Source: Gammaproteobacteria bacterium (lineage in GTDB: Bacteria > Pseudomonadota > Gammaproteobacteria > SZUA-152). Taken from it: a stretch of 43,724 nucleotides of DNA. The stretch is from the NCBI GenBank assembly GCA_024276955.1, contig JAJRWE010000163.1, positions 1 to 43,724 of the forward strand, in the 5' to 3' direction. Within the stretch, counting starts at the first letter, position 1; every line of letters begins with the position of its first letter. Under the pieces are notes generated by a model. That model made no database searches, was not told the origin of the DNA, and saw only the letters and a list, made by a program, of their open reading frames with translations. The translations under genes were made by a program, and so were the position numbers. Shown piece by piece: positions 1 through 43,724 of this stretch.

Positions 1-194
1 ATTGATTTGTTTTTCTTTGTTTTCTTTGTTTTTCTCCGTGCCCTCTGCGCATCTGTGGCAAGCAAGGCGTATTTCGCGGGCATGGCCCGCTCCGACAAAA
101 ACTCTTGGGAACAGGCGGGTCAAAAACCTGAATCATTACCCCGCCCTCGGGTATAATCCCCGCCCGTTGTAAACCGAAAACGAGGTGAGACATC

Positions 195-521
195 ATGATG
201 AAAGGTGGTATCGGCAAGCTCATGAAGCAGGCCCAGGAAATGCAGGAAAACATGAAGAAGGCCCAGGAAGAGCTGGCCAATATGGAGGTCACCGGCCAGT
301 CCGGCGGCGGTATGGTTAGCGTGGTTATGACCGGGCGCCATGACCTCAAGCGCGTCTCCATCGACGACAGCCTGATGGGCGATGACAAGGAAATGCTCGA
401 AGACCTTCTGGCCGCTGCGGTAAACGATGCCGTGCGTCAGGTGGAGGCCAACACACAGGAAAAGATGTCCGGCATGACGGCAGGCATCAACCTCCCCGAT
501 GGCTTTAAGATGCCGTTCTAA
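195..521 (+). CDS. ybaB: YbaB/EbfC family nucleoid-associated protein
   Basis: 108 aa [26 protein letters not shown]...[12 protein letters not shown]-type C-terminus typical of YbaB/EbfC; precedes recR. Confidence 0.95.
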
Positions 522-557
522 CTCACTGTTATTAATTAATTATTACCGCCAACAATC

Positions 558-1154
558 TTGGAATTCAGCCCCCTTATCAACCGCCTCATCGAGGATCTGC
601 GCTGCCTGCCCGGCGTCGGCCCGAAGTCGGCGCAGCGCATGGCCTTTCACCTGCTGGAACACGACCGCGATGGCGCCGTGCAACTCGCCCGATCCCTGCA
701 GGAGGCGGCGGAAAAGATCGGCCACTGCCACCACTGCCGCACCCTGAGTGAAACGGACACCTGCCCGTTGTGCGCCAACGCCACCCGCGACCACGGTCTG
801 CTGTGCGTGGTGGAATCCCCCGCCGATGTGCGCGCCATCGAGCAGTCCACCGCCTACCGTGGCCTGTACTTCGTGCTCATGGGCCACCTCTCGCCACTGG
901 ACGGCATCGGCCCGGCGGAGATCGGCCTGGACCAGTTGGAGACACGTCTGGCCAGCGGCGGCATCAGCGAGGTGATCCTCGCCACCAACCCTACCGTGGA
1001 GGGTGAAGTCACCGCCCATTACATCAGCGACATGGTGCATGTCCAGGGCATCCGCAGTACCCGCATCGCCCATGGCGTGCCCCTCGGCGGCGAGCTGGAA
1101 TACGTCGATGGTGGCACCCTCTCTCACGCCTTTGCCGGTCGTCGCGAAATCTGA
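558..1154 (+). CDS. recR: Recombination protein RecR (TTG start)
   Basis: 198 aa; [17 protein letters not shown], Cys4 zinc finger [16 protein letters not shown], Toprim region; downstream of ybaB. Confidence 0.96.
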
Positions 1155-1257
1155 TCCGTTGATCCGCCCCTGCTCGGTGGGTCACTAAAGATCCCTCCCC
1201 CTCTGCCGCTGAGAAGGCAGACCGTAGCAACACATCCATACCTTGCCGAGGGGCTGC

Positions 1258-1974
1258 ATGTACGACAATCTGGTGGAGAATCTGCACGATGAACTGGTGA
1301 TGCGTTATGCGCCACTGGTGAAGCGCATTGCCTACCATTTGAAGGCCCGCCTGCCCGCCACGGTGCTGGTGGATGACCTGCTGCAGGCCGGCATGATCGG
1401 CCTGCTGGAGGCGGCGAAAAAATACGATGCCAATCAGGGCGCCAGCTTCGAGACCTATGCCGGCATCCGCATCCGCGGCTCGATGCTGGACGAGCTGCGC
1501 CGCAACGACTGGGCACCGAAGTCGGTACACCGCAAGGTGCGCGATATCACCCGTGCGATTCGTGAGATCGAAAACCGCGAAGGTCGCGACGCGCGCGACG
1601 AAGAGGTCGTCGAGGCCTTGGGCATCAGCAAGACGGAATATTTCAAGACCCTGCAGGATGTCTCCACCCACCGGGTGCTGAGCTGGGACGAGATCGGCAT
1701 CGACGAGGACGCCATCGGCCAGTCCATCATGGACACCAAGCCCGGCGTGCAGGACCAGCTGGAGAAACAGCATTTCCGCGAACGTCTTTCCGAGGCCATT
1801 GCCACCCTGCCGGAGCGGGAAAAGATGACCGTGGCTCTGTACTATGAATCCGAACTCAATCTGCGCGAGATCGGCGGTGTGCTCAACGTCAGTGAATCCC
1901 GCGTCAGTCAGTTATTGAGTCAGGCACATATTCGCCTGCGGGCTCGCATGAAGGACTGGATTGCGCAACAATAG
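1258..1974 (+). CDS. fliA: RNA polymerase sigma factor, FliA/sigma-28 family
   Basis: LVDDLLQAGMIGLLEAAKKYD, RIRGSMLDELRRNDWAPKSV, LPEREKMTVALYYESELNLREIGGVLNVSESRVSQL match FliA regions 2-4. Confidence 0.9.
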   Translation: MYDNLVENLHDELVMRYAPLVKRIAYHLKARLPATVLVDDLLQAGMIGLLEAAKKYDANQGASFETYAGIRIRGSMLDELRRNDWAPKSVHRKVRDITRAIREIENREGRDARDEEVVEALGISKTEYFKTLQDVSTHRVLSWDEIGIDEDAIGQSIMDTKPGVQDQLEKQHFRERLSEAIATLPEREKMTVALYYESELNLREIGGVLNVSESRVSQLLSQAHIRLRARMKDWIAQQ

Positions 1975-2004
1975 ACGTTTGCCGCCACTGCAGACAATCC
2001 AGCC

Positions 2005-2472
2005 ATGCCCTGTTCCACATTCCAGCCCGTGATACGCAAGCGCCGCCTGCACAACGCCACGCGCCTGCACGAACGCAATTTCTCCAAGTTGCTGCTGGTC
2101 ATTCCGGGTATCCGCGACATCACCACCCCGCTCTTCCTGCAGGGCCGTGGCGACACACGCCTGGCCGTGGAAGTCCTGGAGAAAAGCAAATACACCACCA
2201 CCCTTTCCCTGCAACTGCAACAATGCAGCAGCAGCCGCCGCTGGCTGCCCTCCCTGCACATGAAAGTCCGTACCTACCACGATGTCCATGTCGCCGAAGT
2301 CCTGGCCTTTCAGGGCCATCACCGCCTGGATTCCCGCTATACTTACCCCAATCCACGCATGTATCACCGCGACGAAAAATGGCAACTCAACCACTTTCTC
2401 GGCGACTGGCTCGACCACTGTCTGCGCAGTCGTTGCATTTTTCGCGATGAAATTCAACCTATTGACGCCTGA
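2005..2472 (+). CDS. DUF1249 family protein
   Basis: 155 aa ORF; YTYPNPRMYHRDEKWQLNHFLGDWLDHCL motif of DUF1249 proteins. Confidence 0.8.
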   Translation: MPCSTFQPVIRKRRLHNATRLHERNFSKLLLVIPGIRDITTPLFLQGRGDTRLAVEVLEKSKYTTTLSLQLQQCSSSRRWLPSLHMKVRTYHDVHVAEVLAFQGHHRLDSRYTYPNPRMYHRDEKWQLNHFLGDWLDHCLRSRCIFRDEIQPIDA

Positions 2473-2473
2473 A

Positions 2474-2940
2474 GCTAGAATCCGCAATTGACCGCTTCGA
2501 GGTAAGTCTAAGCACATGGGAATAAACAAACTTATCTAAAAGCGAGACTTCACCTGCCGAGTGAGGACGCTACGACCTGCCCATCCGCTCTGAGCGCCCG
2601 CCTGACTATGCAAAAAAATCGTTAAGGAACAAAGCCATTAACTCATTTTTTTGCCTGCATGGACGCAGGTAAGGGGCGTGAGCAGGAGCGGAAGCTTTGC
2701 CTGCATGGAGAAGGTGAGACCGGGAACCGGTCGAGAGGTTGGCCTGGGCCACGCAGGTACCAAAAGTAGGCGCCCTGAGGCGGGGGGCGTAAGCAGGAGC
2801 GGAAGCTTTAGATACGCCAGACGAACACTCAGAACCAGTGGACAGCACCGCAAGATCAAAAACCAAACAGGTATTTGGTTTAGATACGCCAGACGAACAC
2901 TCAGAACCAGTGGACAGGCCGCTCAACTGATTAATCTAGG
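2474..2940 (-). mobile_element. MITE-like element, copy 1 (expanded, with internal duplications)
   Basis: Shares end and internal sequence with 6846-7085 in opposite orientation; intact right TIR gattaatctagg, degenerate left TIR gctagaatc; ~220 bp extra internal sequence. Confidence 0.8.
2816..2918. repeat. Duplicated arm within MITE copy 1
   Basis: gccagacgaacactcagaaccagtggacag at 2816-2845 and again at 2888-2917. Confidence 0.95.
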
Positions 2941-3059
2941 ATATTGAACAATCCAGACAAACAGCACCTCAAGAACAAGCCGAACTGTTCCGATAAGTCA
3001 TTGTGTGGCGATGAAATGTGTAATGATGGAAATCGTGGCTATGACACAAGAAGGTAACT

Positions 3060-4070
3060 ATGTATAGATGGGCCAAATACATCATTTTAGTCCTGGCAAT
3101 GGTGTTCAGTAACACGGCAGCCCTGGCAGCTGTAGATTACATTCTGTAACAGAAATTCCACGCTGAACTTGCCAAGGCCGAACAGGGTGACGCCAAGGCG
3201 CAATACGCTATTGGTGAGATGTATGAAAAAGGCAGGGGCGTCGAAAGGGATCCGCGCCAGGCCTTCAGTTGGTACAGCAAAGCCACCCAGAAAGGCAACA
3301 TAAAGGCTGAATACAAGCTGGGTGTGGCCTATCTGAACGGCAATGGCATCCGCAAGAATTTCCAAAAGGCCTATGACTGGCTCAAGAAATCCGGCAACAA
3401 GGGATATGTGCGCGCCCAATACTACCTGGGGACGCTCTATGAAAACGGTCTGGGTACGACTCAGGATCTTGATAAAGCCCTGCAATGGTACAAGCGGGCC
3501 CTCAGAGGAGGCTATGATGTGGCCGCCACTGGCATGCAGCGCGTAACCCAGTTGCAAAAGCAGCAACAAGAGAAGCTCGCCCTCCTTCGCCAGACAGCTC
3601 TTAATGTGGCAAAAAAACTGGAGAAAAAAGCCGTGGAGACAAAGTCGGCGGCACCCCCAACAACACCCACGCCGCTGAGTACTAAGCAGCGGATACAGGC
3701 CGGTGGCTGGCAAAAACGCGGCAAGGCGGTCGAATACCTGCCCTCTGCCTCCACCCACTGCAAGGATTTGGGCAACCGCATAGAGTGTGAATCAAAGGCT
3801 CTGACGCGTAATATTGGCATGGCGGATATCGACTTTCAGACCAAATCCACCCTGTCACGCTTCAAGGAAGATGGTTCATTCACAATCTCATACCGAAATA
3901 ATGTGCTGAAAATCACCATCACCGATGAGGAGTTCGCCAGCTCCGGGGCGAAGCTCCCTGTGCGCGAGGGCTGGCAGGAAACGGAGCACACACTGACCTG
4001 TATTTTTGAAGATGACACACATCTGAACTGCAAGAAAAACAAGCTGCGCAACATAAAATTGCACCGTTAG
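3060..4070 (+). pseudogene. Sel1-repeat (SLR/TPR-like) protein with signal peptide, interrupted by in-frame TAA at 3147-3149
   Basis: MYRWAKYIILVLAMVFSNTAALAAVDYIL*QKFHAELAKAEQGDAKAQYAIGEMYEKGRGV...; ORF 3219-4070 is in the same frame as the upstream signal peptide. Confidence 0.75.
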
Positions 4071-4090
4071 TACATGACACTACACTGGAT

Positions 4091-6718
4091 TTAAGCGGCG
4101 AGCTGCCTGGCCAGGGATTCCAGACCCTCACGGTCGTGCAGGATTGTCTCCCAGAGACCAACCACGCAATCGGTATCGATACCGAGGTGTTTCACCACCC
4201 CATCCAGCCGTTCAGCGCGAAGCTCATCCCCGGCCTCATGGTCCAGCAGGATATCCGCCACCTGCAGCAGATAAACATAGTCCGCAAAATCTCCGCTATA
4301 GTCCGCGCTATGATGCCGGGAAACCGCAGAAATCACCTCTTCGGGCAATTGCCAGGACCGCAGCAATTGCTCACCAATGAATGCATGATCCATTCCCAGC
4401 ACACGGTTCTCAATATCCACGCGTGGGGTATCCGGCGACTGCAATTGACAGTCGGCAATGGCTTCACAGGCCTCCGCGAACTGACTCACCAGGAACAGAT
4501 GGCCGATATCACGCAGCAGGGCCGACAGATAGGCCAGTCCGGGTTTGACGCGCTTGCGCAGGGGGCGCTGTGAGGCCAGTGCCTGGGCCATGGATCCGGC
4601 GGCCACCGCCTTCCACCAGAAACCTTCGCGTGCCAGCATGGCCTTGCCGCTGGCCGGCAGAGATCCCATGGCCACCAGCCCCAGTGCAATGCCCATGACG
4701 CCGTCGTAACCCAGCACGGTGATCACCGCTTTTTCGATGGACTCAATGCGCCCCTGAAATCCGAAAAATGGGGCATTGGCATAGCGGATAATCTGCGCCG
4801 CAAGGGCAGGATCACTGCCAATAATATCGCTCAGATCCTGGACATGGGCGTCCGGATCCTGCATCAAGTGCAGCAGCTTCTGCCCTACCTCGGACATCAC
4901 CGGCAAGCCATCACTGGTTTTAAGTGCCGCAGAAATCTGTTTTTTCCAGGGGGCATGAATATCGATAACCTCCGCCGTAGTGGAAGCCTTCCATTTCAAG
5001 TTACCCTGGCGCAGCCTGACGGTCATTTCATCAACTGGCAACGGCTTGCTGTAATAATAGCCCTGCACATAAGTGCAATTCAGTTTGCGCAGGTAGGCCT
5101 CCTGGCCGGCCCCCTCCACACCTTCCGCCACCGTTTCCAGCCCCAGAGAATGGGCAAGGTGAACGATGGAATGGGTAATCGCCGCTGACTCACGATCAAC
5201 CATGACATCTTTGACGAAACTGCGATCAATCTTCAGTGTATCAATGGGGAATCGTTGCAGATAGCTGAGTGAGGAATAGCCCGTGCCAAAGTCGTCGATA
5301 GCGATGCGCACACCGAGACCCCGCAGTGCGGTAAGGATCTCAATGGTGGCCTTGGGGGTATTCATGGTGGCGCCTTCGGTGATTTCGAGTTCCAGCCAGC
5401 GCGACTCCAGGCCGGTTTCCTGCAAGGCCACCCGTACCATTTCGACCAGACTATGTTCATCGCCAAACTGCAGTGCGGAGAGATTTACCGCCACCCGCAC
5501 TGGCGCCAGGCCCTGCTGTTGCCAAGCCTTGTTCTGGGCACAGGCAGTCCGTAGCACCCATTCCCCCAGCGAAATAATCATGCCACTGGATTCGGCCAAG
5601 AGAATAAAATCCAGCGGTGGGATCATGCCCAGCTGAGGATGCTCCCAGCGCAGTAACGCCTCCAGGGCCTTCACCGTACCCGTCTTCGAATCAAGGATGG
5701 GCTGGTAGTGGATGGAAAATTCACCTCGTTCCATGGCATGACGCAGATCGGCTTCCAGAGTGAGGCGACGGATCTCTTCTGCATGGATCTTGGCATTGAA
5801 GAAGCGCAGGCAGGCACGGCCCTGCTGTTTGGCCGTGTACATCGCTGCATCGGCGTGCTTCATCAACAAACTGGCATCCACGCCATCGCTGGGATAAATA
5901 GCAATGCCGATACTGGGCGTGCAGGCCACCAACTGCTCTTTCAAGACGATAGGCTGCGACAGGGACTTCAGAATCTGACGCGCAACTTTTTCCGCATTGG
6001 CCGGGGAACCGATCCCCGTCAGCACACAGCCAAACTCATCACCACCCAAGCGGGCAAGAATATCACGGCCACGCACACCGGCCGTCAGCCGCTCACTCAC
6101 CTGCTTCAGCAGACGATCACCGGCATCATGGCCGTAGGTATCATTGACTGATTTGAAACGATCAAGATCGATGAACAGCACCGCCAATTTTTCTGTATTG
6201 CGCTCTGCCTGCAGCAGACTGGCGGTCAGACGATCACGAAACAGGGCACGATTGGGCAATCCGGTGAGCGGGTCATGGGTTGCCAGGTGCTCCTGATCCA
6301 GCCGGGCCGCCGCCAGTTCACCCCGCAGTTGGCGGCGTTCGATGGTAAATTCCAGTGTGCGCACCAGCAACCGAGGATTGGTTTCGCCACGCAGCAGATA
6401 GTCCGTCGCACCTGCCGCACACAGGCCCCTGGCCTGTGCCTCTTGTGCAGGGTTGGCCAGCAGAATCAGGGGCGTGTCAGGCAGATGCTGATTCTGCCAT
6501 TGCTTCAGATCCCCGGTTTTACCGCCAAAACAGGTCATGTCAACAATCACGGCATCGAAGTGACCAGCACCGACAATCGATTCTGCCGCCGACAGATCAG
6601 CCGCATGGATCAGCCCAAAACAGCCTTTTCCTGCACTGCGCAGGGCATCGACGACCCAGCGGACATTGCCGGCATTACCCTCAACCAGCAGAACCCTGGC
6701 AGAAACTTCAGGCTTCAT
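4091..6718 (-). CDS. Degenerate REC - GGDEF - EAL - HDOD protein
   Basis: GGDEF active site RLGGDEF with RGRD I-site, EALLRWEHP EAL motif, C-terminal HDOD-like region (LPVMSEVGQKLLHLMQDPDAHVQDLSDIIGSDPALAAQIIRYAN). Confidence 0.92.
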   Translation of the reverse strand: MKPEVSARVLLVEGNAGNVRWVVDALRSAGKGCFGLIHAADLSAAESIVGAGHFDAVIVDMTCFGGKTGDLKQWQNQHLPDTPLILLANPAQEAQARGLCAAGATDYLLRGETNPRLLVRTLEFTIERRQLRGELAAARLDQEHLATHDPLTGLPNRALFRDRLTASLLQAERNTEKLAVLFIDLDRFKSVNDTYGHDAGDRLLKQVSERLTAGVRGRDILARLGGDEFGCVLTGIGSPANAEKVARQILKSLSQPIVLKEQLVACTPSIGIAIYPSDGVDASLLMKHADAAMYTAKQQGRACLRFFNAKIHAEEIRRLTLEADLRHAMERGEFSIHYQPILDSKTGTVKALEALLRWEHPQLGMIPPLDFILLAESSGMIISLGEWVLRTACAQNKAWQQQGLAPVRVAVNLSALQFGDEHSLVEMVRVALQETGLESRWLELEITEGATMNTPKATIEILTALRGLGVRIAIDDFGTGYSSLSYLQRFPIDTLKIDRSFVKDVMVDRESAAITHSIVHLAHSLGLETVAEGVEGAGQEAYLRKLNCTYVQGYYYSKPLPVDEMTVRLRQGNLKWKASTTAEVIDIHAPWKKQISAALKTSDGLPVMSEVGQKLLHLMQDPDAHVQDLSDIIGSDPALAAQIIRYANAPFFGFQGRIESIEKAVITVLGYDGVMGIALGLVAMGSLPASGKAMLAREGFWWKAVAAGSMAQALASQRPLRKRVKPGLAYLSALLRDIGHLFLVSQFAEACEAIADCQLQSPDTPRVDIENRVLGMDHAFIGEQLLRSWQLPEEVISAVSRHHSADYSGDFADYVYLLQVADILLDHEAGDELRAERLDGVVKHLGIDTDCVVGLWETILHDREGLESLARQLAA

Positions 6719-6845
6719 CAAAACTCCAGACCACACATGTATTATTACTGAAACAGGGATGGCCAGTTCATTGTGGAATGTCAGGCTGGCCCTGTGAAGT
6801 TCTTCGTTATGCCAACTTGTCGGCAGCAGACCTCTGCTTCTTTAA

Positions 6846-7085
6846 CCTAGATTAATCGGTTGAACGGCCTGCCCAGTGGTTCTGAGTGTTCGTCTGACGT
6901 AGCAAAAAATGAGTTAATGGCCCTTGCTCCTTAACGAGTTTTTTTGCATAGTCAGGTGGGCACTCAGAGCTGCTGGGCAGGTCGTAGCGTCCTCACCCTG
7001 CAGGTGAAAAGTCTGGCATTCAGGTGAATTCGTTGATGACCATACACTTAGATTTACCTCGAAGCGGTCAACTGATTAATCTAGG
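6846..7085 (+). mobile_element. MITE-like element, copy 2 (240 bp, intact TIRs)
   Basis: cctagattaatcggttgaacgg ... gcggtcaactgattaatctagg TIRs; flanked by tttaa at 6841-6845 and 7086-7090 (5-bp putative TSD). Confidence 0.85.
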
Positions 7086-7252
7086 TTTAAGGGAAAATAG
7101 CCTACAAAAACAAAAATTTACCAACCTGAACGGCAGATAAGCAGGCAGGCTCCTTGGTCGGCGGAAATCCGCTATAATCTGCAGCTATGAACCTAGGTTG
7201 AACATCCATTTCAATAAATCGCGCTTCCAGATTAATAAAGCAGAAAAACAAC

Positions 7253-7283
7253 AAAAAACCCATCTGCAGCACGTACAGATGGG
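7253..7283 (-). terminator. Rho-independent terminator downstream of adk
   Basis: minus strand CCCATCTG-TACGTGCTG-CAGATGGG followed by TTTTTTG. Confidence 0.85.
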
Positions 7284-7368
7284 CCAATCTAATCCTGGTT
7301 ATCGTGACAGAGACAAGAGGCCTCTGCGAGGGGCTACCATCCCCCAACAGATAGGCTAAATATAGCGC

Positions 7369-8022
7369 CTATCGCATCCCCAGCTTTTCTTCGATTGCCG
7401 CCAAAACCACTTCACTGGGACCTGCCGCATCGACATTCAGCAGCAGGTCTTCATTTTCATAGAAGCCAATGAGTGGTGTGGTCTTTTCATTATAAGTTTC
7501 CAGCCGATGCGAGATGGCCTCTGCGGTCTCATCATCACGCTGGATAACCGGACTGCCACATTTGTCACAGATACCTGCCTGTTTGGGGGGATTGCTTTTG
7601 ACATTGTAAATTGCCTGGCAATCAGCATTGGAGCAGGTGCGGCGAGTGGTCAGGCGCTCCAGGATCACCTCACGCTCAAGATTGAAATTGACCGCCATAT
7701 CCAGTTCGATACCCAGCTTTTCCAGCAGACTCTTGAGCGCTTCGGCCTGGGGAATCGTGCGCGGAAAACCATCCAGCAAAAAGCCCTTCTCACAATCCGG
7801 CTCCTGGAGACGCTGCGCCATAATGTCCATGATGAGATCATCCGGCACAAGGTCACCCGATTTCATCAGAGACTCTATCTGCTTGCCCAGCTTGCTACCT
7901 GCTGCCACGGCGCCGCGGAGAATGTCACCGGTGGAAATCTGCACCGAACCATCCAGTTCAGTCAACAGTTTTGCCACTGTGCCCTTACCAGCACCCGGGG
8001 CGCCTAAAAGTATCAATTTCAC
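7369..8022 (-). CDS. adk: Adenylate kinase with Cys4-type LID
   Basis: MKLILLGAPGAGKGT, LDGFPRTIPQAEAL; LID CSNADC...CDKC. Confidence 0.97.
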   Translation of the reverse strand: MKLILLGAPGAGKGTVAKLLTELDGSVQISTGDILRGAVAAGSKLGKQIESLMKSGDLVPDDLIMDIMAQRLQEPDCEKGFLLDGFPRTIPQAEALKSLLEKLGIELDMAVNFNLEREVILERLTTRRTCSNADCQAIYNVKSNPPKQAGICDKCGSPVIQRDDETAEAISHRLETYNEKTTPLIGFYENEDLLLNVDAAGPSEVVLAAIEEKLGMR

Positions 8023-8089
8023 TTAAGTTACCTCTTTTTTATCGTTAGAACAGAATGGCACAAGTTCAACTCAAACCTCCTGACAGTGA

Positions 8090-9787
8090 TCAATCACTGT
8101 TGTCAGATTGATAAACCCTGTCGCCATCGCGCAGAAAGAGGCCGCGTGGCAGGATAATTTTTTCACGCCCTCCCAGACCCTGACGGATCTCGGCCATGGC
8201 AAAATCTTCGATACCGGTGATCACGGGCTTCATGCGTACCTGCCCATCCTGCAGCACGGCCAAATACATCTGGCCCTCACGGTTCAACAGGGCCTCAAAG
8301 GGCACCTTGATGGCATGGGGGTTCCAGGCGGTACGAATCTCCGCATCCACTGCCTGACCCAGACGCAGATCAGGCGCCTGAGCACCGAGGCTGATAAATA
8401 CCTTTACCGGATGGGTATTCGCTTCCTGCTCCGTCACAGCACCCAGGCGGATGACCGTCTCCTGCCATTCCAGGCCCGGGAAGGCATCACTGGTGATCAA
8501 CACCGCTTGGCCCACCAGAATACGGCTGCTGTTGTCGGCAGCATCCACATGCGCTTCAATTTCACGCTGTGCCTCGCTGGCAAGCACATGCCGGCTGACG
8601 ATGTGCCCGGGCACCACGATGGACTGGTAAATCTCTCCCGTCTCAGGGAAGGTGGTCTGCACCGCCAATCCTTTGCTGAAATAAAACTGCCCGCCCTTGA
8701 AGGCGGCAAAACCCAGTGCCGCCAATACCATCACAACCAGCAAGGTACGACCGGAAAACAGCCTCTGCAGCCGGCTTGGTGGGCGCGACGGCAACCCATC
8801 AAAGGCGAACGAGTCGATATCATAGAGGCTATCGTCTGTGTCCCGATGGATGCCTTGGCGGTCGCGATGCTTGCGGCCCGGAGGCTGCTCGGGATCGATG
8901 ATAATCTCCACCTCACCCTCATATTCTATGGATTCATCACTCCCACTGCCGGATTCGGTGGAATCTGATACATTCCTTCGGAATCTGTCTTCCTCATCCG
9001 GCGCGGGCGTCTCCGCCGCGGCTTCCGGGCCCGCATCAGTCACTGGCTCAGGCGCCTGTGTGGGGCAGGGCTGTGTAATAGGCTGTGCGCAGCTGGCCAC
9101 GGCCCGCTCTATCATGCTCAGTGGCTCGGCTTCAGGCTCCTTGGTTACCGGCTCCGTAGATACAATATTTCCGCTGGACGGTTGCGCCTCCGCCCTCTCC
9201 AGCGGTGGATTTTCCGCCGGGACATCCGCCACCTGTAACACTGGAATGATCTTTTTGTCTTTAGCAGCGGGAGCCGGGGCCACCTGGATCGACGTCACCA
9301 GCGGAACATCCACTGGCTCACTGCTGCTGGCTCGTGACACAGCCTCTGTGGATTCGTGCCCCTCAAACAGTAGACGGCGGATGTGACCATCCAGCGCCCC
9401 GGCATCGACCGGCTTGGTCATCACCTGATTGGCGCCGGCATCATAGACCTTGACCAGCACCTCAGCATCGGTAGAGCCGGTAATGACGATAATAGGCAAT
9501 TGACTGAGCCTGGGCTGCCCACTCTGACGCAGGGTGCGGATCAGGTCATCACCGTCCATCCCTGTGGAGGATACTTTGAGATCGGTGAGCAACAAATCGT
9601 AGTCACCCTGAATCAGGGCGACAACGGCGGGTTCGGCAGACTGAAAATAGTCTACCTGGTAGCCACTGGGCTCCAGCATACGGCGCATGACAAAGGCGGC
9701 GGTGCGGCTGTCATCGACATAGCACAAACGTGCGGGAGGCTTTTTCGCCTCTGGTGGGTGAGTGGAGAGCTTCTCACTCATGACCAT
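8090..9787 (-). CDS. CheY-like receiver - acidic linker - TM - HlyD/membrane-fusion-like domain fusion
   Basis: N-term receiver YVDDSRTAA...LLTDLKVSSTG...VITGST...MTKPVD; TM LLVVMVLAALGFAAF; C-term adaptor-like IVVPGHIVSRHVLASEAQREIEAHVDAAD...LRLGQAVDAEIRTAWNPHAIKVPFEALLNREGQMYLAVLQDGQVRMKPV. Confidence 0.75.
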   Translation of the reverse strand: MVMSEKLSTHPPEAKKPPARLCYVDDSRTAAFVMRRMLEPSGYQVDYFQSAEPAVVALIQGDYDLLLTDLKVSSTGMDGDDLIRTLRQSGQPRLSQLPIIVITGSTDAEVLVKVYDAGANQVMTKPVDAGALDGHIRRLLFEGHESTEAVSRASSSEPVDVPLVTSIQVAPAPAAKDKKIIPVLQVADVPAENPPLERAEAQPSSGNIVSTEPVTKEPEAEPLSMIERAVASCAQPITQPCPTQAPEPVTDAGPEAAAETPAPDEEDRFRRNVSDSTESGSGSDESIEYEGEVEIIIDPEQPPGRKHRDRQGIHRDTDDSLYDIDSFAFDGLPSRPPSRLQRLFSGRTLLVVMVLAALGFAAFKGGQFYFSKGLAVQTTFPETGEIYQSIVVPGHIVSRHVLASEAQREIEAHVDAADNSSRILVGQAVLITSDAFPGLEWQETVIRLGAVTEQEANTHPVKVFISLGAQAPDLRLGQAVDAEIRTAWNPHAIKVPFEALLNREGQMYLAVLQDGQVRMKPVITGIEDFAMAEIRQGLGGREKIILPRGLFLRDGDRVYQSDNSD

Positions 9788-10150
9788 TATTACTCATGGA
9801 AAACAAACTCTGAAACGATTTCAACGGACGCGTGGCACTTTTCCCGTGACTGTCTGCCGTCTTCGGGGGTTCCATTTATTGCTGACGGCCTCTTACTTGT
9901 TTACGGCCTCTGCGGGGCGAAGAAATAGACGCGCCTATTATTATCTGTGCTGTGCCCATGCCCTGTTTCAGCAACTTGTTTTCAGCAAACCGCGAGGCAG
10001 CTCCCGGCATCACTGCCACTATAAGATTACCCGCCAGCTAAGTAAACTCGCCCCCGGTTGCGACAGCTCGTCGTTTGATGCAACATAGCCGGACAATAAT
10101 AAGACCGGCGGCGCTCGCAGGCATCAATTCTTTGATTGAGAGGAGTGGTT

Positions 10151-10264
10151 ATGATTGACTTGCTGACCTATATGGTAGGAACTGTCGCGGCTATAGGCTT
10201 CGCCCTGCTGGTATATCTTGTCTTCCAGATCTACAGTTCGGACACCTACACCCGCGAAGACTGA
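10151..10264 (+). CDS. Small (37 aa) single-TM membrane protein
   Basis: GAGGAG RBS then MIDLLTYMVGTVAAIGFALLVYLVFQIYSSDTYTRED*; followed by a strong hairpin. Confidence 0.6.
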   Translation: MIDLLTYMVGTVAAIGFALLVYLVFQIYSSDTYTRED

Positions 10265-10328
10265 TCGCCTTGTCTGGCGCATTTTCAGGCGCAACAGGGC
10301 TGTCAAAATGATGGTTAACACCCCCTAC

Positions 10329-10368
10329 AAATCGGCGCCTCAGGCAAGCGGCCTGCAGGCGCCGATTT
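10329..10368. terminator. Hairpin between the convergent small ORF and the sensor kinase
   Basis: AAATCGGCGCCT...AGGCGCCGATTT with T-rich flank (gattttat) on the + strand. Confidence 0.8.
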
Positions 10369-10401
10369 TATCTCGGCCGCAGTGACAGCCAGGAAAGAGT
10401 A

Positions 10402-11775
10402 CTACCCCTTCGGCCCAGCCGGCAACCAAACGTGCACCGCCGCACCACCCAGTTCACTTTCACCAATCTCCAGCGTTCCGCCATACAACTGTACGATATC
10501 CCGTACGATAGAGAGGCCTATGCCATGTCCGGCAATATCCGAATCGGCCCGACGACCGCGCTGCATGACATAGCGCACCATTTCGGAAGGAATGCCGGGG
10601 CCATCATCCTCGACATGGATAAACAGATCCATTTCACCATTGCGCGGCCCGGCCTCGGCGCGAGCCCGCACATGCACCTTTCCCCGACACCATTTAAAGG
10701 CGTTGTCGGTGAGGTTGCCTACAATCTCCATCAGGTCGCCCTCATCACCGGCAAACTCCAGATCGGACTGCAACTCAGCCACCGTTTGCACCCCCTTGTC
10801 GGCATAAACTTTGTGTAGACCGGCCAATACTTTCTCCACAATACCCTGTACAGCGATAGGCGCAGACAATACCGTCCAGCCCGAGGTCGCGGCACGCCGC
10901 AACTGATAACCCGTGAGCTGATTCATACGCTCCACCTGTTCCAGCACGACGTGGGGCAGATCGGTTTTACCGTCACGGTTTTCCGCTGCACTCTGCAGGA
11001 TCGCGAGGGGCGTTTTGAGGCTGTGAGCGAGGTCGCCGAGGGTTCGCCGGTAACGCTCCAGATGCTCTTGCTGATGGGAGAGCAGACCATTAATGTTACT
11101 GGTCAGTGTCTGCAATTCGAGCGGATAACGCCCTTTCAAACGTGTCTGCGTACCCTCTTCGATGGCGCGCAATTCATCGGCGGCATGCTTTAACGGCAAC
11201 AGCCCCCAGCGCAGGATGCCCCACTGAACCGCCAGCAGTAGCAGCGCCACGCCCCCCAGCGTCCCCCACAGGCTGCCTCGGAAGGCCGCGATCCGGGCAT
11301 CGAATTCGGTCATGTCCTGCGCCACACTGAAGGTATAGTCTTGTCCGGGATCGGGGGAATCACTCCACACCACACCGTAACTAAACAGGTAAAGCCGGTG
11401 ACCATCAGGCAAGGTAATCTGCCGGCTGCTCTGGGCCAGGCGGGGGAGGTTCTTTGCAAAAGGGATCGACATACCCTGTATGGATTCCGAGCGCCACAAC
11501 CATTCTCCATCATTGCTGGAGACCTCGCCAAAGAGACCGGATTCCGGATCGTAAAAACGTGTATCCGGCAATTCCTTATCCATGATGAGACGCCCGTTAT
11601 CACCCATCTCGGCCGCGGAAATCAGGGCATAGACATGGCCGAACATGCGCTCTTCCATGTCCTGTTCAATGCTGTCGTGATAGATTTTTTCGAGGGTAAT
11701 CTCGGCCAGCCCAAAGAAACTGAAGAGCACCGCACTGGCCGCAATCAGCACGCGGGTATTCAGGGAAAGGGGCAT
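10402..11775 (-). CDS. PhoQ-like sensor histidine kinase
   Basis: two TM regions, H-box LAHSLKTPLAILQSA, N/G boxes NLTDNAFKWC, VEDDGPGIP, RGRRADSDIAGHGIGLSIV. Confidence 0.9.
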   Translation of the reverse strand: MPLSLNTRVLIAASAVLFSFFGLAEITLEKIYHDSIEQDMEERMFGHVYALISAAEMGDNGRLIMDKELPDTRFYDPESGLFGEVSSNDGEWLWRSESIQGMSIPFAKNLPRLAQSSRQITLPDGHRLYLFSYGVVWSDSPDPGQDYTFSVAQDMTEFDARIAAFRGSLWGTLGGVALLLLAVQWGILRWGLLPLKHAADELRAIEEGTQTRLKGRYPLELQTLTSNINGLLSHQQEHLERYRRTLGDLAHSLKTPLAILQSAAENRDGKTDLPHVVLEQVERMNQLTGYQLRRAATSGWTVLSAPIAVQGIVEKVLAGLHKVYADKGVQTVAELQSDLEFAGDEGDLMEIVGNLTDNAFKWCRGKVHVRARAEAGPRNGEMDLFIHVEDDGPGIPSEMVRYVMQRGRRADSDIAGHGIGLSIVRDIVQLYGGTLEIGESELGGAAVHVWLPAGPKG

Positions 11776-12470
11776 CAGGTGCTGCGGTTCTCAGTGGTCG
11801 GTGTCAGGGCAAACCGATAGCCCCGGCCACGCAGGGTTTCTATGACGTTCAGGACGCCGTCAGGATCGAGCTTACGGCGCAAACGGCCAATTAAGACCTC
11901 GATGACATTGCTGTCACGGTCGAAGTCCTGATCATAGATGTGTTCAGTGAGCTCGGACTTGGACACGACCTGACCCGCGCGCAATACCAAATATTCCAGC
12001 ACCCGATACTCATAGGCGGTCAGTTCGATGGACTTTTCATCGACAATCACCTGCTGAGTGCCAATGTCAACATGCAGCGAACCGAAAATCAGCTCTGACT
12101 GGGTCCAGCCGGCCGACCTGCGCATGAGTGCTTTGAGACGCGCCAGCAATTCCTCCATGTGGAAAGGCTTGACCAAATAGTCATCACCGCCGGCTTCGAG
12201 GCCTTCGACCTTATCCTGCCAACGATCCCGGGCAGTAAGAATCAGGATCGGAAATGCCTTGCCTTCACTGCGCAAATGGCGAATCAGATCGATGCCGGAC
12301 AGCTTGGGCAGACCCAGATCCACCACGCCCACATCAATGGGATACTCGCGCCCCAGGTATTGCCCCTCCTCACCATCGGCTGCCTGATCCACAACGAAGC
12401 CTTCTTGCCGCAAACGGGTGGCGAGTTCTTCGCGCAACCGCAGTTCGTCTTCAACAACCAAGACACGCAT
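11775..12470 (-). CDS. PhoP-like OmpR-family response regulator
   Basis: MRVLVVEDELRLREELATRLRQEGF...VVDLGLPKLSGIDLIR...VKPFH; winged-helix C-terminus VIEVLIGRLRRKLDPDG..RGRGYRF. Confidence 0.93.
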   Translation of the reverse strand: MRVLVVEDELRLREELATRLRQEGFVVDQAADGEEGQYLGREYPIDVGVVDLGLPKLSGIDLIRHLRSEGKAFPILILTARDRWQDKVEGLEAGGDDYLVKPFHMEELLARLKALMRRSAGWTQSELIFGSLHVDIGTQQVIVDEKSIELTAYEYRVLEYLVLRAGQVVSKSELTEHIYDQDFDRDSNVIEVLIGRLRRKLDPDGVLNVIETLRGRGYRFALTPTTENRST

Positions 12471-12704
12471 AGTACTAAATCTCTTGAGGGACCGCCGGAT
12501 AGGCAGGAATGAAAATCACTAAACCTGAAAGGTGGTAACGCACCTTTGCTAGATTAGCGCCATTGCATTGAAATGCAAAGAGGAAATGTCATCCGGGTGG
12601 ACTGCCACCCGTCTGACACGGGACGTACGTTCAAACGTGATCAGATATGGGACCGGCGCCCAGGGGGTCTGGGGCGCCATTTCCTTGTCCCGCGCAAAAC
12701 AACA

Positions 12705-13013
12705 TTAAAGGGTTAAAATGTAATCGACCAGCTTGTCGATATTGGCATCGGAAACACGCGGTGAGTACGGAGGCATGGGAGCAGAACCCCAGACGCCCTT
12801 ACCGCCCTTCTTGATCTTGACGGCCAGCTTGGCCCTGGCATCGGCATCGTCCTTGTATTTGGCGGCAACCTCTTTCCAGGACGGGCCGACGATCTTTTTA
12901 TCGACGCTGTGGCAAGCCATGCAACCGCTCTTTTTGGCCAAGGCCAGATCAGCCATTGCGGAACCCGAGATGACCATGGAAACCAAACCCAATGCGATCA
13001 AAACCTTTTTCAT
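12705..13013 (-). CDS. Class I c-type cytochrome (c551/c552-like)
   Basis: signal peptide, CMACH heme motif, MPPYSPRVSDANIDKLVDYIL. Confidence 0.93.
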   Translation of the reverse strand: MKKVLIALGLVSMVISGSAMADLALAKKSGCMACHSVDKKIVGPSWKEVAAKYKDDADARAKLAVKIKKGGKGVWGSAPMPPYSPRVSDANIDKLVDYILTL

Positions 13014-13098
13014 TACTTACCCTCCACAGGCAAAATTTCCACAATACCGCGAAGGTACTCCGCAAAAACTGAACACGCACTGAACACGACTAAATTAC

Positions 13099-14262
13099 TC
13101 AGGTATAACCTTTAAATCGCCGCGTGTTCTTGCGCAAGCGTGCCTGAGTCCCGGCCCAGGGCGCCTGCCATGCCAAGCCTGGACGCATCAATCCACGGCA
13201 CAGACGCAGCAACCCGCCGATATCATCACCGTGGACAAATTCAGGCGCCGGACCCTGTGCCTTGGGGCAATCCATGCCACCATCGAAGCCTTGATTGTGA
13301 TAGTTGCCCAGTGGCAGGGTCAGGCCGATGGTGGGAATACCCCAGGCCGTGGCGGCGGTTGCCTCACAGGAGCCACCATCCATGATGCGTCGCTGGTGCC
13401 TGTCCGGCAGCAGCCTTTCCGCCAAATCCGAGAGCAGGCGCAGGCCGCCCGGGTCGAAGGTTGTACGCCGATCTCCCAGGCGCACTACCGGCCCCTTGCC
13501 GATGCGCGCACCGGGCCGTGTCCGCGAGGCCTCCAGGCTGACACACACCAATGGGCGGCGTCGCTCATCCAGCCAGCCCAGGTCGAAGTGCCGCACGGCA
13601 CCGACAAAGCCCACTTCCTCCGCCCGCGTCAGCAGGCCCAGAAAGGGTGGCCGGCTGGCCTTGCCGCGTTTAAACAGATCGATGGCCGTAGAGACAATTG
13701 CAAATACCCCGGCCAGATCATCGACAGCGCGGGCATAAATGCGCTTGCCGCTACGCCAGTAAGGCGAACGGAATTGCAGGCCCCCGAACAACTGTCTTGC
13801 CGGCAGGTGGCGCGCCAGTTCACTGTTAAACTGAACCACGGCACTGTCCATCGCCCATCCCTGCTTGAGCAGCTTGACCTTTCTCAGCCGTCCCTCTCCC
13901 AGCACCCTCTCCCCGTCAGACAGCCAGACCTCGGCCCCGGCCACATGCTTGACAGGCGAGCCCCCCAGCCATTTCACAGCGAGGCGCTTTTCATCGAGCC
14001 AACGCACGCCGTGAAAGCCCGGGTGGTCCATGTGGGCAATGAACAGGCGCACCGGCTGTTCGGATCTTTCCCGCAGCAGGCGGCGATAGGCGGCGCGTGA
14101 ACCAACACCGACGATCAGATTGCCCGCTGGATCCTCGAAACAGGGCACGCCAGCATGCTGCAGGTGGGTGGTGACACAGCGCAGCACATGCACCTCCCGG
14201 AAGGGGGCGGTGGGCTGGGAGAGAATATCCTTGAGAAGTTGCTGGCGGGTGGTGGTCAGCAT
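13099..14262 (-). CDS. M20/M28/M42-type metallopeptidase
   Basis: FIAHMDHPGFHG, ARAVDDLAGVFAI, TRAEEVGFVGA, GGSCEATAATAWGIPTIGLTLPLGNYHNQGF metal-ligand style motifs. Confidence 0.8.
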   Translation of the reverse strand: MLTTTRQQLLKDILSQPTAPFREVHVLRCVTTHLQHAGVPCFEDPAGNLIVGVGSRAAYRRLLRERSEQPVRLFIAHMDHPGFHGVRWLDEKRLAVKWLGGSPVKHVAGAEVWLSDGERVLGEGRLRKVKLLKQGWAMDSAVVQFNSELARHLPARQLFGGLQFRSPYWRSGKRIYARAVDDLAGVFAIVSTAIDLFKRGKASRPPFLGLLTRAEEVGFVGAVRHFDLGWLDERRRPLVCVSLEASRTRPGARIGKGPVVRLGDRRTTFDPGGLRLLSDLAERLLPDRHQRRIMDGGSCEATAATAWGIPTIGLTLPLGNYHNQGFDGGMDCPKAQGPAPEFVHGDDIGGLLRLCRGLMRPGLAWQAPWAGTQARLRKNTRRFKGYT

Positions 14263-14274
14263 AAAGAGGAAGGG

Positions 14275-14697
14275 TTAATCCACAGGCTCCGCATCACGCC
14301 GATCGGCAAAGCGGGTCACATCGCCCATCTGTAGTTCGCCGTCGTGAACGGCACCTTCGGCAATGGCGATGACCCGGCTGGTGAGCTTGCCGCGGATGCG
14401 CGCCGTGGAGATGATTTCTATCTTCTCGCGCGCCACCAGACTCCCCTCCACCTGCCCGGCAATGAGCACATTGTTGGCGACGATATCACCGACCCAACGA
14501 CCGCCTTCAGCGATCACCAGGGTGCCATCGATGTCACAGTCACCCTCGATGCACCCATAGACGATGCAGTGACCCGCCCCGCCCAGGGCGCCCGTGAAAT
14601 GCGCTTCGGGACCAATGCTGGTAGCAAAGCCCTCGACCCGGTCAAGAATCCTGCGTCCCTTGGCCTTGCCCAGGTTGATGGCTGGTTCTTTACTCAC
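14275..14697 (-). CDS. Bactofilin (polymer-forming cytoskeletal protein)
   Basis: 140 aa beta-helical repeat pattern GDCDIDGTLVIAEGGRWVGDIVANNVLIAGQVEGSLVAREKIEIISTARIRGKL. Confidence 0.85.
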   Translation of the reverse strand: MSKEPAINLGKAKGRRILDRVEGFATSIGPEAHFTGALGGAGHCIVYGCIEGDCDIDGTLVIAEGGRWVGDIVANNVLIAGQVEGSLVAREKIEIISTARIRGKLTSRVIAIAEGAVHDGELQMGDVTRFADRRDAEPVD

Positions 14698-14727
14698 AAC
14701 TGAATCACACGCATTCCGAATACACCG

Positions 14728-15942
14728 CTACTTGTGACGCTGGAAAACGAGACAGGCGTTGGTGCCGCCAAAGCCGAAGCTATTGGACATCACCGTGTCG
14801 AGGCCGGCATTGTCGATACGCTCGCGGGCGATGGGGAAATCGGCGGCGGCCGGGTCGATCTCTTCGATGTTCGCCGAGGCGGCAACGAAATCATTTTCCA
14901 TCATCAATATGGCGTAGATGGCCTCGTTGACACCCGCCGCACCCAGGGCGTGGCCGGTCAGCGATTTGGTGGAATTGATGTGTGGCACGTCGTCACCGAA
15001 CACCTCGCGCAGCGCGCCCAGCTCCTTGGTGTCACCCACCGGCGTGCTGGTGCCATGGGCATTGATATAGTCGACCTTGCCATCGACCGTGGCCAGCGCC
15101 TGCTGCATACAGCGCACCGCCCCCTCGCCAGAAGGCTGCACCATATCGTGACCATCACAGGTCGCGCCATAGCCCACCAGCTCGGCATAAATCTTCGCGC
15201 CGCGTGCCTTGGCGTGCTCCAGCTCTTCCAGCACCAGCAGACCACCGCCACCGGCGATCACGAAGCCATCACGATTGGCGTCGAAGGCGCGTGAGGCCTT
15301 GTCCGGGGTATCATTGTACTTGGATGACATGGCGCCCATGGCGTCAAACAGCACGGACTGGCTCCAGTGCAGCTCCTCGCCGCCGCCGGCAAAGACGATG
15401 TCCTGCTTGCCCAGCTGGATCAGTTCCATACCGTTGCCGATGCAGTGCGCGCTGGTGGAACAGGCGGAGCTGATGGAATAGCTCACACCCTTGATCTTGA
15501 AGGCGGTGCCCAGGCAGGCGGAGGTCGTGCTCCCCATGGTGCGCGGTACCATGAACGGCCCGACCTTGCGCACGCCTTTGGAGCGCAGCAAATCGGCGGC
15601 CAGCACCACGTTTTCGTTGGAGGCGCCGCCGGAACCCACCACCAGACCACTGCGAGGATTGGATATCAGCTCCTCGTTCAGACCGGCATCTTTGACGGCC
15701 TGCGCCATGGCGAGATAATTGAACGCCGCAGCATCACCCATGAAGCGGCGCAGCTTACGGTCGATGAGTTCCTCGGTGTTCAGGCGCACCGGGCCGTGAA
15801 TCTGGCTGCGAAAACCAAGATCGGCATATTCCTGACTGAATTCGATGCCGGAACGCCCTTCACGCAGTGAGTCCAATACTTCCTGCTTATTATTTCCGAT
15901 GCTGGATACGATGCCCAGTCCGGTGATTACAACGCGTCTCAC
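14728..15942 (-). CDS. fabB: 3-oxoacyl-ACP synthase I
   Basis: [59 protein letters not shown]. Confidence 0.96.
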
Positions 15943-15960
15943 AATGCTTTCCTCGCTTCC

Positions 15961-16500
15961 TCAGAAATTTTCAGTGGAAGTAAACAGGCCGACCCGCAGG
16001 TCCTTTGCAGAATAGATTTCCCGGCCATCGACTTCCATTACCGCATCGGCAATGCCCATCACCAGTTTACGCATAATGACGCGCTTCATATTGATGCGAT
16101 AGGTCACCATTTTGTTGGCTGGCGTCACCTGTCCAGTAAATTTTACCTCACCGGCGCCGAGTGCCCGCCCACGTCCAGGGCCACCACTCCAGCCGAGGAA
16201 GAAACCCACCAGCTGCCACATGGCATCGATACCCAGACATCCGGGCATCACCGGATCACCCTCGAAGTGGCACTCGAAAAACCACAGGTCTGGCGTGATA
16301 TCCAGCTCGGCGATGATTTCGCCCTTGCCATAAGTACCACCGGTATCGGCGATACGGGCGATACGATCACACATCAGCATAGGCGGCAACGGCAGCTGGG
16401 CATTGCCTTCACCAAATAGCTCACCCCGGCCGCAGCTGAGCAATTCCTCGCGGGAATAACTGCCTTGTCTGGGTGAAATTTCAGTTTCGATTGACGACAT
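15961..16500 (-). CDS. fabA: 3-hydroxydecanoyl-ACP dehydratase/isomerase
   Basis: [42 protein letters not shown]. Confidence 0.96.
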
Positions 16501-16835
16501 ACGAGCGATCCCCATGCTTGCCTGTAGTTTTTTGAATTTGGAATTTGGAATAAGTAATAAAGAGTCAGTAATAAAAGACAGCGCCGTGCGGTAATACTCC
16601 GCCCGGCAGCGTTTGCCGGCGTAGATTACCATACCCCGTCAGGGTTTTGGGAGCCGCCGGGCTAAGGACGCCCAGCGGGACGGCTCTCCGGGTTGGCGGG
16701 GTCCGTGCCGGTATCCACCTCCTCGATATCCGACAGGCCATCGGCAGCGGAATCCTGCCCCTCATCAACGGCCACTGAATTTGCACACAAATAGCGCTAC
16801 CGCTGCTGCGAATGAACAGCGGGGAAAGTGACTTC

Positions 16836-19007
16836 TCACGAGGATTTCCTCCGCACTTCAATCACGTTCGGCAGCTGTTCGACCTTTGCGAGTATACCGC
16901 TGAGCTGGGTGACATCGTGCACATCCAGCGACAGGGTCATGTCAGCAATGTGGGTACGCCGATCTGTGAGCGTGTTCACGCCCATCACGTTGAGCCGTTC
17001 ATTACTGAGGATCTCGGTAATGTCGCGTAGCAGACCCTGGCGGTCGTAGGCATGCACCAGAATCTCCACCGGATAGGTGTTCCGGATATTCTGCGACCAA
17101 TCCACCTCCAGCAGACGTTCCTGCTCCGCCTGCTGCAGGCGCAGCAGATTGGGGCAGTCACGGCGATGAATGGTCACCCCGCGGCCGCGGGTGATATAAC
17201 CGACAATGGCATCAAAGGGAACCGGCTTGCAACAACGCGCCATGTGGGTCATCAGGTCCCCCACCCCCATCACATGCACGTCACCGCCACCGACCACTTT
17301 CGACTTGCGTGCTACCGGCGGCGGGATCTCCGTAGCCGGCGGCAGCACCTGCTCATTGACCGCACCGGCGATCTGCGCGCTGGTGATATCACCACAACCC
17401 AGGGCAGCGAGGAAGTCATCCAGGTTTCCATACTTGAAGCGCTTCGCCAGTTGCTCCAGATTCAGATCCGTCACCGACAGGCGGTGCAGCTCCCGATCCA
17501 GCAGCGAGCGCCCGTCGCTCACGTTGCGATCGAAATCCTGCAGCCGGAACCAGCTGCGCACCTTGGCGCGTGCACGCGAGCTTTTCAGATAACCCAGGTG
17601 TGGGTTTAGCCAGTCGCGGCTGGGCGAGGCCTGCTGGGAGGTCAGCACCTCCACCTGCTCGCCATTCTGCAGCTCGTAGCTTATCGGCACGATGCGGCCG
17701 TTGACCTTGGCGCCGCGGAAACGATGACCGACATCGGTGTGGATGTGATAGGCAAAGTCCAGTGGCGTCGCCCCGCGCGGCAGATCCACCACCTTGCCGT
17801 TCGGGGTCAGCACATAGACGCGATCCTGAAACACCTCGGACTTGAAGCGGTCGATGAAATCGCCGGCGTCGCGCTCCTCATCCTTCCATTCGAGGATCTG
17901 CCGCAGCCAGGCGATCTTTTCACCATATTGCGCATCCTGCTGCCCACCCTCCTTGTAGCCCCAGTGGGCGGCGACGCCGTATTCGGAATGCTGGTGCATC
18001 TCGAAGGTGCGGATCTGGATCTCCAGCGTCTTACCCTCAGGGCCCACTACGGCGGTGTGCAGGGACTGGTACATGTTCTCCTTGGGCGAGGCGATGTAGT
18101 CGTCGAATTCACTGCCGATGGGCTGCCAGCGACTATGCACGAGGCCCAGCACGGCGTAGCAATCGGCCACCGTATCGACCAGCACGCGGGCGGCGCGGAC
18201 ATCAAACAATTCCTTGAAATCCACAGACTTGCCAGACATTTTTCGCCAGATACTATAGATATGCTTGGGGCGCCCGGCGACCTCGCCGTTGATGCCGGCG
18301 TGGGCCAGCTCGGTACGGAGCTGCTCCAGCACCAGGTTGATGTAGCGCTCACGGTCGACACGCCGTTCGTCCAGCAGCTTCGCCACCCGCCTGTAGGTCT
18401 CCGGCTGCAAAAAACGGAAGCTGAGATCCTCCAGCTCCCATTTCAACTGCCAGATACCCAGGCGATTGGCCAGCGGGGCGAAGATGTCCATGGTCTCCTG
18501 CGCCACGCGGCGACGTTCCTCTTCAGGCCGATGCTTGAGTTCGCGCATGATCCGCACCCGCTCGGCCAGCTTCACGAACACCACCCGCACATCCTCGGCC
18601 ATGCCCAGCAGCAGCTTGCGCAAACCTTCGAGGTGGTGTGCATTGCCGTTTTGCGTCTGCTGATGAAAGTCATCGACGATGCGCATCTTGCGCACACCCT
18701 CGACCAGCTCAGCCACCGCCTCGCTGAAGACCGCACGTACGTCATCCGCGGACAGATCCCCCTCGTCCAGACTGCAGATAAAACCCGCCACCAGGGTATC
18801 GATATCCATCTGCAGGCTGGTGAGGATATCCACCACCGTGCGCGCGCAGCTCACCACATCCTCGCCAGCCCCTTGCTGACGCGCCAGGCCCAGCGCCCGT
18901 CCCAGGAGTGAAACGTCTATGTGCGGATTTCTTGCCGCCAGCTGATCCAGCCAACATTGATCGTAGGTGCAGCAATCACCCTCGGCGGGAGTCTGTGTCG
19001 TGACCAT
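16836..19007 (-). CDS. relA: GTP pyrophosphokinase RelA (degenerate HD domain)
   Basis: 723 aa; synthetase YQSLHTAVVGPEGKTLEIQIRT, TGS, ACT; HD motif absent (AGFICSLDEGD). Confidence 0.94.
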   Translation of the reverse strand: MVTTQTPAEGDCCTYDQCWLDQLAARNPHIDVSLLGRALGLARQQGAGEDVVSCARTVVDILTSLQMDIDTLVAGFICSLDEGDLSADDVRAVFSEAVAELVEGVRKMRIVDDFHQQTQNGNAHHLEGLRKLLLGMAEDVRVVFVKLAERVRIMRELKHRPEEERRRVAQETMDIFAPLANRLGIWQLKWELEDLSFRFLQPETYRRVAKLLDERRVDRERYINLVLEQLRTELAHAGINGEVAGRPKHIYSIWRKMSGKSVDFKELFDVRAARVLVDTVADCYAVLGLVHSRWQPIGSEFDDYIASPKENMYQSLHTAVVGPEGKTLEIQIRTFEMHQHSEYGVAAHWGYKEGGQQDAQYGEKIAWLRQILEWKDEERDAGDFIDRFKSEVFQDRVYVLTPNGKVVDLPRGATPLDFAYHIHTDVGHRFRGAKVNGRIVPISYELQNGEQVEVLTSQQASPSRDWLNPHLGYLKSSRARAKVRSWFRLQDFDRNVSDGRSLLDRELHRLSVTDLNLEQLAKRFKYGNLDDFLAALGCGDITSAQIAGAVNEQVLPPATEIPPPVARKSKVVGGGDVHVMGVGDLMTHMARCCKPVPFDAIVGYITRGRGVTIHRRDCPNLLRLQQAEQERLLEVDWSQNIRNTYPVEILVHAYDRQGLLRDITEILSNERLNVMGVNTLTDRRTHIADMTLSLDVHDVTQLSGILAKVEQLPNVIEVRRKSS

Positions 19008-19020
19008 CCAGCCTTACTCC

Positions 19021-19542
19021 TCACTCTTCAGCGCACAAACGCGCGTGTAGCAGCGCAATCACCGTCTTGGCATCAACGATCTCACCCGTGCAGACCTTCG
19101 CCAGTGCATCCGTCAGGGACAACCAGTGGATTTCGATATATTCACCGGTCTCATGGGCAGTGGGTACCGGGGACAGGTCGCGGGCAAGAAACAGGTAAAT
19201 GCGTTCGTCACAGATACCGGGTGACGGCAGCAAGGTGGCGAGCGACTGCCAGTGTCCGGCCTGTAAACCGGCCTCTTAACCCAGTTCCCGCTGTGCACAA
19301 AGCTGCGGCGCCTCATCCACCTCCAGCCGGCCGGCGGGGATCTCCCACAGCCAGTCATCGACCGCGTAACGGTACTGACGAATCAGGCATACGCGACCCT
19401 CCTCATCCAGCGCCAGCGCCCCGGAACCACCGGGATGACGGACAATTTCCAGCACTTCCTGCTGGCCGTCGGGAAAGGTCACACACTCTTCATTCAGTGT
19501 AAGGGCACGGCCCTGATAGATCAGCTTACAGTCTGTGCCCAT
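19021..19542 (-). pseudogene. NUDIX hydrolase (ADP-ribose pyrophosphatase-like) with in-frame TAA at 19276-19278 in the Nudix box
   Basis: GRLEVDEAPQLCAQRELG*EAGL: continuous frame either side of the stop, stop at a catalytic Glu position. Confidence 0.8.
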
Positions 19543-19556
19543 GCAGGAGATTCGGC

Positions 19557-20219
19557 CTACCAGGCCGAAGGCAGACGCTCATGGATGGTAATGACCTTGT
19601 TCTTGGTACTGATATAACCGCCGAGAGTGAGATCCCTCAGGATACGGCTGACCATCTCGCGCGAGGCTCCCACCATGCTGGCGATATCGCGCTGGGTCAG
19701 GCGCTGGGTCACTACCAGCTTACCGTCTCGCTCTTCGGCCAGATCCAGCAGGGTATGGGCGACGCGTCCGTAAACATCCATCAATGCCAGGCTGCGCACA
19801 TTCTCGGTCAGTTCACGCAAACGACGCGCCAGTCCCTGAATCACGGTCAAGGCAATCTTGGGATTGCATTCCAGGCACTCATCGAAGGCGGACTTAGACA
19901 CCACCGCCAGCCGGGTTTTCTCCAGGGTCATCACCGACGCCGAGCGTGGCGCATTATCCAGCATCGCCAACTCACCGAAGTATTCCCCCTCGCCCTGGAT
20001 ATTGAGCGTCACCTCTTTGCCTTCCTCATCATTGAGGAGCACCTTCACCTTGCCCGACAGCACGATATACAGCGAATCTGAGCGGTCCCCCTCGCAGATG
20101 ATCAGCGTATTCTTTGCATAGTGGCGTGTCACCGCCAGATCTGAAATTGCCTGTAAATCCTCATCAGGCAACCCCTCAAACAACGAAATTTTCTTTAAAT
20201 TCATTGCACCAATTCCCAT
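19557..20219 (-). CDS. Crp/Fnr family transcriptional regulator
   Basis: cNMP-binding fold GEYFGELAMLDNAPRSASV and HTH LTQRDIASMVGASREMVSRILRDL. Confidence 0.92.
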   Translation of the reverse strand: MGIGAMNLKKISLFEGLPDEDLQAISDLAVTRHYAKNTLIICEGDRSDSLYIVLSGKVKVLLNDEEGKEVTLNIQGEGEYFGELAMLDNAPRSASVMTLEKTRLAVVSKSAFDECLECNPKIALTVIQGLARRLRELTENVRSLALMDVYGRVAHTLLDLAEERDGKLVVTQRLTQRDIASMVGASREMVSRILRDLTLGGYISTKNKVITIHERLPSAW

Positions 20220-20366
20220 GTCGACATTCCTTTTCGACGCCCAATAAAACAGCAGTGTTGATAAACGTGAAAATATCACAAAAAAAAGCGTGAATATTAC
20301 CTGGTGACACCATCCCACAGCGCCTATGCTCTTAATTGTCTAGGGACGGCAGAGGGAGAGACACGG

Positions 20367-20480
20367 ATGTCTACCCATACTAAAGCAGACTACCCCTCAA
20401 GATTTCGCGGAATCCTTGCACAGTTAGCCATGAACAGCAATATGCCAAAACAGACACGCCTCAGGCAGGAAACCGCATGA
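20367..20480 (+). CDS. Small ORF (37 aa) translationally coupled to the downstream ORF
   Basis: GAGGGAGAG SD, MSTHTKADYPSRFRGILAQLAMNSNMPKQTRLRQETA*, stop overlaps next start (ATGA). Confidence 0.5.
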   Translation: MSTHTKADYPSRFRGILAQLAMNSNMPKQTRLRQETA

Positions 20481-21118
20481 TGCCCGTCGAACAGAAAAAG
20501 GAGCCTCCTGCGGCATGGCGGGAGTTCTCTGCGGGCATGGAGTTTCTCCGTCGCTACGGAATCCACAACACCGCCAACTCCGGCGCCATCAGCCGGGACA
20601 ATCTGCGTCTGCTGCATCGTGCCCTGCTGCAGGATAGCGAATACCGACAACTAATCACAGCTGCGCGCAGGAAAACACCACAACTCACCGGTCCTGACTG
20701 GTCGACACTCACGGCATCCCATCAACTTCACGCCCACCTCGTCAGCATCCCGGCAAAAAGCAGCATTCGTCTCACCACCCGCCCCGGTTATCTGGGCATG
20801 TTCCTGATCCTCTCCGGATCAGCCGAAACTTCCAGGCAAACAGAAACACCCCCCCGCCCCCGACACAGCTGGTGGCCACGCGGCTGGCTTTCAAGTCGCC
20901 AGACGCATGCGAAAACACAGCATCTCAAGGCCAATGACATTGTCTGCGTGACCCACAGCACGTCAAGTGCAGGTCATCTGGTTACGGACAAAAAGGCGTG
21001 TGTCATCCTCGCCGTTTCCAATTCCCCGCAAGCCCGGCAGCCACATCCAGCTGCCTGCGCCAACGGATTGCTATCTCAGCAGATCCCTCTTCACACCGCC
21101 AGTCACACCGCCAGTTGA
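20477..21118 (+). CDS. Hypothetical protein, possibly cupin-like
   Basis: 213 aa; beta-rich LHAHLVSIPAKSSIRLTTRPGYLGMFLILSGSAE...LKANDIVCVTHSTSSAGHLVTDKKACVILAVSNS. Confidence 0.55.
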   Translation: MMPVEQKKEPPAAWREFSAGMEFLRRYGIHNTANSGAISRDNLRLLHRALLQDSEYRQLITAARRKTPQLTGPDWSTLTASHQLHAHLVSIPAKSSIRLTTRPGYLGMFLILSGSAETSRQTETPPRPRHSWWPRGWLSSRQTHAKTQHLKANDIVCVTHSTSSAGHLVTDKKACVILAVSNSPQARQPHPAACANGLLSQQIPLHTASHTAS

Positions 21119-21217
21119 TCTACCCTCCACACAGCCAAAAAACAGACTGCCCCCAAACAACACCTCAGGACCACTTTTTTGCTATGCTCCCCGCAGACCG
21201 TTCTGGGAGTTATCTGC

Positions 21218-22519
21218 ATGCAAAATGGACGATCCGTCCTGAAGAAAACCGTGCCCCTGCTATTGATTCTGGGCCTCGCTACCGGCGGCGCTATTTTACT
21301 GGTCGCCACAAAACCCCAGGCGCCAGCACCGGAAAGTGAAGAAAAGGTCTGGGTGGTCGCCACACAAAGCGCCACCCCCGCACGACACGTCCCCGTCATC
21401 ACCCTGTATGGCCGCATCGAATCGGCCCGCTCGAGCCGGCTGACCTCTTCCCTGAGCACGGAGGTCATCGACATCCTCAGCGAGGAAGGTGAACGAGTGA
21501 GCAAGGGCCAGCCCCTGGTGCGCCTGGACGAACGGGATGCGCAGCTGCGCCTGAAACAGCGCAGTGCAGAGCTGGCGGAAATCCGCGCCTTGATCACCAG
21601 TGAAAAAAGTCGTTTCGACAGTGATCAGCACATATTGAAGAGTGAACGCAGGCTGCAGGCCCTCGCCCAACAGGAAGTAGAGCGTGCACAGCGCCTCAAG
21701 GCAGGCAAGCTCGCCGCCCAGGCGCGCATCGACGAAGCCCAACAGGTGAAATTGCGCCAGGACATTGCCGTGGCACAACGCCAGCTCGCCGTGCAGGATC
21801 ACGAGGCGCGGCTGGCCCGTCTGCAAGCGCAACTGAAAAAGGCTGAGTCGCTGCAGGCGTTTGCCGAACTCGATGTTGAACGCAGCCTGCTGCGCGCGCC
21901 CTTTGACGCCCGTATCACCCAGGTGCCCGCCTCGCCCGGGAATCGCACACGACCCGGCGACGTGCTAGTGGAGCTCTACGCACTGGACGCACTGCAAGTC
22001 CGCGCACAGATTCCCAACGCCAAGCTGGCCGCCGTCGAAACGGCGCTGAATAGTGGCCACCCGCTCACCGCACGAGCCCACACGGGCACTCAGCAAAGAT
22101 TGGCATTGCAACTCACCCACCTCGCCGGCGACATAAAACCTGGACGCGGCGGACGCGATGGCCTGTTCGAGCTAAAGGCCCCGGCCACGGATCCGGCCAT
22201 CGGCGACATCGTATCGCTGCAACTCCAGCTGCCGGCGGTGAACGACAGCCTCGCCCTGCCCCGCGAGGCCCTGTATGGCAATGACCGCATCTACACCATC
22301 CACGATGGCCGGCTGAAGGGCCACCGGGTCGATCGCCTCGGCGAAACCCTTGACAACAGCACCACGCCCCCCCTCGAAAATACACAGACCACCACAACGG
22401 CAAACCGGCTGCTGGTGCGCAGCACGAGCATCGTACCGGGCGACCTCATTGTTACCACCCAGCTACCCAACGCCATCGAAGGCCTGAAGGTGCGCGTCCG
22501 AGGCGTATCGGCACCATGA
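21218..22519 (+). CDS. RND efflux periplasmic adaptor subunit (MFP)
   Basis: LYGRIESARSSRLTSSLSTEVIDILSEEGERVSKGQPLVRLD, coiled coil, RAPFDARITQV. Confidence 0.92.
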   Translation: MQNGRSVLKKTVPLLLILGLATGGAILLVATKPQAPAPESEEKVWVVATQSATPARHVPVITLYGRIESARSSRLTSSLSTEVIDILSEEGERVSKGQPLVRLDERDAQLRLKQRSAELAEIRALITSEKSRFDSDQHILKSERRLQALAQQEVERAQRLKAGKLAAQARIDEAQQVKLRQDIAVAQRQLAVQDHEARLARLQAQLKKAESLQAFAELDVERSLLRAPFDARITQVPASPGNRTRPGDVLVELYALDALQVRAQIPNAKLAAVETALNSGHPLTARAHTGTQQRLALQLTHLAGDIKPGRGGRDGLFELKAPATDPAIGDIVSLQLQLPAVNDSLALPREALYGNDRIYTIHDGRLKGHRVDRLGETLDNSTTPPLENTQTTTTANRLLVRSTSIVPGDLIVTTQLPNAIEGLKVRVRGVSAP

Positions 22520-22541
22520 GCACGATTCGTGAGTTGCATCG

Positions 22542-25500
22542 ATGAGCCATAGCCCGCGCGGACTGATCCAACTGTTTGCACGCCACCGCGTCGCTGCAAA
22601 CCTGCTCATGGCGCTGATGGTTCTCGCTGGCAGCTGGGCTCTGGCCAAACTCAACACCCAGTTCTTCCCCAACTTCGACCTGGATATCATCTCCGTACGC
22701 ATCGCCTGGAGCGGTGCCAGCGCCGAGGATGTAGAGCGTGGCATTACAACGCCGCTGGAACAGGCGCTACGCACCCTCGATAACTTACACAGCATTACCT
22801 CCACCTCGGCCATGGGTGTCGCCGCACTCAGCCTGGAATACGATGACGGTACCGACATGAGCGCGGCGGTGGAACAGGTCAATGGTGTCATCGCCCTGGC
22901 CCGCAACCTGCCGGAGGATGTGGAAAAACCCGAGGTCAGTCGCATCATCCGCTACGAACCCGTGGCCCGCCTGCTGCTCAGCGGTACCCACGACCGGCAA
23001 GAACTGCGCCCTCTGGCCGAGCAGATGCGTGATGAGCTGCTGACGCGCGGTATTTCAAAGATCGAGATCAATGGACTGCCAAAGGAGGAAATCGCCATTC
23101 AGGTGCCTCCCGAGCGCCTGTTGGAACTGGACATGACGCTGGAGCAAATCAGCAGCCAGATCCAGAAACGGAGCCGCGACCTGCCCGCCGGCTCGGTCGG
23201 CCGCGATGACATCGCCCGCCAGCTACGCGCCCTCGAACAACGCCGTGACATCACTGGCCTGGAACAACTGCCGCTGATCAGCGACGCCGATGGACGTCTC
23301 ATTACACTGCAAGACATCGCCACCCTCCAGCGCCGCCCCATCGAAGGCCAGACCACCCTGAGTGTCGATGGCGAACCGGCCGTGGAATTACGGCTGTTCC
23401 GCGCCGAATCCGCCGCCTCGCTCGGCTCCGCGCGCATCCTGGAGAACTGGTTGGCGGAGACCCGCCCCACCCTACCACCCAATATTCAGTTGCGTGTCTA
23501 CGACGAAATGTGGCAGTTGATCAGTGAACGCATCAACCTGTTGCTCATCAACGGCGGTGGCGGTCTGCTGCTGGTGGTCGGCATCCTGCTGCTGTTTCTC
23601 AACCGCCGTGTCGCCCTCTGGGTCAGCGTGGGTATCCCGGTGTCGTTCATGGCCGCATTGGCTGTGCTGTATCTGGCCGGCGGCAGCATCAATATGATCA
23701 GTCTGTTCGGTCTCATCATGGCACTGGGTATCATCGTCGATGACGCCATCGTGGTGGGTGAGGACGCCCTCACCCACTTCGAAAAGGGCGAACCACCCAC
23801 CCAGGCCGTGGAGGGCGCCGCCTATCGCATGCTGGCGCCGGTGATGTCTTCCTCGCTCACCACCGTGGCCGCCTTTATTCCCCTGATGCTGGTCGGTGGC
23901 GTCATCGGCAATATGATGTTCGAGATCCCACTGGTGGTGATCTGCGTCATCATCGCCTCACTGGTCGAGTGCTTCCTGATCCTGCCGGGCCACCTGCGTG
24001 TCTCTTTCGAGCGGCAGGATAAACAGGGACGGCAGCTTCCCGGCAACTTCCGCCGCCGCTTCGATGCCGCCTTCGACCGCTTCCGCAACGGTCATTTTCG
24101 TCGCCTGGTCAGCTGGGCCGTGGCACACCGGGGCATCACCCTCACTGGCGCCGTGGGTGCCCTGATCCTGGCCTTCGGTCTGATCGCTGGCGGCCGCCTC
24201 GGCTTCACCTTCTTCCCCAACGTAGAAGGACGCCTGGTCTTCGCCACCGTCACCTTTTCCGCCGGTAGCCCGGCAGAACGGGTCGAAGACTTCCTCAGCC
24301 ACCTGCAAGACACCCTGCACGAAACCGAACAGGCCCTGGGCGGCAACCTGGTGGCCATCGCCGTAGCCAGCGAGGGCAGTGCACAGAGCGCCGGTGGCGG
24401 CCCACCCCGCTCCGGGCCGCAGAATGGTTCATTATTGGTGGAAATGGTGTCGCCCGAAAACCGCGACATCAGCAACCGGGAATTCATCACGGAGTGGGAA
24501 AAACGTCTGATCATCCCCGCCGGAGTGGAGACATTTACCCTGGCTGAGCGCCGTTCCGGCCACCCCGGACGTGATATCGACATTAACCTCACCGGCCCCG
24601 ACGCCATGGATCTGAAGCTGGCCGCGCTGGATATCATCGACGCCCTGAAAACCTTCCCCGGCGTGCTGGCGCTGGAGGACGACCTGCCGTGGGGGCAGGA
24701 ACAGCTGATCTACCGCCTGACACCCACCGGCGAGGCACTGGGGCTGGACGTGGAAAGCGTTGGGCGACAATTGCGCACCGCCTTCGATGGTGCCCTGGTG
24801 CAGATCTATATGGACGGACAGGATGAGGTGGAAGTCCGCATCAGCCTGCCCGATGCGGTGCGCAACAGTCTCTCCGGGCTGGAAAATCTGCAGCTCATCC
24901 TGCCTGAGGGTGGCAGTGTACCGCTGGGCAACGTGGTCGAATTCAGCCACCGACGCGGCTTCGATATCCTGCGCCATACTGAAGGCAGACTGGCCGTATC
25001 GGTACGTGCCGATGTGGATAACAGCAAGAACAATAGCAACCTGATCCGCGAAAACCTGCGTCAGAACGTGCTGCCCGAGATCGAGTCCCGTTACAACGTG
25101 CAGGTGGGTTTCCAGGGTCGTGCGCAGGATCAGGACGCCACCCTGAGCGACCTCCAGCGTGGCGTGCTGTACGCCTTCATCCTCATGTACATTATCCTCG
25201 CCTGGATATTCGCCTCCTACAGCAAGCCACTGGTGGTGATGGCCATCATCCCCTTCGGGCTGGTGGGCGCCATCGTCGGACATTGGGTGATGGATCTGGA
25301 ACTGACGGTGCTGTCACTATTCGGCTTTTTCGGCCTGTCCGGCATCGTCATCAACGATTCGATTATTCTGGTGACCTTCTACCAGCAATTGCTGGCCAAG
25401 GGCATGGCGGTCAACGAGGCCATTGTCGAGGCCGCCTGTCAGCGCCTGCGCGCGGTGCTACTGACCTCACTCACCACCATCGCCGGATTGACCCCGCTGC

Positions 25501-25670
25501 TGTTCGAAACCTCTCTGCAGGCGCAGTTCCTGATCCCCATGGCGGCCACCATCAGCTTTGGCCTGGGCTTCGCAACGGTGCTGGTGTTGATCATTATTCC
25601 CGCCCTGCTGTCGACGCTGGCATCCATTTCCGGCCGCTACCACGCCCTGCGCACCCAGCCGGTGCACTGA
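22542..25670 (+). CDS. RND efflux permease (AcrB/HAE1 family)
   Basis: 1042 aa; NLLMALMVLAGSWAL, GLIMALGIIVDDAIVVGE, FFGLSGIVINDSIILV. Confidence 0.95.
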   Translation: MSHSPRGLIQLFARHRVAANLLMALMVLAGSWALAKLNTQFFPNFDLDIISVRIAWSGASAEDVERGITTPLEQALRTLDNLHSITSTSAMGVAALSLEYDDGTDMSAAVEQVNGVIALARNLPEDVEKPEVSRIIRYEPVARLLLSGTHDRQELRPLAEQMRDELLTRGISKIEINGLPKEEIAIQVPPERLLELDMTLEQISSQIQKRSRDLPAGSVGRDDIARQLRALEQRRDITGLEQLPLISDADGRLITLQDIATLQRRPIEGQTTLSVDGEPAVELRLFRAESAASLGSARILENWLAETRPTLPPNIQLRVYDEMWQLISERINLLLINGGGGLLLVVGILLLFLNRRVALWVSVGIPVSFMAALAVLYLAGGSINMISLFGLIMALGIIVDDAIVVGEDALTHFEKGEPPTQAVEGAAYRMLAPVMSSSLTTVAAFIPLMLVGGVIGNMMFEIPLVVICVIIASLVECFLILPGHLRVSFERQDKQGRQLPGNFRRRFDAAFDRFRNGHFRRLVSWAVAHRGITLTGAVGALILAFGLIAGGRLGFTFFPNVEGRLVFATVTFSAGSPAERVEDFLSHLQDTLHETEQALGGNLVAIAVASEGSAQSAGGGPPRSGPQNGSLLVEMVSPENRDISNREFITEWEKRLIIPAGVETFTLAERRSGHPGRDIDINLTGPDAMDLKLAALDIIDALKTFPGVLALEDDLPWGQEQLIYRLTPTGEALGLDVESVGRQLRTAFDGALVQIYMDGQDEVEVRISLPDAVRNSLSGLENLQLILPEGGSVPLGNVVEFSHRRGFDILRHTEGRLAVSVRADVDNSKNNSNLIRENLRQNVLPEIESRYNVQVGFQGRAQDQDATLSDLQRGVLYAFILMYIILAWIFASYSKPLVVMAIIPFGLVGAIVGHWVMDLELTVLSLFGFFGLSGIVINDSIILVTFYQQLLAKGMAVNEAIVEAACQRLRAVLLTSLTTIAGLTPLLFETSLQAQFLIPMAATISFGLGFATVLVLIIIPALLSTLASISGRYHALRTQPVH

Positions 25671-25692
25671 TTCTGGAGACTATTGATTTTTC

Positions 25693-25844
25693 TAGGAGCG
25701 GGCCATGCCCGCGATAGTCGGTGGGAAAACCATAAACCTGTGGGAGCGGCTTCAGCCGCGAAGAAGACTGGTTTTATTCGCGGCTGAAGCCGCTCCCACA
25801 ATTTTGCTTTGTGGCAAAACCATCGCGGGCATGGCCCGCTCCTA
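25693..25844. repeat. Nested REP palindromes (two families) between convergent genes
   Basis: outer taggagcgggccatgcccgcga (25693-25714)/tcgcgggcatggcccgctccta (25823-25844); inner tgtgggagcggcttcagccgcgaa (25739-25762)/ttcgcggctgaagccgctcccaca (25777-25800). Confidence 0.95.
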
Positions 25845-25927
25845 CAGCCGGAGGCTTCATAAATCTGGTGCTTTCCGGCAATCTGCCCCCCCCCTCAAGC
25901 CTCCAGCCTCAGACCTCAAGCCAACAC

Positions 25928-26947
25928 TCACCCCTGCTCTTCGGCGACGATATAACGGTTTCTCCCCGATTCCTTCGCCTCGTACAGAGCGGCATCGGCG
26001 AGGTTGATGAGGTCGGCGGGTGACAGGTTTTCACAAGCCACACGACTGACCACGCCCAGGCTGATGGTCACAATATCCGCAGCCTGTGAGTGTTCGTGCG
26101 GAACCCCCAGTGAGCGAATTTTTTCACACAGCTCACTGGCAATCCGCTTGGCGCCACCCAGGTCGGTATTCGGAAGAATCACGGCAAACTCTTCACCGCC
26201 GTAGCGAGCAATGAGGTCCGAGGCGCGCTGCACGGCCTCATCCAGGCTTCGGGCAACCTGGCGCAGGCACTCGTCACCGGCAAGATGACCGTAATGGTCG
26301 TTGTAGGGTTTGAAGAAATCGATATCAATGAGGATCAGTGACAGCGGTGTATCGTCACGCACCGAACGCAGGCATTCCATACGCAAAAATTCATCAAGCC
26401 GGCGGCGGTTGGCAATGCCGGTCAGGCCATCCAGACAGCTCAGTTTTTTCAGTTCAGCATTGCTTTGCTCCAGCTTGGCCTGGGTTTCGCGCAGCGCCTG
26501 ATGGGCCAGATAACTGCGTGAATGGGCGCGAATCCGCGCCACCAATTCAATCCGATCCGGCAACTTGACCAGATAGTCGTTGGCACCGCGTTCAAAGGCC
26601 TTGCTCTTGTCCTTCGGGTCTTCCTTGGTCGAAAGCACGATTACCGGAATATTCTGCGTTTCCGGCTCTGCGCGATATTTATTCACCAGGGTATAACCAT
26701 CCATATCCGGCATGATGAGATCCTGCAGGATCACCGTAGGTCGAATCTCCAGCGCCATGGCCACCGCCTTTTTAGGCTCCGCGCAATAATGGAATTCGAT
26801 ATCCTCTTCACTGGCCAGCATGCGACGAATACCTTCGGCGACCATCATCTGGTCATCCACCAGCAAAACCACCAGCCTGCCCAGCTCATCGGCGGGCGGT
26901 TCGGCGTCACGGGATTGTTCAGGGTCCATTGCCATGTTTATCGTCAT
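25928..26947 (-). CDS. wspR: WspR-like REC-GGDEF diguanylate cyclase
   Basis: receiver + GGEEF with RASD I-site; last gene of Wsp-ordered cluster. Confidence 0.92.
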   Translation of the reverse strand: MTINMAMDPEQSRDAEPPADELGRLVVLLVDDQMMVAEGIRRMLASEEDIEFHYCAEPKKAVAMALEIRPTVILQDLIMPDMDGYTLVNKYRAEPETQNIPVIVLSTKEDPKDKSKAFERGANDYLVKLPDRIELVARIRAHSRSYLAHQALRETQAKLEQSNAELKKLSCLDGLTGIANRRRLDEFLRMECLRSVRDDTPLSLILIDIDFFKPYNDHYGHLAGDECLRQVARSLDEAVQRASDLIARYGGEEFAVILPNTDLGGAKRIASELCEKIRSLGVPHEHSQAADIVTISLGVVSRVACENLSPADLINLADAALYEAKESGRNRYIVAEEQG

Positions 26948-27990
26948 CAGTGGGCCTCCTGCCTTATCTGCACAGGAAATTTAGACATCACTACTGCAGG
27001 TATCGTCTCCAGCGATAAGATCTCCAGTGCCGCATGAAGTTCCTTGGCGGCCTTGGGCATGCCATAAACGGCGCACGACGCCTCATCCTGCGCGATGGTG
27101 CAGGCGCCCTTGTGACGTAATTCCAGCATGCCCTGGGCGCCATCACGCCCCATTCCCGTCAACAGGATCGCCATGATCTCGCCCTGCCAACAGGCCGCCA
27201 GCGAATGCCAGAATACGTCCACCGACGGGCGATAGGGTGTCTGTAACGGTTCCGGGGTATAGGCCAATTCACCGGTACTTTTCAGTATCAGATGATTGTT
27301 ACTACCGGCCAATAGCACCGTGCCGATCTCGGGGCGATCTCCTTCATTGGCCAGACATACCTTGAGGGCGGTCTGCCGATCCAGCCAATCGGCCAGACCG
27401 GCAACAAACTGTTCATCGACATGTTGGATAAGCACGACAGGGGCTGGGAAATCCACGGGCAGCCTGCGGAGTATTTCGGCCACTGCCTGCGGACCACCCG
27501 AAGAGGAACCAATGGTCAGTAGACACCCCTGGGTCGATGGATCGGTGGTTTCCCGTCGGCTGCGTGCCGGGGGTGCGCTGGCCACCGAGGTGCTGGTTCG
27601 GTTCAGCACACCGATCATGCGGATCTTGCGTAGCAACAGATCACGTCCCTCACTCTGGCCACCCATACTCAGCATAGGTGTATTGAGCGCATCCAACGCA
27701 CCGGCACCCATAGCCTCGAAGACCATAGCGGAATTATGGTTCACCGAGGCCGTCACGATCAGGATTGGACAGGGTGCGACCAGCATGATCTGCCGCGTTG
27801 CCTCGACACCATCCAGCACCGGCATAATAAGATCCATCAGGATCAGGTCGGGACAATCTCTTGCACACTGCTCAACCGCCTCGCGGCCATCTCGCGCAAC
27901 CCAAGCCACTTCATGCTCTCCGCAGGTCAGCACCACGCGCCGCATTCCCTCGATGGCCATGGGCATATCATTGACAATACCAATTCTCAC
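26947..27990 (-). CDS. wspF: WspF/CheB-like methylesterase response regulator
   Basis: MRIGIVNDMPMAIEGMRRVV receiver; IGSSSGGPQAVAEIL, LLTGMGRDGAQGML. Confidence 0.93.
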   Translation of the reverse strand: MRIGIVNDMPMAIEGMRRVVLTCGEHEVAWVARDGREAVEQCARDCPDLILMDLIMPVLDGVEATRQIMLVAPCPILIVTASVNHNSAMVFEAMGAGALDALNTPMLSMGGQSEGRDLLLRKIRMIGVLNRTSTSVASAPPARSRRETTDPSTQGCLLTIGSSSGGPQAVAEILRRLPVDFPAPVVLIQHVDEQFVAGLADWLDRQTALKVCLANEGDRPEIGTVLLAGSNNHLILKSTGELAYTPEPLQTPYRPSVDVFWHSLAACWQGEIMAILLTGMGRDGAQGMLELRHKGACTIAQDEASCAVYGMPKAAKELHAALEILSLETIPAVVMSKFPVQIRQEAH

Positions 27991-30302
27991 ACCCGGGCCT
28001 CCCCAATCAGATCAACAACGGCTTCAATCAACGTGTCGTCATGGCAACTGCCCTTTGCCAGATAATAGTCGGCACCGGCTTCCAGACCCCGCTGGCGGTC
28101 TTCTGCCCGATCCTTATAGGAGACAATCATCACCGGCGTAGAACGCAGCTGCAGATCCTGTTTAATGGCCCGAACCAGATCAATGCCATTCATGCGTGGC
28201 ATGTCCACATCACTGACCACCAGATGGTAATCGCCACTGCGTACGGCATGCCACCCATCCACACCATCCACGGCGGTCTCGACGATATAACCGTAGGATT
28301 CCAGCAAATCACGCTCGACTTCCCGCACCGTCAGTGAGTCATCCACAATCAACACCCGCTTGGCCCGTTGTCGTTGTTGTTTTTCTTGCTCATAAAGCAC
28401 CGAACTCAGACGCCCACCCTTGACGATGTGATCAATGGAACGCACCACATCATCCACATCAAGGATCAGCAAGGGTGAGCCATCTTCCATCAGTGACGTT
28501 GCACTCACGTCCTGTACCTTGCCAAGACGGGAATCCAGTGGCTGAACAGAAATCTGCCGCTGGCCGATAAAACGGTCAACCACCACGCCATATTGCTCAA
28601 GCCTGTCACTCACCACCACCACCGGAACCTCATCACGCGCGACCGATTCATGCTCCAGCCCCAGCACCTGCGGGCCAGACGCCAAACCAATCAACTCGCC
28701 ATCTAATTCACAATATTGGCACCCGTCCATAACCTTGATTTGGTCGCCAGGGACTGACAGCAGGCGATCGACCCGGCTCAGAGGAAAGGCATAAGGTTCA
28801 TCGGCGATCTCCACCAGCAGAGCGTTCAGTACTGACAGACTTAGCGGCAACTGCAGGATAAATTTAACGCCCAGCCCCGGCTGACTCTCGACACTGACCG
28901 TGCCACCCAGCGCCTTCATCATGTCATGCACGACATCCAGACCAACACCACGCCCCGAGGTCTCCGTCACTTCATCACGGGTAGAAAAGTCCGGTAAAAA
29001 AAGAAATTCGATCAACTCATCATCACTCAGCGACGCAATCACCGTAGCTGTCGACAGGCCTTTTTCGGCAATCTTTTCTCTCAATCTACCGAGATCGATA
29101 CCGGCGCCATCATCACGAATGCTAACACGCAACAATCCGCCACCATGACTCGCGGCAACGACAATTTTCGCCTTCGCCGGCTTACCCGCGGCCAGTCTCT
29201 CCTGCGGCAGCTCCACACCGTGATCCACCGCATTACGTAATAAATGATTCAGTGGCGTCTTTACTTTTTCCAGTACATCCCGGTCAACGAGTGTTTCCCT
29301 ACCACGAATTTCCAGCTCAACCTCTTTACCCAGGTGGCGCGACAGATCCCGGATCATACGTTCAAGACCGGCGGTGCCCTCGACAAACGGTTGCATCCGA
29401 CTGCCACTGACTTGGTGATAAAGCGTGTTGGACAGATTGCTGTTTCTACGGTCGTACTCATCCAGTGATGCCAGCTGGTTTCCCAGCAATTGACGGCAGA
29501 CATCAAGTTTCTTCTGTAGCGCACGCAGTTCCACATCTATTGCCACAGGGACGCAGTGCCCCTGGCTGTAGAGCAGGCTTTCCAGATCCTCCATCAATTC
29601 ATTTTGCCGCCGCTTGAGAAACATCAAAGAATCCGAAAAGGTCGAGAGCCTGCGTGACTCTACGAGCATTTCACCGGACACCCCAAGGATGCGGGACATT
29701 CGCTCCGCACTGATGCGCAGCATACGATCATCTCCCCTGCTTCCAATGGATATCCCCGGATTGGGAGTCACTGCAACCGGGGTAACTTCTTCTACGGCAG
29801 TATGTACAGGCGTCGCAAGCAAATCTTCATCGGCGTGTTCAGCCACCTCCAGCACAGGGGGGATAGATGACACAGGCACATCCGCAACAAGATCCCCGCA
29901 AGTAATCTGCCCCAATTCATCGACAGCGGCATCAACTTGCGCTTTGTTCTGTAAAAACCAGCCTTCGATACTCTCCTCATCCAGACCAGCAATTGCCTCA
30001 ATCAGGTCCGTTGCACGTAACAACACATCGATAGCAGGACTGGTGAGAATAATTTTCTGATGCTGTGCAGCTACAAAAACATCTTCCATAACATGCGCGA
30101 CCTGCACCACGGCTTCGACGCCCACCATGCGTGCTGCACCTTTCAGTGAATGGGAGGCACGCATGAGTGCCTCCAGTTCTCTGTCATTCGCTGGGTCTTT
30201 CTCCAACACCAGCAAACCCCGCCCAAGAGACGCCAGCTGACCTTCCGCTTCCATACGGAACAGGTCAAACATGGACATATCACTGTAGCTGCCGTCACTC
30301 AT
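27987..30302 (-). CDS. wspE: WspE/CheA-like hybrid kinase (Hpt-HATPase-CheW-REC)
   Basis: Hpt ASHSLKGAARMVG, LLRNAVDHGVE, TSGRGVGLDVV, C-terminal receiver VLIVDDSLTVREVERDLL. Confidence 0.94.
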   Translation of the reverse strand: MSDGSYSDMSMFDLFRMEAEGQLASLGRGLLVLEKDPANDRELEALMRASHSLKGAARMVGVEAVVQVAHVMEDVFVAAQHQKIILTSPAIDVLLRATDLIEAIAGLDEESIEGWFLQNKAQVDAAVDELGQITCGDLVADVPVSSIPPVLEVAEHADEDLLATPVHTAVEEVTPVAVTPNPGISIGSRGDDRMLRISAERMSRILGVSGEMLVESRRLSTFSDSLMFLKRRQNELMEDLESLLYSQGHCVPVAIDVELRALQKKLDVCRQLLGNQLASLDEYDRRNSNLSNTLYHQVSGSRMQPFVEGTAGLERMIRDLSRHLGKEVELEIRGRETLVDRDVLEKVKTPLNHLLRNAVDHGVELPQERLAAGKPAKAKIVVAASHGGGLLRVSIRDDGAGIDLGRLREKIAEKGLSTATVIASLSDDELIEFLFLPDFSTRDEVTETSGRGVGLDVVHDMMKALGGTVSVESQPGLGVKFILQLPLSLSVLNALLVEIADEPYAFPLSRVDRLLSVPGDQIKVMDGCQYCELDGELIGLASGPQVLGLEHESVARDEVPVVVVSDRLEQYGVVVDRFIGQRQISVQPLDSRLGKVQDVSATSLMEDGSPLLILDVDDVVRSIDHIVKGGRLSSVLYEQEKQQRQRAKRVLIVDDSLTVREVERDLLESYGYIVETAVDGVDGWHAVRSGDYHLVVSDVDMPRMNGIDLVRAIKQDLQLRSTPVMIVSYKDRAEDRQRGLEAGADYYLAKGSCHDDTLIEAVVDLIGEARV

Positions 30303-30335
30303 CGCTTAAATAGTCATTCCTAAGGTAAAGCCACT

Positions 30336-31016
30336 TCACGGACTCTCGACGTGCAACATACGATGCAATCCGTCCACATCCAGAACTGCAACCCGGTCAT
30401 CCTCATATTGAAAGGTACCCCGAATCAGTTTGTGGATTTCATCATCAATCGTCGCCGGTGCCGATGTCAGCTGCGCAGGTCGATAGCGTGCCATTCCCTT
30501 CACTTCATCGACCGGAAAAACATATCTCCCCTCGTCAAGGTTAACGATGATCATCCGTTTATAGGCATGCCGTTCTTTTTCTTCGGACTCATCGAAACAG
30601 TCATCCACCGCCAGCACCGTCATCAGTGAATGACACAGACACACTTCACCGGAAATATTCACCACTCCCTTCACATATGGGTTGTTTACGTGGGGCAGGC
30701 GGTGCACTGGCCTCGATTCCGTCACGGTCTCGAACACATTGGCCGGCAGGGAAAAATATTCAGCCCCCAGTCGAAAAATAATAATACTGACACAGTCCTG
30801 AGGACTGGCCGTATTCGTGCCCGCCAGAATGGCGAGATTCTCCTGCTGGTAGCCTGGCGGCAATTCCCGCTCAAGAATCTGCTTTCCGGCGGCAATAAAA
30901 ACCTCACAGTTACGGCAGTGAACGACATCTTTCAGCCGTTCACAGCGTGAAACAGAATAAGCCCATACACCGACTCTGTTCCAGCAGTCATCCAGTTTTT
31001 CTGTTTCCTCTTTCAT
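30336..31016 (-). CDS. wspD: WspD-like CheW adaptor
   Basis: CWNRVGVW..VHCRNCEVF N-terminus and CheW domain. Confidence 0.88.
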   Translation of the reverse strand: MKEETEKLDDCWNRVGVWAYSVSRCERLKDVVHCRNCEVFIAAGKQILERELPPGYQQENLAILAGTNTASPQDCVSIIIFRLGAEYFSLPANVFETVTESRPVHRLPHVNNPYVKGVVNISGEVCLCHSLMTVLAVDDCFDESEEKERHAYKRMIIVNLDEGRYVFPVDEVKGMARYRPAQLTSAPATIDDEIHKLIRGTFQYEDDRVAVLDVDGLHRMLHVESP

Positions 31017-32425
31017 CCATCGCCATTTGAGTTACGCTTGATCGCCCGTTTTTGTCTGCGCCGGTAATCCTCGGCCTGTCCGGTATCACCCCGATTTTCT
31101 GCCAGAAGGGCCAGCAGACCAATCGCCAAGTGATGGTCTGGATCCAGATAAAGCGCCTTCTTTAACAGGGATTCAGCAGCACCCAGACTGCCCTTCTGGT
31201 AGCTGATAAGTCCCAGATAATAATAGGCATCGGTGGATTCCGGATTTCCCTTCAAACAGGACTCACACAGTGCCATCGCATCGTTCAGTCTTCCCAGATC
31301 CAAATAGTCGGAAATTTCTTTCAGAATGGAAGTCCCTCCCGCATGTGTCTTCTCCTGCGTATTTTCCTGACTTTCCTCCCTCATATTTGGCAATTTTTTC
31401 TTCACTTTACGGTGACTTTCCGCAAGTACTTGTGTAAGTATCTTATTCTGCGATAGACGGTTACCAATCTCCTGGTCTTTTTCAATCAAACCCACAAGAC
31501 TTTGAAAGGTACTTTCCAGGTTCTTTAGTGATTTATTATTTTTCGGGGAGTATTTTTTGGTGACTGAAAGTCTGCTGACTGAACGGGTAGTGAAAGATGC
31601 TTCAATATCTTCGTCGATCTTACTGAAGGCGAAGGCCATTGGAATGTCTAGGGAGACAAAGTAATTCTTTATCACCTGTGCCGCTTCAGCATGCCCGACA
31701 CAGAGAATCCCCCTGGGCTTCAACATACGGTGCAGCTTTTTCATGACACATGCCTGGGTCTGCCGGTCAAAATATATCAATAGATTTCTGCAGAAAATGA
31801 CATCATACGACTGCTGACTGGAATCAAACTTATCGGTGATAATGTTTGCGCGTGAGAATTTGACCTTCTCTTTAACTTCCGGCGCCAGAACATATCCTGC
31901 CCGCGTACGCTGAAAGTATTTGTCACGCAGCCCGTAGTATTCCTCACGAAATGAGTGCTGACCATAGATTGCACGCTTGGCCTTGCATATCGCACGTTGA
32001 CTAACATCGAGGGCATCAATCGAAAACCTCCCGATCGATGGACCCTTTTCCATCAGCACCATGGCAATGGAATAAGGCTCTTCACCTGTCGAGCATGGCA
32101 GGCTGAGTATTTTCAGTTTCGCATCAGCATCATCCAGCCGTTTTTGTTTCAATCCGGGAAGATAACTGGCCAGTGCCTCGAAGGGAAAAACATTGCGGAA
32201 AAACCAGGTCTCGGGAACAACCACCTCTTCAACAAGCTCATCAAATTCTTCCCTGTCACGTTGTATTCTCAGCAGATATTCCATTTCTCCCTTAACACCA
32301 AAAGCGCGAATATCCAAGGCCTGCATTCGATGATGAACGGCTCGTTCGATACTGGCATCTCCAATAGAGTTGGAATAGAGGCCAATGACCTCCTTGAGCA
32401 TGGTTTTTATTTTTTTCAGTGGCAT
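31013..32425 (-). CDS. wspC: WspC-like CheR methyltransferase with TPRs
   Basis: VPETWFFRNVFPFEAL, LSLPCSTGEEPYSIAM, VIFCRNLLIYFD; C-terminal TPR DAYYYLGLISYQKGSLGAAESLLKKALYLDPDH. Confidence 0.92.
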   Translation of the reverse strand: MPLKKIKTMLKEVIGLYSNSIGDASIERAVHHRMQALDIRAFGVKGEMEYLLRIQRDREEFDELVEEVVVPETWFFRNVFPFEALASYLPGLKQKRLDDADAKLKILSLPCSTGEEPYSIAMVLMEKGPSIGRFSIDALDVSQRAICKAKRAIYGQHSFREEYYGLRDKYFQRTRAGYVLAPEVKEKVKFSRANIITDKFDSSQQSYDVIFCRNLLIYFDRQTQACVMKKLHRMLKPRGILCVGHAEAAQVIKNYFVSLDIPMAFAFSKIDEDIEASFTTRSVSRLSVTKKYSPKNNKSLKNLESTFQSLVGLIEKDQEIGNRLSQNKILTQVLAESHRKVKKKLPNMREESQENTQEKTHAGGTSILKEISDYLDLGRLNDAMALCESCLKGNPESTDAYYYLGLISYQKGSLGAAESLLKKALYLDPDHHLAIGLLALLAENRGDTGQAEDYRRRQKRAIKRNSNGDG

Positions 32426-32444
32426 GCTGTTTGTTGCCAGTCTG

Positions 32445-32909
32445 TTATCGCCGGCCTGACGGTGCAGGAAACAATAATTCAATATCCATTGTAGAAAGAA
32501 TGTTTTCGGGAGAAATCAGTTGCAGCATCCCCTGCCCGTCCATGATGACCTTGCCGAGATAAGGCGCCTGCGAATTTTCAATACCCGGCTCGATAAATCC
32601 CCCTTCATCCATTTTCAGGATTTCAGTCGACTTTTCCAGTAACAGGCCAATATTCCGCGTCTCCTGATCCGGCAATACAACGTTGACGACAACAATGCGT
32701 GAGCTGAGCCGCAAGACTGCATCACGCCCTGCAAACAGCTGACCGAGATCGACAACCGGAAGAGAGCTACCCCGATAATTCATCAGCCCAGCAATATGCG
32801 CCGGTGCATTGGGTTGTTTCTGCAAGGGAACTAATGGCACAACTTCCATGATGCTCCCGGTTGCCAATACATAACGGGTTTTATCAATAATAAACTGTAA
32901 AAATAGCAT
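32445..32909 (-). CDS. wspB: WspB-like CheW adaptor
   Basis: 154 aa CheW domain: GLMNYRGSSLPVVDLGQLFAG. Confidence 0.88.
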   Translation of the reverse strand: MLFLQFIIDKTRYVLATGSIMEVVPLVPLQKQPNAPAHIAGLMNYRGSSLPVVDLGQLFAGRDAVLRLSSRIVVVNVVLPDQETRNIGLLLEKSTEILKMDEGGFIEPGIENSQAPYLGKVIMDGQGMLQLISPENILSTMDIELLFPAPSGRR

Positions 32910-32917
32910 GTTACAAG

Positions 32918-34924
32918 CTACCGGTGAGACTTGCTCACTCGCAGCTTGGAAACGCTGCTCTGCATCGATTGCGCAGCATCATTCAGCTGATCGATGGCGG
33001 CGTTGGAGTGGCGGATCGAATCCACAGTCTGCTGCGCCGACTCACTGAGCTGCATCATGGCCGTCTTGATCTGTTGTGCCCCCTGACTCTGGAAATGCAT
33101 GCCTTCCTGTACGCTCTCAAAGCGTGGCGTCAGTGTCTGCACCTCATCGATGATCTGCGCGAGCTGGGCGGAAACCTCGTTGACATCCTCGGCGCTGCTA
33201 CGCACCTGCACAGAGAACTTCTCCATGCTGAGCACCCCGGCCGACACCGCAGACTGCATCTCCTTCACCATCTGTTCAATGTCCAGCGTCGCTACGGCGG
33301 TCTGATCCGCCAGGCGGCGCACCTCGTTCGCCACGACCGAGAAGCCCAGTCCGTATTCACCCGCCTTCTCGGCCTCGATGGCGGCATTCAGCGACAGCAG
33401 ATTGGTCTGATCCGCCACCTTGGTGATGGTCGTTACCACGCTGTTGATGTTGCGCGCCTTCTCGTTCAGCACCTCGAACTTGGAGGCAATGGAACCTGCG
33501 GCATCGACGATCTGCTGCATGGTGGATTCCATGTTGCCCAGTTCCTGTTGACCATTGGCCGCGGAGCGCGCGGTGCGCTCGGCCACCTCGGCCACTTCGT
33601 CGATGGTGTTTTCCAGTTCCTTGGTGGTGGCGGAAATCTCCGTCGCCGTGGCGGCGATCTGATTGGTCGTCGCCGCCTGCTCGGAAATAGTGGCCTCCTG
33701 CTGTTTTGCTGTTGCGGCGATCTCCGTCGCCGATGAGGTAACCTGAATACCAGAACGCTGTACTTGCGACACCAGTGCATTGAGATTATTCACCATGCCC
33801 TGCACGCCTTGCGCCAGCTTGCCGATGGCGTCATCGCCGTCGATGTCCACTTCACCGGTGAGATCCCCCTGTGCCGCCAGGGTCACGACTTGCAGGATGG
33901 CAGCCACCTTGCGTTCCAGGGTCTCGACTTCCTCACGTTTCTGTTCACTGGAAGTGGCGATGTAGTTAATCATGATCTGCAGACTTCCACCCAACTCGGC
34001 AACGGCATCTTCGCCACTGGCGTCCAGCTCTATTGTTGCTGAATAGTCACCCTCCGCCACCCGGTTAACGGCCTCCAGGAGATGATCGATCTGCCGCCGC
34101 AGGGTCTCCGCCACTTCGTGCTCGCGCTCGGTCACCGCATTGACGTTATCCGCCATGTGATTGAAGGCCTGTGCGAGGCCACCGATTTCATCGTTTGTAT
34201 CCAGCTCTGTCCGCACTGAGCTATCCCCTTCCGCCCGACGCCTGACCACGTCACTAATGCTCAGCAAGGGAGTAATCACCCAGCTTTTAAGCAACAGATT
34301 GATGAGCACGAGCCCAAATACTAAGAAGGACAGATTGACACCGAGAATCAGCCAGAACTGACGCTGAACCGCCCGGTCGATTTCGGCCAGGGAATAACTA
34401 ACACGCACCGCGCCATTCACTGCCCCTCGGGGTACCTCATGACATTTCAGGCAATTCACACCGCGGGTATTTTCCGTGGCCAGGAACGGTACAACGGCCG
34501 TCAACACACGCTGCCCCGCCTCCTCCCGAATCTCGATGGACTGCTCACCCAGCAGCGCCTTTCTGTCTTGTTCATCCAGTGCTACCTCTTCCTCGTTGCC
34601 GGGTCCGTACTGGTCGATCACGGGTTGGCCACGAATGACCCGGGCCTCCACAATGACCTCACGCGCCAGCATTTTGTTACGCAGGATATCGCGCTGATCC
34701 ATGGTGCCCGTCAGCATCATGGTGTTCAGGCTGTCAAAGTAGAAGGTCGTCGTCTCCCTCACTTCATATTTCGCCATATCCATCAGCCGCTCATGCTCAT
34801 GAATAACCGCATAGGCAGTCACCAGAACCAGCAGCATGGAAAAAATGGAGCCGACCGCCAGGTTGATCTTGGCACGAATGGAGAGTCGCTTGATGAAAGA
34901 ATTTGAGGAGGAGGAATTACCCAT
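32918..34924 (-). CDS. wspA: WspA-like methyl-accepting protein with CxxCH periplasmic sensor and multiple HAMPs
   Basis: MCP signalling tip NLLSLNAAIEAEKAGEYGLGFSVVANEVRRLADQ; periplasmic NCLKCHEVP (codons at 34439-34453); three HAMP-like segments. Confidence 0.9.
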   Translation of the reverse strand: MGNSSSSNSFIKRLSIRAKINLAVGSIFSMLLVLVTAYAVIHEHERLMDMAKYEVRETTTFYFDSLNTMMLTGTMDQRDILRNKMLAREVIVEARVIRGQPVIDQYGPGNEEEVALDEQDRKALLGEQSIEIREEAGQRVLTAVVPFLATENTRGVNCLKCHEVPRGAVNGAVRVSYSLAEIDRAVQRQFWLILGVNLSFLVFGLVLINLLLKSWVITPLLSISDVVRRRAEGDSSVRTELDTNDEIGGLAQAFNHMADNVNAVTEREHEVAETLRRQIDHLLEAVNRVAEGDYSATIELDASGEDAVAELGGSLQIMINYIATSSEQKREEVETLERKVAAILQVVTLAAQGDLTGEVDIDGDDAIGKLAQGVQGMVNNLNALVSQVQRSGIQVTSSATEIAATAKQQEATISEQAATTNQIAATATEISATTKELENTIDEVAEVAERTARSAANGQQELGNMESTMQQIVDAAGSIASKFEVLNEKARNINSVVTTITKVADQTNLLSLNAAIEAEKAGEYGLGFSVVANEVRRLADQTAVATLDIEQMVKEMQSAVSAGVLSMEKFSVQVRSSAEDVNEVSAQLAQIIDEVQTLTPRFESVQEGMHFQSQGAQQIKTAMMQLSESAQQTVDSIRHSNAAIDQLNDAAQSMQSSVSKLRVSKSHR

Positions 34925-35149
34925 AAAATCGTTCCTGTCGATGCCGTCAGGGGCGGCGTGTCCCAGACATGCCGGCCTTCTCACACCTATCCTGTTGATT
35001 ATTGTGGCTATTGCCGGCACCCAGAAAAAGCCTTGGGGACACCTTGGTCTGAATTGCCTAGATCAGCGGCTTGGGGAGGAGAAAACTTTAGCGCCGGCAA
35101 ATGCTTAGGCAGACCGGGGACTTCTGCCAGAATGCCCCCACCGAGACCA

Positions 35150-36811
35150 TCAACGCGTGGCGCCGACCCCGGCCAAGGCTGATGGAGGCTGAAAGCGGTG
35201 TACCGGCCGGCAGATCTTGCCCAGACCATCACTGGCCCAGAACCCCACCGTCAAGCCGACCAGGCGCAGGTTCTGTTTTTCCCGCGCCCGCCGCACGGCG
35301 TCCACCACCGACGCCGGCACGGGGAAGCGACCATCGGTGATCAGCAGCATATCGGCCTTGCGCCACGCTGCGCCACGAATCTTGCACAAGGCGCGCAACA
35401 CCGGCTCGCGGATGTCGGTGCCGCCGTGAAAGCTCTGCGACAGGAAGCGCAGGATTTCACGCAGGCCGGCCGGGTCGAAATGCAGCTCCAGCTCCAGCAC
35501 CTGCCCCGGGCCGCTGAAGGCATACAGATAGCAACGCCGGCCGGACTGGTTGGCCAGACGCAGCACCTCCAGGCACACCGCCTTGGCGATGCGCTCCGGC
35601 TCGCCGTGCATGGAGGCCGAGGTATCGACACAGAGGATGATCGGCCCCTTGACCGACGGGCCTTCACGCCGCACCTCCGGCTCGTCGCTGTGTTCGCGTA
35701 GCGGCTCCGGGCGATGCTCGGACAGTACCCCCTTCACCTGATAACTGAGCAGCGCCTGCTCGGCACGGCGCACGTGCCACAGCATCTTTAGCTTCGGGTG
35801 ACCAAGGAAGGCTGCCTCCTGCGGCAACATGCGGGCAATATCATCGCTGCGCGAGACGCCTGCGGTGGACAACGGCGATTCGCTGTGGACAAAGACCTCG
35901 CTCGCCTCACTAGCCGCGCCCGACACCTCCCGGCTCGACGTGGTCTCGACCCGCGGCCCCTGCCCCGCCCCCGCCGTCTCGCGGCCCAGGCTGTCGACAA
36001 TCTCGACCAATTGCGGATGTTCGCGGATCAACTTCCGATAGGCCACGAATTCGCGCCAACCCGTACCGCGCAACTCACCGCTGGAGAGATCCCAACCACG
36101 CCCCAGATGACCGCCCATGCCACGGAACACCGCCTCGGCCTCGCGCCAGTGTTGCAAGACCTTTTCCCAGTGCACGGCCAGGCCGTCGCCGAGCTGCTGC
36201 AGGGCGGCAGCGGATGGCGCGGTGGCCAGGGTATCGAGCGACGGGGTTTCCGCCAAGACCTCATCGCCGCTCATGCCGACTGCGGACTGCGACAATGCAT
36301 CGCCCCTAACCGGCGCGGGTGATACAGGCTGTCCGGTGTCAGGGACCGATGGCGCCTCGCCCGACGGCTGTGGCTGGGACTGTGGCTGGGACTGAAATCG
36401 CGACTCGGCCTCAACATCATCATCCGGCAACTGGGAACCTTCACGCTCCCGCTTGTGCGCGGTGGGCAGGCTGTCCGCAAACAACGCGTGCACGCCCTCC
36501 TCTTCGCGGTGCAAAAGGGACGTAATGGCGGCACAGATATCCTTGAGAATCTGATTCACCAACGCCTCTTCATTGCGGCAGAAGGGCACCAGATCCAGGC
36601 CATCGAGCCGCAGGCGTATAGTCTCGGCGATGGGCGCCTCGGGCCAGCCGATGCTTTCGATGTCGGGCAGCTCGCCCTTCAGCAACGCATGCCGCCAGGC
36701 CAGGATGCCCTCGACGCGCTCGCGCAGGCTGCCGTGGTGCAATGTCACCACCGGCTGGAAGATATCCTCCGGGAGGTCGTCAAGAAATTCAAACTGGGTG
36801 TCGAGGTTCAT
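35150..36811 (-). CDS. viaA: VWA-domain protein ViaA-like
   Basis: CVDTSASMHGEPERIAKAVCLEVL MIDAS, TDIREPVL, LLITDGRFPVP; paired with ravA. Confidence 0.85.
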   Translation of the reverse strand: MNLDTQFEFLDDLPEDIFQPVVTLHHGSLRERVEGILAWRHALLKGELPDIESIGWPEAPIAETIRLRLDGLDLVPFCRNEEALVNQILKDICAAITSLLHREEEGVHALFADSLPTAHKREREGSQLPDDDVEAESRFQSQPQSQPQPSGEAPSVPDTGQPVSPAPVRGDALSQSAVGMSGDEVLAETPSLDTLATAPSAAALQQLGDGLAVHWEKVLQHWREAEAVFRGMGGHLGRGWDLSSGELRGTGWREFVAYRKLIREHPQLVEIVDSLGRETAGAGQGPRVETTSSREVSGAASEASEVFVHSESPLSTAGVSRSDDIARMLPQEAAFLGHPKLKMLWHVRRAEQALLSYQVKGVLSEHRPEPLREHSDEPEVRREGPSVKGPIILCVDTSASMHGEPERIAKAVCLEVLRLANQSGRRCYLYAFSGPGQVLELELHFDPAGLREILRFLSQSFHGGTDIREPVLRALCKIRGAAWRKADMLLITDGRFPVPASVVDAVRRAREKQNLRLVGLTVGFWASDGLGKICRPVHRFQPPSALAGVGATR

Positions 36812-36880
36812 GGGGTCCGTTCAGTAGCATCCGGCCTATAGAGTTTGTCGGCAAATGATGTAGCCGCAAGTATTTTTTTT

Positions 36881-37024
36881 CACCACAGAGGACACAGAGG
36901 TTCACAGAGTTTAAAAATGTTGAACGCCGGTTCCCCTGGTTTTTCGAAAACAGGAATTATCAGACGCGCCTACTGACCTGGATTCAAGAAATTTCAATTC
37001 TTTATCTCTGTGTCCTCTGTGGTG
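36881..37024. repeat. CACAGAG-family inverted repeat
   Basis: caccacagaggacacagag (36881-36899) vs ctctgtgtcctctgtggtg (37006-37024), perfect 19 bp. Confidence 0.95.
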
Positions 37025-37070
37025 AACACCGGCCATTGTTGGGGTTCGCTCCGCGCACCCCAAGCTACTG

Positions 37071-38591
37071 CTACTGCCGCGGCAACTGGCGGAAGCCCTC
37101 CTGCAGGTCGCGGATCTGCACCTCGAGGTCTTCGATCACGGCCAGGCTCTGTTCGAGATTGTCGCGCGCTGGCGCGGCAAAGCCCGGATCTATCCATAAA
37201 TGGTCAGCCACGTCACTGCCGATGGACGCCAGCTTTTTCGCCAGCACCTGCTTGTGGCGATCGATAGCATCGAGCAGATCCTGGGTGGCCTCCACTCGTT
37301 CACGGATATGCGATTCGCTGTAGCGCACCGGCTCGGTGTGTGGGGAGAAGCTTTCGTGACGCATGAGACGGTTGTCGGGATTGGCGGTATATTCGCTGAT
37401 ACCCACCCACTTGCCGTCCACGTGACTCTGCTGATAGTGGTCGTCAAAAAACCGCTCCTGCAATTCCTCGCGGCGATGGCCCTGATCGGCGTTGCTGCGG
37501 TCGGCCTGATCCGGCGGCGCCAAGTACAGGGGCTCGCCATCGTCGGCAGCGCTGTACTCGCGTCCGCTGAGGGTGGTCAGTTGTCCCTGGTGATCGACAT
37601 ACAGCCGCTCGCCCTTTTCATTGCCGAGGTGGCGCTTGTCATTTCGCTCTCTTTCCAGAGTCTCGCGCCACACGCCGATGAGGCGTTTGAGGCGCTCCGG
37701 GTTGACCACTGCATCGGCGCCGAGGTGTGACTGATACCACTGCAGGATGGGTTCACGCTGCCTGGGAAGATGCCACAGACAATACTGCAACAACCAGCAG
37801 TCCCACACCTGCACCTGCGACTGGCCATTGCTCCAGGCCGCCACCTGCAACAGCTTCACTGCCTTGCGCCAGCGCCGGTCAGAGACCGTGATGTGCCGCT
37901 CGCGCAGGAAATCGCGCAGACTGCCCAACAGGTAATAGACATCCTCCGCCAGCGGCAGTTGTATCGCCACTGCTTGTATCGCGACCAGATCGTCGGCACT
38001 GAGCAGATCCGCCTCGTCCAGCGCCGGCGCCGGCGCATCATCCAGCTGCAGCAACTGGTGAAAGCCTTCGTCGCTCACCGGGCCGATCTCGTAGCGCAGC
38101 AGGAAACGGTCGTAGAGGGCGTCCAGTTCGTTTCCTTCCGGCAGTTCGTTGCTGGCGCCAATCACCGCTGCCAGCGGTGTCTTCACCCGCTGTGCACCGT
38201 TGTCGAATTCTCGTTCGTTAAGCAGGGTCAGCAGGGCATTGAGGATGGCGCTGTTGGCCTTGAATATCTCGTCGATGAAGGCGATGGAGGCGCTGGGCAG
38301 ATAAGACCCGGTGAGGCGCTCGTAGCGATCCTCTTCCAGCGCCTTGATGGACAGAGGGCCGAACAGCTCTTCGGGCACCGAGAACTTGGTCAGCAGACGT
38401 TCGAAATACTGTCCGCCGCGAAACACCTGACGCAGACGCCGCGCCAACTCGCTCTTGGCCGTGCCCGGCGGACCGATGAGCAGGAGATGTTCACCGGAAA
38501 GCATCGCCAGCAGGGCCAGACGGATCGGCATATCGCGTTCGATAAGGCCGTGTTGCAGGTGTTGTTGCAGGCGATTGAGGCGTTCTTTCAT
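37071..38591 (-). CDS. ravA: MoxR AAA+ ATPase RavA-like
   Basis: LLIGPPGTAKSELARRLRQVF, AFIDEIFKANSAILNALLTLLNEREFDNG. Confidence 0.9.
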   Translation of the reverse strand: MKERLNRLQQHLQHGLIERDMPIRLALLAMLSGEHLLLIGPPGTAKSELARRLRQVFRGGQYFERLLTKFSVPEELFGPLSIKALEEDRYERLTGSYLPSASIAFIDEIFKANSAILNALLTLLNEREFDNGAQRVKTPLAAVIGASNELPEGNELDALYDRFLLRYEIGPVSDEGFHQLLQLDDAPAPALDEADLLSADDLVAIQAVAIQLPLAEDVYYLLGSLRDFLRERHITVSDRRWRKAVKLLQVAAWSNGQSQVQVWDCWLLQYCLWHLPRQREPILQWYQSHLGADAVVNPERLKRLIGVWRETLERERNDKRHLGNEKGERLYVDHQGQLTTLSGREYSAADDGEPLYLAPPDQADRSNADQGHRREELQERFFDDHYQQSHVDGKWVGISEYTANPDNRLMRHESFSPHTEPVRYSESHIRERVEATQDLLDAIDRHKQVLAKKLASIGSDVADHLWIDPGFAAPARDNLEQSLAVIEDLEVQIRDLQEGFRQLPRQ

Positions 38592-38668
38592 AGCGGCTTG
38601 TGTATTTTCGGGAGAAGAGGAAATGGGTTTGCGCCTTTGCGTTGACTTGCCAGAAATCGAACAAGCTC

Positions 38669-40495
38669 TTAATGCCCCTCCGGCACCACACCTACCTGCG
38701 GCAGATTGGCCAGGCCGGTCTCGCGGGCGTGTTCCTCGAAGCCGCGGTTACGCCAGAAAAAGGCACCCGGCATGGTGGTGGGAATCACCAGCACAAAGAA
38801 CAGGGCGCGGCCGATGATGCTCATCACCAACAGCGATAACAACAGAATCAGCCCCAGCCAGATGACGGCACCCGGCAAACCTAAAGCGGTAATAAACAGC
38901 GCGGCAACGAGATTCGCACCCAGCAGCAGATTGCGCAGCAAATAGGGCTTGCCGTAGCGACTGACCTGCTCCGCATGGGAGGCGGCACCCTCGCCACCGT
39001 CGGCCTTGAGGTCGCTGGCGTGGGCGATGAGGCCAACACCTTCGAGCAGCAGGCCAAGGGCTATCAGCAGGCCCATCTGCCGCAACAGTTCCTGTGCGGC
39101 ATCGACGCCCAATACCAGGATTCCGATCACGGCGATGAGGCTGGCACCCAGGTACAGCGCGGTGCCGACGAAGCTGCTGGCGGTCTGCCAGTGGTTCCAG
39201 TAGGGGCGTGCCTTGATGCGATACAGCTTGTACATGTAGTAAAAACCGAACAGGCCACCCACCACCGCGGCGCTGGCGGCGAGGCTGGCCAGCGCGGGCA
39301 GGAAGCCCCAGCCGAGGTAGTCATGGGCGACGTTGAGCACGCCGTAGCCGGTCATGCCGCCAAAGAACAGCGACACGCCAGCAATCTCGCGGCTAACGGG
39401 AGATAGACGCCAGTTGTTAAAGCCGCGATAGAAGCGATGCGGCTTGCCCAGGTGCATGTTGAGCTTGAACATGCCGATGGCGAGCAGCACGAATAGGGTC
39501 GCCATCAGCGGCGCGAAGCCCTGCGCCTTCACCGCGGCCACGCCGCCAAAGCCGGCCAGCGGTGCGAACATCAGCATCATGAAGGCGCCGATCACCGTCT
39601 GCGCCGAGAGGGTGAAGGCGATGTGCGCATTCTCATGCGAGCCGAGCAGCTTAGGCAGATTCCATTCTCGCCGCCGGTTAATTTTCTTCTCATCCACCAC
39701 GGATTCATAGCGCCCCCCCTTCTTGTCGTTGCGGTGGTATTTGAGCGGCATGGAATCGGTGCGTGCCATCTCACGCGGCAGGGTCTTGCGCTGCTGGAAA
39801 CGTATATTGGGGTGGGTAATGTCGGGGGTGGGAAAACCGGGAATATCCAGCTTCGCCTGCTCGCGGTTGGCGGGAATATTTTCGATCACACCAAACTCCA
39901 ACGCACCGCCCAGGCAGGCGGAGACACAGGCCGGCTTCAGGCCCACTTCGAGGCGGTCCACGCACATGTTGCACTTGGACACCTCGCCCTTGATGGGGTC
40001 GAGCTGCGGCGCATTGTACGGGCACACCCAGGTGCAGTAGCCGCAGCCGAAGCAGATGTCCGGATCCTGCAACACCGCGCCGTATTCGGCGAACTTGGTG
40101 TAGGCGCGCGTTGGGCAGCCCTTGAGGCACACCGGGTCGTCACAGTGGTTGCACGCCATGGAAATATTCATGCGCGTGTAGGCCGGATAGGTGCCGCCCT
40201 CGACGTAACCGACGCTGCGGAAGGCCAGGTGCGGCGGGTTGTCGTTCTTCTCGGAACAGGCCGCCTCGCAGGCGTGGCAGGCGATGCAGTTATCGGCGGT
40301 GAAGTGAAAGCCGTGCTGTTTGTAGCGATTTGGGTTGTCGCTGACGCTGGCGTCGCCATTGATGTTCAGGCTCTGGCCGCGCAGCGGATTGCTCTTCTCC
40401 ACCAGCTCGATGAACTTGCCGTGGGCGTTCTTTTCCCTGGACGTCTTGTCCTGCAGAAAGGCGTATTTGGGTTCGTCGTCACGTACGGGGAACAT
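38669..40495 (-). CDS. Fused DmsB-like 4x[4Fe-4S] ferredoxin and DmsC-like membrane anchor
   Basis: Cys motifs CIACHACEAAC, CNHCDDPVCLKGCP, CFGCGYCTWVCP, CNMCVDRLEVGLKPACVSAC followed by ~8 hydrophobic segments in one 608 aa ORF. Confidence 0.9.
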   Translation of the reverse strand: MFPVRDDEPKYAFLQDKTSREKNAHGKFIELVEKSNPLRGQSLNINGDASVSDNPNRYKQHGFHFTADNCIACHACEAACSEKNDNPPHLAFRSVGYVEGGTYPAYTRMNISMACNHCDDPVCLKGCPTRAYTKFAEYGAVLQDPDICFGCGYCTWVCPYNAPQLDPIKGEVSKCNMCVDRLEVGLKPACVSACLGGALEFGVIENIPANREQAKLDIPGFPTPDITHPNIRFQQRKTLPREMARTDSMPLKYHRNDKKGGRYESVVDEKKINRRREWNLPKLLGSHENAHIAFTLSAQTVIGAFMMLMFAPLAGFGGVAAVKAQGFAPLMATLFVLLAIGMFKLNMHLGKPHRFYRGFNNWRLSPVSREIAGVSLFFGGMTGYGVLNVAHDYLGWGFLPALASLAASAAVVGGLFGFYYMYKLYRIKARPYWNHWQTASSFVGTALYLGASLIAVIGILVLGVDAAQELLRQMGLLIALGLLLEGVGLIAHASDLKADGGEGAASHAEQVSRYGKPYLLRNLLLGANLVAALFITALGLPGAVIWLGLILLLSLLVMSIIGRALFFVLVIPTTMPGAFFWRNRGFEEHARETGLANLPQVGVVPEGH

Positions 40496-40520
40496 ATTCC
40501 GGTCCTGTCATTGTGTCCGT

Positions 40521-40592
40521 TTGCCACAGAGTCACAGAGAACACAGAGGAAGAAAATTCAAAAACTCCGTGTCCTCTGTGACTCTGTGGCCA
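40521..40592. repeat. CACAGAG-family inverted repeat
   Basis: ttgccacagagtcacagagaacacagagga vs ctccgtgtcctctgtgactctgtggcca. Confidence 0.92.
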
Positions 40593-40612
40593 AAATTCAT
40601 GGCCCAAAAAAA

Positions 40613-42802
40613 TCAGAATTCGCGCAACTCAACGTTCATCTGTGCTGCCTCTTCCTGGTTCACATGCTCGATGCGCACCGCGCTCTGCTTGAAGGCAGGC
40701 TGGCGCGAGTGGGGGTCGAGCAGGCCCTTGGTGAGGCGATTCACGCAATCGTGATAATGGAAGGGAATGAACACCATGTTACGCGGCACGCGCTGGGTCA
40801 GCTGCGCCAGCACCACGGCATCGCCGCGGCGTGATACCACGCGCACGTAGGTCATGTGCTCGATGCCCATTTCCTCGGCGGCGTCCGGGTTGATCTCCAT
40901 GTATGGCGTGGGACTGAACTTGTTGCAGTTGCCCACCTTGCCGGTCTTGGTGCGGGTATGGAAGTGTTCCACCACGCGTCCGCTGTTAAGCCAGAATGGA
41001 TATTCGTCGTCCGGCACCTCGTTGTTTTCGATGTAGGGCAGCGGAATCAGCTTGGCCCTGCCGTCGGCATACTGGAAGCCGCCCTTCTCGTACAGGCGCT
41101 GGTCGCCCTGCGTTTGCACCTCCACATCGTCGGCGCGGTAGGGCCACTGGATGCCGCGCTTCTCTTCGATCAGCTCGTGATTCATGCCGGAGATGTCCAC
41201 CAACCGTCCGCGCGACAGGTAGGCCATTTCGTCGAACACGTCCGAAGGCTTTTCCGGGAAGTTGACCTTGGCGCCCTGCGGGAAGCACTTCGCCATCTGG
41301 TTGAAGATCCACAGGTCGGAACGCGAGTTGGCGTGCGGCTCGGTGACCTGGCGCACGATGTTGACGCGGCGTTCGGTGTTGGTAAACACGCCCTCCTTTT
41401 CCGCCCAGGTGGCGGCAGGAAAAAAGACGTGTCCGTATTGGGTGGTCTCCACATCGCGGTAGGAGTCTTGCACAATCAGGTACTCCAGTTTTTCCAGTGT
41501 CTTGCGAATGCGTGCGGTGTTGGCCATGGAGGTCATGGGGTTAGTGGCGATCAGCCACAGACCCTTGATCTGACCGGTCTCAATGGCAGGAAAGATATCG
41601 GTCTCGGTGAGACCGCGCTGCTTGGGCAGAAACTCGGCATCAATGCCCCAGAACTTGGCGATTTCCTCGCGTTCGGCGGGGTTCTCCAACGCGCGGTAAC
41701 CCGGCAGGCCGGAGCAGGACGACCATTCGCGGGTACCCATGGCGTTGCACTGGCCGGTGATGGACAGCGAGGTGCCGCCGGGCTTGCCGATGTTGCCGGT
41801 GATCAAATTCAAGTTATTGATGCCCACCACGCCATCGGAGCCATGGGTGGACTGGTTGATGCCCATGGTCCAGATGGACATGGCGGCGCCAGCCTTGGCG
41901 TACAGACGGGCGACGTTGCGGATGGTGTCTTCATCGATGCCACAGATCTTCGACGCACTAACCGGGTCGTAGTCGGCCACCACCTTTTCCACCGCCTCGA
42001 TGCCATTGGTGTGCTCGTTGATGTAGTCACGATCCTCCAGGCCTTCGTCGAGCATCACATGCATCAGTGCATTGAGCAGTACCACATCGGTGCCGGGCGT
42101 AATGGCCAGGTGCATGTCGGCATTCTGCGCCAACATGGTGACGCGCGGATCGACAACAATAAGTGGAAAGTCACGTTTTTCGCGCGCCTCGCGCATGCGC
42201 CAGTAGATGATGGGATGCTGCTCCGGCAGGTTGGAACCGAAGGCGATCAGACAGTCGGTTTGCTCAAAATCTTCGTAACAGCCGGGCGGGCCGTCGGAGC
42301 CGAAGGAGCGCTTGTAGCCGGACACCGCCGAGGCCATACACAGGGTCGTATTACCATCATAGTTGTTGGTACCGATCACCGCGCGCGACAGCTTGCCCAG
42401 GGTGTAGAACTCTTCGGTGAGTAGTTGGCCGGTAGAAACAATGGCGAAGGCGTCACGGCCGTATTTTTCCTGAATGCGCTGGATCTCACTGCCGGCCTTA
42501 CCCAGGGCCTCGTCCCAGCTGGTCTCGCGGTAGTCTTCGGTGATGCGGTCGCGCACCAAGGGTTCTTCGCCACGGCCCTTGGCATCGAAAATCTCGTGTT
42601 CGAAGATGCCCTTGACGCACAGCTTGCCGCGGTTGACGTCGGCCGAACCGACTCCGCGTGTGGATACCGGCTTGCCTTCATCGTTGACACCGACTTCGAT
42701 GGAGCAGCCGGTAGAACAATAACCACACGTGGTGTACACCCACTTCTCCACGCCTTTGCTGGCGATCTTAATGGGATTCTTTTTTCCGCGTCCGAAGAGC
42801 AT
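40613..42802 (-). CDS. Cytoplasmic molybdopterin oxidoreductase, Nas/Nap-type nitrate reductase-like catalytic subunit
   Basis: [4Fe-4S] CGYCSTGCSIEVGV, TTLCMASAVSGYKRSFG (Cys Mo-ligand signature), SITGQCNAMG; no Tat signal. Confidence 0.88.
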   Translation of the reverse strand: MLFGRGKKNPIKIASKGVEKWVYTTCGYCSTGCSIEVGVNDEGKPVSTRGVGSADVNRGKLCVKGIFEHEIFDAKGRGEEPLVRDRITEDYRETSWDEALGKAGSEIQRIQEKYGRDAFAIVSTGQLLTEEFYTLGKLSRAVIGTNNYDGNTTLCMASAVSGYKRSFGSDGPPGCYEDFEQTDCLIAFGSNLPEQHPIIYWRMREAREKRDFPLIVVDPRVTMLAQNADMHLAITPGTDVVLLNALMHVMLDEGLEDRDYINEHTNGIEAVEKVVADYDPVSASKICGIDEDTIRNVARLYAKAGAAMSIWTMGINQSTHGSDGVVGINNLNLITGNIGKPGGTSLSITGQCNAMGTREWSSCSGLPGYRALENPAEREEIAKFWGIDAEFLPKQRGLTETDIFPAIETGQIKGLWLIATNPMTSMANTARIRKTLEKLEYLIVQDSYRDVETTQYGHVFFPAATWAEKEGVFTNTERRVNIVRQVTEPHANSRSDLWIFNQMAKCFPQGAKVNFPEKPSDVFDEMAYLSRGRLVDISGMNHELIEEKRGIQWPYRADDVEVQTQGDQRLYEKGGFQYADGRAKLIPLPYIENNEVPDDEYPFWLNSGRVVEHFHTRTKTGKVGNCNKFSPTPYMEINPDAAEEMGIEHMTYVRVVSRRGDAVVLAQLTQRVPRNMVFIPFHYHDCVNRLTKGLLDPHSRQPAFKQSAVRIEHVNQEEAAQMNVELREF

Positions 42803-42857
42803 GAATAACCTCTAACCTTGAATAGTTTCCGCCTGATGACATTTGTAATTCATATCG

Positions 42858-42917
42858 TAGGAGTGGGCCATGCCCGCGATTTTTTTGAGCACGAATCGCG
42901 GGCATGGCCCGCTCCTA
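42858..42917. repeat. REP palindrome (taggagygggccatgcccgcgatt family)
   Basis: taggagtgggccatgcccgcgatt ... aatcgcgggcatggcccgctccta. Confidence 0.93.
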
Positions 42918-42929
42918 CAAAAGAACCCG

Positions 42930-43247
42930 TCAATTTGACGACAGACTCAGAAACACCGTGCCGTCTTCCACCTTCACCGGGTAAGTGGCGGCACAGCCTT
43001 CATCGGGCGCCACGGCCTCACCGGTGGCCAGTTCGATATTCCAACTATGCAGCGGGCAGGTGACCTTGTCGCCGTGCACGATGCCCTGACTCAGCGGCCC
43101 GCCCTGGTGGGGGCAGGAATCACGCAGGGCAAAGATCTTGTCGTCATTGGTGCGAAAAATGCCGATATCACCCTCGGCGGTCTTTACCACGCGAGCGCCC
43201 AGCTTGGGGATGTCTTCAACGCTGCCAACTTCAATCCAGTCACTCAT
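42930..43247 (-). CDS. nirD: NirD-like Rieske protein (nitrite reductase small subunit)
   Basis: MSDWIEVGSVEDIP...; Rieske CPHQGGPLSQGIVHGDKVTCPLHSW. Confidence 0.9.
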   Translation of the reverse strand: MSDWIEVGSVEDIPKLGARVVKTAEGDIGIFRTNDDKIFALRDSCPHQGGPLSQGIVHGDKVTCPLHSWNIELATGEAVAPDEGCAATYPVKVEDGTVFLSLSSN

Positions 43248-43272
43248 TTGCTTTACCTTTATAAATTTCTGA

Positions 43273-43457
43273 TTTGCCACAGAGACAACAGTGGGCACAG
43301 AGAGAAAAAATGATTTCTTCGTCATTCCGGGCGAAGCGTGGCGAAGACTCGGAATCCAGTATCGCGAAACAACCATGTCGCTCGGTTCCGGCCTGCGCCG
43401 GAATGACGGCATTCTCAAATTCGTGTTTTCTCTGTGTGCTCCGTGTCTCTGTGGCAA
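43273..43457. repeat. Composite: CACAGAG-family inverted repeat enclosing a second palindromic repeat
   Basis: tttgccacagagacaac..gggcacagagaga / tctctgtgtgctccgtgtctctgtggcaaa; inner tcattccgggcgaag..ggaatccagt / ccggcctgcgccggaatgacg. Confidence 0.85.
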
Positions 43458-43481
43458 AAGATTGTTTTTGAGCCCACCCGA

Positions 43482-43724
43482 TCAACCAATCTGCTTCAGC
43501 GGCTCGAATTCCTTGCGGAGATCGGCCTTCCGGGCATGCTCGGCCCACGGGTCGATCTGGGCATATTTTTGCGATTCGGCAAAGCGCTCTGCCAGGGCCT
43601 TGCGGTTCTCATCACTCTCTATCACGTTCTGCTGAATGTGGCCGAGACCGACACGTTCCACCCAGGGCGCGGTGCGCTCCAGGTAATGCCCCTCTTCACG
43701 GTAGAGCTGGGTGAAGGCGGCGCA
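43482..43724 (-). CDS. nirB: NirB-like nitrite reductase large subunit, C-terminal part (truncated by window edge)
   Basis: AAFTQLYREEGHYLERTAPWVERVGLGHIQQNVIESDENRKALAERFAESQKYAQIDPWAEHARKADLRKEFEPLKQIG*; upstream of nirD. Confidence 0.75.
   Translation of the reverse strand, partial: CAAFTQLYREEGHYLERTAPWVERVGLGHIQQNVIESDENRKALAERFAESQKYAQIDPWAEHARKADLRKEFEPLKQIG

What the first reader, a model, noticed from the sequence alone, without database searches (positions are those of the whole stretch)
6846..7085. MITE-like element encoding a long hairpin whose imperfections are all G-U wobbles on one strand
Inside the 240-bp element, arms 6868-6898 and 6951-6981 pair over 31 consecutive positions read as + strand RNA. 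There are 24 Watson-Crick pairs and 7 G-U wobbles, with no mismatch. On the opposite strand the same 7 positions would be A-C mismatches. That asymmetry suggests selection on an RNA made from the + strand, not only a DNA palindrome. An inner A6/T7 and GTTAA/TTAAC stem extends the hairpin to a short loop (tggcccttgctcc). The structured strand is antisense to both neighbouring genes, so it would need its own promoter or read-in.
Basis: seen in the sequence. Interest (0 to 1): 0.75.

Follow-up and report, generated by a model that had tools for sequence, protein, structure and literature searches.

The report
Mobile hairpin element, one-strand RNA fold
This is a small non-autonomous transposon, moved by IS1380-type transposases, whose long hairpin keeps its pairing on one strand only; relatives with almost unrelated hairpin sequence but the same odd base pairs at the same places occur in about a tenth of the gammaproteobacterial genomes sampled, which points to an undescribed mobile structured RNA.

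Summary
The element is a 240-bp MITE with an 18-bp TIR and a 5-bp TSD (TTTAA); six congeneric genomes show the empty site, and its own genome holds about 30 further matches. An IS1380-family transposon in another gammaproteobacterium ends in the same 18 bp, so IS1380-type transposases are the likely movers. The one-strand asymmetry is real: copies and distant relatives covary strongly (97.9% of cells paired, 11 doubly changed pairs, 0/500 shuffles), and a covariance model found relatives in 39 of 369 gammaproteobacterial genomes. Among 32 representatives the + strand is always more stable; non-Watson-Crick pairs are G-U 171 against A-C 76, and G-A 158 against C-T 14. Non-canonical motifs sit at fixed distances from the element end while the helices between them diverge. 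This is best read as selection on a one-stranded fold, most likely RNA. Transcription is untested, no promoter is visible, insertion orientation is not biased, and a single-stranded-DNA function is not excluded. There is no Rfam match, and no published description was found in the papers that could be searched.

The parts
6841..6845 (.). left copy of the 5-bp target-site duplication TTTAA
   Evidence: single TTTAA at the empty site of six congeneric genomes
6846..6863 (+). left terminal inverted repeat CCTAGATTAATCGGTTGA
   Evidence: shared by dozens of copies; an IS1380-family transposon in another gammaproteobacterium (L265) ends in CCTAGATTAATCAGTTGA
6864..6898 (+).
6877..6878 (+). 5' side of the tandem U-G/G-U motif (with 6971-6972), positions 32-33 of the element, conserved in position across families
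6899..6901 (+). 5' side of the 3x3 internal loop GUA/AUA
   Evidence: same loop in families 4, 5 and 7
6902..6909 (+). GC + A6 side of the inner stem
6910..6912 (+). UGA, 5' side of the tandem G-A internal loop near the tip
   Evidence: GA/GA loop in families 1-4
6913..6935 (+). GTTAA/TTAAC tip stem and loop
6936..6939 (+). GAGT, 3' side of the tandem G-A loop
6940..6947 (+). T6 + GC side of the inner stem
6948..6950 (+). AUA, 3' side of the 3x3 internal loop
6951..6985 (+). 3' arm of the long hairpin
6993..7007 (+). small conserved hairpin TCACCCTGCAGGTGA after the GTAGCG motif
   Evidence: similar sequence follows the hairpin in families 2 and 3
7014..7067 (+). weaker medium hairpin in the 3' part
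   Evidence: less conserved pairing, no clear strand bias
7068..7085 (-). right terminal inverted repeat
7086..7090 (.). right copy of the TTTAA duplication
2474..2940 (-). second, larger and rearranged copy of the same family in the window, with unlike ends

Best explanation
6846-7085 is a non-autonomous element of an IS1380-type transposon system: a transposase acting in trans recognises the 18-bp ends and duplicates 5 bp of target. Between the ends it carries a structured unit that works as a single strand, most likely an RNA read from the + strand. That strand forms a long hairpin closed against a short 3' domain. Selection keeps the pairing, and keeps particular non-Watson-Crick motifs (G-A, tandem UG/GU, GUA/AUA, GA/GA) at fixed places along the helix. 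I infer that these motifs are recognised by a protein, break the perfect double-stranded RNA that RNase III would cut, and make the DNA palindrome less perfect and so less prone to deletion. Shown here: mobility signature, covariation, strand bias, fixed motif positions, wide distribution. Inferred: transcription, RNA rather than single-stranded DNA, and the role of the motifs.
For: Mobility: about 30 matches in its own genome and copies in congeners; TIRs in all complete copies and a 5-bp TSD in most; empty site in six relatives. Mover: an IS1380-family transposon (PF13701, 8.6e-21; best NCBIfam match transpos_IS1380, below its cut-off) whose end is CCTAGATTAATCAGTTGA, and a second with CCTAGAAAAATCAGTTA-type ends and TSD ATGAT; ISEcp1 of the same family has IRL CCTAGATTCTACGT and a 5-bp duplication (PMC7864471). 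Covariation: 17 hairpins, 97.9% of cells paired, 11 pairs doubly changed, 0/500 shuffles, slid controls 38-48% paired; 22 cross-family hairpins, 41 of 46 pairs doubly changed, 255 cells against 84 in shuffles (that alignment was fitted to the structure). Strand bias: parsimony on family 1 gives about 24 WC>GU against 10 WC>AC events; 32 of 32 representatives more stable on +, G-U 171: A-C 76, G-A 158: C-T 14. Two families with the bias were found by end sequence alone, not by the model. Non-canonical motifs at fixed positions. Relatives in 39 of 369 sampled gammaproteobacterial genomes, 34 genera.
Against: No transcription data; no promoter better than chance. Copies lie in both orientations relative to flanking genes, with the + strand rather more often antisense to the left gene (16:9, not significant). 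G-T and tandem G-A pairs are also tolerated in folded single-stranded DNA, and the + strand folds better as DNA too (-56.5 against -48.3). Many relatives were found with a model built on the + strand, which favours G-U over A-C, and cells from related sequences are not independent. In the second hairpin (7014-7067) the bias is absent. An intact IS1380 was not found in the window's own, 87%-complete assembly.
Confidence: 0.62

Rival explanations
1. The + strand structure works as folded single-stranded DNA (on the lagging strand, in a transposition or uptake intermediate, or as a protein-binding hairpin), and RNA plays no part.
For: The + strand also folds better than the - strand as DNA. G-T and tandem G-A pairs are stable in DNA. 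No promoter and no orientation bias relative to genes.
Against: IS1380-type DDE transposases are not known to use folded single strands (general knowledge). The tandem 5'-UG-3'/3'-GU-5' and GUA/AUA motifs look like RNA motifs (inference). The element carries no relaxase or other gene.
Confidence: 0.2
2. An ordinary palindromic MITE: the hairpin is a by-product of inverted-repeat origin, and the wobble asymmetry is chance, mutation bias or shared ancestry.
For: Palindromic MITEs are common; in one copy the asymmetry is only 7:0; many pairs are inherited by all copies.
Against: The bias recurs in families with largely unrelated arms, including two found without the structural model, and extends to G-A against C-T. 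Copies sit in both orientations relative to genes, which speaks against a simple strand-linked mutation bias. Conserved non-Watson-Crick positions lie amid covarying helices. Template-switch repair of a palindrome would remove wobbles, not keep them.
Confidence: 0.1
3. A mobile mRNA-end element, like ERIC or REP sequences: it acts only when flanking genes are read through it, stabilising, processing or terminating their mRNAs.
For: Very stable hairpin in short intergenic gaps; the A6/T7 tract resembles a weak two-way terminator in family 1.
Against: The structured strand is antisense to both neighbours here, and flanking-gene orientation is not biased. The T tract is absent in families 2 and 3. 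No terminator-like site in the region.
Confidence: 0.12
4. A plain internal-deletion derivative of an IS1380 element, the hairpin being old IS sequence.
For: Shared 18-bp end with an IS1380 transposon.
Against: The IS with the same end has only about 60-75 bp outside its gene and no such hairpin; other IS1380 non-coding ends have none either. The same hairpin scaffold occurs between different TIR types.
Confidence: 0.06

Closest known systems
QMITE1/QMITE2 of Coxiella burnetii (sRNAs CbsR3, CbsR13, CbsR16; PMC5896051)
   Same: Gammaproteobacterial MITEs whose transcripts fold into very stable long hairpins (-128.5 and -85 kcal/mol reported); transcription was seen there by RNA-seq.
   Different: Reported direct repeats (2-4 bp; 7-9 bp) and sizes (about 400 and 190 bp) differ; in the sections read, no strand bias or covariation was reported, and QMITE1 had no orthologues by BLASTN. 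Sequence membership was not tested here.
IS1380 family transposons (ISEcp1 and relatives)
   Same: TIR begins CCTAGATT; 5-bp target duplication; an IS1380 in another gammaproteobacterium ends in the same 18 bp.
   Different: Encodes a transposase and lacks the hairpin; the element here encodes none.
ERIC / enterobacterial repeat units, Correia elements, REP/REPIN
   Same: Small intergenic mobile repeats that can fold as RNA.
   Different: Different ends and target duplications (general knowledge); REPs are 20-40 bp (PMC3733652 abstract); no shared sequence or Rfam match found.
Integron attC sites
   Same: Imperfect hairpins in which only one strand is the working one (general knowledge).
   Different: This element has TIRs and a TSD, lies alone between ordinary genes and carries no integrase gene.

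Membership tests
MITE | short, no coding capacity, multiple copies | tested here: met
   240 bp, about 30 matches in its own genome
MITE | terminal inverted repeats and target-site duplication | tested here: met
   18-bp TIR, 5-bp TSD, empty sites in six relatives
MITE | ends shared with an autonomous transposon | tested here: met
   IS1380-family element in G181 with end CCTAGATTAATCAGTTGA; none found in the window's own incomplete assembly
IS1380-mobilised element | CCTAGATT-type ends and 5-bp duplication | tested here: met
IS1380-mobilised element | transposition by an IS1380 transposase in trans | not testable with these tools
   needs a transposition assay
Structured non-coding RNA | covarying base pairs | tested here: met
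Structured non-coding RNA | one-strand bias of non-Watson-Crick pairs | tested here: met
   with the caveat on model-found families
Structured non-coding RNA | transcript of the structured strand | not testable with these tools
   no RNA data; no promoter beyond chance
Known Rfam family | covariance-model match | tested here: not met
   none in the window, the element or ten related loci
Intrinsic terminator / REP-like mRNA end | structured strand in sense with an upstream gene | tested here: not met
   antisense to both neighbours here; no bias over 26 copies
QMITE1/2 | sequence or structural homology to the Coxiella elements | not tested

The most novel reading that the evidence does not exclude
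A previously undescribed, widespread class of mobile structured RNA: a roughly 120-nt hairpin scaffold with fixed non-canonical motifs that rides between the ends of several IS1380 subgroups across Gammaproteobacteria, is expressed from one strand, is bound by a specific host or transposon protein, and serves the element's spread or the host's regulation.
Probability: 0.4. Interest if true: 0.82.

Novelty: new variant of a known kind. Interest (0 to 1): 0.66.

Why it matters
Bacterial MITEs are usually treated as inert deletion products whose hairpins are by-products. Here a hairpin scaffold is preserved by compensatory change on one strand while its sequence turns over, with fixed non-canonical motifs, in 34 of 270 sampled gammaproteobacterial genera. 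If it is an RNA, it is an undescribed mobile RNA class with a clear prediction of transcribed strand, structure and protein-contact sites, and it makes the old question of what bacterial hairpin repeats are for directly testable.

Tried and rejected
IS1380 genes in the window's genome and genus were checked for matching ends: none matched; the match came from G181. IS1380 non-coding ends as the source of the hairpin: rejected. Internal promoter or terminator: none. Orientation bias relative to genes: none. Phage or plasmid carriers: none by blastn for the window element and one or two relatives. Viral-contig scan: the machine did not answer three times. Rfam, also with relaxed thresholds: nothing. 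Literature search for the conserved core letters: one unrelated chance hit. In the first family-1 parsimony run L127 was aligned one base out of register; corrected. In one search the strand-neutral pairing of the full window element followed a poor path, which restrict the pairing to the hairpin or use milder scoring, are the ones to rely on for it.

Full report
OBSERVATION. Read as + strand RNA, 6868-6898 pairs with 6951-6981 over 31 positions: 24 Watson-Crick, 7 G-U, no mismatch. The whole element folds at -120 kcal/mol on the + strand (z -11.1) and -93.5 on the - strand (z -7.6). Both neighbours, a GGDEF/EAL/HDOD protein and adenylate kinase, are on the - strand.

IT IS A MOBILE ELEMENT. 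BLASTN of 6820-7110 against the window's own assembly gave 32 matches, and five of six congeners have matches. Complete copies begin CCTAGATTAATC and end GATTAATCTAGG (18-bp TIR, CCTAGATTAATCnGTTGA), and most are flanked by a 5-bp duplication of the type nTnAn. In six congeneric genomes the site next to adenylate kinase is empty and holds one TTTAA where the window has two. Two 16-bp scars, CCTAGATTAATCTAGG, one flanked by TTTAA on both sides, look like deletions between the GATTAATC repeats at the two ends of an element.

WHO MOVES IT. The ends resemble those of ISEcp1 (IRL CCTAGATTCTACGT, 5-bp duplication; PMC7864471), of the IS1380 family. No IS1380 gene was found in the window's assembly, and those in congeners have other ends. 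In a genome of another family (G181), which carries copies of the same element, an IS1380-family gene (516 aa; PF13701 8.6e-21; best NCBIfam match transpos_IS1380, 130.9 bits against a cut-off of 180) lies between ends CCTAGATTAATCAGTTGA and CCTAAAAAAATCAGTTAA. A related IS in G307 has CCTAGAAAAATCAGTTAC and CCTAAAAAAATCAGTTAA ends and the duplication ATGAT, and one in G158 has CCTGAATCCGTG ends like MITE family 4. None of the IS elements inspected carries the hairpin, so the hairpin is not simply left-over IS sequence.

COVARIATION. Seventeen hairpins, including a distant one from a SZUA-41 metagenome assembly, gave 97.9% of cells paired, 11 pairs changed on both sides and a covariation score above all 500 shuffles; slid versions paired 38-48%. 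In the SZUA-41 copy six pairs are changed on both sides and one whole pair is missing from both arms, with no A-C pair. On a tree of family-1 copies, parsimony counts about 24 changes from Watson-Crick to G-U against 10 to A-C.

OTHER FAMILIES. A covariance model of this hairpin (R1) found other element families in the same order with largely unrelated hairpin sequence. Most have the same layout: CCTAGA-type end, hairpin directly inside it, a GTAGCG...CTCACC...GGTGAG-like stretch in families 1-3, and a right end about 90 nt further on. Two more families came from a search by end sequence alone. A second model built from the cross-family alignment (R2; 41 of 46 pairs doubly changed) found matches at E <= 1e-6 in 39 of 369 gammaproteobacterial genomes, 34 of 270 genera.

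ONE STRAND. With pairing scored in a strand-neutral way, 32 representatives were all more stable on the + strand (median difference 19 kcal/mol). Non-Watson-Crick pairs were G-U 171 against A-C 76, and G-A 158 against C-T 14. For about half of them the orientation is fixed independently by the layout (right TIR about 92 nt after the hairpin). The families found without the model show the same bias. Cells are not independent and model-found families lean toward G-U, so the probabilities should be read as rough; the direction is uniform.

FIXED MOTIFS. Across families the helices diverge but non-canonical features keep their distance from the element's end: a G-A mismatch at 29-30, a tandem U-G/G-U step in GUGC/GUGC at 32-33, G-A or A-G at 50-51, a GUA/AUA 3x3 loop at 54-58, and GA/GA at 64-70. 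Not every family has every motif: family 1 as in the window has the tandem wobble, the GUA/AUA loop and the GA loop but no G-A at 29. In the cross-family alignment one column pair is non-standard in 16 of 18 sequences (by the G-A pair), next to U-G 16/22 and G-U 14/22, amid freely covarying pairs.

INTERPRETATION. The simplest account is selection on a structure formed by one strand only. RNA is the most likely molecule: wobble pairs and sheared G-A pairs are normal in RNA, and MITE-derived sRNAs are known in Coxiella (PMC5896051). But the + strand also folds better as DNA, no promoter was seen, and copies are not oriented with their neighbours. I infer that the motifs mark protein contacts or interrupt double-stranded RNA so that RNase III does not cut it, and that they lower the perfection of the DNA palindrome. 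None of these steps was tested.

COMPARISON AND NOVELTY. No Rfam family matches. A 2024 review of prokaryotic MITEs does not mention IS1380 (PMC10969869), and searches of the held open-licence literature found no description; subscription papers were not searchable. It is a MITE by every feature that could be tested; the conserved one-strand scaffold and its wide range make it a new variant of a known kind, possibly a new class of mobile structured RNA.

Noticed in passing
window 2474-2940 (- strand): A second, larger copy of the same family with a duplicated left arm, extra hairpin-tip sequence and unlike ends (CCTAGATTAATC at one end, CTAGAATCCGC at the other).
   Followed up: partly
L049 about 1501-1516 (upstream of a groES-like gene), L148 about 470-486: 16-bp scars CCTAGATTAATCTAGG, consistent with whole-element deletion between the GATTAATC repeats, leaving the target duplication.
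   Followed up: partly
L015, L007, L008, L062, L077: Longer forms (270-331 bp) carry extra blocks on the 5' side, the 3' side or both near the hairpin tip; parts of the two blocks can pair with each other in the 331-bp form, suggesting independent loss or gain of the two sides.
   Followed up: partly
L022, L072, L200: Short forms (126-128 bp) lack most or all of the long hairpin yet keep both ends.
   Followed up: no
L265 about 1240-3012: The IS1380 transposon that shares the element's end sits in the centre of a long near-perfect palindrome (TCGTAGCGAGACGGTT...), as if inserted into the tip of another hairpin repeat.
   Followed up: no
L217 (G004), just upstream of adenylate kinase: A family-4-like hairpin element (CCTGAATCCGTG ends) lies immediately upstream of the same gene that flanks the window's element.
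   Followed up: no
G158 (loci L264, L270, L276, L281): A single-contig genome with dozens of IS1380 copies whose CCTGAATCCGTG ends match those of MITE family 4.
   Followed up: no
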